The notes beneath the pieces were generated by a model. The model was not told the origin of the DNA and ran no database searches. It worked only from the letters and a program-made list of their open reading frames with translations. Of a stretch of DNA of 64,000 bases, positions 1-64,000 are shown in pieces; position 1 is the stretch's first letter, and every line of letters starts with the position of its first letter. A program made the position numbers and the translations under genes. Source of the stretch: Caenorhabditis elegans (taxonomy: Eukaryota; Nematoda; Chromadorea; Rhabditida; Rhabditidae); contig NC_003283.11 of the NCBI RefSeq assembly GCF_000002985.6, positions 14,943,501 through 15,007,500 of the forward strand, given 5' to 3'.

Positions 1-2105
1 CGGTGTTGGTAGGCGTCGAAGGCGTCGGATGCCGTGCGGTTGTTGTACTGAAAATTTTTTGAATTGAATGTACGTAATAATACACAGCTAGCCACACAAA
101 AAATTTCAAATCAATCCACTGGGAGCAAAGTTACAACTAGTCAAAGCAAACAACCTGCGACGCGGTCGATTAATCTTATAAGAAACTTCAAGGCCTGGTA
201 ACACTGCTCAAAATAGTCTTATCGAACTGAAATTTCAGGTATGTCTTTCTGATAGGATGTCCAACAAGCCAACAAAATGATAGAGCCTTGGCGCAATTCT
301 CGACCCACCTTTCTCTTATCAAATGGCTGATAAATCCACGTGGCAAGTGCCTTTGGTTGCTCCGCCGCTGCACGATCCCAGTTCGTGACATATACATTCC
401 TTTTCTTCGGTTTTTCCACAATTTTTTGCTGAAAATAAAAATATATATTGATTTATTGATTTTTAGTCCAAAAAATCAAAAAATCAATACATTTCCGGTC
501 GGAATCTGACGATAGATAGTTGTTAAAAATGGCATTTTGTACAGCGATCAAATTTTGAAATGATTTTTTTCCAATATTCTCACCTTGAGGGGACATTTGA
601 CACGTGGCGACACTACGGTGATTTGTTCACGTGAAAATTCCAAAATTGACAGTGATGAGGTGGTGGAGCCGGTGGTGCCGTCTGCATAAAATCGATAATC
701 AAAAAAAAGAACGTGAAAAAATATCGCTTTTTACTTAAAATCAAAAATATTTTCGAAGTATTGATTTTTAGGAATTACAGGGTGGGCCAAAAGTATGGTA
801 ACACGTTTGCAGCTCTATAACTTTACTAGTGGAGAGAGTTATTACATCAATTTGTACAAGTTTTGTTCTCCATAAAATACTGACCAGATGAACGTTTTGA
901 ATTTTCAAAATATATCCATCCGCATTGCTGCAGGCCTTCAGAACTTTTGAGATCACGATCTTTATGGCACGCAAGTCGGCATTCTGCGGGATTTCTACAT
1001 TTTTCTTGAGGAATCCATAAAGTGTCTTACAAGTTTTTATAGTTCAAAGAATGCCCTTGGTCTAGAGATTCTTTAAAAACAAAAATCAAAATATTTTCTA
1101 TCACGGTATTTCTGTCATGGACTGCGGCAGTAGGTTAAGTCTTGAATGGCATAGTCGCCAGAAAGATGGATGTGAGCGGCGAGTAGCAGTATTCAGATAA
1201 ATTTATTTTAGTATTTTTCGAGACGTTTTGACCTGACTTTCCAGAATTTTTTTAGAAAATTGAGCTCGGATGATTTTGTGGGTCGTTACGCCTTGCGAAA
1301 CCAAAAAAACTGAGTAAATTTCGCAAAGTTGAATTCATGAAATATACAAAGGTTCTTGCTAGGCGCCAGTGTCGACACAGAACATTTTTATATGCTACAA
1401 AAACAATTAAAAACGCTTCTTCACTTCTTTAACTTTCAATTTAACATAAAAATCATACATCTGAAAATTATTGGCGTGCGTGGGAGGTGTGTTTGTGTGG
1501 GAAGTGCCGCGTGCCAAATTACCGTTTTTTCGAAAGGGTTCGCCAAATTGTCGAGGTGATAAAGATCGCACCTTATTGGGAAACATTACAAATTTTGAGT
1601 CAAATTGAAGGAAATTTATTCAGCTATCAGTATTCGATAGAAGAATGTACGTATGACGTGGCAGTCGCGCGAAAAGCTCATGTAAAAGAGCGCTTCATGT
1701 GTTACCATACTTTTGGCCCACCCTGTATGCTATTTTTACCAACAAAAAAATCAATAATTCGAAAATTTTAATTTTAACTCTTTTCTGGAACAAAAATCGA
1801 TAATTACACGTAGGTGAAAATTTTTGTGTAAAATATAGATTTTACGGAAAAATCGATATTTTCTAAATTTTCAAAATATTTATTTTTGAGAAATTATCGA
1901 TTTTTGAACAGAAACAACAAAAACTATCAGTTTTTCCCGACTCTCAAACTCACAGCAGACGTAATACGGATTACGACGAGTGCCGGCGGTACAGACGTTG
2001 TCCCAGATGTGAGAATTTTTCTGAAAAATATACGGTATCGTGAATTGCGCAAGCAAATGCTGGCGCATTTCTCGTGCACCTCACCTTTGATTGTCTGCAG
2101 TTCAT
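1..2105 (-). CDS. Unrecognised multi-exon gene, 3' end beyond the left edge
   Basis: I do not recognise this gene. The exon chain, in transcription order, is 2085-2105, 1954-2020, 584-681, 309-428, 155-203 and 1-47. Phases agree at every junction and the splice sites are canonical, for example gtgagt after 1954. The start ATG at 2105 gives MNCRQSK. Exon 2 is Cys- and aromatic-rich (WDNVC...RRNPYYVC), exon 3 is Thr/Ser-rich, and exon 4 contains KKRNVYVTNWDRA. No signal peptide is visible with this start, so an upstream exon may be missing. The frame of the last exon (1-47) is uncertain: one alternative is TP-rich, and another has strongly C-ending codons. The long intron 682-1953 carries a transposon-like element. 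Function is unknown. Confidence 0.55.
778..1725. mobile_element. Non-autonomous TA-flanked inverted-repeat element
   Basis: The two ends are near-perfect 27-base inverted repeats starting CAGGGTGGGCCAAAAG (778-804 and 1699-1725). Each is bordered by TA (776-777 and 1726-1727), the target duplication expected of Tc1/mariner-type insertions. The 948-bp interior has only short, interrupted reading frames and no intact transposase. It lies inside a long intron of the minus-strand gene at the left edge. Inference: a decayed or non-autonomous member of a mariner-like family. Confidence 0.8.
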
Positions 2106-2368
2106 TGGAGTAATGTGAATAAGCGGCGAGTAATAAATGTGGTATTGACGAGTATAAAAGTGAGAAATAATTGAAATTTATCGATTTTATCAATCTCACG
2201 GATTATCGATTATTGTTGAGAATAACAAAATTCGAAAAGGCCACGTGAAGATTTAATTTCAAAAACAGTTTTATTTAAAAAAATATATCGATAATTATTA
2301 CATTTTCTTTCTTTTTTTCAAATTGAGATCATGACAATACAAAAATCAATAAATTAATGAGAAAAAAT

Positions 2369-2437
2369 CTATAAGACTCCCGAGTAGAAACCATTTTCCA
2401 CGACATTAGATTTCAGAGTTACATACTTTCCATCTTC
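2369..2437 (-). CDS. Orphan terminal exon of an unidentified minus-strand gene
   Basis: A TTTTTACAG acceptor is followed by 22 in-phase codons (EDGKYVTLKSNVVENG...) and a TAG stop. The composition is protein-like, but I could not find the upstream exons in 2440-3280 with confidence. Its stop lies about 264 bp upstream of the start of the minus gene at 2105, a distance typical of nematode operons. It could also be a pseudogene remnant. Confidence 0.35.
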   Translation of the reverse strand, partial: EDGKYVTLKSNVVENGFYSGVL

Positions 2438-2856
2438 CTGTAAAAATCGATAAATTTTGAATGATCGGTAATCTGCCATTTTCAATTTTTGACAAATCGA
2501 TAATGTGAAGTTTTAATTTTTTTTTTTTGAAAAGTCGATAATATGAAATTTTAATTTTTGAAAAATTGATAATTTTTTATTAATTTCCGGAAAATCCATC
2601 ATTTGAAATTTTTCATTTACGAAAAACATTATTTTTTATTCACAAAAGCCAAGAAATCAATTGTCGTGGATAATAAAGTGTGCAACTTTTGTGGCAGTTC
2701 CCTAGGTTAATGAAATATTTTAACGCGACTTTGGTGTTTGCACGAGAATAGAGCCAAGACACCAAATTTGAGTCAGATATCATGATAACCAATATGGCTT
2801 AATGCTACGAAAATAACTTAAATTATCTTCTAAAAATCTCGGAATTAAGCATTGTT

Positions 2857-2885
2857 GGTGCAAGACTAATAGAAATAATACGGTA
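2857..2885. repeat. Copy of the TACCGTATT-TATTAGTCTTGCA repeat
   Basis: Read on the minus strand this is TACCGTATTATTTCTATTAG followed by TCTTGCACC. It is nearly identical to the plus-strand copy near 12805-12855, so it is a dispersed repeat. Confidence 0.6.
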
Positions 2886-2989
2886 TATGTTTTTTAATCT
2901 ACAGTTGGTCAAATATTTCATTGCGAGGTCAATCTGGGTTGTGATGGTTTAACGTCGAATTGTAACTTTTTTGCTGCCATCCCATCAAA

Positions 2990-3150
2990 TTGAACAAAAA
3001 ACTTACAGCTTTTTATAATATAGAAACAATTTTGGATGCTATCATGTCATAAATATTATAGTTCTATATTTATCAGTCGGCTTCTATGTAAGAAGCATTT
3101 AGAATTTCTTCGTCATTGTGAACAATAGATGATTATTGTCAGCTTTTAAT
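2990..3150. repeat. Diverged direct duplicate of 3689-3835
   Basis: Both segments begin AACTTACAGCTT, continue through related ATATAGAA-CAATTTT, TGTCATAAATAT and CGGCT-CTTCTA blocks, and end near CAA-T-GATGAT. The 3689-3835 copy lies just upstream of the small minus-strand gene at 3284-3622. The 2990-3150 copy has no matching coding part. Inference: the 5' region was duplicated and one copy lost its gene. Confidence 0.6.
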
Positions 3151-3283
3151 TATTATTTTTGCAATTGGACAAATTTCAAACACATTTTCAGTACATCTAC
3201 AAAAATTGACAACGGTGAAGTAAACTACGATGTCGCATTGGTTTATTAAATTTCAAAATGATGACTAGAAATGCGAACAGTCA

Positions 3284-3622
3284 TCAAATTACATGGATTT
3301 TCACAATATTTGGATTCTCTTCATCAACTTGAACTTCAGCTTCTGACAATGAAATTTCTGATAAAGTATTATTCACCGATTGAACATCTGAGGGTATTGT
3401 TATTTCCTCATTTGATACTGGAGAGCATGCAGGTGCGGCTGGTGTCGTTTTTGATGGGTCGGATGTTGAACCATCCTTCAAATCTTTTGCCTTTTGTCTT
3501 GAATTCGTTAATATTTTTTTGATAGCTATTGAAATGTGCCCATCCTTGTTGAGGTATAGGAAAATGAGAAAAAGAGCAATTAACATGAAGCCGAAACCAA
3601 TGATGAAATCAAAAACTGCCAT
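3284..3622 (-). CDS. Small single-pass membrane protein, unknown function
   Basis: A single open reading frame of 112 codons starts at MAVFDFIIGFGF (ATG at 3622). An ATTCCAG acceptor lies just upstream, suggesting trans- or cis-splicing into a short leader. A hydrophobic segment covers about residues 4-24. A basic stretch (KKILTNSRQKAKDLK) follows, and then a long Ser/Thr/Pro/Glu-rich tail, so the tail is probably cytosolic. An in-frame ATG 36 bases upstream (3658) could extend it by 12 residues. I do not recognise a family. A good donor (GAAGCT|gtaagt near 3700) suggests a 5' UTR intron. Confidence 0.6.
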   Translation of the reverse strand: MAVFDFIIGFGFMLIALFLIFLYLNKDGHISIAIKKILTNSRQKAKDLKDGSTSDPSKTTPAAPACSPVSNEEITIPSDVQSVNNTLSEISLSEAEVQVDEENPNIVKIHVI

Positions 3623-4066
3623 GTTTGAAGTTCTGGAATTCTTTGAAGTAGAAATCATTTGTATCCTATATGTTTTTGAATTGGAAAAAACTTACAGCTT
3701 CTGAAAATATAGAATCAATTTTAAATGTCATTTTTGTCATAAATATAATAGCTTTTGTACTTTTCAGACGGCTGCTTCTAGGTGTTAAGAATTCCGAAGT
3801 TTTTTTTGTTATCGCAAACAATTGATGATGATTTATTTTGGAAATGTGACTAATAATATTTAATTGTGAAACTTTTTCGTTATTATTTTCCCGATGAAAC
3901 AAATTATTTGGCGAGAAAAACATTGGTTTCAATTTTTTTTTCGTACTTTTGAGGGCTACCTGCAAGTGAAAAAATTCTTTAATTGTTTCGTAGGTGCATT
4001 GCTTCATTGTGATGTGGGGAACGTTACTGAGAATGTGAAAAAAAAGAAAAGAATGCTGCATGCATC

Positions 4067-4238
4067 AGGGTTGTGCGGCAAATTTGCCGAGCTCGGCAAA
4101 TTTCGAAATTACAGAATTCAGTAGTTTTGTTGCTCCAAGGAACATCAAAAAATATCAAATTTTTGGAGTTTGTTAAGCACGGCAAATTTGCCGATTTTGC
4201 TGAGCTCGGCAAATTTTGAGACTTGTCGCACACCACTG
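4067..4238. repeat. Inverted repeat with GGCAAATTTGCCGAGCTCGGC core
   Basis: Both ends carry versions of GTGTGCGGCAAATTTGCCGA (and the complement), with an internally palindromic core centred on GAGCTC. The arms start near 4067 (GGGTTGTGCGGC) and end near 4238 (GTCGCACACCACT). This type of dispersed palindromic element is common in worm genomes. A related fragment sits near 23560-23600. Confidence 0.75.
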
Positions 4239-6303
4239 GTTTGCATTGTAGTATGGCGCCTGAAACATTGAAAAAAAATACACTGGAATTGGATCAATTG
4301 AGAACAGCTTTCAAACGATTTCAATTGTGGGAGAATGACAAAATATAATAGAAAAACCTCTGGAAACATATCGGAAAGTTAACAATAGTTGGTTATTCTT
4401 CCACATCTCACTACATTCATTTTAGCTTTTTAACATTCGGCATTGTCTTGAAACAAGATTATCTGTCGTGATTTCTTTTTATGAAGTGCCTAAACATCTC
4501 AACTCCTGAAATATCTCAATTTTCTAAAACTGGAATTCAAACTCAGCCCACAAATATCATACAAAAAACACAGAACGATTACACTATAATCCCTGCAAAA
4601 TGACATGGGTCATATCTGAAAAGTCACGTTATTTTTCATTTATCTGATAGTTGGCACGTAAAATGACAGAAATCGTATTTGAAATGTTTAACTTCCAAAT
4701 TGAATTATCATCACCTGGAAACTGTGTTTCAGACGATTAAAAATTAAAACTTGAAAAATCATGATTTTTAATCTGAAATTAAAAGAATTCTTTGAATTAA
4801 GCTACTATAAACTTTCTAGAAATATTTCTAACAATAAAACTGTTTTAAAACTGAAATTTTTTTTGTAAAACGGCTCTGTTCAAAATCAATCGAAAAACTA
4901 TCCGAGTTCATCTCTTCTCTTCTGATTCCCGCCAGTCTTCACTGAACGTAGCAGTTTTTAGATAACAATAATTCTACCAAATGTTTTATTTTTCTGAAAT
5001 CCGCAAAAAAAACGGATCTAAAACATGAATTTGATCAAAATCCACTGATTTTTTGACCATACCCAACTCCTCCAAGTTTTCAGTTTTATAATGTTATCAT
5101 GGGATGAAAACGCTTTAAATTGTTCGCCTAGAAATCGAAAACTCAATCTTAATTCTCAATGTCCCCACGTGCCCACTTTCCTCGTCCATTTTCGTTTTTT
5201 TTTCCTCGCTCTCCTTCTCCGTGCCATTTTCTTTTGGTAAACAACAATTCGTTCGTCGGTCTCCCAGTCTCTCTTGTCATGTGTTTTTATTCTGTTTTCG
5301 TCCTCAAAAACCGCAGTTATCTCTACCGCCTCTACCATTTTTGTGCTCTCCATACTTGTTTTCGAATAGAAGAGGCCCGTCCTCCACCGTCGTTCGGCCT
5401 CGTCTGCCATTTGGTCAGCCGATTCTTTTAGATTTGCACATAGGTTGAAGAAATAAGAAAATAGAAAAAAGAAAATAGTTTCGTTGCACGTTTAGCTTTT
5501 GCGCAAATAATATTAGATGGGAGTTAAGGATTAGTGTGATGTTGTAATTTATCAGTTTTATCAAACTTATTTTAGATTCTCTAAAACTACACAAAATGCT
5601 CCCAAGTTTTTTATTCAAAAATAATCAGGTTTTGTCTTATTTTTTCCGCAGACTTTACGGGTAGGAAAATCGTGCGACGTATCTTCTGAAAGCAGTTAGA
5701 ACAGTTTAATTTTAGAGAAACAACTTCATATTTTTTTACAGAATTCGATCAGAAAGTTTTTAATTTTTTGCAAGACTTCCAAAATTCAATTGTCTAAAAA
5801 ACTTCAAAAATATTTTTTTAATTATTAGATCCCTGTCAAAAAACTTTCGGAGCAAATTAAAAATTAAATTTAGTTGTTCAAAATGCTTCAAGTACTCTCT
5901 TTGTTGCTTTTCCCAGCTCTGAAATTGAATGTTATCATTAAATGTTCAACTAAAAAATATTGAACATTTTTGGCAGTAAGAAGTTTTCACTGGAATTTCT
6001 TGTCAATTGTTTAGTCCACGGATGGACATATTTTAAAAAAATCAAAAAACAAGGTTACCGATATTTTTTACCTAAAAAGTCCTTTCTGTTTTTCTTAGCA
6101 AGCGTATTTCGAATCTTGTTTTCGTCTCAGTGTTGACTTGCACCTTACCGCAAGGATACATTTGGACACGGTAACACTTTGCTGAGAGAAAAGTTGAAAA
6201 ACAACATTTTGCACGGTTTCTGTGAATTACTCTACTATTTTTCTACATTTTTCTTGCAACATTTGTTTTCTTTTAGAAACAAAGTCCTCAACGATTTGAC
6301 GAA
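4239..6303. other. Intergenic region upstream of hil-1
   Basis: No coding signal is convincing here. The stretch 5160-5420 is strongly pyrimidine-rich on the plus strand (CTCGCTCTCC, TCTCCGTGCC) and looks like a promoter or 5' leader. A TTCTTTTAG acceptor at about 6276 precedes the 5' UTR that leads into the hil-1 start. The remainder is AT-rich. Confidence 0.5.
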
Positions 6304-9115
6304 ATGACCACTTCGCTCATCCATATGGCAAATCATTTGGATGCTTCAACCGAGGAGATTTCGCTTAACTACGTTCTTCTGGGTCATCCACATCATGAAC
6401 GAGCTCAACATCATCCCAGCTACATGGATATGATCAAGGTTTGGAGAATTTTTGAGTTTTTAAAGTTCAAATTGTTTTTATTTCTCAGGGAGCAATTCAA
6501 GCAATCGACAATGGAACCGGAAGCAGCAAGGCGGCAATTCTCAAGTATATTGCTCAAAACTATCATGTTGGAGAGAATCTTCCAAAGGTATGCTGTTAGA
6601 ATTAGTTATCACAAAAATTCAAGCAGGAAAGCACATCATCTAACAGCTTAAATTTAGATCTGAAATTTAATCAGTCAGAGCATTTTCTCACAGACCTCGG
6701 AGCACATAAAATAGCTCCTCAGACAGGTGCGAGTCACGGCTAACCGACTCAAAATCACTGCTAATTAGCTTTTTGACCAGGGATAGAGTCAACCTGGCTA
6801 GCTCTGGTTTCTCGCTAATTAGCTCTGGTTTTTTGCTAATTAGCTCTGGTTTTTGATACCGAAAATGAAAAACTTTTTTTTTGACAGTGTCCTGTCCCCG
6901 CAGTTGTTCCCACCTATTATAACCCTGCCGTCCCATTCTGGGATACCGCGTCTCCCACATCTTGCTCTTCCTGTCATGTCCGGCTCTGTTTCTGCTCCCA
7001 ACCCGCTCTTGTCAAATCAAATGTACTTACTGGGGATTGAACCCGCATTGCTTCACACCGAACGCCGACGCCTTACCCATTGCCGTCGCGCCTCGTGTGA
7101 GGCTTCTATCGAAAGAAACTTGAATAACGAGATAATTCTCGTGGAACACAGCATCTACTCCACCATCCAAAATTTGTTTGCGTCCGATTTTGTATGTCAT
7201 CGATACAAATTGAGCGACACCATTTCTGAAAAGCATTTTGGAGAACTCCTTCTCCGAACATTTTGTTCACTATAGTGTTCTGTGATAAATAAAACACCAG
7301 ATAGCTCTACCTTTACAAGTGGAGCCGTCTTTGAAGGGTGAAATGAGTTTCTGCACAATTGAGGATTTTCGTTGATTTTTCGGCATTAGCCGAACAAACA
7401 TCTGTAGTTTCTTCCTCTTTTTCTTCTCTTGAGTTGTTCGTGGCTGGCGGCATGAATTCTCCATCGTCTAGAGGAACTTCCTTTTCCCCATTTGAAATTT
7501 AGAATTATACAAAAAACTATTTAAAAAGTTGAGCAAGTTCAATACCACACGGTAATTATGAATAAACAATAAAAATAAATAAATAAGTTATTAAAAATCA
7601 GGTTCATAAAATCAAATGAAAGAAAACAAAAATCAATATTAATTGCTAATTAGCACGGATTTTCTGCTAATTAGCAATGGTTTGCTAATTAGCCGTGGTT
7701 TTAAGCTAATTAGTTCTGGTTTTTTGGTGTTTTGCTAATTAGCATTGATTTTGAGTCGGTTAGTCGTGACTCGCACCTGTCTGAGTCCAAGTAAAATTTT
7801 TAAAACAACTGTTCATTATTCTAAAATAATTTAGAGTAAACAAACATCTTGGGAACTTTAAAAAAAATCCACAAAAAAAGTTTAAAAAGTCACTGAACAA
7901 ATTTCAAATCAAAAATTCTTTATGATAACTTTATGAAAAACGTCTCATCTGCGGGAAAAACTTCCCTGATATTACATTAGATTGAAGTTAAATTTTTCTC
8001 ATCCTTGATCAAGGCGACACAAATATGTAGAATTGGAAAAATAATATAATATGCTATTATTTTCCCCAGCGTAAATTTGTGAGCTCTGATATTCTAATGC
8101 TCAAATATCAAAAACCTAAATGTTTACAGAATAATCCCTCTAATTCTAGTTTCTATTTCTAGGTGAACAATCATCTCCGCAGTGTCCTCAAAAAGGCCGT
8201 CGACTCTGGTGACATTGAACAGGTAGGAAATTAATTCAAAAGTGAGATGGGGGAGTATCAATAGTCATGTGCACTTTTTGTTTTTCCTCTTTTGTTACCC
8301 ACTCGACTATTTTTAGAAAGTTGATCTATGATTTTTTTTTTTGAAATTATTAACTAGTTTTTAGACTCGCGGACATGGTGCCACCGGAAGTTTCCGCATG
8401 GGAAAAGAATGCGAGAAGAACTTGCAAGTTGGAATTCCGGTTCAGACCAAACCAATGCTAATGCTCAAAGAAGTTCGTCAGAAGCTGGAGAATATCTCGG
8501 TTAGTGGAGAGGTACTGTAGTTTGAATTGTGAAACTAACAGACCGACTAACGTGGGAAAAGAGGGGGGGGGTATATAGTTAGATAGGGGAAATTGTCAGG
8601 AAAAATACCTCAAAATTTGAACTTTGGACATTGGAAAACATGTCTTTTGTCCACTTCTGCGAAGTAAAATGCTGAAAAGCGCCGACTAGTCAATGGCGCT
8701 GGGAAACTTTAATCAAAATACTGAAAATCTCGAAAAAAAATTTAAAAAAAAAACATTTTCGCTACTTGAGATAAATATACTGCATGTTTTGGAGTGAACA
8801 TCTTAAAAGTTTGACTTATATGTTAAAAAATTATTTAAACTCCAGAAGGCTGAAAAAACCAAACCATCTACCAGCTCCATGTCCACCAATAAGAAGGGAA
8901 AACCAATTTCAACAATGAAAAAGCGTGGAGTTATGAGCAAGAAACGTTCCTCAAAGAACAAAATGGCTCCAAAGGCCAAAAGCCACGGGCTCAAAAAGAA
9001 GGGACCAGCCACGAAGAGCTCTGGATTGGTGCACAAGGCTGCTGGAGCAAAGAACGAAGCAGCTCCAACAACCAAGATGGAACTTCGTACCGGAACCAGA
9101 AAGAGCTATTGTTAA
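6304..9115 (+). CDS. hil-1: Linker histone H1.X
   Basis: The exons are 6304-6438, 6489-6587, 8163-8222, 8365-8499 and 8846-9115, all in phase, giving 232 residues. The winged-helix H1 globular domain starts at about residue 39 ([16 protein letters not shown]), runs through [14 protein letters not shown] and [15 protein letters not shown], and ends near GATGSFRM. The C-terminal tail is rich in Lys/Ala/Ser/Pro, as in H1 proteins, but shorter than in canonical H1 and ends KSYC. I recognise the protein as the divergent worm H1.X, a chromatin linker-histone variant. A poly(A) signal AATAAA lies at 9279. Intron 2 is enlarged by a transposable element. Confidence 0.95.
6718..7785. mobile_element. 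1.07-kb inverted-repeat element in hil-1 intron 2
   Basis: The ends are 40-base inverted repeats beginning CTCAGACAGGTGCGAGTCAC, with about one mismatch (6718-6757 and 7746-7785). Just inside each end are several spaced copies of the palindrome GCTAATTAGC joined to TCTGGTTTT-like spacers. The middle holds a degenerate frame (6853-7275) without a recognisable transposase and a tRNA-like segment. No clear target duplication is visible. Inference: a non-autonomous DNA transposon, possibly a composite. Confidence 0.8.
7031..7101 (-). other. tRNA-like segment inside the transposable element
   Basis: On the minus strand a B-box-like GGTTCAATCCC (7033-7043) lies about 25 bases downstream of an A-box-like ACGGCAATGGGTAAGGCG (7069-7086), roughly as in a tRNA gene. 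No matching acceptor stem is seen, so it is not a functional tRNA. It may be a tRNA-derived promoter remnant. Confidence 0.4.
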
Positions 9116-9305
9116 ATTGACATTTTATTTCATTTTCTCGCTCTCTATCTCTCGTTTTAAGTTATTTTCGCTCTTTTCTGTTTTTTGAATCTCAACATGT
9201 TTTTTTGCTGTTTTTTTTGTTTTTGACACCTGTAGTTTAGATTTCCCACCCAATTGATTGTCGATTACACTTGTACATAATAAATTGTAGATACTGAAAT
9301 TTATT

Positions 9306-9326
9306 GGGGGGGGGGGGGGGGGGGGG
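9306..9326 (+). repeat. Poly-G tract, 21 G
   Basis: An uninterrupted run of 21 G lies just after the hil-1 poly(A) site. Such tracts can form G-quadruplexes and are known deletion hot-spots in worm dog-1 mutants. Confidence 0.95.
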
Positions 9327-9614
9327 TGGTCCTGGGGATTTAGAACCCAAATTGTTTTTCAGAACTTTTTTTTCCATGCGCTAGCTATGGTTCTGAAACT
9401 TTGTCAGTTTTAAGCGAAAAACTGTCTATCGCGCCGTAAAATCAGAGCAATTATTCAAATTTTTGCATTTCTAGATATCTTTCAAAACGGCACAAAGCTT
9501 TTAAAAACACTTTTTTCACATTCCTTAAACATTGAAAAAGAGACCGGTGTTCCTTCCCTGCAAACTTAAATTTAGAAAAAAGTGTCACAAAAATTCCAAG
9601 GATTTACTAGCACA

Positions 9615-11233
9615 TTAGTGAGTAATTTCAATTCTCGGGACCACAGAAATAGAAGACGTCAGAATATCGAGATGTTTACTTCTGATAAGCTGTCGAACGT
9701 CTCCATTGCACAATATGAAAATAATTCCGTTGCAAATTCCTGTAGAAATTCAACTTCTGTTTTGTAATTTTGCACATCTTCAAGTACACGCTTCTAGTTT
9801 TTGCTTGGCTGCACTTACCACTGGAAATAAGACATGCTGTATAAAAGGGCCCCAAGAGTTTAAAAATCGAGAATCCAACTAATTCCACTAACCCCACGCA
9901 GATACTTGGAACCGTGAGAAAACAGAGAGAGGAAATGAGAATTCCGGTGGATGTCCGATTTGCCTGAAAATATAACGTCTATTTTGAATTCTAAGTATAC
10001 TGAAACTTGATGATATGTATGATGTTGTTGTGGAGACACGCCGGTTGCAGCTTTGATTTTGAAGAAAAAGCTGAGAGAAAGAATTATAACTATTAAACCG
10101 AGAATCTGAAATTTCAGAGAAGTTGAAGATTTACGAGTATTCATTAGAGATAACCATATTAGATATTCCCCAATAATATCGATATTCATAACTGACAAAG
10201 CATCCACTGGTTCCACAATCTGGAACTTTACTTGGCGGCGATAAAAGAAACCACAGAATGGCATCGAATAGGCCTAGTGTCAAACCGATTGCGAGGACTG
10301 TTTCAGAATACACGCTCTGTTCAGTTTTACGGAATTGGACGGGAAAGAAAACCGCCTGGAATAAATTCAGAAATTCCACGCTTTTTAAAAACTTTCTCCT
10401 ATACTTTCCAGATTGAATTCTTACCAAATATCTGCTGAACGCGATACCAATTGTAACAATTGCTGAAATTTTCAGTTGAATTGGTAGAGATAATGAAGAA
10501 ATTAAAATGAATAGAGGGTCGAAATCTAGCCTTATTGGATTCCAATTAGCAATCATGTAAACTATATAAGGAGTTGACCATATCGCGTTGAAAAAATCAC
10601 CAACCGATAGGTAGAATACAAGACGTAGATGCTTGTTTTTTCGAAGACATGGAATTCTTCAAGTTGGAGTTAGAATTAATTACAAATACTGTATCTTTGT
10701 TAACTTTGAGTTAACTAGAAAATGCTCAACTGAACACGTGAATAACAAAAATTGGCCGTAGAGTAGAGTTTTCAAAGAAATAGAATCCTTAATAAGAAAA
10801 CTACTAAAAATTGTAGTTTCCGAATGGAGAAAACTGTTTTCGGGGATAGAATCGTTTTTGAGTTTTTTAAACATTGATAGGCTCAGAATGGCCCCAAATT
10901 ACTAGCAATAAGTTTCATATTGAGACTTTTCAAAAATGCTCAAAACGTGGAGATTCAAAATATCAAAATCACAGTGCTAACAACAACCTTGAGGCCGAAA
11001 AATAATTTTAAACTCAATTTTTTTAATTTTTAAATTGACGATTTATGAATTCGACAATTTGTGCTAGCCAATGTTCAAAGCTACATATATGTTTTACAGT
11101 CTCACTTTGCAAAGAAAATAATAATCAATCCATTGATCCCGATACAAAAAACTTGCAAAACCAACACTAGTAAGTAGGTGACAAGATATATCTCGTTTGT
11201 AATAGCTTCAACGTCAATACTCCTGTTTACCAT
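9615..11233 (-). CDS. Seven-transmembrane chemoreceptor, probably class SRBC
   Basis: The six exons, in transcription order, are 11106-11233, 10425-10656, 10155-10355, 10007-10105, 9819-9963 and 9615-9739. All are in phase, for 309 residues. The start ATG directly follows an ATTTTCAG acceptor. Hydrophobic segments are spread along the protein: VTYLLVLVLQVFCIGI (TM1), YLSVGDFFNAIW (TM2), ISAIVTIGIAFSRYL (TM3), AIGLTLGLFDAILWF (TM4), ILGLIVIILSLSFFF (TM5) and ILISSLCFLTVPSIC (TM6). The phrases PDCGTSGCF, YWGISNM and GICNGIIFI match my memory of the nematode-specific srbc chemoreceptor family. It probably acts in a sensory neuron, with an unknown ligand. Another sr class is possible. The gene looks intact. 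Confidence 0.8.
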
Positions 11234-11520
11234 TTTCTGAAAACAGAAGAAAACTTAGAATTTTATAAATTAGCTTCGGTATATTCATTTTATACTCGTA
11301 GCAGTTCTCACTATCAGAAAGAAAATTTAATTTCAAGTAATGAAGAAAATACTGAAAACAAGTTTTGAAATCATAATCATATACGTTTATTTGTTCAAAA
11401 TTTGATAAATAGTGAAAGAATCGTGAGAAAATGAAATTCTAATTTGGTTGATAGAATGAAAAAATGAATCATAGAAAGTATGGTATGAATATTCTCTCAA
11501 CTTCAAGCAACACACACTTT

Positions 11521-12274
11521 TTAGAAATATTGCAAAACACTTCTAACTGCCAAGAAGACAATAACTCCAAGGCACATTACTCCTATGTGGAAGATCAGAT
11601 TACGATACTTATCCTCCTCGCTGATGAGTCCAGGAATCTCCTTTCGCATTGTATTGTATTCTTCTGAAAGACGGCGAAGTTGCTCGGGACTGTAATCACT
11701 CATGTGCTTGTCTGGACGAAGAATTGTTTGCTGAAAAACAAAAATAATCATCTAAATTTTTATTGGAGAATAGAGCGGAAGTTCTGGGAATTTTATTTTA
11801 AATCATAGAACTACCAAATATATCTACAGAAAAATATATAAAATTTTTCTAAATTGTTTTAATGTTTTTCTTAATATTACAGACATAAATAACATCAAAT
11901 TTAAGAAAAAAAAATTGAAAAAAAAAAGAATGACTTCGTTTTGACATTTTTGAGTGTTCTGGATAAATCTATTCGTTTTTTTTTTTTAATTTTTTTTCCA
12001 ATATTTTATGTGAAAAACTGTTCAACTTTTCAGCCATTTTTCACAAAAAAAACATTAAAAAATTTCTAACATAAAAAACAATTCTAAGAAAATTCAATGT
12101 TAGCATGAAAAGTTCTTCTCTCCATCTTTTTAAAAATAAATCACTAATAAATTGTTGAAAAATAAAACAAACCTTTACTTTCTTGGCTCCTTCATGAGAT
12201 TTGTCATCGGTTTTATTGTCCTTATTCTTCCTGATTTTATTAGATTTTATCAAACTCGCTTTCCTTGGAGTCAT
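11521..12274 (-). CDS. Small tail-anchored protein, unknown function
   Basis: Two exons (12173-12274 and 11521-11730) encode 103 residues. ATTTCAG lies immediately before the ATG, a typical trans-splice site. The N-terminus is Lys/Asn-rich (KSNKIRKNKDNK). The middle is charged and helical (SPEQLRRLSEEYNTMRKEI). A single hydrophobic segment (LIFHIGVMCLGVIVFLAVRS) lies seven residues or fewer from the C-terminus, as in tail-anchored proteins. No family is recognised. It is followed at about 290 bp by the chemoreceptor gene on the same strand. Confidence 0.7.
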
Positions 12275-12804
12275 CTGAAATTTGAACTAAGTCATTTTCT
12301 AATAGAATTGTTAATATAAAAATAATAAAAGTGAAGAGGAGTATCACTGGATGCCTTCAACAGCCTTGACAACCATTCCCAAGACACCCTAACCCATAAT
12401 TATGGAGGTAACAACTGAGCATAATCACATGTGGATTTCCGAGTAGAAGCTTCTTTTGCAGACACACAATAAGATAACAGAAAGAATTAAAAGCTGAAAA
12501 AGTATTCCAGAACATTTTTCGAAATTTCCATAAAAATTATACGGCAAAGTCGCCTGACATGGCCCCTCGGGAAGTTGATTACGCACACATATCACATCAC
12601 ACTAATCTAGGAAGAGAAAATTGAACTTACCAATAAATTACAAAATGAGATATTTTACATCAGAAAATATCGAAATGCATTTGGTATGAGGTTGACGAGT
12701 ACTGTAAAACTTAAAATTAATATTAGAAAAAATAAGAGTGTAGAATTGAACAACTTACTCTCAAATAACATCTCCTGTTTGTGTACTTTAAAAAAATTAA
12801 AATC

Positions 12805-13085
12805 CGGTTACCGTATTTCCTCTATTAGTCTTGCAGTCTCTAATAGTCTTGCACCTCTTTTTTTGCCTGGTCAGTTATACTATGAGGAAACTTCAAAAAT
12901 GTCGTAATTTTTTTTAGATAAATTGAACTTGAAAGTGATTAAATAACTTATGAAATAATAGGAAATAATGAATTTTTCATAGCCTAAACGGTATAAAGCT
13001 AAGTTTTCAACGAAAGTTGGTAACTTTTCCAAAGTTATTGGGCTTTCGAAAATTAGTATTGCAGCCTCTAATAGTCTTGCAGATT
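12805..13085. repeat. TACCGTATTTCC / CTAATAGTCTTGCA repeat
   Basis: At 12807-12853 the sequence TTACCGTATTTCCTCTATTA leads into two tandem TAGTCTTGCA units. A related pair (TTAGTATTGCAGCCTCTAAT then AGTCTTGCAG) lies at 13052-13082. A third, inverted copy is at 2857-2885. Confidence 0.65.
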
Positions 13086-16000
13086 TTTATTTTTCTTTAT
13101 CACTTCCATTAAATTTTTCCATTAATTGTTTAATTGTTCAATATGTAGTCCAATGTTTTTTCAGGAAAAAAACTGTTCTACAAACCATGGTGATTTAATT
13201 TGAAAGATGGAATACCTAGAAAAATGCAAAAAATAAAAATGTCTCACTTTAATTGAAAAACTTCAAATTATTTTGAGAAGTTAACTTTTTGAAAACATCT
13301 TGTTTGCGGATAAAAACATTTTCAATTCTCAGAAAATAAAAATAGCCTGAAACGCTCTGAAACATATGTACACAGTTTGTTTTGAAATGTTTTTTTTATT
13401 TCTAAAATTAAGTTTACAGAAATTAGACAATCAACTCTGCAGTATTTTTCCCCGCAATTTTGTTTTAAAAAACAACTGAATAAGTTCTAACGTTTCAAGT
13501 GCTCTTAATCCCATTCAATAATTTTCGGTGCTCTTGAACTTTTGAGCATTAATTTGAATAAAAAACGGTTGTGATAAAATTCCAAAAACGTGCAGTTTAG
13601 ACGTATTTTCAGAACAATTTATTTATTCTCTGACAAGAAAAGGCGTTCATTTTACCCACAGACTTCAGAACACGATATTTTCAGTTTTAAGGGCTGGGTA
13701 CTTGTTATTGCATAATTTTAAGGTGCAGAACCCACCTGAAATTCCAGTCTGAAATGTTTCAGTGCATTTTTGCATTTTTGCATTGTTTACAATAGCTCTT
13801 TTTGCAGAATTTCAGTGCGATTTATTTTGATTTTTTAGCTAAATTGCATATCCAAACGTTTTTTAAAATGTAATCGTTCGGAAAAAAAATTTGAAGAACC
13901 CACTCTCCTTCAAAAAAAAAGAAAAATTTCATAAAAGGTTAAGAGTGAACATTTGTTCCTTACAATATTGTGGTAGTATGTTCTCAATAAATTCTCACCA
14001 ATGGCGCATGGCGCATGTTAGGTTAAGTTTTAAAACTGAAGGCAGTGGTTTTTTCTACTTGAGACCCTTATTATAAAAAGTGCCAAAATTCTTTTAAAAT
14101 GTTATAATTTCCACAATTTTCTGATTTTTGTTTCTTCCATTGATAAGTAAATAGTATAGACAGTAAATCAAAAACTTTCCATTTCATTATTCGGACCCCT
14201 CAGACCCCTTAATAAGATCAATGATCGTCGGGATCTCCTGATTGTTCCAGTGTAATTCTATACTTTCAAAATATTTCCTTTTATTCTAACAACAAAAAGT
14301 GTATGATGGACCCTCTTAAAAGTGAATCTCTACGTCATATGACTTTTGAGTCCTTACAAGTACATGGTTTGCTGACTAGCAATCTTTTTTTTCGGCAAAT
14401 TCTTCAATATTTCTTTTACCTACCTATCGACCTTTCGTTCTCATATCAAATTAAAAAATTTTCCTTTCCATACTTTTTGATGAAAATATAACTGGTTTGG
14501 AGGAGATTCTAGAAAATGCACTTTTGCAAATGAAGACACCGCCTTTGTTACCCTTTGGTATTCGAACCAGTACAAATACCCAAAGTTGATCTTGAAATTT
14601 TTAATTTTTATTTTTTGAGACTAGAACATATTTAACATATTTTTTTGATTTTGAAAAGTCATGTGATGCTTGTTTTAAATGCTTCTGGGTACTTTTTTTT
14701 TTGATAAGTGGAGGGGGTGTTTGAGAAAAATAAAGATCCTTTTGTCTTCCTCAGAAAATTTAGTTGTATGACTACTGCGAATTTGTTTATCAAGCTTCTC
14801 GGTCATTTTCAAGTATATTTTAACTGTTCTCTTGTATTTCATAGCTTGATTTTTTGACAGCTAGATATGAGTGTTCAACACGTCTTACTGGTCAGTTTTT
14901 CCCCTTTTTATCAGCCAAAATTCAAACAATTTTGTTCCCTTATTATGTTAAATTCCCTCTGACACATATCTAATCTCTTTTTTGTTTTTTTTGTAGAAGC
15001 CTCATAATGTTCCAAATTTTAAGATTCACCTCAATTATTCTGTAAATAAATTTCTGCTTTCACACGTACAACATGACTGTTTTCACTAATTCTATTGAAA
15101 TTTAAAGATTAATCTACTATATATTTTGTTTAGTTTTAATACCTTGAAGCCGTAAAGTGATTTTTTGTGTATTTTATAATAAAAAATTTGGAAACCATTC
15201 ATTAATCTATGTAGTGTACAAAAATTATGGGGAATACATATGTACGTATATGCTCGATTCAATTAGTCGCCAGTTACTTTTTGAGACTATTTGAAACGGA
15301 AGGAAGTATTTATTTGGATTGTTTTTGATAGTTTTCCAGACGAGTTTCCACGACTTATTATACACTTTCGAAACTCGTATGAAAATGGAGAATATGATCC
15401 CTGTAAAAAATATGGATTTTTTCTTTATTTTTTATGATTTTTTCCCAAATTTCAAAAAATGTCGAACTAAATTACGCACGAATTCAAAAAATTCAGTCAT
15501 TTTTAATATTTTTTCGTAAAAATAAAATAGAAATGGGCGCTTGCAGTCTACGGGAAGAATTGAAAATTTCGTTTTAATGAAAAATAATTGTGTTGATCGA
15601 ACATTGATTTCTGGTTGTTTCTTGCTATTAAAATTGTGTGATTCATTAGTAATATATTTATAAAAATTTCCAAAAAAATTAAACAAAAAAAATTAAATTT
15701 TTGTACACAAAAATTTAGGCTCTAAAGTTGCAGGATTATCCTAAATTTCCCAAAAACATTTTTTTTAACATTTTTCTAAAATTTGGCAATTAACCAAAAC
15801 GTTCAAAACTATAAAAATTGTCATTTTAAACTATAACAAATATAATGAGACAGAATTGTCCACTGACTATATTTCACATTTAATTTTTGGCCTTTCTAAG
15901 TTTAACACCTTTCCTACCAATTTAACTTCTATGTATATCTATTTCCGTTTTCCAACCTACAACGTCACATGGTTTAAAAATTAAACACCGCCATTATTGA

Positions 16001-18839
16001 GTCATTCGAATTCCAGACATAAACATTTAATATTGTGTTGTCAACTTAATTGTCACTTAACCTTTGAACTGATCCTCTGTTCCCTTTCTTTAGCAATTCA
16101 TTAATTCATCTTCTCCTTTTTTCAAAAATGTTTCCACTCGGTTTACCTTTTACGGAGGCACACCCACATTCTCATCTCTTATATTTCTTTCCAATGTTTC
16201 ATGTGTTATGTGCTTTTCCAATTGATTGACCTCCTTCTAAAAATGTTTTTTGAAGGCTTTTTGAGTGGGTGATTTATTTTTAGTACATTTGTGTCTAAAA
16301 TAGAGGAGAACTTGCACTTTACCGGAAAGTGTCTGAGAAGCGGGAAAAAATGTAAAAAAAAGGAAACAAATCCTCGACGGTTTTTTGGTCTTATTTTCAA
16401 AATTTTCAAAGATAAAAAATTCAAAACTGCACTGCACAAGCCTACCTACTGAAACTCTAAAATTGAGCATCAGTATTGCCAAAATCTCTGGCAGTCCCTT
16501 TCAGTAGGGTCATTCTACAGTCATCCTACAGAGCGCCAGTCCACCACTTTTTTCTCCCGGAGAACGCTTGCCAGAAATTTGGAATAGAAATAAATCAGAA
16601 ACACTAATACTGTTCCAATGATCTCAAATTTAAGCCACGCCCGAGCCCAAGAGCTGTTTTTTGCAGATTTTACAAAAGTGAGAAGTATATTTTTACGAGC
16701 ATTGCCAAAACTACCTGACGGGGTGAGAACATGTTTCTTTAAAATTAAGTCAAACAAGTTTAAGCCACACTGGGCGCCTTTTCTTCACCAGCTTTCCCGC
16801 GCACTACCGATAGACATTCATACTCGAACTTTCCTTTTATCGGAAAAATGTCTAATCCAAAACTCCTACGAGTCTGAGCCGCTCCATTTTAATACGAATG
16901 TCCCTAAATTTGTACCCTTTAGGATAACTTCCATGAGGACATACAAACAAATAGGTGATTAAAATGGGTGTATTTTTGTGACATAAATGTCTAAATTTAC
17001 ATGGATGTCTAGACTTGTCAAGAGATTTTTGACTGCTAGAAGGAAATTTGGATTTGAGTACAGTATATCATTTGTGTTTATCCCCATCAAAATACAGTAC
17101 AAGTCGCAGGGGAAGTAGAATTCTGAGAATAAAAATATGTCCCGGTCCAAACCATATATGAAGATTCTGGGACGATTTTTTTTCGTTAGAAAAATATAGG
17201 GAATAATATAAGGAAAAAGTAAAAACGAAAAATGTTCTTGGAAAGTGAATTTATATCAATCAGAAAGTGCGTACTCTGGTTATTTTTTATTATGACATTT
17301 ACAACGGCATTTAATTAAAATTACTCTTTCGAAACTTTGGGTCAAACTTTTTCAATGACATTTCAACTATAGGCTAAATTTGGGCACGTCTTAAGCCAAG
17401 TTTTGCCAAAAATGTGACAATTTCTGAGCCAAGTTTGAGCTTGCTCCACAAACAAAAATATTTTATTTCAGAAGTTTTTAGTTTCCTTTTTGAACAACAA
17501 GTTCCTCAAATTTCTAGTCGCTGAACTTTGATGGGGAAATTTTTGAACTAAATTAAAACATCACAAAAATGAGTCTGATATCTGAGGTCCTAATGTTTTC
17601 AAAATTGTTGAACCGAAACGATCAGTAACCATTGTGCAGAAATTATTTCGATCTGAAATATTAGGTGGGCTGAAACTGAAAACTCTGTAAACAAGACCTT
17701 GTTACGGTTCAACTTGAGTATTTCGGAGAGGTCATAAACATTTTTTTGTTTATTTTCTGTTTTAATTTTTCAAATTATGAGTGAATTCTTAGAGAAATCA
17801 CAAAAAAGTTTCTCAAAACATTTTTATACCGCGTAAAATTTACGAAAAAAGCTAGCTAAAATCTCCAAATTTGTCTTTTTTTTCTCTTTTGCTGAGGATG
17901 GAAATTAATTAATATAAAAATCTCATGTTTGTGTTTTAATGAATTTTAGTCGACAAAAACTGTTTCGGAAACAATTGGAAAACTAGTCATTTGGATAGAT
18001 TCCATGCAATAAAGCGACTTTAGCATTTATTTTGAATTTCAAGAAAACCATGATTGAAAAGTATCTTTTACAAATCCCTCCACAGATTCTCAAACATCAG
18101 ATCTTCGTGTAACTTGGTACTAGCCTCGGATTCACTGAGAACATGACATTTCCTGTGAAGTCAGCTGGGTTATCAGCTGCAAATATCAACAAATTTTAAC
18201 ATTTATCATTTAATGGCACCCTCCCTCATCAAGGCTCTTCCGGTAGTCGGCTAGAAAATTCTTAAAATTCTTAAAAATCCAGAAATGATGCCGTGCAAAT
18301 TTACAACTTGATTTTTAACATTTTACTGTTTTCTTGAACTCTTCAATACAAATGAAGGTTCAGTTCCGGTTGTAGATATTAACCCCCGCAAAACATGGAT
18401 AATCTCTGGAATAAAAAAATAGTTAGTCACGAGTCTAATATGCTCATAAAAGTTTCACACCCTGGAAATATGTATTTCTTCCTGATCCAGATGATGTCAA
18501 GATGATTGTACACACACTTTTTTTTTGGAATTATATTTTTTGTTGTGTGTGCCTAGTTGAACAGTGATCAGATGGGAAGAGGATATGCATGCAGAAGTCA
18601 TAAAGAGTGTGCCTATAAACAAATATTTCTTTCCATTCAAAAATAGACAAAATATGTACATCAAGGAAATATTTTGTAAAACATTAAAGAACTATAAGCT
18701 TCTCAAATGCGGAAACTGTTGTGCATGTACGCATGGGATAAGGAATCAGAATTTGTCGCCAAATATTCGAGAACTTTGATCAGTTGTACCAGTATGTGCT
18801 GGTTAGATGTTTCAATCTGAACAAAGGTTTAGGTTCGGT

Positions 18840-21800
18840 AGTGGTGTACTGGCAGCCAGGCATGTATGTATTCATTTCCGCCTGCCTACAGTTACGACTA
18901 GACGGTCGAGGCTTTATGGAGGCATGACAGGGGCGCCTCTCACTTGCCAACTCACTCACTTGTGTGCAAATTCTGACAATACGTTATTTTGGGTTCAATA
19001 TTTTTTTGTTTCATTAACTTTTTCTTTAAAAATTGGCCCGAGCTGTAACTTTCTTTCAGGCAAACTCCGCTCAAGAATCTTCAAGGCAAGTTACGCTTGT
19101 CTCGTAGGCAGGTAAGCAGCTAGGTAGGCATTTTCGTACGTCTCAAGCCATGATGACTATCCTTCCTTTATAGTTTTCCTAAATATTTTTTAAAAAAATC
19201 AAGCTTGGAAAAGTATGATATTTTCAAAAAAAAAAGATGGCTAGTCTGCAAAAGTTCAAAGCTGTAGAATTAAACCTGCCATCCCAAGAGTTTGAATTTT
19301 TAATTTTCCATTCATCACATTTTTCCGTATTTTTCCGACGTGCTTTTTCGAAATCCTTTTATAAAAAATAAAATCTTTGGCCGATGTTTTAGTCTTCTAT
19401 TTCAGACTCATTCACGATTTCTTTCCAGTTCCGTGCAATTTTTCACACTGACTAAAAGAGAGATATTTTTTATGAATGAGCACTTCTGGTTTAAGATATT
19501 GAAGAGAGAAACATGTTGATGACACGAGCATAATTGTATTATCTAGATGAGAAAAAAACGTTCCATTCACATGTCAGACTAGAATTATTTTAGGTTGTCA
19601 GGGCTTTAATGGTTCTGGAAGGTTTGCCTAGAAGGCGGCCTACGCCTACTTATCGTTAAATGTAACTTTGGTATGTCTTATAGAACTCACTTATTCGTCT
19701 AGATAAGAAATGTGGCCCTGGTACATTATAGTTTTAAACTCGTAGGCATTCTACCCAATCTAGGCAAGCCTTTCCCTTTTTTGAATGCTTTTTCCGGCCT
19801 TTAGTCGTCCCTTGTTAAGACTTTTAGCCCATAATCTAGACATCATTATGTTTCTATTTAAAATTAAAATTTGACTATAATACATTAGGCAAAAGCAAAA
19901 TGATTCAATTTTAATTTCTAATTTAATCTCAAACATTTTACACATTTTCCGATTCCAATTTCCGTTTTTCTTCCCATAATCTTATTATGCCACAAGAACG
20001 TGTACATGTGTTGTGACGTACTATTCCCTAGGTATCTGCACAATTTATTAGCGAAAAATTGTTTTCTGCTCACAATTGCATGTCTGGATGGTCCGATGGG
20101 AACCATTAAATTGAGTGGATCAAAACTCAACGCAAATATTAAATGTTTCAAGTCTTACGTTTCAAAATGGTAATTTTGAATTTGAGAAATTAAAACACTC
20201 TAGAATTTGAACTCAAAAAAAAAACTTTACCGGAAACGAGAACTCTTTGACGTCGAGACAAACCTACAAGCAAGTATAAAAGTTCGATTGTTGGCAATTT
20301 ATCCGCTTCGCTAACTCAATTTTTGATATATATATCCTGACACTGAGTCATAATGTCTATTATATTCTTAAATTTGTAATGCTTTGGATGATCAAATGTT
20401 AATTGACCACCTTGCAAAAAAAGTTGAAGAGCCCCTCTCTTCAACTACTTCCGGACATATTTTGCACTTTAGCTTTTTGATGCGCATCTATTCAAAATGT
20501 CAAGATATTCTGTGTAGTTGAGTTTTAGAGTGAATCATACGGCTAGACTTGTTAAGATTTTAAACCTTTTAGAAAATCATAATAGAACTGTGAGGATTCG
20601 TGGTGAGTGGATAATCTATGTGAATGACGCTATGGAACTTCCACAATAGTTCTCGAACAAGGAAAAACAACTCCGGTTTTAAATCGAGGCTTGCTTAATT
20701 TAAAAGCTTATTTTTGGAATAGGTTTTCGCAAAATTGATGCTTCAAAAAATCAACTGAAATTTCATGCTGGAATTTTTTCAGTTAACTCATTTTCTTATC
20801 TAATTATAAGTTTTGCCAACAAAATATAACCACACTTCCTTTCCTTGTAACTCAAATGCTGAGAATTTCCCTGAAAACTCGAATATCAAAACTTATTGAA
20901 TTAAAAAAAAATAAATTCCATATGTAAATTTTTCAGGGGAAAACACATTTCCAACAAGTAAGTGATTCTAGTGAACTATTTTTGAAAACAATACAAAATG
21001 TTAGAATACTTTTCTAAGTTTTCCGCTCGTCTGAATTCGCGTATTGAATCACTTTTCCTCATGCAAAGTTTTAGTATCAGAAAACTTTTTCTTATTTTCA
21101 TATTTTGAGTGTTTGATCCCCAATTCGGTGTTCCTTCATCTTCCATGTTTGGACTCAACACACGTTCATCGATAAATTTGATTATTTGTCACATGATTTA
21201 AAAGCAACTATAATTTTATTGCATTTGTGATGTTCTAAAATACATTTTCAGTATATTGGTTTATTGCTCAGAGAAACATTAGTGTTGAGGAATTTCTGAA
21301 AAGGTTAGCTGAAATTGACAGAAATCTGGTGTCCAATTTTAGAAAACTACAGTGGAGTCACGAGTTGATAAGATTTTCTTAAAATGTATATGAATCTCAC
21401 AACACTTGCAGACATAGTAGGCAGACTCATCTTCAGGGTTCAAGCGCCTGCCTCGAGGTCGCCTACCTACCTATGTATTTGTCAAGCACGCAAAGGCGCG
21501 CAGGTAGGCACTGGAATTTTTATTAGAGTTAACAAGATAGCATTACTTACTTTTATTTATGATCTCTACAGTAATCTTTTTCATTTTGAACATTCCAAAA
21601 AAATAAGCATTTGAATGATTCCGTCTGACACAATTTTTTATTTTTTATTTATTTTTCCTTCAAGTGCAGACATCATTCTTCCTACGTAAAGCTTGTCCAC
21701 CAGTGCAAACTTAAATATAGATCAGAAACACATACCGACGTGGGTAGAAGAATTCTCAATGAGAGTATGTCTTTCATGTGTGATGATGTTGCAGAAGTTT

Positions 21801-24800
21801 GAGAAATAGTGGGCGATTTACGTTTTTTTTTCCGTCGCGAACTGACAAATGACATTCACATGATAAAATGACGAAGAAGCGGCGACTGCTGAAACATTTC
21901 CTCATGTCTTATTCATTGTCCATGGCTTTCAGTCTTTGAAAAGAAAAAAATTCAAGCAATTCAATTTTGAACAGCCACAAATTTTTTAACATATAATTTT
22001 TAGCTAAATTAAAATATCGTCATTGAAGAGCAGTAATTCAGGGATGATTCGGCCAATCAGCGTTGTGAGTGGGGCGGAACTTGTGTTGTTGATTGGTCGC
22101 TGAACTTCAAATTGGAGCGCTAAATTTACATTTAAAATTTTTGCAATATGTGCACAACGCCTTACTAGGAAACACCGATAAAATATAATTTTCTTTGAAG
22201 AAGGAAACAGTTTTTGGGCACATGGTAAACTCAGACACAAGTCTGAAAATGTTTGTCTTGTAATTTTGTACGATATCTGCCGAAAGCCCCGTTTTACGCG
22301 TGCTGAAAAAACTGCTCAAAAGGTTTTGATTGTGGGTCAGTGAGCAAGACTCATTGTCATCGAAAGCACATTATGCGTATCAAGAAATTTGGAGACAGTT
22401 GGTAACTTCTTAAAACGTCCTTATAAAATTGTCAACTTGCTGCCAGTATTTCTTAAGTCTTAATTTTTATTTGTGATCTCAGAAACTCCTACTATTTTTA
22501 AAGTTGCCAAATTTTGCCAAGAAATTATTGGCACGTTCTGGAAAACTTGTTACTAAAGTTTATATTTTCACACCTTATTTACTCTGTGTCTTTGAAATTT
22601 CATAATAAAACCAATTTATCAAATTACTGAATTATCTCCCCCGCAAACAAATTAGATTCCGAACTTAATGTTCTGGAACCAATTGACTATAATTTCATTT
22701 TCCAATTTATAGCCAAGGATGTGTATAAAATACAAATTTTCAGTGTACCTACATGATTTTTTAAAGAATTTAAAAACTTTAAAAATATTTAAAGACAACT
22801 CGTCTGAACTTTTTTGTGCCAGTCAATTTCGACCAAATACACAAAGCACGTAGTATGGTCAGAGAATAACACTTCCCTTATTTTTCAATTAAATATGGAT
22901 CCCTCGGGACCGCTGGTTACGTTCTATTTTTCTAGGGAAGTTCTGTTACGTAAAAAGCTTGGAATTTCGATCCATCTTTAATATTTTGCTAACGTGAATT
23001 TATTAGATTAACATTCAATATTCATAATTTGCAAAAGTGAGAAGATTTCTGACATCAGTTTCATTGAAAGCACAAGGCACAGAAATTAGGTTTTGTTTTA
23101 CTAAAGTGCAGAAAATGAAGTTTGTAGTCTTTAAAAGTTTCTGATAGCTCCTATAATGTACTGTTTTCAGTAAAATTCGATTTGGCATAAGCACGTTTGC
23201 TCCGATTTCTGGCCCGGACTCAAACCAAATGAAACTTTGGTTACCTGGTTTCTTCAGGTTTTTTGTTGAAATGGAGTAGACGATTAATTATATTTTTGGA
23301 AATATATAGCTCAAATTTATTTGTCTTTGCAACCGATTGCTAAAATTGACGAAACTTTTCGGCTACTTGTGATTTTATATGTCTTATTAGAAGTTTTTAA
23401 TTTTTAATTAAATATTTTATCTTCAAAATTGAACGGGTCACACAACTTTTGAACGATATAACAAACAAATTTCAGAATAAAACTTGAAAAAAGGATTTCC
23501 TGATTAAAAAAATGCTTAGAAGTTGTTTAGTGTTTCGGTACTACCAATTCCAAAGTTGCCGACATTGAAAATGTTCGGCAACTCGGCAAATTGCCAGTGC
23601 ATTTGTGCATTTTTTCGCTAACGGAGCAGCGTTAACTCTGTTTCAAGCTTCCTTGTTAGTTCAGGTTCAAAATTCAGACCAGAGCTCAAATCAAATCGAA
23701 CTTTGACTCGACATTCTCACTGTAGACATTACCTGTTATCGCACACAAGTCTCTAAAGACCATACAGACATTAAATACTTCCATTAAATAAAAACGTACT
23801 ATTCTTGGAAATCTTGTTTCCTACTACAAGTCCTCTCTGTACGACGTGAGAATTCAAATGAAACGAAGTTTTTTATATTACCTCTGTTATCACGTAACTG
23901 TCTAGTCACTTCTTGTTATGATTGTTTTTACTTTGGCCCAAAATTCCAGAAATTTTAGTTAGAATTTTATGCGCCAGGTAAATCATGTGTCCAAGGAAAT
24001 TTAATACTATGTTAAAGCATTTCGTACCCATGAGCTCGTGGTGTCTAAAAATGGCACACGACTCACGCTTTTGTGTCTATTTTTAGATTTTTCTATTTTT
24101 ATTTTCGGATCTTTCGTTCTTCCTTTTTTGTCTTTTTTTTCCATTCAAAACTGTGTTTTTTTTCCAAGTTTGCAAAATCCGAGAAATAATTACTTCGAAG
24201 GAGGCTTCTCCACCGAACACTTTTATTTCCTTGATCCACAACTACACACGTTCCATCAAAAAGCCAGAGACCCTTTTATCTCAATTAGGGGGGAGGTCCT
24301 TCTGGAATACGACTGGGCGAGCCGGCGGAAAGGGGCGGAGCCTGAGTTTATCACTCTTTGGATCAGCTGTAGTTCAGTTGCCAGTATTCTTTGGTTTTGT
24401 GTTGAGCTTTGATATTTTCGTGCAATTTCTTGAAGTTGTATTGAATTAACTTTTTGGTTTTCCTTATTGGCACTGACGTAATAACTGGTTTTTTGCAACA
24501 TTTTTTTAGTTTTTTTTTCCTGGCTCAAAAAATTTAGGATTTTTTTGTTTTTCATACGCCTGCCTTCAAGGCCACCTAGGTTTACCTTGTACCTACTGCC
24601 AATTTTCCTTTTTTTTCAACTTTAAGATGAGTCAGAAAATGTCGGGTGCTTTCTAAACCACAAAGCCTGCCTATGCCTGAACCTAAACCATGCATACAAT
24701 AGACAAGAGTTTGGTGGCAGGAAGGAATGAGGTAGGCACGTAGGCATTCAGTTGTGCCTATCTATAATTGAATCCTGCTACCATATAACCTTTCATGCTT

Positions 24801-24960
24801 TGGAATCTTCATTTCAAAAAATGTGAATAATGTTTGTCTCTTGTAGGTATTTCATGGAGTCCAAGTTCCTTAAGGCGACGAAAAAGGCCAGAGATCGGTA
24901 GGTTTCAGGCAGGTGGCAGGTCCTGAAATGGCGCCTGACCACGCCTGACCACCATGGAAA
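18840..24960. repeat. Dispersed TAGGCAGG-type repeat copies
   Basis: Short blocks built from variants of CTTGCCTACCTGCCT and its complement recur at about 18850-18910, 19060-19140, 19610-19660, 19740-19775, 21415-21515, 24555-24600, 24660-24770 and 24880-24960. Outside this span they recur at 29115-29160, 32870-33130, 38580, 38850-38910 and 53320-53410. They are diverged, in both orientations, and noncoding. Confidence 0.65.
22051..22100. promoter_or_regulatory. CCAAT / GC-box cluster in inverted arrangement
   Basis: GGCCAATCAGCG at 22051, GGGGCGG at 22071-22077 and GATTGGTCGCTGA at 22091 form an inverted pair of CCAAT boxes around a GC-box within AT-rich DNA. This is a promoter- or enhancer-like arrangement. 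No transcript start is proven. Confidence 0.4.
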
Positions 24961-25414
24961 CCTCAGCTTTGTTCATCCGAGGCTCCGCTTTCATCAACCA
25001 GAACTATGTGAAGTTTATAGAACGGTTCAGAAATTTTCATGAATAAGCTGGCAGGTGTTTTTTAATTGTCAAAAACGTATGGGTACGTTTGCTCATTTGA
25101 ACCAACTGTTTTTGTTTTCATACCTTTTTTGTTTTCAACTTAGACATATCACACCTCAGCTCCGTTCATTTCTTGACCCACCACTCATTTTCCATTCATA
25201 CTTCGTCCCCCTAACACGATGCATGTTTCAGATTTAAATTAAAATGAGACGTGTACAAAGTTCGAAGCGTCACAAGCCTTTGTCTTTGCTTTCTTCTTAA
25301 TCATGACCCATCTGCATTTTGTTGCGTCTAAATGAAATTATTCCTTTTCCCTCTCTTTGAGACTCTGGAGCAGAAAGAAAAAGAAGAAGCTGCTCTCGAT
25401 TTTGGTTCCGGAAA

Positions 25415-25442
25415 TGGGGGCGGACCGCCGCGCGGGGGGTGG
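25415..25442. promoter_or_regulatory. GC-rich island in the gene-poor interval
   Basis: The stretch GGGGGCGGACCGCCGCGCGG, followed by GGGGTGG, stands out from about 65-70% AT surroundings. A similar GC-rich patch (GGCGAGCCGGCGGAAAGG then GGCGGAGCC) is at 24317-24343. Possible upstream promoter or enhancer elements; function is inferred from composition alone. Confidence 0.3.
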
Positions 25443-26174
25443 AGAAAGATCAAAAAAGCAGAATTTTATTCTACATCAGAACATTTTTGAATCCTTGTTT
25501 CGTAGTCATTCTAGAAAACAATAGAGTTCTGACTACTTGCCCTTGAAGTCCAGGTGGCTTTTGTAAGGTAACAGACAATAATATTTTTGAACTCTGTAAA
25601 TAAGAATAGTACTTAATACTTTGAAAATAACAGAGCTCAACCGGAAGTTCATCAATTTTTTATCGTGTTTTCCAGTAAGTGGGATGTTTTCCAAACTATA
25701 AAATAAAATTTTGTACGGGGAGGAGCGTTGTTGTCTACTCCAATTTTAAATGATTCCTGAGAAACGAACATCAGAAAAAATATCGGAAAAATAGCTAGTT
25801 TTGGTTTTGTTTTGAAATTGACTTTTTTAAATAGCTATAACCAGGAAACCCTTTTATTTTTTTCTTAAACCGAGAAACGTGTTATTAAAAACTTACGGTT
25901 AACTTAGGCTATCGCAAGTCCAATTCCCTGAAATCTAGATCTAAAATGTTTATGTATATTTTTAACTTTGCTCCAAAATAGTTTTTTTTTTAATTTTCAA
26001 GTGTTTCTTGGATCTAAAAAACTAGCAAACATTTTGGAAGGTTTTTGGAATTTTTTTAAAATATATCTGAATAGAAATGATTTTTCAAATTAACTTGTCA
26101 AATTTAACTCATAGCTGCAATATACAAAACTCTTTGGTACTTTTCCACCTACTCTCCTTCTTGTTCAATTTTTA

Positions 26175-26250
26175 GGGTGACATCATGTACTTGAGAAGAT
26201 GAAGTGCCACCTCCTATAAAGGTGTCTAGGGACCCATCATGATGTCAACT
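26175..26250. other. Potential RNA hairpin or conserved element
   Basis: TGACATCATG (26178-26187) and CATGATGTCA (26238-26247) are perfect 10-base complements. Nested inside are a GATG/CATC pair and a CACCT/AGGTG stem with loop CCTATAA. It does not look like a standard microRNA precursor because of a large 5' bulge. It could be a structured RNA or a palindromic CRE-like site pair. Confidence 0.3.
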
Positions 26251-27950
26251 CTACCCCACTGCCACCTTAACGACCCACTACTCTCAAGAATTAATTCTTC
26301 AGTCTAGCATTAGTAGCCGTCTTTTGTTGACGAATCACAAATCATCTATTTTCCTTAAATCGAATTCAATCTCCCGATTTAGATTTAAATCCCAGCCATC
26401 ATCCAGTCATGTTTTAGTCGTCGTCAAATTTAGAATTTAAACTCCAGAAACTCTTTTTCTGCTTCCTTCCAACGTCATGCTTATAGGGTTTCCTTTTTTT
26501 GAATGGAACAAGGAGAGACATTGCAACAGTGGTTAGCTCAACCAAAAACACGACGAGGTTTCCGTCAGTTTACTTGTCTAATTAGTCACTTTTTGACTCT
26601 TTTTTTGCAGCTAGCACGTTTTGTTTTGTTTCAAAGATCATTTGATAGTCTGAGATTTTTTGTTTGCCTTCAAGGCCTGTCTGGTTCCTAGTCGCCAACC
26701 TAAAGTGCACATATTTTAAAAGACTTGTAAACCAACTTTTTAAACAGATTAAAAGCACTGAGAATATTTGAACTTAGTTTATTTTTCTATTAGTCTTAAC
26801 ATTTCTCCAAGTTATGTAAAATGTTTATCTTTTAAATTATAGAATACTCTTGCTTTCCTAATCCTACTCCAAATATAGCTTAAATAAAAATTTGGACGCA
26901 TCGTCCAACTTTACGTCAGCCTGATCCGGATTTCCCATTAGGAAAAATGCAATTTTACGTCTTACAAGCTTATCTCTGAAATATGAAGGGTCTTATAAGT
27001 CTTCTGAAAGTTTGGCAGACTGATTGTCAAAAATCTGACATCTAAGAACTTTTTTCCCAGCAATTCTTAGAAGACAACATATGCATACACCTGGTCACAC
27101 ATGGTCACAACCATAATTTACTTTAAACTCATTCTCGATGTCTAGAACACAATAGTTCCGAAAATTTGATTAATTTTGTATTTACTAATAAATATTATAA
27201 GATTTGCGTTACTTCTTTCGCCGCCTCCTGATGCTTCTAACTTGATTTCAGTTGCTACGTAAGTTGTCAGGAAGGTGTCGGATGAAAAGTACTACATCAA
27301 ATCTTGCAAGAAAATTCTGCTATCGTAAATTTAAATCAATGAGAAATCGGGTGTAGTTTTTAGGGAGAATGGTTTAGACGAATTACTTACATCTATTTTA
27401 AGTAAGCAATAAGGCCATAAAGAACGGGAAATAAATTAAACGTCATTTCTCAAACTTAATAAAACTTTTAAATTTTGTTTTTCATTTTGCTAGAAAACTT
27501 CTCTTTCCCACCTTTCTAGAGCACTTTACCATTTTTCTAGAATATTTATCCAATTGTCTACCAATCCAGTTCATTTTTCTTTAGCAATTATATACCTTTC
27601 CATACCAAAGTCTGATTAAACCCTGTGAATTTTCAAACGAAACTAGAAAATTTCTGACAGAGGAAGTAGCGTTTCATTTTTTACGCAAACCACCTACGAG
27701 TTGACTCATCTATTTAATGACTATATTCCCCCATTCATTGTTTTCAGTTCACACATCTTTTCTCATTTTACTACATCACATATTGGTCTATGTTCACAGT
27801 TTCCAGCCACTTTCAAAACATATAACTACTGTTCTGAATCAAAAGCTGACAAATGTCAGTTGACTCGTTGTTTCTTTACCCTCGTTGTGTTTTATTGAAT
27901 TTGCTTAAAAAATATTCTGATTTCATATTTGTTGCAGGTAACAAAAAACG

Positions 27951-28527
27951 ATGTCGGCTCTACACATCGCCCGTCTTTTTCTTCTGATTGCTATTATGTC
28001 GACAGTAGTCAGTACATATGCTGTTTTGCCATCAGGTATGTTTAAGAATGTTAATTCCGGAGTAGTATTTTCATAAGTAGATTTCTTAAAAGATAAGCTA
28101 CAGTGATTTGTGTAAGAATTTAGGATAGATTGGGTGCGAAATTTTGTTTTCAAAAAGGGGGGGGGGGGGGGGTGGAATGGCGTGGTCTAACAGTTAAAAG
28201 ACAACACTTTTTGCTCTTTTTATACCAAAATGTATTTAAAAAATCTTTACTCAGAAATCGAGCAAAAGATGTTGTCGATTCAAATTTTTGTAAATTTCTA
28301 AATGCAAGTAAACGAAAAAGTTTTAACTTCCACATCTTCCAGGAGAAATCCTCTTCCGGCGACCAGCATCCTTGTTTGACCGAGCCGCCGACTACTCCGA
28401 TGACGTGGCAAAGTTTGACGAGAGTCGGGACAAACGAGAGCTCGATGGAATTGACACACAATTGAGCAAACGGACCAACTTGAAACGGCTTGTGATTTTA
28501 TCAGCACGTGGATTTGGAAAGAAGTGA
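27951..28527 (+). CDS. Neuropeptide-like precursor with allatotropin-like C-terminal peptide
   Basis: Two exons (27951-28035 and 28343-28527) encode 89 residues. TTGTTGCAG lies 13 bases before the ATG. Residues 1-24 form a clear signal peptide (ARLFLLIAIMSTVVSTYA). An acidic spacer follows, with dibasic sites at DKR, SKR, LKR and the terminal GKK. The last peptide before the stop is LVILSARGF-Gly-Lys-Lys, or TNLKRLVILSARGF if the LKR site is not cut. After trimming, the Gly would give a C-terminal amide. The ARGF-amide end resembles arthropod allatotropins (TARGF-amide). The gene sits alone behind a 15-kb gene-poor region. I do not recall a worm gene symbol for it. Confidence 0.75.
28157..28172 (+). 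repeat. Poly-G tract, 16 G
   Basis: A run of 16 G lies in the intron of the peptide-precursor gene, on the transcribed gene's coding strand. Confidence 0.95.
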
Positions 28528-29508
28528 TCAATTCGAATAAGGAATCGGCAAAATCAAAATGGCGAATGATTGGTGTGGTGTGGACTCCCTTGCACAAATT
28601 CTCTCGAGTTTTAATTTTCTTATTTATTTGGAATCTAAGTTTACAAAATTAGAAGCATAATCTCCCTCTCCTCCGACCCTCTCTTAATTTCTGTCCGTCT
28701 TTTTCTACGTGTTCTTGCATAATTCTAAAATCGTATTATTATGCTTCATCTATTTTAGCGTTGTTGGCCTGAAATCTCCCTTTTTAAGTTAGCTGTGTTT
28801 CTCCTCAATTTGGTTTAAATTATGCTTAAGCTGAAAATTTCAAATCAAAAACTTTTTTTTTGTTTTGAAATTTTGAATTGAATATTACGATGATGATTTA
28901 ATGAATGATTGACTATGTTTGTAAAGTTGTATTTTGAAATTTTTTAATGGGAAACAAGAAATATTAATTTAAAATCCTTTTTCGAGGTTTAGGTCTAGGT
29001 CTATAAACTTTTTTTTTCACTGGCTTTTTTACTGATTGAAAAAATGATCGTCAAAATTTTGCAAAAAGCAGCTTTTAGAGAAATTATCAGAAGGTAATAA
29101 AAGTAGTGAAAAAGTAGGCGTAGGTCGCCTTCAAGCTCGCGAAGCATGCCTTCTGGTAAGTAAGTATGTTTCTACTTGCCAACAAAAGACTATGCATTAT
29201 CCCCACGCATTCATCTTTTGTAGACTGAAAATATTTTTATTTTCACTTCCGAAACATGCTCGGAAGATACGGATTAACTTTTGGTTCCTTGTATTTTTTT
29301 TGTGGTAAATGTCAACATACAGGTGGGTTTCTGGTGTGGAAGATGTAACGAAAATATGTGTGAAAATATAATTTTGGAAACTGAGAGATCAGGGAAAGAG
29401 TATTTATCAAGACCGTGTCCACACACTTTTGTCGACGATGAAGAATGCTGGAGGGCTACTGAAAATGAAACTATTAAATTTTCCCTTTTCAATATAAAAT
29501 TTAAAATT
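28528..29508. other. Spacer between convergent genes
   Basis: The 3' flank of the peptide gene and the 3' flank of the minus-strand gene. It holds a short GGTCTA run (28991-29004) and a TAGGCGTAGG repeat block (29115-29160). No gene is seen: the open frames at 29274-29523 overlap on both strands and lack coding features. Confidence 0.5.
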
Positions 29509-30459
29509 TCACCTATCGTCTAAGCTCTCCTCGGTCTCATTTTGATTCTGATCACAAGAAGTTTTTTGGCAGTAATGAGTTGCTCGGTTTGCCAAATTTT
29601 CATGAGATCTTCCAGTCATTTTATCCTTGATTTGAGTTTTTAGACTGCACAACGATACTCGGCGGGTGTCCCAAATTTTCTGAAATTTTTTTTTTTTAGA
29701 GCGTGAAATTATGAATACCTTTAAATCGTCTTTTATAGAAGTTCTTCGAAGTGTTGCAGCTAGACTTTGGCGTCGTGGGCGAGGATTACTCTGAAATTGA
29801 AATGTAAAAATTTTGAAAACATTTAACAATGGAATATTGTACCTTAATTTTTTTTAATCATGAAAATAATAGCTCTGCTGATTTGAGAAGTACAATATGA
29901 TAATTTCAAATAAACATTTAGTTTTTAATTTGAAAATATTTTTGAAAGTTTTGAAATGTCTTATAGTTAAAAATAAAATTGTAGTATTATAAAACTTTTT
30001 CTTGTCAGGAAAAACATACTGGGAGTGGCGGTCTCGAAAAAAATTTTGAGTTTCCCCGACTTGTGCGTCTTCCAAATTGCTGATCATTGGCGAGAAGATT
30101 CAAATTGAATGAGCTTTTCCATTTTTCAAATGCGGATTTTCGGTAGTCTGAAAATGTGTCAGGCTTTGCTAGTAAATATTTTTAGTACCTTTTTATTAAA
30201 GGGAGTATTTTGTGAAGTTAGCTACTGATAAAAAAATTAATGTTGAAAAGATTACGAATCTTACAAATAAATTTTTACAGTCGTGATCAGCAGCTCAAAA
30301 TGATTTTTGACTTAAAATTATTAACTCTCTAATTTTTTCCACGCACATACCATTATCCTTTTTTGGCAACAAATCCTCTTTGTCCTCTTCCCATTCAGTA
30401 CTGGAGAACACATCAGAAATGGATTTTGACCTGATTCGAATTAAAGCGTTTGTTGTCAT
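29509..30459 (-). CDS. Unrecognised four-exon gene, basic Ser/Arg-rich protein
   Basis: The exons are 30351-30459, 30020-30147, 29719-29790 and 29509-29679, with phase kept throughout and canonical splice sites. They encode 159 residues. A TTTCAG acceptor 22 bases before the ATG suggests trans-splicing. The N-terminus has an acidic patch (EWEEDKEDLL). The middle and C-terminal parts are basic, with several RRxS-type motifs (RRTSRGNS, RRQSLAATLRRTS, RRVSLCS) that fit basophilic kinase sites. The end is acidic (ETEESLDDR). No membrane segment, signal peptide or known domain is seen. Probably an intracellular, phosphorylated protein; function unknown. Confidence 0.7.
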
Positions 30460-30844
30460 GGTAACACTTGATAGAAGAAAGCTGAAATTACTTATGTGGA
30501 GAGATTTCAGAAAACAAAATAACTAGTAAAGAAATTATAAAAGAGAAATTTTAAAAAGCAGAAATTTATATAGGAGAACACAAATTACTAACAAGAATAC
30601 ATTTTCGAAGGTACAACAGGAATTGTGACGCAACAGAAATGGAATTTGTCAGAATAGAACGCTTGATTTATGAGCAAGATAGAATAAAGAGAATGTAAGT
30701 TGAAATAAAAACTGAAAAATATATAATTCCAGAAAATAAGCATGAGTCTAAAAATACCTCCAAACCATATTCCTGGAAAATTAAAAGTTGATTAATTCGG
30801 AAAAAAGTTCTCACAGAAGCTCTAATTTAAGTCTTGTTAAGTTT

Positions 30845-30885
30845 GGTCTAGGTCTAGGTCTAGGTCTAGGTCTAGGTCTAGGTCT
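30845..30885 (+). repeat. GGTCTA hexamer array, 6.8 units
   Basis: Six perfect GGTCTA units are followed by a GGTCT partial. The hexamer differs from the worm telomere unit (TTAGGC) but shares the TAGG core. Confidence 0.95.
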
Positions 30886-31498
30886 TAGTTTCGCATTTTC
30901 TTAATGTTTTTCAAAGATTCTGTAGCAGTTCAAAGTTCTGATTACGCCATTCTACTCCGAAGCGTTCAGCTAGTGTCAATTTTTACAAAACTGATCACTC
31001 TCATTATTTTTCTGTCTTCTGTGAACCGTTTTATTACCCCATCTTGACACCATTAAAGGTTCCAAATACCTATCGGCTGCAGTTCTCCGTGAAATCAGCA
31101 GATGCTAATCTTGCCTAATTTGCAATAATTCATCGTGACGGTGACGTGATTCAATGCAAAGGACTGCTAGTTAATTGGATCGCCCTCCTCAAAATATGCC
31201 ACCAATTTTTCGGTTTTTTTCACGGCGATTTCTTTGCTGAGTTTCAAGAATAATTGGCAAGCGAGAAGTCGAAAAAACGAGGCGTTGAGAAGACGAGTTT
31301 CCGATGTTAATCAAGCAGAAGATTTTTGGAAAATTAAGTGGGGAAAAATATGTTGGAAATGATGAGTAGGCAGATTGAGATTGCATCTTTCGGTATATGT
31401 AGTATTTTGTTTTATTGAACATTAGTGTTTTGACGTAGCCACTGATATTAACCATTAAAGTTTATAAAGTTTTGGTTTAAATTTTAGTTTCAAAAACC

Positions 31499-31540
31499 TG
31501 GACCTAGACCTAGACCTAGGCCTACACCTAGACCTAGACG
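31499..31540 (-). repeat. Inverted GGTCTA hexamer array
   Basis: TAGACC units (the complement of GGTCTA) are interrupted once by GGCCTACACC. It lies about 610 bp from the direct array at 30845 and in the opposite orientation, so the two can pair. Confidence 0.9.
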
Positions 31541-33197
31541 GATAATGTCGTCCTCTTTCCTTTTCGTAGTCATTACTTAGCCGAACTAATAAGTAACTAA
31601 CAACCGGAAGAAATCTTCAAGACAAGCACATGTACATATATCTAGCGTTTCCTAATAAAACACTCTATTCCCGAGAAATTGTTCACTTTGAGGAACACCA
31701 AACAAGACAAATGTCGTCCAGAAAAATCACAAATTCATGCCCCTTTTATCAAAAAAACAACTTGCTACTTTTTGAACTTTGGCCACCGAGGCTATCAGTT
31801 TTATCAATTTTATCATTGCGAAAGTTCGAATCAAAAGTATCAGGAACACACCTAATTATTTTCTCATTGGAAATCCGTTCCTTCTCGACATTTCTCTATT
31901 TTTTAGAGGAGATACGAATGACATGATCGACTAGGGGGTAAGAAGGGCACCACTTTCGCCGGCAAAAAGCGGTGAAGCTATTCATCCAGCTGTTAATTGC
32001 ATTAGAAATAGTCCTCTACAAGGTATGCTTAGAGACTATTTGTATGTTGCTTGTGCCTTCTGATACTTCTTCTTTTCTAGAAAAAGTAGTGAGAGTCTCA
32101 ATCCAATTATACAGTCTTTTCAAAACAATGTGTATCGACGGTTATAATGCCCTGATTTGGAGTCATTTGGTTTTAGATTCATATTGGGAAAGCTTCTCAT
32201 AAGGCTGCCCATTTTTAATTAGTACTTCATTCTCTTTTAGTTTTCAATTGGCAGACAGTTGTTTCAAAGCTTCTCCTCAGATTTTGAAAAAATCCAATTC
32301 TATTATAAAATTTATTTTCGATTTGTTTTGTTTTGTATAGGCTTTAGGAACAGCTGGTTCATGATCTCCAGAAAATTGTGCCAAAATTTCACGCGTTCGT
32401 TTGAACCGGCACCAAACGGTGCATTTAGTGTGACGTTTTATTATATTTTAGAATGTTCTGGAGAACACACTGGAAAGGCCTACTTTTCAGACGTCGCGGA
32501 AAATTTTCTGAATTGCGTGTGACGTCACAAAAACACATAAAAAATGTGCCGATACTTCAAGGGATCTCGCTATGTAGGGACTCTTTTAGCAAATCTCAAT
32601 TGAGACCTCAGAATTAATCTGCCAATATGAAGGCTCTGTAAATGTCACACAGAACCTGATAATTTTTTAGTATGAAAAAAATAGTTATAGAAAATTCTAA
32701 TTTCTCAAATCGTAAAATTTTGAAACTCAATAAGAAACTTAAACTTTTGTGATATGTGAACTGAAAATAATGTGTACTTTTACCATTAATCTAGCCGAAA
32801 ATGTTCACCTCATTGCGCTTTAACACACTATTTTGTAGCTTTTAGCTGGATAAGTTGTGAGTAACAACCGTCATGCCTATCAACTGCCTGCGTGCCTACA
32901 ATAAGGTTCCAAGCCTACCTACACTTATTTTGTCATGAGTCCCCATTCCGATTCATTCACGAATTTTCCTGAACGGGAAAGCAGGCGTAGGTAGACTTCA
33001 ACCCATGTCTTGCGCGCTCGTAACCTCAGAAGATGTCTGGATAAAAATCATTCCAAAATAGGCATAGGCCGCCTCCCAGGCTGAGTGTTCATGGGTGCTT
33101 GTAGGCATACAGGTAGACTTATAACGCTTGCGCGACAAACTCAGAGAGTTGCTTGGCTACGTTTTAAATTTTCCAGTTTCGAATAACTTTAAATATA

Positions 33198-33213
33198 CCC
33201 CCCCCCCCCCCCC
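33198..33213 (+). repeat. Poly-C tract, 16 C
   Basis: An uninterrupted run of 16 C (G on the minus strand) in intergenic DNA. Confidence 0.95.
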
Positions 33214-35006
33214 AGTTATGAGCTGCCAAGCTTGAACGATACCACACTGTAAAAAAGAAAAGCTGGGAGAAAGGGGCGCCTTCCATGACACCTTCGCCTA
33301 GAATTAGGTCTAAGTTTAGATCTAGTCCCCTTTTTTCTAAACTTCTTCTTCAGTTCCTAGTGTCTAGTTTACAGGTAATCTCTTAATTTCATCTGATTTT
33401 GTCTTCCAACTAAACTTTTGATTTCTGCCACGCCAGATTTTTGGAATGGCGTCAGCTGCTTCAAAATACTAAAAAAATCTAATCGAAGATCAAGATAATC
33501 CGAAAAATCAAATACAACCTTGGCAATAGTACAAGTGTCTGGCCGCTGTGGAAAACAATCATTTTCACTGTTTTCTTAACAAGAAATGCCATTTGCGGCA
33601 AATATTCATCCAATTAACAAATTACACGGGGTCTCTCATGCATCTAAGTGCGGTTTATTACAAGTATATGGGGAATCCACTCTGTGGATATAACCGTCTA
33701 GAATGTTCCACACATCTAGTTTTCAATTGTGTTGTTGACTTAAAAACTTTGGCATCTACTTTCAGGGTTTTGTATTAAACTAAAGTACTTTGAAGGCATT
33801 TTCCAGTTCTTCTAGTCGCTTTAAAGATTAGTATTTGGAAAAATTGAAGAATTCTAGCCTAGCAGTTCACACCTATAATTAACTATTTTTCTCACAAGGG
33901 CTTTACAGTTTTGGCTAGATTCTCAGTTTTCAAAGACTACCCCTCAATTCTGTTCCCTCTCCGGAATTCTCACTTTCACAGATTTGTTTTCTCATCCAAA
34001 CGGACTGTGATTATGTATGCATTTCCTTCTTCTTCTTTTCTTTTCCTCAATGTTTTTCGGCTTTACCTTCCCCTTCTCACATGCCAAAACAGTGTGTTTA
34101 TATCTCGAGATTCCTGGGAGGGAAAACTGCGTTTCCCATGTGTCGATTCTAATTGATTTGTTAGCCGTTTGATGCGCTTTTTGTGAACACAAAAAGCACG
34201 GTGTTTCCGCCCTTTTGTTCGAGATTTGTGACCAAAGCTAGCGCGGCTTATATGGACGTTTGGACTGTTATAGGCTACGGTTTCGGATTTCAATCTCCTT
34301 GAACCTATTTATCTCTTGATTTTTTTGTTTTTTTATTGTTTGTTTTGTTTTTGAAAATACTAGGAACTTGCAGTTAATAGAATGTGAATTAAGTTTAGAT
34401 AATTACTTTTGCGTTGAAATTTTTCTAAAATAAACTCAAATAAAAAACAAGAGTCAGTTTGTCAAATTGAAGTTTATGAGCTAATAAATGTAAAAACCTC
34501 CATTATGCTGCACTTGTTGTAGTTATTTCAATTTACAGCTAGGTAGGTCTACTTCCTAGAGCCCAACTTCCAACTGAGCATTTGGCTTGAAAAATATGCT
34601 ACTGGAAAACTAAAAACTTCCCCGTCAGTAAATTTCAAGAGACTAGAGTTTCCAAGAGCCTAGTAAAAGACTAGTGGAAATATGGAAGTTTACCTCTGAA
34701 AATCTGATTTAAACAATGAAATTTTTAGCTTTCCACCAATCAACTGAATTTCTGTTTGTTGCCGTGCAACGCTCTTTAGGGTTTTAATAAAATTAGTACC
34801 GTTTTTTTAACTTTCAAAAGTCGGAATTTGGATTTTGCAGAAATATTTTAAAACTTAATTCACAAGGTTGGCTTTTTTTAGTAAGAAATCTACAGGCTGT
34901 CAATAACCATTTCCTCGTTTTTGAAGTTTCAATTTCTCTCTATTTTCTACACCACTTCTCTCTACTTTTTACTCTAATTTTCTTCTCATTTCAATAATTT
35001 TCAGAA

Positions 35007-36483
35007 ATGTTACACAGGCCGAAACTTACAGTAATCCTATCAGTATTACTCACCTTCCGGTTAGCGGATTGCTGGTTCCTCTCAATGGTGCGTTTTCATG
35101 GATATTCAATTTAGAACAAAATTATTTCAGCTCGGTGGTGGTGCTGGTGGTTGCCAAAATCAATGTCCGCCAGCTTACTCTGGGTATTATCAATCTCGGA
35201 ATTATAATCCTCCGCAACAGGTAATCTGACGATAAAGATTTGGAAGGTGCAAAAACTAATGAGTAGACATTTTTCTGATAAGAATAGAAAATGAGCTGGT
35301 GATAAAGCTCCTGGCAAACTCTCACGCCTCCTACTTTCAGTCCAATGAGCATTGTGAGAAACTTGAAGAAAATTCGAAGAAAAAATAATTCAGAAATAGA
35401 AATTGATATGGTGACTGATTTTCAGAGTATTAGAGTGGGAATTCATTTGGCTGATAACTCAACCAATTTTTTGTTGAATCTTAGAATGGCCTTGGCAAAT
35501 CTAAATTTGTAAAGCCTAAAACTTTTCAGCGATTCAACTACGGTTTGCCTCCTCCAACACCGCCTGCAAATTCATATGCAACTGCTCCAGCAAACTATGC
35601 GGCTCCTTCAAACGCCTACCCATTTGCTCCTCAATACTCAATTCCAATGAACTCATATGCTATGCCAAAATACGCAGTTGCTCCCCAATATGCAATGGTT
35701 CCATATCCAACCCCTCCAGCTTACGTTAGACCTCCACCGGTTTATGTCACACCTCCACCTGTATATATAACCCCACCACCAACTACAACTACTACAATTC
35801 CACCACCAAAATGTTTCCAAAACACTCAGGGATACAAATGTTGCAATCGACAGTTGGATCAATTTTTAGAACAGAAAGTTGGAGAGATGTTGAAGCCAGA
35901 ATGGCAGAGATGTAATCTGCAACGATTTGCAACACAGCTTCAGGTTTGGTTCAGGGTCATTTTATTGATTTGCATATTAGGAGAGAAGTTGGGTGGGGTC
36001 GTTCTCAAGGTTCGGAGATTGAACTGCGAATTGAGGGGACTAGGTATAAGTTTAGATCATTTGAAACAGGATAAATTGAAGTGTTTTCAAAAAACTTAAT
36101 TTTTTAGCCGTTTCTTTTGAAACAGTTGTCAAGTGCTCTACATAAAAAAATCTAAATGTTTTCAGCACGAAACGCAACAAATGTTCAATCATTCAATGGA
36201 AGCAATCGTTGCCAGTGGAGAAGTACAAAATCTTTCAAATTACCGCGGAGACCTTTATTGCAAAAAGCGGAGTCGAGACGGAAAGGTATTATTCACATAT
36301 CTACTTATCGAATCAAAATCTAAATTTCAGATTGTTGTGATATATGGCTCAGCAGTTCCATATTCTCTAGATACCGGAGTGACTCGTCCAATGAACGATG
36401 ACGAGTTGAGAACTCAAATGTATCCGGCTAAGTATGATGAAATTGGAGTGCATGATGGACATGAAGAGAACATTTGGTTCTAG
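35007..36483 (+). CDS. Ground-like domain secreted protein (GRL/GRD type)
   Basis: Five in-phase exons (35007-35087, 35131-35220, 35530-35943, 36166-36285 and 36331-36483) encode 285 residues. A signal peptide (VILSVLLTFRLADC) is followed by a Gly- and Cys-containing segment. A low-complexity Pro/Tyr/Ala region comes next, including repeated PPPVYVTPPP-like units. The C-terminal ground-like domain begins at KCFQNTQGYKCCNRQLDQFL. It includes the CC pair and two further cysteines (QRC, LYC), and ends with IVVIYGSAVPYS. These hedgehog-related proteins are secreted, mainly by cuticle-producing or glial cells, and lack the autoprocessing Hog domain, as here. The poly(A) signal AATAAA at 36740 is only about 30 bases before the next gene's X-box. 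The member number is not assigned. Confidence 0.9.
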
Positions 36484-36774
36484 GAATATTTATTTGAATT
36501 AATTCTTGTTTTTAATTATTTCGAAGTAGCCTATTTATAATTGTTGAAATCTTTTTTAAATATTTCCAAAAATTTCCAAATTTCCATCTCCAAAATTGAT
36601 CTTGAATTTATTCTCCAGCCAATTCTTTTTCATCTTTTATTTTTTTTCAGCTTTTTATTATTTTAACTTTATACTTTGAATTAATAATTATATATTTCTT
36701 TTTTTCATATTGTTCTATGCTCACTTGTATATAAAAGGAAATAAAGTTCTCTCCTCGTTTCTTGTTGAACGCCC

Positions 36775-36788
36775 GTTTCCATGGTAAC
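36775..36788 (+). promoter_or_regulatory. X-box, DAF-19/RFX binding site of xbx-1
   Basis: GTTTCCATGGTAAC is a perfect palindromic RFX half-site pair, 79 bases before the xbx-1 ATG. X-boxes bound by DAF-19 drive ciliary genes in worm sensory neurons. From memory, the position agrees with the one published for xbx-1. Confidence 0.95.
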
Positions 36789-36853
36789 CGTCATTTTCGG
36801 AGTGCAGCGGAGCATTTTACTCCTTTTTCTCCAATATTGCTCAATTTATTAGT

Positions 36854-39126
36854 ATGAACATTTGGGATCTTGCCAAACAGAAATTAGTGGAAAATAAGCA
36901 ACGAGCTGCAGAGCTAAAACAGAAATTAGATGATGAAAATGGAACACAAAGTGATAATTATTGTGAGTTTTTTTTGTTAATTTTATTTAATTATTTGTGA
37001 AATTTTAGTTCAATCTTGAAAATAAAAAACTCTAAAATATTAAATCTTCTGTTAAAATAATTTCAATTCCGAAAACAAGTTTTCTATCTGAAAGGGAAAT
37101 TTTTTGAGAAAAGTTGTTGTTTTTATCCTATATTTTTGTTTTTTTTTGTAATTTTTTTATTATCAGAAAAAATATTATATCTCACAAATTTCAAAAAAAA
37201 TTGTCAGAAAATGTTTTTGTAGGAATATTCTGGATAAAAAATTTCACAACAAATATGTAACAGTCGAAATATGAGCTTCTGGAAAATGATATTTACTTTT
37301 TTTAAACAAATTTCAGTATCAGAAGTTCGTCGGAGACACGAATCGCATATCATTTTTGCTGGGAATCGAAAAAGTGTACGTTTTTTTCTAATTTTTTAGA
37401 AGTCTTCATTTTGAGTAGTTTTTCAGGGAAAATCCTCATTCATGCTGAATTTCCTAGAACGAAAAGAAGATTTGAAGGATTCCGTAGGATTGGAATACAC
37501 TTATGCCAGGAGAACTCGAGGAAATGTGAGTTACTTTTTTTTAGGCTTAAATTTGAAATAGAGATTATGATTTAGGTGAAAGATATCGCGAATTTGTGGG
37601 AGCTTGGTGGTGGAGCAACTGTTACGGAACTGCTTTCAGTTCCTATCACAATGAAAAATGTCGAGTGAGTTTTTTTTTCAAATCAGTGTAGTTAGTTTTT
37701 ACATTTGCGCAGTATGAGGAGTGGAGTGTTTCACTCTAATAGGCTCACATGGCAAAAAAAAGACAAAAAAAGACATACATAGGTTCAAAAACAACTACAC
37801 TAAGAACAAGGAAACGTCTTGTCAAGAAGTTTATATCTATTCCTACAGCTAAAGAATCAAAAATTCAATTTAGAAATAAGTGAGTCAATGAGAGATGAGT
37901 CAATAAGTATTCACCTTATTCGTGCGGGGGGCTGAGCTGGATGAATCATTCGCCAATACAGTTAGGAAAGCGTTTTTCAGATATTCAGCCTTTCAGATAT
38001 TCAGCTTTTTAGATATTAGGTTTGAGTATGAACTGCTCCGTAATATTTTTCAACAAATATCATTTCTACTTTTCAGAATTTGCTCTTTGATCTTGCTTCT
38101 CGATATGACAAATCTTGACGAAATGTGGATAACAATCGAAAAAACGGTGGACTCTGTTCGACGCCTCGTTGAGAATCTCGAACGGCAAGATATTAACCTC
38201 CAAACTCGCTTGGCTGAAAAAATGCGTCTCCGCCTCGAAAAATACGACGATGGAAGTTTGAAGATGTGCAATCCATGTCCTATACCGGTGACTATTGTCG
38301 CTTCGAAATACGATGAATTTCAAAATTTTGAATCTGAAAAACGACGGCATCTTTGTCAGTTTCTTCGATTCCTCGCCTATTCGTATGGAGCGAATTTGAT
38401 GATGTTTTCGTCGAGAATGGAACAATTTCCGAAGCTCGTGAAGAATATGACGAGTCATTTCGCATTTGGCACTGTTTGTCCGCAAGGTTATATGACTGAT
38501 CATAATAAACCAATGTTTGTGAAATGCGGTTTTGATAGTTTAGAGGTGAGCGTTCGAATAGATTTCAATCAACACAATCTGCCTACCTACATACCTCACT
38601 TTTTACCTACACAGTTCAAGACAGTCAACTCTTACAAATTTTTTTTTTTCGTTTACATAAATTGGCAACACTTCTTGTTCGCGTTCTGAAACTCCTACGT
38701 TTTCGTTGTTTCCCCCAACAAGAATTATGTTTTCAGTCTATTGGAATACCTCCTGCATCAGACAATTTTATGGGAGCTTCATCCCCATTCAATTTATGGA
38801 GAGAGTCATTTATCAGCCTCTGGCCTCAAAAGGTAAGTGGAGCACCTTCTTGCCTGCCTTCTTGGTTAAAATTTTTAAAAATAGATAGGAGACAGGCAAG
38901 CATCAGGCTAGCACGCATATCTATCTTTTTACAGACTGGGACAATTGACATTGAGGATACAAAGAAACAAGATCCAATGATTGATCCGGTATTTAAAGAG
39001 CCGAATATTGACAATCTTGTGGAAATCAAGCGGAAAGAACTCAAAAATCACATAAGATCAAAGAGAGATCGGGAGGCTGCAGAGGCACGTGCGGCCGATC
39101 GAATCGCAAAAATTAATGTTCGATAA
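36854..39126 (+). CDS. xbx-1: Cytoplasmic dynein-2 light intermediate chain
   Basis: Seven in-phase exons (36854-36962, 37317-37375, 37427-37525, 37576-37664, 38077-38545, 38737-38832 and 38935-39126) encode 370 residues. A P-loop GNRKSGKSS lies at about residues 52-60. WELGGG follows, in the switch region. IVASKYDEF corresponds to the NKxD-like base-recognition segment. The C-terminal coiled region (KRKELKNHIRSKRDREAAEA) is as in DYNC2LI1 proteins. It supports retrograde intraflagellar transport in ciliated neurons with the dynein-2 heavy chain. Regulation by DAF-19 is shown by the upstream X-box. The intron before exon 5 holds an in-phase alternative acceptor. Confidence 0.95.
37973..38020 (+). 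repeat. Tandem TTTCAGATATTCAGC units in an xbx-1 intron
   Basis: Three adjoining imperfect copies each contain an acceptor-like TTTCAG or TTTTTAG. The first, ending at 37980, is in phase with the downstream exon, and there is no stop between. Confidence 0.8.
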
Positions 39127-41445
39127 TCTGAATTTATTTGAACTGTGAAATGAATCTGGTAGTTTTTAATTGAAATTCAAAGATTAGAGAGTGATGGACA
39201 TTTGATTTTATTGTGTGAATGTTTGTAATTTTTTTCGAGTATCTATGACAATTTGTAAGGAAAATGTTTGAGTTCCCAATTTGTGTAGTATAGTTTTTTT
39301 CCAAAAAAAAACTTCTACATGGCAATTTTTCAAGAGTACTTCAATTTTCAAGATTTTCAACTTTTTTTTGGGTTTAAACTGTAGTATGAAGCTTTTTCTA
39401 GCTTAGACTTGTATTGGTGACACTTCAATTTTCAAATTTTTATTTCTTGGAAATTGTTCAAAAACCTATTTTTATTCAAGTCTATTGGTTGTAGTTTAAG
39501 ATTTTGTCTAGCTTCAAAATTTATTTTTATTATCCCATAGATACTGAGAATCTACAGTAACCAATTGCCGTTCGTGGTGGAACTCCAAATATAAACCTTA
39601 AAAATTCTCTGGAATTTCCAACACTTTTTGATACTTTCAGATCCCCATGTAATTTTACATATAAAGCACAAATATTAAAATTTTTCCCAAAGTGTTAAAC
39701 CAAAAATTTTCGCAAAATTCTCTTTTTCGAAAAAAAAATGCTCTAAAAAATTGTAGATCAACTTTTTTCCAGTTCAAACTAATCCTCTGCAGCTGAATGT
39801 TTTTAAGCATAGTATTTAAAAGAAAAGATTTTTCGAATGACGTAGGTTTCCTTTTGGAGGCATCATTCACAAATGTTGATACTTTTCTCAACTTTTTGTA
39901 TTTTAATCTGTTTGCTCTAACCTTCCCTTCCCCTGCGAAATTGTTTTTTTTCCAAAAAGAAAACATTGTGTCATCTTTCCAATACATTATTGTCAAAACC
40001 AAACATTCAATCCTTATAACAACTTATCACTGATTCTTTTCCGAACAAAAAAAGTTTGCCCCAACCCCTTCCGCCATTGTTCAATTTCAATTTTCATTAG
40101 AAGTAGAACAAGAACAATGTTGACGTCGTCACCGGTGAGACAGAAAAGTTTAACAATTTTAGAGGTATTTTCTACCCGCCCCCTTCTCGCATTGTCTTTG
40201 ATTCAATCATCAAGACAGATAAATATTTCTCTTATTTTTGATTGCTTTCAGTTTTTCGCCGTTTTTTTCTGTCATTTTATTTTTAGAAGAGGAAGAGTTG
40301 CAAAAACTGTCACTATTACCGTTCATTTTTTTGTGAAACAATGGCAAATAAACTGTCTGACGGCAGGAGTGTGAGAGAAATGTGGGTTTTAAATACAAAC
40401 TCTTTTTCTCTGTATCTATCATTGTCTACCTTTTGTCTAAAGTCTCTATTAACCTACTGATGATCAATTGACGCTAACTCGAGAATCTAGTTTATCAGGT
40501 AAGTTAACTGCCTAGTTTTGGAGATTTAACCTAATTTTTTGGTATTCGTCAGTTTCTATATATTGTCTCTTGAAAACGCGACTAGGTTTTTTTTTAGAAA
40601 AATATGTTAAATTGGAAACTCATTTTAATAGTCTTTCTTAAAAATTAAAGTTTTGACTATTGCCAAAATATTATTTACATAAAAGAAAGTCTTTATATTT
40701 AGCCAGTTGTAATAATTTTAGTTCAGTAAGCTAATGTATTTAATTCAATGAAAATCATACATCTGAAAATATTTTTGGAAGTATTTTTCTTACATAAAAT
40801 TCGGTAATTTCGAACGCCAAGTTTGGCATCACACTTTTTTCAAACTATGACCTTGAATTAGAACCTTGTCGAGATCCCGGTTACACATTAATTAATACAC
40901 TTTTCTGATCTTTGAATAACCTCAACTATTTTAAAAATCGATGGTATTCGGTAAAGCCACGTATTTTGAATAACTGTGAAAATGTGAGGGTTAAATGCTA
41001 ATGTGCTGTGGGAAAATGGTATGAATAGTATCCACTTGTCAAACAAATTTCAGAACCAAGATTGAAACTTTCAGCACGGCTTTTCCAAAGTTTCAATATG
41101 AAATTTCCAACAAAAAACTCACGGGGAAATACATTTTAAACACTATTTTACACACGTCACTTGATATGCAGAGTTTGTTTCAAAATTTGAAATCGCCACG
41201 TATTTAAAGCCAATCTGACCCATTTGCTCTTTGCACTAGTGCTCCAGCTCAGATATTCCTCACCAGTTCATCGCTTTTCTCTTTTATTGTTTCCTTTCTT
41301 TTTCTTTTTTCTTTCTTTTTCACGTGTGTCAACGTTTGTCCCCTTCATCATCATCTCGTTGTCCATCGTTACACTCTCTCTCACTCTATTTCTTTTTTGT
41401 TTCTTCAGTGGAGGCGGTGAAGACTGGAGCTGGCTTTTGCTCCAA
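39127..41445. other. Intergenic region upstream of the carboxypeptidase gene
   Basis: No gene is supported. GTTGACGTCGTC at about 40118 is a CRE-like site, followed by CACCG|gtgaga, which could be a donor of an upstream alternative first exon. The stretch 41265-41410 is very pyrimidine-rich (CTTTCTTTTTC, CTCTCTCTCACTC) and ends with a TTCTTCAG acceptor at about 41407, so it is the likely core promoter and leader. Confidence 0.5.
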
Positions 41446-43956
41446 ATGCAGGTCTTCCACCTACAACTTGTTCTCTGTCTGATTTGTGTAGTATCAGCAG
41501 AGTATAAGAATTATGACGGGTGAGTTGGAATTTTTTGCTAAGGCTTTCAGGCTTATGAATATAAGATTAGGTTTAAGGATTAAAAATTTAGGCCTAGCTT
41601 TTGACACTAAAGATGATAGGATTCTGGCTTGAAAAAATAGGTTCATCTTCGTAGGCCTAGATATTTTGGTTTAGATTTATAGGCTCAGTCATTTAGGCTT
41701 TTATTTTCAGGTTCAGTCTTTGTTAGTTTTTAGTTTTAGATGCAACGCAAATTCGAAAAAATACTGAGCAACAAGTTTAACCCATTTTTTGAATGATTTT
41801 TTTCAGGTTCAAAGTTCTAGAAGTCAATTATGGAAATCCACGTGTCAAAAACTATATTCAAAAGCTCGAGGAGCATCTAGGATTTATGGTGAGTCCGCTC
41901 CTAACCCAAAAAATCCTAATTTTTCCAAAATTTCAGCCAGATTTTCTTGGCGAAAACTGGAAACAAAAGCAGGCTCACTACTTCATTGACAAAGATTCGG
42001 TGGAAAAAGTGAAGATCAACCTGGCTGATAACAATATCACTTATCACATGAGAGGTACGAGATCTTTGTTTAGAGTGTAATGATTTTTACGTTTTTAGAT
42101 GTAAACCCGCAAATATTCAAAGTTCGTAGAAGACGTGATCTCAATGGGGCTGTCAGTATACATGATGTAAATACGAGATATTTGAGTTATGACGAGGTAG
42201 GTGAATTGGAGGGGTTCTTTCAGAACTTATACATTTTTGTTTCAGCAAATGAAATTCTTGAACTCCCTTGCTCAACAATATCCGAATGATGTGAAGCTTC
42301 AAAATATCGGAAACTCATATGAAGGACGTTCTATTACAGCTGTCCGGGTAATTAATTTTTTATTTGATTCCATTTTTTCTTTTTTGATGACGTAGCATTT
42401 TTCAGATAGCAGATGACGGGTCAAGTAAGCCAATTGTTTGGATTGACGCAGGAATTCACGCACGTGAATGGATCTCATATAATGTGGCACTTTATTTGAT
42501 TTATACGGTGAGCAAGAAACACGAGCTTGAGAGCTCCGTCATATATTATTGTGGCGCAGAAAAATGGGTTTTTGCATTGGCATTGGCATTGGCGGCAAAT
42601 AATAAATTCATTTGGTTTTTACTAAAATTTATAATGATCACAGGCAATTTTTGCTTCTGAACATCCTCAAAATTTCGATGATTCTATATTTTCTGCAGAT
42701 TGTGAGCCAGCCAGCTTATCGTAACCTTCTCGACTCTGTCCAACTTGTCGTAGTCCCAAACACAAACCCCGATGGATATGAATACAGCCGAACCAATGAT
42801 CGAATGTGGCGAAAGACACGTTCTCGCTTCACAAACAGCCGATGCGCTGGAGCCGACGCCAATCGGAACTATCCATTCTATTGGGGTACACAGGGAGTCA
42901 GTCATTCACAGTGTTCGGAAATCTTCTGCGGTTCTCGTCCACAATCCGAGCCAGAAGTGTTGGCACTGACGAATGCGATTATAAGAGATGAGGAGAGGAT
43001 TAAGGGATACATTGCGTTGCATTCGTACGGACAAGAGATATTGTATCCATGGGGACACACACAACGAACCTATCCAACTGATGTGCAGGATTTGATTCAG
43101 GTATTTTGAGTATGATCCCGGATGATAAACGTTGTGTTTTGTGCGACAAAAATACGGTGCCGGGTCTCAAAATGACAACATTTTGTTAAATATAAAAAGG
43201 TGTGCGCCTTTAAAGAGTTTCAAACTTTTGTTGCTGCAGAATTTTCATAGATTTTCTATTGATTTTATTCAAATGTGAATGTTTAATGCATACATATATT
43301 TTTATCGAAAAAAAAAACTAGGAAAACTCGTTCAAAATTCTTTGGCAACAGGAGTTAGAAGTACAGTAATATTTGAAGGCACACACCATTCTGTATTGAA
43401 CAAAAATTTGTCGTGACGAGACCGGTTACCGTATTTCTAGCGCAAAAAACCGCGTCGATATAATATTCAAATATTATACTTTCTTCAGGTTGGTCGAGCA
43501 ATGGCATCTGCTATCCGTGCAGTCAACAATACGGATTATACAGTTGTAAACTCTGGAGATGGCCTTTGTAAGTTCCCGACGATACGATTATTCTGGTAAA
43601 CTTTATATTTCAGATCCTGCCGCTGGAGCATCAGATGATTGGGCAAAGTCTCGTGGAATCAAGTACTCCTACACCATCGAGCTCTCTCCAATTGATGATT
43701 TGTAAGTTATCCGGACTATTTTCTTTTTATTTTCACCCACTTTTCAATTTCCAGCACTGGATTCTCCCTCCCAGAAGATCGGATCAATCAAGTGTGCCGA
43801 GAAGCATTCCAGGCTATTCAAGTTCTCATGATCGAGGTCAAGTCCAAGTTCGGATTCAAACAAATGACGTCATCAACTGCATCATCTGCTCAATCGACAC
43901 TATTACTGAATCGCTTACGGACAATCGGAAATCGTGGATTTGGTCGTGGGAGGTAG
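41446..43956 (+). CDS. Secreted zinc carboxypeptidase, M14A family
   Basis: Ten in-phase exons (41446-41519, 41807-41888, 41937-42054, 42099-42196, 42246-42347, 42406-42507, 42699-43100, 43489-43567, 43614-43701 and 43755-43956) encode 448 residues. A signal peptide (HLQLVLCLICVVSA) is followed by the activation propeptide (FKVLEVNYGNPRV to about RRRRD, a likely processing site). The catalytic domain shows the zinc ligands H and E in IHAREW and the third histidine in ALHSYGQ. The substrate-binding stretch NTNPDGY and ADANRNY is present, as is the general-base glutamate in YTIELSP. It should remove C-terminal residues from peptides in the gut lumen or extracellular space. The C-terminal tail is Ser/Thr- then Arg/Gly-rich. 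Intron 7 carries an inverted-repeat element. Confidence 0.93.
43134..43456. repeat. Inverted-repeat element in the carboxypeptidase intron
   Basis: The left arm (43134-43217) includes AATACGGTGCCGGGTCTC and GTGTGCGCCTTTAAAG. The right arm (43368-43456) is its diverged complement (AAGGCACACACC, GACGAGACCGG, TACCGTATTT). The same family occurs at 49955-50027 and, as an inverted pair, at 54818-55100. Confidence 0.75.
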
Positions 43957-44246
43957 AAGTCAAACGGAGTAGCAGGAAGAAGAGAGGAACGGGTTTTTAA
44001 AAATGACATTTTCAGTTGTTTTGTTTTAATTGTTTCTAACAAAGGGTTAAAAATAAAAATTTTAATTTACTTTTACAGATTTTCACTATTTTACCGACGA
44101 TGATTAGGCTTCGGGGATAAAAACGAAAAAAAAGGAACGTATTTACAGTTTAGAACTGATGAAAATGGGGAAGGGGAGTGAAAATACTTATGACATAGCA
44201 ACATGGGTTGGGAAAGAGATAAAACAATTAATTCTACACACAATTT

Positions 44247-47200
44247 CTACTTTTTGAAGTAGTGTAACAGATTACGACTTGTCGGTCGTTTATCCATCGG
44301 TTTTCGTGGAGTCATTGGGATGGGCTTAGGCTTTGAATTTGATGGGCACGGAGATTGGGTTGAAGATGATTTGAGAACAAGTTTACGCGGAGAGTGAAGA
44401 GCGATCCGTTCGTCTTCGGTTATAACTTTTGAGCATGCTGATTCACCGAATTCACTGACACTTGGGAGTCTGAAACTTATAATATTGAATATTTATGACA
44501 AATTTTAATAATTTTTTCACCTCGCCCTTGTCACTGTTGCCACATTTTCTCCCTTGGTTTGCCACCAGTCTTCGATTCTCTTCTGTCCAGTCTTGCTCAA
44601 CGATTTTCCGGAATCTTCAATATCAGATTTTGAAGATTCTCCTATGAGTTTTTTGACGAATGTATCGTAGACAAAGTTTGGCAGACCCTCAGTTGGATGC
44701 TCGTTGTAAAATGGATTATTCTTCTTCTTTTTGTTACGGATTTGTCGGGGAGTACGGTAGCCGACAAGATCCTGGTTATTTGAATTAGTTGGTTGAAGTG
44801 GTGATGGTGGGGAGAAAGATAATCTGAAATAATTTTTTTAGATGCTTACGAAAAGTGTATACTTAAAATCGAAAAGGTGCAAGAGCGCTCCACGGCGAAC
44901 TGAAAACGCTCCGCCCCAAAATGTTGGGTCTCGTTGGGAATTGACGGCAAAATCCGCCGATCTCAAGGTTTTTTTTTTGATTTTTAAAATATTTTTCGTT
45001 GCAAGCGTTTAATAATTTTTTGCCGAAATTGAAAAGATATAGTAAAATGAAAAAACCTTAAACAACGAAAATTGTAGTTTTTTTAAGACGAAAATGGTTG
45101 AAAATTGGCGAAACGAACTGAAAACGTTTGGAATTACAGTTATGCCGCCAAACACCTAACGAGACCCAGCTTGTAGGGGCGGAGCGTTTTCAATTGGCCG
45201 TGGAGCACGCTTCCACGTCGATTGCATTTTTCTGATAAATATTCCTTACTTGCTCATCTTGGCTCTCGGAGATCTATTCAATCTGAGAGGTTTTGGACTA
45301 TTTGTGCAAATTGATTTTAACGGGCTTTCAAATATAGGTCTTTTCGATCCTCGATTCTTCTGTGGTGATCCACTTAGTCCGGAAGAATCAGCTCGCTGTC
45401 TGGGTGATAAGGAAATACTATCGAAACACGACATAGCTTCATCAGATTCTTTTAGCTCAAATTTCTTGATTTTTTCGTATGAAAGTCCGAGCTCCTGGGA
45501 AGTAGTCGGGTAAGAGGTATCATCTTCGTCATTCAACTTCCATGTACATCTATTCCTAGGCTCTGACCAGATTCGGACGCCTCCTTCATCACAAGACATG
45601 AAATATGTTCCACGAGAACTCCATCCGACGTTCAACACTTGCTTAAGATGACCATCGCAGGAAAATCGCGGAAGTTTCGTTCTCCGCTTGTCAATATCAT
45701 CCGGAAGTTTTCGATCATTCATGTAGTTGTATTGATCCTGAAGATCCCAAACAACAGCCCGACTATCCTCACTTCCACATGCGATCACATCAGAAACCGG
45801 AGAGCAGGCGACTTGGGTATAAAAGTTGTGAATGGTGGCGCCAGTGTAGGAATTAACTGAAAGTTCAAGGTTTTTTGTGTATTGATCGAGAACATGTGTC
45901 GGCAACGTGGTTGAAGCACAAGACATGGAATGCCACAAAGTAATGCTTTTATTTGTTTGTGACTTTCTCAATTGATGAGATACCAGAAATTCTACAAAAT
46001 TGGCTAGTATGGCATGTTCTTCTAGTATTTTTCATTAAATTTAGTGCTAAAATATGGCAAAAAAAATTTGAATTTTCTGATATTAGCTATAATTTTAGTC
46101 GAAAAAAATTGAAAAGTGCTCAAAACTTGTCTTGAAAATTACCGGAAAATTCGGCAAACGGCGATTTTTGAGCACTTTTTCAATTGTCCCAGCTAAAAAA
46201 TAAGCTACTTTCATATGAATCAAATGATTTTTTATACTCTATCACTAAATTTTAATGAAAAAATTTGTAGATTTGCCGCGGCTAAAAAATAAATCTGATT
46301 TTCTCTTCTGAGATTTCTACCCAAATTCGATAAACCTTACTCGGTGAAACAGACTCCGATGGAACGGAGTACTCGAAAATTGAAGAATCGGTGCATGACG
46401 CAAACAGTCGATTACCAAAACGATCTAATGTCAGACAAGTCACCCCATACGATTTTTTGTTGGATGTGGGAACTTTTAGAATTCTGGCTGGCTGGCCTTC
46501 TCCGTTTCTTGTCGGTTTTCGAATATCCCAGACTCGTATTCCACTATCTGCATTTTCTGAAGCACTTGCCACGTGATGCTCATCAAGAAAAAGAACACTT
46601 GTCACTTTATAACCTTCTATCGTTTTCGCTTTTGCTTTTGATTTAGGAGTTCCTGATGTTAATACTTTTGATGGTTTTGGATGTGCAGTCTTGTATGTGA
46701 TAGTTGCCATTCGACAATCTTCTTCCATCTTCTTCACTGTGGATACTCGCATATCCCAGATTTTGACTTGGAAATCACGTCCACCGGTCACAAAAACGTC
46801 TGGAATTAAATTTTTATCACGAAAAATTTTTTAAAATATCAAAAACACTTACTAGGATCATCCGGAGCGAAACAGATCGACCGTACAGATCCTTCGTGTC
46901 CAAAAAACACTTGGGACTTTCGATCCAACGTAGATTGATTTAAATCCCAACATCGAATAGTAGAATCTCCAGATATTGAAACAATTTGCGATTCCTTTTG
47001 GGGAACACCTACAACGTCCATAATTGCACCATCGTGAGCGGGAAAAACTGAAATCTTTTTGATTTTTAAATTCCTCAATCAAGGTATGCTCAGATCACAA
47101 TAAAGTTGCCGTTCTTCCAAAGGCACTGATCGATCTTGAAACTTGCGAACATCGAAAATTCCTATATTTCCCGGATCATCTCCCATGTACAAAATGTGCT

Positions 47201-47412
47201 CTTGATTCAAGTGAGGCGAAAACCTGGCTGTTACCCAAGTGTCCTGAAATACTATTTTTATGAAATTATCAGCGTATTCCTCAGCAAAATCTTACGTGAT
47301 CATCGGTTTCTCCGGCCGGCATAGAATAATGTTTTGATTCTAATTCTTCATATATTGATGATGGATATCGAAGATATCTTTTTCTAGCTTTTGTTGAATG
47401 GAGAAAATCCAT
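44247..47412 (-). CDS. cdt-2: CDT2/DTL, WD40 substrate receptor of CRL4 ubiquitin ligase
   Basis: The seven exons (47296-47412, 47099-47243, 46853-47047, 46341-46799, 45250-45856, 44521-44823 and 44247-44469) are in phase and encode 682 residues. The N-terminal half forms WD40 repeats (FPAHDGAIMDV...IRCWDLN, GHEGSVRSICF, VTGGRDFQVKIWDMR, SGIRVWDIRKP, FASCTDSSIFEY, RAVVWDLQD, GVRIWSEP). It includes the basic insert after the GGRD repeat that is typical of DTL. The C-terminal third is Ser/Pro-rich with SPxK/R sites. The last residues (SRNLLHYFKK) form a degenerate PIP-box. CRL4-Cdt2 destroys CDT1 and other PCNA-bound substrates in S phase. The gene symbol is recalled, not proven. Confidence 0.88.
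44868..45230. repeat. Palindromic element in a cdt-2 intron
   Basis: The left arm (44868-44940) contains GCTCCACGGCGAACTGAAAA and CGCTCCGCCCC. The right arm (45157-45230) is its complement with few mismatches (GGGGCGGAGCGTTTTCAATT, GGCCGTGGAGC). It fills nearly the whole intron. Confidence 0.8.
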
Positions 47413-47687
47413 ATTTTATCTGAAAAAAGTGAAATTTAGTTGAGAAAATGATAAAATGGTAGAAAATACTATAAAATGGTAGAAAAAAGAAACCTTTCGA
47501 ATTCACATTTTTCGCGGATCTTACGACACTCCACTATTGCGCCCGCGTGTTGTTTATCGTAAATCGACACACCTTTTACATATTCTTTCTTTGTGTATGT
47601 CTTCGTTTTTCTCTTTAAAATCTGCTGTAAAGCATTGTTTTATTTTATTAATTATGTTAATTTTCAGAAAACTAAAAAAAAAGAAAA
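47413..47687. promoter_or_regulatory. Divergent promoter of cdt-2 and the ENY2 homologue
   Basis: Only 275 bases separate the two start codons. E2F-like sites TTTTTCGCGG (47508-47517) and TTGCGCCCGCG (47538) fit S-phase control of cdt-2. A repeat 14-mer CGTAAATCGACACA lies at 47558-47571. A TTTTCAG acceptor at 47661-47667 leads into the ENY2 leader. Confidence 0.6.
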
Positions 47688-48073
47688 ATGAACGACGACC
47701 TGATCATGCGTAAGAAGCCAGAGCAGATCGAAATGGAATTTCAAGACAGTGGAGAGTCGGCGCTTGTAAAAGTGAGTAAATTCGTAAAATTCGGTGGCAT
47801 AATTCCAATAAATTTAGAGTACATTACTCAGCAGTCTGCAAAATAGTGAATGGGAGATCGCTGTGAGGAAAGAAGTGAAGAAGTTCTTGGAGGTCAGTTT
47901 CGTTCAAACATAATCGCTTAATTCTCATTTTTCAGAAAGCCAGAGATGACGTGAGTGCCAAGGAGGTTTTCGATGCTGTCAAGGATATGGCGAGAAGGGA
48001 AATTCCACAAGAAGCAAAGAAGAAGCTCTACGATCAAGTTCTCGAATTCGTCACAACTACTAACAAGAAATGA
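47688..48073 (+). CDS. ENY2/Sus1 homologue, transcription and mRNA-export factor
   Basis: Three in-phase exons (47688-47771, 47818-47892 and 47936-48073) encode 98 residues, the usual size of the family. The all-helical pattern matches ENY2: a Gly-Glu start (DSGESALVKSTLLSSL), then NSEWEIAVRKEVKKFLE, then VSAKEVFDAVKDMARREIP, then KKKLYDQVLEFV. ENY2 works in the SAGA deubiquitinase module and in the TREX-2 export complex. There is no sign of damage. The poly(A) signal is at 48133. It shares a promoter with cdt-2 and converges on the RING gene. Confidence 0.85.
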
Positions 48074-48384
48074 TTCGCTTTTACGAGGAAAGAAATCAAC
48101 TGTGATCTCATTATATTTTGTAAAATTTCTTCAATAAAAAATTGAACGCAACATGATTCTCATCGGTGTAAATTCCAATAACAGAACGGAGAATTTGAGG
48201 AAAAACATGACATGAAATGTTTATTGTTTCTTTTTTGTAAACGAAATCTAAATAAAATAGGTTAAAGGTGCAAAAAAAGGTTAGAGGTGCAAGTATAATA
48301 CTATTTACAAATTCTCGATAAAACAATGTACATAAGAGTATTCACAATACAATAAGTGAGTCTTCAATGTAGAAATGGGAGCAG

Positions 48385-49172
48385 TTATTTCATGATGAAT
48401 CGATTGCAAGGGCGATCCTCGAGACGACGACTCTTCCCAAATCCAAAAATGCGCACACGGTCAAAAGGGCATGTTGCGCTGTAGCAACCCGCCATCTTGA
48501 CAATCTGATTGATGCAGAAGTCGCACAGAGTATGTCCACAGTCTGAAAATTTGATAGAATTATTGGACTGAAATTGATAAGAGTTCAGCTTAATAATCTA
48601 TAATCAAGCAAGCATTTAAATCCGTTTATTTACTCACCCATGACACGTGGAATTCTTGTGTTCTCGTCAAACTTCTGGTAGCAGACGAGGCACTCGGAAT
48701 ATGTAGCGAGTCGGGTCTCGCAGTCCAGAAGCTTCTTCTTCAGAACAGCCTGCTCTTTCACAGATTCATGTGTGATGCGATTGAGCTTGAACGTAAGGCG
48801 CATCACAGACACCTTCGACTTGTTCGATTCTTCTTGCAATAATCGATGAGCCTCACGACTGGCTTCAAGACTTGCCGTCTCCTTCTTCAACTTCTCATCT
48901 TTGGCCTTGAGTTCGGCTGAAGTTTTGGCCAACTTTCTCTCCGTCTCATCTAGTCTTCGTTGAAGAATTCCATCCGTCCTGCTCGACATATTTGACTGAA
49001 TGCTTCCTCTGACAGACAGGCGCTGGGAATTTTTCAATGCTTGAAGATTGTTCCGCTGATCCTTAATTTCTGCTTCCATCATGCGCATCATGCCAAAAAG
49101 TGAGGTCAACTTCGCAATTGCTTCCTCGAAAGTCGATACAAGCGTGGAAGGTGGAGAGCCACTAGACGACAT
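48385..49172 (-). CDS. Coiled-coil RING finger protein
   Basis: Two exons (48638-49172 and 48385-48542) encode 230 residues. ATTTTCAG lies five bases before the ATG. Residues about 10-165 are mostly coiled coil (heptad-rich ERKLAKTSAELKAKDEKLKK and EQAVLKKKLLDCETRL). The C-terminal RING has CLVC, then CGHTLCDFC, then a last pair reading CPFD, so the eighth zinc ligand is probably Asp instead of Cys. The arrangement suggests a homodimeric E3 ubiquitin ligase; substrates are unknown. The tail (GFGKSRRLEDRPCNRFIMK) is basic. Confidence 0.88.
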
Positions 49173-50354
49173 CTTACCTGAAAATTAGAATGAAAAGTAA
49201 AAAATCAAAACGCAGATTTGAAGATACTCGGAAAATGGAAACCATATATTTTTTCTGTGCATATATGCACAGAAAAAATAGAAAAATCGAGTGAAACAAT
49301 TTCTGAAAAAGGCTGTAAACTCCAAAAAAACCAGAAATGCGCCGAAAACACTCAGAAACGCTCAAGAAACTGGAACGCATAAAAATGAAAATCCAAGTTT
49401 TGCCGCCAGCCGCAATGGGTCAAGATCAAGATCAAAACACACTTTTTGTTTTTTTTTCTCGTAGTCCTTGTTTTTTCATTGATTTGTGTTCTTTTTGATG
49501 TAAAACTGTATTTAAATCATAAAATTAATGTGAAAGAAGTAAAATATCAAGAGAAAAATTGCGAAATAAAATAATGAATGGTTACCGTATCAGCGGGGTA
49601 CTGTAGCTGAAAAGTTTCGCTCGTTCGTGCCAGTACCCGAGGTTGATCAAACAGCTTTAGGAAATGCACTTGATTCTGAAGATTATAAAAAATGCATTAA
49701 ATTCAATAAAATTGAATGAATTTATTATTCAACTGATTTATTTTGATTGCTCATATTTATGTTGTTTGCTTAACCAAAAAATTTCAACAGAAATATATAA
49801 GTAAATATACAGAGAGATTTTACGCGTATTTTATCGTTTTGAATATTTAGATTAAATATAGACGAGATGCCAAATTTCCATAGATTTTTAACAGTTTTCA
49901 TTCAGTTTTGAAGTGATTTATTCAAGTTGTTCAATGAATAAATGTTTTGTCAGTACTTTAAAGGCACATCCCCTTTTGCATTTAACAGAAATTTGTCGTG
50001 CCGAGAGCGGGTACTCTATTTTTGGCCAATAAAACCCAAAATTGTGCGTTTGGATAATATCCACTTTCAAAGTCTGTTCTCGAATTTAATAAAATCTTGT
50101 CCATATTCCTGTAGTCGTTTCAAACTATCATATGATAACTTAATACCCTGATATCAGTTACAAATTCATATTCTCCCAAAAAATGTCACAAACAACTTAT
50201 CAGAATAACCAACACCAACACACAACTCAATGAAATCAAAATTTTGCCCGACCAGGAGTCTTAGTAACTCTGAAAACAATTGGAGAAAGTGTAGTTTAAA
50301 CGAGAGCCCAGATTATCAATGACGGCATGACATGTGCTTCGCACCGTTTCGACA
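49173..50354. other. Intergenic region between divergent RING and lipase genes
   Basis: No gene is seen. It holds one arm-like copy of the AAAGGCACA...TTTGTCGTGCCGAGAGCGGG repeat (49955-50027). ATATATGCACAGAAAAAATA at 49260 lies beside its own inverted copy. Confidence 0.5.
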
Positions 50355-50385
50355 ACTGATAAAACATGCACCGTTTCCGTATAAA
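50355..50385 (+). promoter_or_regulatory. GATA site and TATA box of the lipase gene
   Basis: ACTGATAAAA (50355-50364) is a consensus extended GATA site of the kind bound by the intestinal factors ELT-2/ELT-7. A TATAAA follows at 50380-50385. They lie 76 and 51 bases before the ATG, which fits a gut-expressed secreted enzyme. Confidence 0.7.
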
Positions 50386-50430
50386 ACCCGGCATTAGGGA
50401 GCCTACACAACTATTAACTCGGTTCTTTGA

Positions 50431-51553
50431 ATGCTTCGTCGATTCGTACTTCTTGGTCTTGTTTGCTTGTCAATTGTCAATGCAGCATCTGATGTTGCTG
50501 GTCCATTGACTGATGATTTTCAGAGTTGGCTTATAGCGTGAGTTACATGCTTTATTGTTTTAAAGCACAACTTTTGTACTTTCAGTAACGGTTACTCATC
50601 TTATGACTTTGTTCGAGCAGACTATGGAACTCAGGGAAGCTATGGAGGAAAAACTGCAAATGCTCCAAAAGCCGTCAACACTCCAGTTGTCTTTATTCAT
50701 GGAAACTCTGATGCTGCACTTCATGTGAGCTCCGCTGCTACTGGATGGTCGAACTCTATCGAATACTTCCTTGAGCATGGATACACCGTTGCAGAGCTCT
50801 ACGCGACGTCTTGGCAGGACACCAATGCTTTGCATGCAGCATCGAGAACCCATAATTGCAAGGATCTAGTCAGACTTCGCAAGTTCCTCGAGGCAGTGCT
50901 CGCCTACACAGCTGCTCCAAAGATCTCAGTTGTCACTCACAGTATGGGAGTTACCCTTGCCAGAAAGATCATCAAGGGTGGATCAGTCAGTGCATCTGAT
51001 GGTTCCTGTGATTTGGGTCTTCCGTTGAACAAGAAGGTCGAGGTGATGATTGGAATCTCTGGTGCCAACTACGGACTTTGCAATTGTGAGGGTGGAAGTG
51101 CAACACTTGAAAAGACATGTAACAGAGTGAATGGTCTCTGGCCAGGAGATTCTTGTGGATTGAACTACTTGGATTGTGGATTGACACCTCTTCCATGGCC
51201 ATGCAGTGGTGTCAACTATTCCTCATTCTTGATGCAACTCAATGCAGATAAGAATAAGGAGGGAGACTACGTATTCAGCATGTGGAGTCTTTGTGAGTTT
51301 CAGAGTTTCATAGTTTCAATTTCAAAAATCCCATTTTGATCAAAGAAATCTAGTGCCAACTAATTTATTAATTTCAGCCGATGATCTTATTGAATACGGA
51401 ACCCAGGTATGGGGACGTTCAACATGTTTCATTCCGACTTCTGATGGAAAAGTCGTCTACCATGTCTATACCCATATGGAGACCAAGGAGTTGACCTATG
51501 TGGATCAATACCAGATGGTCAAATACAAGACTATCCCAACACCAACTGCATAA
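50431..51553 (+). CDS. Secreted class-2 lipase
   Basis: Three in-phase exons (50431-50537, 50586-51292 and 51378-51553) encode 329 residues. A signal peptide (RRFVLLGLVCLSIVNA) precedes an alpha/beta hydrolase domain. The oxyanion strand is TPVVFIHGNSDAA, and the nucleophile elbow is VVTHSMGVTLAR, with Ser in HSMG. The several paired cysteines (CNCEGG, CNR, CGLNYLDCG) are typical of the nematode expansion of this family. The C-terminal histidine candidates are in YHVYTHMETKEL. It probably hydrolyses triacylglycerol or other esters in the intestine. Confidence 0.9.
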
Positions 51554-53090
51554 CCATGTGTAGTTCTTCCATTTTTCTATATACATATATACTTTACATG
51601 TACTACTAGCCAGTGTGCCATATGAATATTCTGACTATTACCGGTAGGAAAATCCTCTTACATTTTGATATGACCTCTTTTTGATTACAAATGAAGATTA
51701 GACATTTTGTGTGTGTTGAACTGGGGAGGAAAATGTGATGACAACGTGATATGGGAGCAATGATAATCTGTTCAGAACACGAAAAAGTTGATTGCAAAAC
51801 GTGCTGACCACACATTTTTGGAGAGACTCTGACTTGTTGAAGAAAAAAATGAGAAAAAATAAACAAAAAATTGACAATTTGACAAGATAACTCTTGCACC
51901 TCATTCTTCGGTGAATCGGTGTTTATTGATGTCGGCTCCACGAACTCTAACTGACGTTGACGGCACTCGAGTCTAATTTACCAGAAACTGCTCAATTTTG
52001 GCAGCCTACAATACCAGGGCAAGTACAGTAATCTCAATTAAGAATAATAGATTAACATACTCTCATAAGTTGATACATCACTTACTTACTATTAGCTACT
52101 TAGAGCTAAGTAAGTAATGTATGAATTTTGCTTGAATTTTATTGAATAAGTCAGAACGGTGGCAGTGACTGAAATAAAACCTCACAAATATTCACTAAAG
52201 ACGAAGAAAAATGAATAAAACCTTTAAAAACTATTTAAAATTCTTTTTACAGTAGAATAGTGCAATTTCTTAGGTTTGGTCAGTCATCATTTTGAAAATC
52301 GACATAAAATAGTTTTTTTTTTTTGATTTTCTCAATTCAAATTTTGATTTTGAAAAATTGTATATCTCAAAATTGTAGGGTTCAAACATACACTATAGCA
52401 TCAAATTTTCTAAAATTAACTTTTTCGAAAAATTGGAAACTTACCAAAACTTTGACAGAAACCGTATGGAACCTATGTAGCTTAGAATTGTTTTTGTTTT
52501 AACATGATACTCGGTCACTTTTTATTATTGAAAATGTATTCAGATATAATTTTCAGTGGCTCTACTATACTTTTACCATACGAATCAGATGAGTTAACCG
52601 GAAACTACATCAATTGATAAATTATAAAATAGCATTAGAAATGTTTGTCCACTCCATTCTAAAGACAAATTTAAAATTTTATTTCTTTTCCATTTATTTA
52701 ATTATTCTTGTAAAATGGCTATTCTCTAATTAGTTTTAAACAATATCCAAATTTTGTGAAGTAAAACAAATCTCGAAGATAACACCGAGATATCTCAAAA
52801 ACAAATGTTCTGATGATTTGAAATATTTGCCAAGATAGCTGAAACCTGAAAAAAAAAACGATAAACTCCACTGCTCTTTTCTATTTATTAAAAAACGTAT
52901 TTAAAAACAAATTTAAACATTATTAAATAATAAAATTTTCCAAAAAACGTGTTCAAATAATATTCAAAGAAAAACAATTAACGGTTTTTTTTCACGGATA
53001 TGAATTAAATTCACCGTTGTTTCCAATTTCAAATCATTACCAATCTTCATCGATATTCACATTAGAATTGTCGTCCGAATCAACAATAAC
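51554..53090. other. Spacer between lipase and L-domain genes
   Basis: AT-rich with no gene seen. The minus-strand frame 51606-51941 lacks family features. The sequence near 52085-52120 has inverted TACTTACTATTAGC / GAGCTAAGTAAGTAA blocks that could form a hairpin. Confidence 0.5.
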
Positions 53091-54614
53091 ATGCAGATGA
53101 ACCTGGCTCAATTGATAAAACTATTACTTGTTGCAAGTTTTTTTGTTCCGTCAGTCAATGGAGACAATGAGAACAAGTGTGTTCCGGATGATATTGCCAC
53201 ATTGCCGGACGACTGTTTGACCATTGAAGGCAAGAAGCTGATCATCACAGGGAAAGACAGTGAGAGTAAGTTTCCAGGGTTATAAGTGTCTAGCCTGCAT
53301 ACGATCACCTGTATCGTACCTACCTCTTGGTAATTATTCGGTCGGAATGGCTCACATGCGGAGAGGTGGGCAGGCAGGCACGAAGGATGACGTGGCTGCC
53401 TATCTGACTGAAATGGATTAAAGGATTGTGGCAATTTCTCATTCAATATTGTGAAAGCAAGGCGTCTACAAATGCACAAATTTTTGGCATTTGGCTTACG
53501 AAGAGTCACACTCATAAAATCAGCGTGTGCCTTTAAAGTTTTCAAAAATTAACAATTGCCTATAACATCATGAAAACGATTGTCATTTTCAGTGGATAAG
53601 GTGCGCAACAAATTGAAACAAGTTCGTCGAATCGAGAGCGGACTAGAAGTCGATGGTACCGATTTGGAAACGTTTGATCTTCTACCACAAGTCGAACAAA
53701 TCCTGAATCCAGACGGTCCTGCCATTATTTTCAAGAACAATGGGAAGCTCCAGAGAATCCTAATGCCGAAGTTGCTGGCTTTGAATGGAAAAGACGTGAG
53801 GATTTTTATTGATATTTTATAGAGTACATCTTGGGTTGCAGCTATTTTTAAAGACACATGAAGATTCAAGAATGACCGTGTCAGAATCGCCATGTGTCGA
53901 TTTACGGGGTTTCTGTAATCCACGAGGAATAGGTTTTTGCTATGTTTTACTAGTTGCTTATATTTCAACTCTTCTCTTTTGTCAATGCAAAAACATTCAA
54001 TCATTCTCCTCGGGGAGTACGCAAGCTTCGTAAATCGACACAAAGCCGACTTCGAGGTTTTCTCCAAGAATAAGCACCCGGTCTTGAAGCGAAGTTATTT
54101 AACTCGATTTTTGAAATTGTATTATACAAATAACACAAGAAAAAGTAAAAGTAAAAAAGAAAAAAACGAAAAATTCCGTAGGCTTGCATAGATACTCCTA
54201 ACAATAATTTATTCCAGGAAGATGTGCAGTTTGAGAATGACAATTTCCCATCTGCAGCTTACACGGAAGTCACCTCGTAAGTTGAAACTAATTGAATGAT
54301 TATTTGAAATTTATTTCAGAAGTCGTGACCTGTTAATACTGGAATCAAAGTCCCGCGCTTCACACTCACGTAAAGAATGCTCGGCGGGCTTCTTTCAATT
54401 CAAGACTGAAGAATCATCTGGCATGAATGCAATTGTCATCGGACTTATCATTGCTTGCGTCATCGCTTTTCTGGCAATCATTGGACAAGGATACTTCATG
54501 TACAAGCACTGGAATGACAATGATGATTCGGATACATCGAAAAGATCAAATGAAGCGTCCGAAAAGTTGCCACCAACTGCTGGAAGTAAGATGGAAGATC
54601 CGAAAATGAAGTGA
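53091..54614 (+). CDS. Receptor L-domain (insulin/EGF-receptor-like) membrane protein
   Basis: The certain exons are 53091-53265, 53593-53795, 54218-54276 and 54320-54614. A small extra exon at 53842-53877 (LFLKTHEDSRMT) also fits the phase and may or may not be used. A signal peptide (IKLLLVASFFVPSVNG) is followed by one receptor L domain (CLTIEGKKLIITG, RRIESGLEVDGTDLETFDLL, LQRILMPKLLALNGKD), then a transmembrane helix (IVIGLIIACVIAFLAIIG). A 40-residue cytosolic tail without a kinase ends the protein. This is the layout of the worm irld family. The ligand is unknown; the exact member is not assigned. The poly(A) signal is at 54625. Confidence 0.8.
53893..54042. repeat. Inverted repeat TGTGTCGATTTACG in an intron
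   Basis: Perfect 14-base arms lie at 53893-53906 and 54029-54042, a stem with a 122-base loop. The same 14-mer occurs in the cdt-2/ENY2 promoter, so it belongs to a dispersed family. Confidence 0.9.
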
Positions 54615-56044
54615 ACTGCACAGAAATAAAATAAATTATTTTTAAAGTGTTTTCTTCAGTTAAAAAAAGTAACTTACAGATAGCAACTATGAATTTGAAA
54701 ATTTCGTTTTTTTCAGAACTTTTTCAGAGCGCAAGTATTTCAAATCGCAATTTATGTATCACCTAAACCTGCGCAACCCTTTTTCACTACGAACAATATG
54801 TTTCCAAATCGAGAAGTACGATACCTGGTTTCGACACAAAAATATTTATCAAGTGCAAAATTGCGTGCGCCTTTAAGGATCACTGTACTGTCAAAATTTC
54901 AAATTTTATATTTTGGTTTTTAATCCATGACATTTTATGCGATTTCCGTTTGTTTCAATTGAACAATTTCAAAATTTTAAGGAAACATAAATGTCTTACA
55001 GAACCGAAACGTTGAGAATTACAGTACTCCTTAAAGGCACACACCCTTTTGCAGTTGACGAAATTTCCGTGTCAGGACCGCACACCGTATTTTTTTAGCA
55101 AAATTTTGCGTCTGGATAATAATTCTTTTCGGATCTTCCACGTTTCCTCTGAAAATTTATATTCTGAAAAATTTATTATTGTTAATTTAAACAGTTTGAT
55201 TTGTTTTCTATACACTACCGTTCTGTTTTGTTGAGTATTTATAAATAAATAAAAAATATATATGTTCTATCAATAAATAGTAAAAGCAGGTGCAGTGGGC
55301 ATAGAAAAAAGACGAAGCATCTGCTGTCCATTGTGTAACCTTGAAATAGAAGGAGAAGGAAGAGACAGTCTAAAACTGACCCCATCGCATTTGAAGACGT
55401 CCATTTTCGAAGGGGAAGGTCATGCACCTCCATTCTTCTACTACTTTCCATTCAAACGTTGAAAAACTTTAAAGTTCACATGATTACTTTTTGTTTGTTT
55501 TCAGTTTATCGTTAATCATCGAGGTCAAAATTCATTTCCGTTTATCAATAAAATGATATATATTGTTTTTATTATTTGACAACTATTCCTATCGAGATAA
55601 TAAATAATAAAAATACTTTAGTCTTATAACTAGCAAAACTGATAAACACACCCACATCAGCTTTGCCTTTCTCTCAAATTTTTCGTTCGAATTTTCGTTA
55701 ACAGTTACCCACTCATTTTCTCTAAATTTCTGATTTCTTCTGGGTCAATGTCATTTGTCTGTTTTCGTATGTTCAAAACAAACTGTGAACAAAGTATTCA
55801 ATCTTTTTCCGCATATCAGTGTTGTGTTTGATTGCAGTTCCTGAAAAATTGATTAATTGGTTTTTCAATCTAGCTCAATACTAGTTCACAATTGAAAGAA
55901 GCAGAGAAAACTGTCAAATTAGCGATTGTTGTATGCTGAACTCTGCTCAAACATTGACTCCACTGCAATCTCTCTGTAGATTTACTTTCTCAATTTATAT
56001 CCAGTCTAGCAGAAGGAGCATATCTTAATTTCAGATATTTTATA
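54615..56044. other. Spacer with an inverted-repeat element (54818-55100)
   Basis: The arms GCGTGCGCCTTTAAGG (54863-54878) and CCTTAAAGGCACACACCC (55029-55046) are complementary. Together with outer GTACGATACCTGG and CACACCGTATTTT they match the family seen in the carboxypeptidase intron. No gene is seen. Confidence 0.6.
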
Positions 56045-56491
56045 ATGCGAATAACTGCCATCATTATTCCAGCCTGCCTGATTCCATGTTTAGTATCAAA
56101 CACTGAAGCATCCTTAAAAGTCTACACGCAGGAATGCATATCAAAGGTTTGAAATGTTTAGCTCATCCTGAAAAAATTCTGCCAATATTTCAGGCAGACT
56201 ATTCGTCATGTGAAATGTTCAACTCATGTTGTGATTTTCGATGTAGTCGTGCTCGGCAGAAGAGATCAACGTGTACAATAAACGGAACGGGAATCAGCGA
56301 AGTTCAAACTGAGTGCATTTGGTGAGTGTTTCTATACCATACCAGAATAAGATTGAATTTTAAGCTCTAAACCAATACAACAATTCGAAGTTGCCTACAC
56401 GAGAAAAACTAAACACTCAAGATTGGACCTCATCGCCGGAATACTATTCATTTTTGTCCTTGATATGCTTTTGCTCAGCTTCACTTTCTAA
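56045..56491 (+). CDS. Small cysteine-rich protein with C-terminal hydrophobic tail
   Basis: Three in-phase exons (56045-56146, 56194-56321 and 56365-56491) encode 118 residues. An N-terminal signal peptide (ITAIIIPACLIPCLVSN) is followed by a compact Cys-rich segment (ECISK, SSCEMFNSCCDFRCSRARQK, TCTINGTG, ECICSKP) with eight cysteines. A C-terminal hydrophobic stretch (LIAGILFIFVLDMLLLSF) could be a membrane anchor or GPI signal. One N-glycosylation sequon (NGT) is present. The family is not recognised. Secreted or surface-anchored is the best inference. Confidence 0.7.
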
Positions 56492-56558
56492 ATCTTTTTA
56501 AATTCGATCTCATAAATCTTTTTTTTCAATAACAATTTTATTGTGCAACAAAAAGAAT

Positions 56559-57037
56559 TTAACGGTAAGACTTCTGGTAGCGAGCGCGGGCTCCTGGTCC
56601 ACCGAACTTCTTGGACTCACGGCGTCTTGGGTCAGCAACCAAAAGGGACTTGTCGTAAGCGGCGAAGATGTTCTTCAATTCTCTCTTGCTCTGCTCGTCA
56701 ACGTACTTGTGGTAGTAGGCAACGAGAGCCTTGGCAAGGGCTTGACGGACAGCGTAGATCTGGGCAACGTGTCCTCCACCGCTAACACGGATTCTGATGT
56801 CGACATCCTGGAAGCGTTCCTTTCCGACGAGGAGAAGTGGCTCCTGAAAAATACAAGTTAGTTGGAATTTAATGTCGGAACAAAAACCTGAAGCTTGATG
56901 CGCAGGATCTGTGGCTCCAAGAACTCAAGTGGGCGACCGTTGACCTTGATAAGTCCTTGTCCCTTTTTGCAGTGAGCGACAGCGGTGGCAGTCTTCTTGC
57001 GCCCGAAGGTCTGAACCGATTGCACGGTAGACGTCAT
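56559..57037 (-). CDS. rps-16: 40S ribosomal protein S16 (uS9)
   Basis: Two exons (56888-57037 and 56559-56843) encode 144 residues, the size of eukaryotic S16. Recognisable segments are [49 protein letters not shown] and the conserved C-terminal end [16 protein letters not shown], which reaches toward the P-site tRNA. A TATTACAG acceptor four bases before the ATG is a trans-splice site. It lies 230 bases downstream of fib-1 on the same strand, consistent with the operon I recall for these two genes. Codon use is optimal, as expected for high expression. Confidence 0.97.
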
Positions 57038-57267
57038 TACCCTGTAATAATATATTAAACAAAGAACAAAATAAAGGTTACAATTAAAGTAGAATAGAAA
57101 TATCGGCAAGGTTGAGAACCAAGTAAAGATAAAAGTAAAACATCCCTAACATGACAGCATCAACAACATTTTATTGGGAAACAAGTAAAACAAGTGTTAA
57201 CGATCAAGATGGAGGTATACATGTAACAAAATAACAAAACAAAAAAATGTAACGATGATTTTGGAGA

Positions 57268-58468
57268 TCAGACCTTCTTTCCCTTGACTGGGCGGTAGAC
57301 AGCAACCACGACAGCGTGGTCTCTCTCATACGGCTCCAGGGTTACCTGCTCAAGTGGCTTGAACTTCTCCTCCTTCAGCTTGTTGACTTCACCAGCAAAT
57401 ACAGCCTCGGGCTCAGCAGTACTGTCAATGCAATTAGCTTTGATAGAGATGACGGCATGTCCACCGTTGCGAAGGAAGTTTTGGGCATTGAGAGCAACAA
57501 TACGAGCTTGATCTGGCTGAGCAACATCAGAAAAGATGACATCGACCATTCCTGTAATATAAATATTAAACACAAAAATGCTTAAATTTAATACTTACCG
57601 ACAAGCATGCGGTACTTGTGTGGATGTCTGGCATCTTCGACAATTGGGACAACGTTTGGTCTCTTCTTGGCAACTCCCAAAAGGTCACGTCCAGATCTGT
57701 GAGAGAACTCAACAGCATAAACGATTCCTTCTGGTCCAACGACGTCAGAACAATGGGAAACAGTAGTTCCAGAAGCAGCTCCGAGATAGAGAAGTTTGGT
57801 TCCTGGCTTGATGTGAGTGTTCTCCAATCCTCCCATGATGGAAGCAGCGAGCTTAGAACGGAATGGATTCCACACACGGTACTCGATTGAGCCAGCTCCG
57901 TCATCGACGGACACTCTCTTCTCTCCGTACACGGACTCTCCCACAACCATGTTCTTTGTGGCAAGAGCATCTTCCTTTCCTTTCACGATGAATACTCCAC
58001 CGAGACGATGTGGTTCGACAACGACAGTCTTTCCTCCTCGCATTCCACCGGCTCCTCCGCGTCCACCACGTGGTGATCCTCTTCCGCCTCTTGGAGATCC
58101 ACGTCCTCCGAATCCTCCTCTTGGTGATCCACGGCCACCAAAACCACCTCTGAAAAATTATCGTTTTGATGGCGAACAGAATTATAAAACACAAACCGAT
58201 CACCACCGCCTCTTCCTCCACGGAAACCACCGCGGTCTCCACCTCCGCGTCCTCCTCTGAAGCCTCCGCGATCACCTCCACCGAAACTGCCACGATCACC
58301 TCCGCCATATCCTCCACGACCACCGCCTCCAAATCCACCTCTGCTACCACCACGGTCTCCACCGCGTCCACCTCGGAAACCTGAAAAATAATATTTATAA
58401 TACGAAAAAATCCTGAAATTCAGTTTACCTCCGCCGCCGCCGCCACGATTGAACTCTGGACGTCCCAT
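57268..58468 (-). CDS. fib-1: Fibrillarin, box C/D snoRNP 2'-O-methyltransferase
   Basis: Four exons (58429-58468, 58197-58380, 57599-58149 and 57268-57551) encode 352 residues. The N-terminal Gly/Arg-rich domain consists of GGRGG, GGDRGG and GGRGSPRGG units. The methyltransferase domain begins near [13 protein letters not shown] and shows the SAM-binding loop [12 protein letters not shown]. The following acidic residue is in [13 protein letters not shown], and VEDARHP and the catalytic DVAQPDQA segment follow. It methylates rRNA in the nucleolus guided by C/D snoRNAs. It is the first gene of a two-gene cluster with rps-16. Confidence 0.98.
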
Positions 58469-58580
58469 ACTACAAAAATCGATTATTTAACAAAAACGAA
58501 AAGCGAAATTACGAAAAATACATACCTCAGCCGTGGGAGAGCCGAGTAAGATTGAGAATTATCCCATTTCACTTAGAGTC

Positions 58581-58916
58581 ATGGATTTAAATCACGCTCC
58601 AGTCGATCTGAATCGACTAGAATCATCCACTATTCTCAAATCTACTCTTAAAATCCAAGAAAAATTGAGAAGAAACGAACATTTCAGGCAAAAAATGACG
58701 AAAAAAAATTTGGGCGAACCAAAAAATTACGAAAATGGAGAAGACATTGGAGGGAACTACGGTGGAAAATGGCAATCGCTGCGAGACCTGCACAGTGGAG
58801 CGCACTTGCCACACAACCGACACTTTATCGATTCGCAAGCAAACAGCTCGCGTAGAACGAAATCAGGCAATTGTAGGCGGGGCTTTGTTCTAAAATTGAA
58901 AATCAAAGCGATATGA
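58581..58916 (+). CDS. Short ORF divergent from fib-1; separate gene or alternative first exon
   Basis: An open frame of 111 codons starts at MDLNHAPVDLNRLESS. Its N-terminal part (LKIQEKLRRNEHFRQKM) is charged and helical and resembles, by eye, the conserved start of POLR2M/Gdown1 proteins (LxxQExLxRNExF). The second half is less protein-like. At 58763 a possible donor (AACTACG|gtggaa) is in the correct phase to join the exon at 59299 of the next gene, so this may be an upstream first exon of that gene. Support is limited. Confidence 0.4.
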   Translation: MDLNHAPVDLNRLESSTILKSTLKIQEKLRRNEHFRQKMTKKNLGEPKNYENGEDIGGNYGGKWQSLRDLHSGAHLPHNRHFIDSQANSSRRTKSGNCRRGFVLKLKIKAI

Positions 58917-59212
58917 AAGGTGGTTTTGATTGAAATATGCAAAAACGTCAAGCAAAAAAACAGGTTTTAAATTATGATACTAATCATGGCTTCGAAAAAA
59001 GGTTGAAAACTTGATAGATGTTTCACGTTTCGTTGTCTCAGAAACCAGAATATTCCGGCCGATGTTTTGAACGCAGCGAAACCGATTCCCATTCTGTTTA
59101 TCGATTGCTGGAGCGAGTCGAGCATTGAAAAACACTCCGGAGTTGTTCAGATATCGCGCACGGGTTTAAATAACAGGATTTGAATGGAAGTATTTAGATA
59201 AGTATCAAAGAA

Positions 59213-61309
59213 ATGGATAACTCCAATGGAATCGGCATATGTAGCATGGGTGACAATTTTTGATGAGCTAAATGGGATATTTATTTTATTCATTTCAGGT
59301 GTCGTGAATGCTTTTGATCTTGATGGATTGGGCAATGCAAGGAGATCATGTTTTTCGGTCAAAGAAGTTGAGATTAATGAATGACTGCAATTATTTCATG
59401 TTTTCCAGGCTCGAGCGCATAACCCAGAGTGGGGACCGGCAGCTTCAAGAGAAGGTTTGAAATATCATACTAAAGATACCATCGAAATTAATACTTTGAA
59501 GAAGTAGCGTATGTGAGATCGTCTGAAACCGGGTCGCTGCAAATAACGAGGAAGCTGATGAAGTTTTCAATCAGGTCATTCGATCCCGTCGTTAATTCTG
59601 AAAATACATTCATATTTTCAGTGGCCGCCGAGGCTACAGTCCATGGAGAACATTGCAAGATGCTTTATATTGCAGTCTCGGGCGTTTTCACAACGGCGAA
59701 CATTTGTTTTGCATTCATTCAGGCCCAAATCACGAGTTTTACTACGGACAACCCATCTTGCACTCCATCGACAGATTTCGTTCGCATAGGGTTAGCCAAG
59801 CTAGTGGAAGTGATAACTGATTCTAATTTCAGAAACCGTTTCCGCGATGCATTATTATAACTACAGACGGTAAACGCTCGAAATCTGTAATGAGAGGCCT
59901 ACTCAACAAGAGAAGAAGTTCTAATTCCACTCGTCCAAATACACATATAACAAATCTAGACACAACTGAGCTGTCAAATGAATTCATGACATCGAATAGA
60001 TCTAGAGTTTTCATTGGTTCATTCAAAAAAATCAAAGAGTATATCGATAAGCTGAAGAATGAAATGGAACAGTTGGATGATTTTATATCTGTTCTACGTT
60101 TTGTTATCATTAATAATGCCGAGAAGTTGAAGGGGAACAGTGAGTTTGCCGACTCACTCGGACGTCTCGCTCAAACTTTTGAAAGTTCTTTGACACGATT
60201 CATCTTCGCGTATCATTTCTCAAGTTCAGTTGCCTCGTTAACCGAAACACTCGAGTTTTGCAAAGGTAAAATGGAAAGACCTGTGCTCATTGAAGCTGAT
60301 AATCCGAGGTTCGAGCAATATTCGCAAAATTTGTGCTATTCTTAGAATGTTTCCAGAGTTCGTGATGTATTTTCCAATATCGAATGCAAGTTGGTACGTC
60401 CTATCAGTGAAATTGCTAGTCTACTTCCGACCCAGGAGAGCACACTTGAGAATAATAATATAAGTCCCGCAATTGTCTCGGTAACTACTGAGTCTAAATT
60501 TTGAATTAATCTTTCATTCTTTCAGCAATATTTGACCGAATCAACACAAAAACTGAAGATACTAACCATGTTGATCAAAAAAGAAAGAGATGCAAGAGCG
60601 GCAGATAACGGTAGATCTGGACGGAGAGACAGTGAGTTGATATGAACTATAAACTCGGTATAAAATTTTTCTCAGAACCCCGCCGTGAACGCATTCTCGT
60701 CATAACACGAACGACGGAAACATGTATTCGTGTGATGATGTACCTGAGGCTGAAAATGCAAACTTTAGCTGTGAACCTTCGTTATAATATTCATAAAATT
60801 ACAACGTATGTTCAATTCTAAATAGTGTCCTTTTTATTCCATATTTATTTTTTTGCAGATGCGACTCCGAAGAAGATGTGGAAAAACGAAACTTTGAGTT
60901 TCGCACGGGTAATCTCGATGTGCTTGTGATCGACTGGAGATCAATTCGCGCTGTTCACCGAGGCGCCGTCGACACTATCGTTATGTTTGATTCTCCGCAT
61001 CCACTATATTTTCAAACAATTATGGAGACGGAGTTGCAGAACCTCGCTTCGATTATTGGAGTGAAACTGAAGTTATACATGATTATCGACCAGAATAAGG
61101 ACTTTCGCCTCGTTCGCGAATATTTAAAGGTTCTTTTTCTTTCTCAAAATCGAAAGATTCAAACAATCATGATAATTTTTCAGTTTCTCGAATGCAACAA
61201 AACACGAGCGCCCACGTGGTTCCGCGATCTTTACCAAAAATACCTGGCGGATCGACAATCGAGAACAACTGCAGCTGTTGCAACTGCAACATCAGCTGTT
61301 CCTGTTTAA
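59213..61309 (+). CDS. mut-15: Probable MUT-15, RNA-silencing mutator protein
   Basis: Eleven exons (59213-59249, 59299-59366, 59409-59454, 59502-59574, 59622-59790, 59833-60308, 60357-60480, 60526-60631, 60676-60805, 60859-61129 and 61184-61309) hold phase throughout and encode about 541 residues. The acceptor at 59501 is poor and could shift by three bases. The name rests on my memory that mut-15 lies between fib-1 and nmr-2, not on a motif. The middle is helical. The C-terminal 200 residues resemble a degenerate second RecA lobe of an SF2 helicase (RRERILVITRTTE, NLDVLVIDWRSIRAV, VDTIVMFDSPHP), without the arginine-finger motif. MUT-15 acts in germline Mutator foci that amplify siRNAs. Confidence 0.7.
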
Positions 61310-61618
61310 ATATGTATTTTTCTTCCAACTTCTCAAAAATTATTTTCCCCATCTTTGTGCTGATTTATTTGTTTCTTTCCGTCCCATTCACACGATTCTT
61401 AATTTTACTGGTTTTAAACTTTTTGTATTTTGTTTTTTTTTGTAACATACAATGTTTTTTGAATTCGTGTTTCATATTTCTTGTTTTGAATCCTATGGTT
61501 ACAGCTTCATTCAATTTATCTTTCAATATCTTATATGACCTATTTTAAATAATCATTTTTGATGATTTTTCGAATACTTTATTTATTTTGCAGTTTTACA
61601 GATTAATAGACGGGAAGT

Positions 61619-62683
61619 ATGTCGCAGAACAGCGACACTTTTGATTCTGGACTCCAGATGGAAGTTCACAAGATGGCGGAAGCCGATAATTCGTCCGTTC
61701 AACAAAAATTCGATGCGATTCGCGATTATATTGGACGAAAAGGTATTTAAACCATTTTTTAAAATTAAAAATCTAGTTCTTTTCTAGAGACAACGATTAT
61801 CCTCTGTGAGCACGACGATTCTCGCAAGATTAAGCTGACGCTGAACAAGCAGAGAATGGAATCGTCTATGTTTCTGACAGAAATGCCCGATGGTGGGATT
61901 CAAGAAAAGACAAAGTTCCATCGCAATGGACTCGCAGTTTGCAGCTACAATGCATTTGATGAAGTTGATTTGCCACTCGCGGACTCGGTATAACCTCTAA
62001 AAATCAGTAATTAGAAAGCAATCAACATATTTACAGTATATTTTCTACGGACTCCCGTCCAACGTGGAAGCTTTCCCGAGGATGCTCCATGGAATTGAAA
62101 AGTCGGCACACAAGGAAAACAAAATAGTTTTCATCGATATTGTCGTGTCGATTTTAGAGAAAATTCAAATTAAGGTCGTCAGCTTTGAACTTTACAATCG
62201 AAAGTGTACTGTGCCAACGTGGGTTGCTGAACTCGTCATGTAAGCTAAAAGAAAGATAATCGAGAAATTCACAATAAATCATTTGATTTCAGAACTTATT
62301 GTGCGCCAATTGAGGAACAGCAACAGCGTATTGAGGAAATCCGCCGAACTCGTGCTTCAGTTCCAGTTGCCATATCGGACGCAGCCAACGGATCTGCCGA
62401 GATGGTCCCTTCCAACACCACTGGATCTTCAGGATCGCCCATGTCGACCGCTCCAGTACCAGCCGCAAAGAAAGAGAAGGTCCAGTACGAAAGTATTCGT
62501 CAAATTCGCCCGAACGCCCAAGGAAGATACTTCGTTCCGGCAAGAATGATCAATATGGATATCGAAATGAGCAACGATGAGTACTCGCCGGATGAGAGCG
62601 AGAACGACGAGAATGAATATGACTACGAAAATGCTGCGCGTTACGATGATGGTTACGACGAAGGCCACGAATACTGCCAATAA
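61619..62683 (+). CDS. Unrecognised protein with acidic C-terminal tail
   Basis: Four in-phase exons (61619-61742, 61788-61987, 62037-62239 and 62293-62683) encode 305 residues. The N-terminal 200 residues look like one folded alpha/beta domain (TTIILCEHDDSRKIKLTLN, NGLAVCSYNAFDEVDLP, YIFYGLPSNVEAFP, IVFIDIVVSILEKIQIKVV). A Gln/Glu/Arg helix (EEQQQRIEEIRRTRA) follows, then a Ser/Pro/Ala linker. The last 40 residues are very acidic (DEYSPDESENDENEYDYEN). No signal peptide or membrane segment is seen. It starts 310 bases after the probable mut-15, with a TTTTGCAG acceptor at 61592, so an operon is possible. No function can be given. Confidence 0.8.
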
Positions 62684-62911
62684 TTTCCCAAACCCAAAGC
62701 ACATTTTATCCCCATTTTTACGGTTCCCCGCACTGGTTCTTATGTATTTCCTATTTATCTCAACTAGTTCCAAATAGTTTTAACTGCATTCCGGTATCAT
62801 ATAATTTACATGATTTTATGCAAAACTCGACGGTTTCCTCTTTTTTCGTGTATCTCGAATTCTAATTTATAATATTAATATCATGAAATGTTTTATCTGG
62901 AAATCACGAGC

Positions 62912-64000
62912 TCAAAGATTGGTTTCGACTTGCAAAAAACGGGGGCTTCTTCTTGGCGGGTTCAGATCTTGATTGAATGGTTCTTCAGTTGGTCTTCTGA
63001 AGTTGTTTCTTTTTGTTTTTAAATATGGAATTTCCTAACACTCACAAATTCGCAGATCGTCGTCGTTTTAATTGCGGAGAATTCGTACTCGCCAACGATT
63101 GTGTCCTCGACCTCCATTCTTGAACTCGATCAACAGCTTCCGTGAATGTCAAAGATTTTCCCATAGCCTGGAAATAAAGAAAAAATGATTTTTTAAATTA
63201 ATAAATCACTTACCATACTGATAATTCCACACCAACCATTCGGATCAATCTTTTGTAGAGGCTTCCGAAGGTGCATGCAATAAATGTGCTCAAATCCAAG
63301 AACAATGACGCTGACGATCTGAAATTTTTAAGAACCAAATTTAAGGCTTATTTTCAAATGCTTACGATTCCACCGGCTAACAGCACAAATGCCGATAGAA
63401 AATTCTCGATTCCAAGCGGTGCTGACTGGGTTTGACTGTGACTGTCTGGTGTACATGCTCCGGTGAGCCAGAAGTTTTGAAGACGTTCCAAGTCACCTGA
63501 AAAACGCAAATTTGAATTGGGTTTTAAACTTAGAATGTGGAAAAATTGTTCTGGATGCTCTCAGAAAAGAAAGGCAGGATTTTTTGTAGCAAGGAATATA
63601 TTTGGGTGAATGTATAACACGTCGAAGTAGAGAAAAGACCGATATGAAACATTTCAAAATAGGCTCCTCCCACATAGTGGCTGTTTAGGATTTTCTTAGA
63701 ATTAATGTTTTTGAGAATTTTCGATTTTGAACAAAATTTGAACTTTCATAAAATGTTTGAGTTTTTTCAGATCACAAACCTTTCTGCTGATACTGCAGCA
63801 TGTAATGATTGACTAGAGAAGTGTGCGGTGAGTTCTTTGGAAATCCAATACCGTAACCTGTCATACTTGCCCATTTACCAACTGTCATCAATGCACAATT
63901 TGCATCTTTTCCAGCCCAGTAGTCAAGCACCACAGCGTCATAGATAAAAGCATCGAGTTCTCTGAAAATGATATTGGATCTAAAAAAGACGTTCAAACAT
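62912..64000 (-). CDS. nmr-2: NMDA-type ionotropic glutamate receptor subunit, C-terminal part
   Basis: The visible exons, in transcription order, are 63780-63961, 63366-63496, 63214-63318, 63046-63167 and 62912-62996; the 5' part lies beyond the right edge. The sequence covers the end of the S2 ligand-binding lobe (ELDAFIYDAVVLDYWAG, CALMTVGK, TGYGIGFPKNS, FWLTGAC). The M4 helix follows (NFLSAFVLLAGGIVSIVIVL), then a short basic cytosolic tail (KRRRSANL...). The DAFIYDA and FWLTGxC segments are those of GluN2-type subunits. The final intron (62997-63045) is read through to an immediate TGA if retained. When it is spliced, the protein ends in ETNL. The gene acts in glutamatergic command interneurons. 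Confidence 0.92.

Follow-up and report, generated by a model that had tools for sequence, protein, structure and literature searches.

The 13-residue allatotropin (AT) starts with an N-terminal Gly-Phe, and the conserved domain of its precursor has cysteines and is located after the peptide. The C-terminus of allatotropin is TARGF-amide (PMC4357254). It has been described that AT precursors bear this further conserved domain, that the shared domain helped to connect orexins and allatotropins, and that vertebrate orexin precursors have also lost it (PMC5818035). Therefore, the absence of the domain alone cannot exclude kinship with allatotropin. In nematodes, AT receptors have been reported as lost together with the AT peptides (PMC4772807), and the absence of the allatotropin system from nematodes is likewise cited elsewhere (PMC4357254). 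The nematode RPamides (nlp-2, -22, -23, -46 and -85), which are GnRH/AKH-related, end in Arg-Pro-amide, and GNRR-3 and GNRR-6 are receptors for NLP-2/NLP-22 (PMC7303124). Filarial nlp-85 carries the motif A(A/V/T)MISGRGF, and nlp-60 is described as a gene whose RPamide peptides have been lost (PMC8764417).

Here, a candidate neuropeptide gene is described from the window, i.e., the whole stretch of 64,000 nucleotides of Caenorhabditis elegans chromosome V that was analysed (Table 1). The candidate occupies V:14,971,451-14,972,027. According to translation and the splice model, a precursor of 89 residues is encoded by two exons spliced over a 307-nt GT-AG intron. Exon 1 comprises 85 nt and ends at the donor CAG/GTATGT, and the acceptor CTTCCAG precedes exon 2. 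The last base of exon 1 starts a codon that is finished at 28343, so that the coding frame depends on exon 1; frame 1 of 28343-28527 is interrupted by stops and is not the coding frame. When eight acceptors were compared with the same donor, 28343 alone yielded the 89-residue product, and by a simple consensus count it is joint best with two others. Exon 2 and exon 1 have GC contents of 0.497 and 0.435, respectively, compared with 0.30-0.33 in the flanks and the intron. An acceptor-like TTGTTGCAG, recognized by eye, ends at 27937, 13 bases upstream of the start codon, and would suit trans-splicing or another exon further upstream. Transcription, splicing and peptide of this two-exon gene are all predicted from the sequence.

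Table 1. Predicted features of the candidate gene (positions in the window).
Feature	Position	Strand	Basis
Coding exon 1, with the start codon, a signal-peptide-like stretch and the opening base of a Gly codon	27951..28035	+	Translation, splice model
Intron, 307 nt, GT-AG, contains a 16-G run (28157-28172)	28036..28342	+	Splice model
Coding exon 2, including the stop; RR, KR, KR and KR sites in the propeptide, then the C-terminal peptide	28343..28527	+	GC 0.497
Longer alternative peptide TNLKRLVILSARGF-amide, internal KR left uncut	28474..28515	+	Predicted from the dibasic map
Predicted mature peptide LVILSARGF, amidated	28489..28515	+	KR before, GKK-stop after; cleavage and amidation predicted
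Gly amide donor, Lys-Lys, TGA stop	28516..28527	+	Sequence

Besides the 16 G at 28157-28172 within the intron of the candidate gene, other long homopolymer runs in the window are 21 G at 9306-9326 and 16 C at 33198-33213. In C. elegans dog-1 mutants, long poly-G runs are prone to deletion.

In translation, the spliced product ends SKRTNLKRLVILSARGFGKK-stop, the precursor terminating in LVILSARGFGKK. Dibasic pairs are found at residues 34, 59, 71 and 76 (RR, KR, KR and KR), with a terminal KK at 88. Judged by eye alone, the N-terminus resembles a signal peptide, with a hydrophobic core and a putative T-Y-A cleavage site. The initial annotation had taken 28343..28527 as the precursor; this sequence is present, but it is only exon 2, and exon 1 at 27951-28035 is also required. 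Both the dibasic sites that had been claimed, located now as four internal pairs, and the succession of LVILSARGF, Gly-Lys-Lys and stop are contained in the 89-residue spliced translation, and the earlier reading as an amidated neuropeptide precursor appears well supported at the level of sequence. The calculated m/z of LVILSARGF-amide is 974.6145 (1+) and 487.8109 (2+), and that of TNLKRLVILSARGF-amide is 793.9963 (2+). Peptidomics data sets named in PMC9881375 include C. elegans runs on Panorama and, in a paragraph on Steinernema, PRIDE PXD034629.

The window contains 298 stop-to-stop ORFs of at least 60 aa, five of which end in Gly-basic; two of these five have at least three KR/RR pairs near the end. 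At least four KR/RR pairs and a Gly-dibasic end were found in a single ORF of the 298, namely the candidate precursor, and in none of 28,106 ORFs (likewise at least 60 aa) across 120 windows of 64 kb simulated with a third-order Markov model. A minus-strand ORF at 34066-34308, with at least three KR/RR pairs and a Gly-Arg end, passes the looser filter too. Scanning of the C. elegans genome (100,286,401 bases, 7 contigs) for ARGFG-[KR][KR]-stop gave four IUPAC matches, one truly encoding the string and three reading ASGFGNHW; an independent-residue estimate gives about 0.03 expected per genome versus the one found. Prokaryote contigs gave 234 pattern matches, none of them confirmed, as expected. 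At E values up to 10, a genome search with the exon-2 part of the precursor (60 aa) retrieved no sequence but the query itself, i.e., no paralogue of exon 2 was detected. No Pfam family reaches its cut-off, and ETRAMP, the sole family listed, was rejected (E 0.0072; 16.7 bits vs a cut-off of 29.1). Rfam and tRNA scans gave no match.

Elsewhere in the window, Pfam identified domains of fibrillarin (57591-58157, minus strand, E 1.7e-64), zinc carboxypeptidase (42606-43106, plus), WD40 (46285-46830, minus), class 2 lipase (50542-51336, plus) and the Srbc chemoreceptors (10134-10658, minus). The fibrillarin domain fits the place of fib-1 on chromosome V.

The genome was also searched for receptors of the orexin/AT type. 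The sole query was the core of human orexin receptor 2, a sequence confirmed against PDB. It gave 35 exon matches, the strongest with 28% identity over 160 residues and the highest identity being 41% over 56 residues. Six of the 35, a set that lacks ranks 2, 4 and 5 and so is not the top six, were compared singly back to PDB, where their best matches were the prolactin-releasing peptide, serotonin 2C, orexin 1, orexin 2, dopamine D3 and somatostatin 5 receptors. Beyond these six, L008, the second-best match, had no PDB match at a strict E of 1e-18 and is uninformative, L019 was covered only as joined with the gene matching NPFF, L010 and L011 were covered by translation, and 27 of the 35 were not taken back. 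The orexin identity of the single exons L009 and L014 was rejected, since the best match shifted once each exon was extended by others from its own gene. For the first gene, the joined exons matched the cholecystokinin A receptor with 135.7 bits versus 110 for OX1R (first helix left out); for the second gene, NPFF receptor 2 scored 107.1 bits versus 98.7 for OX2R. Among the six exon matches taken back, out of 35, no orexin-type receptor is left standing. In the literature, tkr-1, tkr-3, npr-14, npr-22, C49A9.7 and C50F7.1 are lumped in a neurokinin/NPFF/orexin group (PMC3524798), and such a lumped group including C. elegans receptors is also found in PMC8515059. FRPR-18 has been called orexin-like, with FLP-2 as its reported ligand (PMC10293903).

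The initial annotation had called the peptide allatotropin-like, and the resemblance itself stands. Like the arthropod allatotropins, the worm peptide has an (S/T)ARGF-amide end with hydrophobic residues just upstream; its C-terminal SARGF-GKK-stop carries Ser in place of the Thr of TARGF-amide, and four terminal residues are identical besides a few conservative ones. The 13-residue register NLKRLVILSARGF / GFKNVEMMTARGF has five identities, five to each of two insect allatotropins, and its score was reached by none of 20,000 full shuffles for Manse-AT and by one of 20,000 for the locust peptide. For the first eight residues alone, the score was equalled in 2.3% and 3.5% of shuffles for the two insect allatotropins. 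Such a register needs the internal KR to be left uncut. Unlike the arthropod allatotropins, the worm precursor has no cysteine and no residue beyond GKK, the peptide being terminal, and it lacks the Gly-Phe N-terminus, as had been cautioned earlier: Asn-Leu stands at the aligned positions. The C-terminal nine residues obtain scores of 24 and 23 with the two insect allatotropins and of 23, 27 and 23 with the three forms of NLP-85, a filarial RPamide; NLP-22 and NLP-2 give 12 and 14. Because NLP-85 scores equally well, the allatotropin match is not specific, and a few hydrophobic residues followed by RGF have no diagnostic value. Homology with allatotropin, weakened by the precursor anatomy, by the literature on nematode loss and by the NLP-85 control, which is counted as the weightiest evidence, is not supported. 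It is very unlikely that the peptide represents a true but degenerate nematode allatotropin of the orexin/AT superfamily, in which the ARGF-amide was kept while the N-terminal GF disappeared, as did the C-terminal portion of the precursor. The single genomic ARGFG-dibasic-stop, the 5/13 identities to Manse-AT with their rarity among shuffles (N-terminal eight residues included), the parallel loss of the precursor domain in vertebrate orexins (PMC5818035) and the classing of C. elegans receptors as orexin-like in some papers (PMC3524798, PMC10293903) favour such an origin, whereas the precursor anatomy, the reported loss in nematodes (PMC4772807, PMC4357254), the equally good NLP-85 score, the KR that must stay uncut and the fact that no orexin best match persists among the exons taken back, once more exons are joined, argue against it. 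It seems likewise highly improbable that the orexin/allatotropin system survives as TNLKRLVILSARGF-amide or LVILSARGF-amide with a receptor too diverged to recognise. The NLP-85 scores of 23-27, which make this RPamide as close to LVILSARGF as allatotropin is, could also point to a diverged nematode RPamide member with its terminal RP lost, for which nlp-60 offers a comparable precedent. Nevertheless, the defining RPamide end is missing, the candidate C-terminus being RGF-Gly-Lys-Lys rather than Arg-Pro-amide, the scores against NLP-22 and NLP-2 are low and exon 2 has no relative in the genome, which renders this origin quite improbable.

The locus is probably a neuropeptide gene of the usual nlp type, located on chromosome V of C. 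elegans, and its main bioactive peptide would be LVILSARGF-amide. It shares with the nlp genes of this species the short, presumably secreted precursor, the dibasic sites, the predicted amidated C-terminal peptide and the small gene, and differs from them in having no Pfam family at the cut-off and no exon-2 paralogue. The architecture is read from the DNA, and processing, amidation, expression and receptor would follow from standard neuropeptide biology. The 89-residue precursor would enter the secretory pathway, a prohormone convertase would cleave at the KR/RR pairs, a carboxypeptidase would remove basic residues, and the C-terminal glycine would be converted to the amide. LVILSARGF-amide would then be released and may act on a peptide G-protein-coupled receptor. 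If the gene is of the nlp type, the rare full-shuffle score against allatotropin (0 and 1 per 20,000) must count as coincidence, and the ARGF ending common to insect allatotropins and the worm peptide is most likely convergent. Compatible with the nlp-type assignment, as a variant of it, is a different main product, either TNLKRLVILSARGF-amide (14 residues) or some other fragment, for instance ELDGIDTQLS. The spacing KR-TNL-KR is very tight, and with so short a spacer between two KR sites the longer form may be the true peptide; KR belongs to the standard cleavage sites of convertases, however, and the amide signal is predicted on the C-terminal fragment only, so that a different main product is unlikely, though less so than the allatotropin and RPamide origins. 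The same neuropeptide-like features might arise in a chance ORF where no gene exists, but none of the 28,106 simulated ORFs equals the candidate, a signal-peptide-like exon with matching phase lies immediately upstream and the GC content of the candidate exons is exon-like, all of which makes chance exceedingly improbable.

In the literature searched, whose scope left most subscription papers and supplements outside, there is no report of LVILSARGF or of an SARGF neuropeptide in C. elegans. Matches for ARGF-amide together with nematode appear to concern only aphid, locust, Rhodnius and a snail metagenome. Among six fragments of the precursor, LVILSAR alone was matched, in one malaria review, and was judged a chance match. 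Several nlp genes, nlp-59, -69, -70, -73 and -80 among others, are placed on chromosome V in a strain table (PMC10077061), and the candidate may therefore be one of them; on balance, the gene is probably annotated already. An nlp-type gene would mean one more amidated peptide, or a match to an annotated one, in a closely mapped nervous system, and LVILSARGF-amide would serve chiefly as a ligand in the screening of orphan receptors. The allatotropin link would reopen the accepted loss of the orexin/allatotropin system in nematodes only if it were true.
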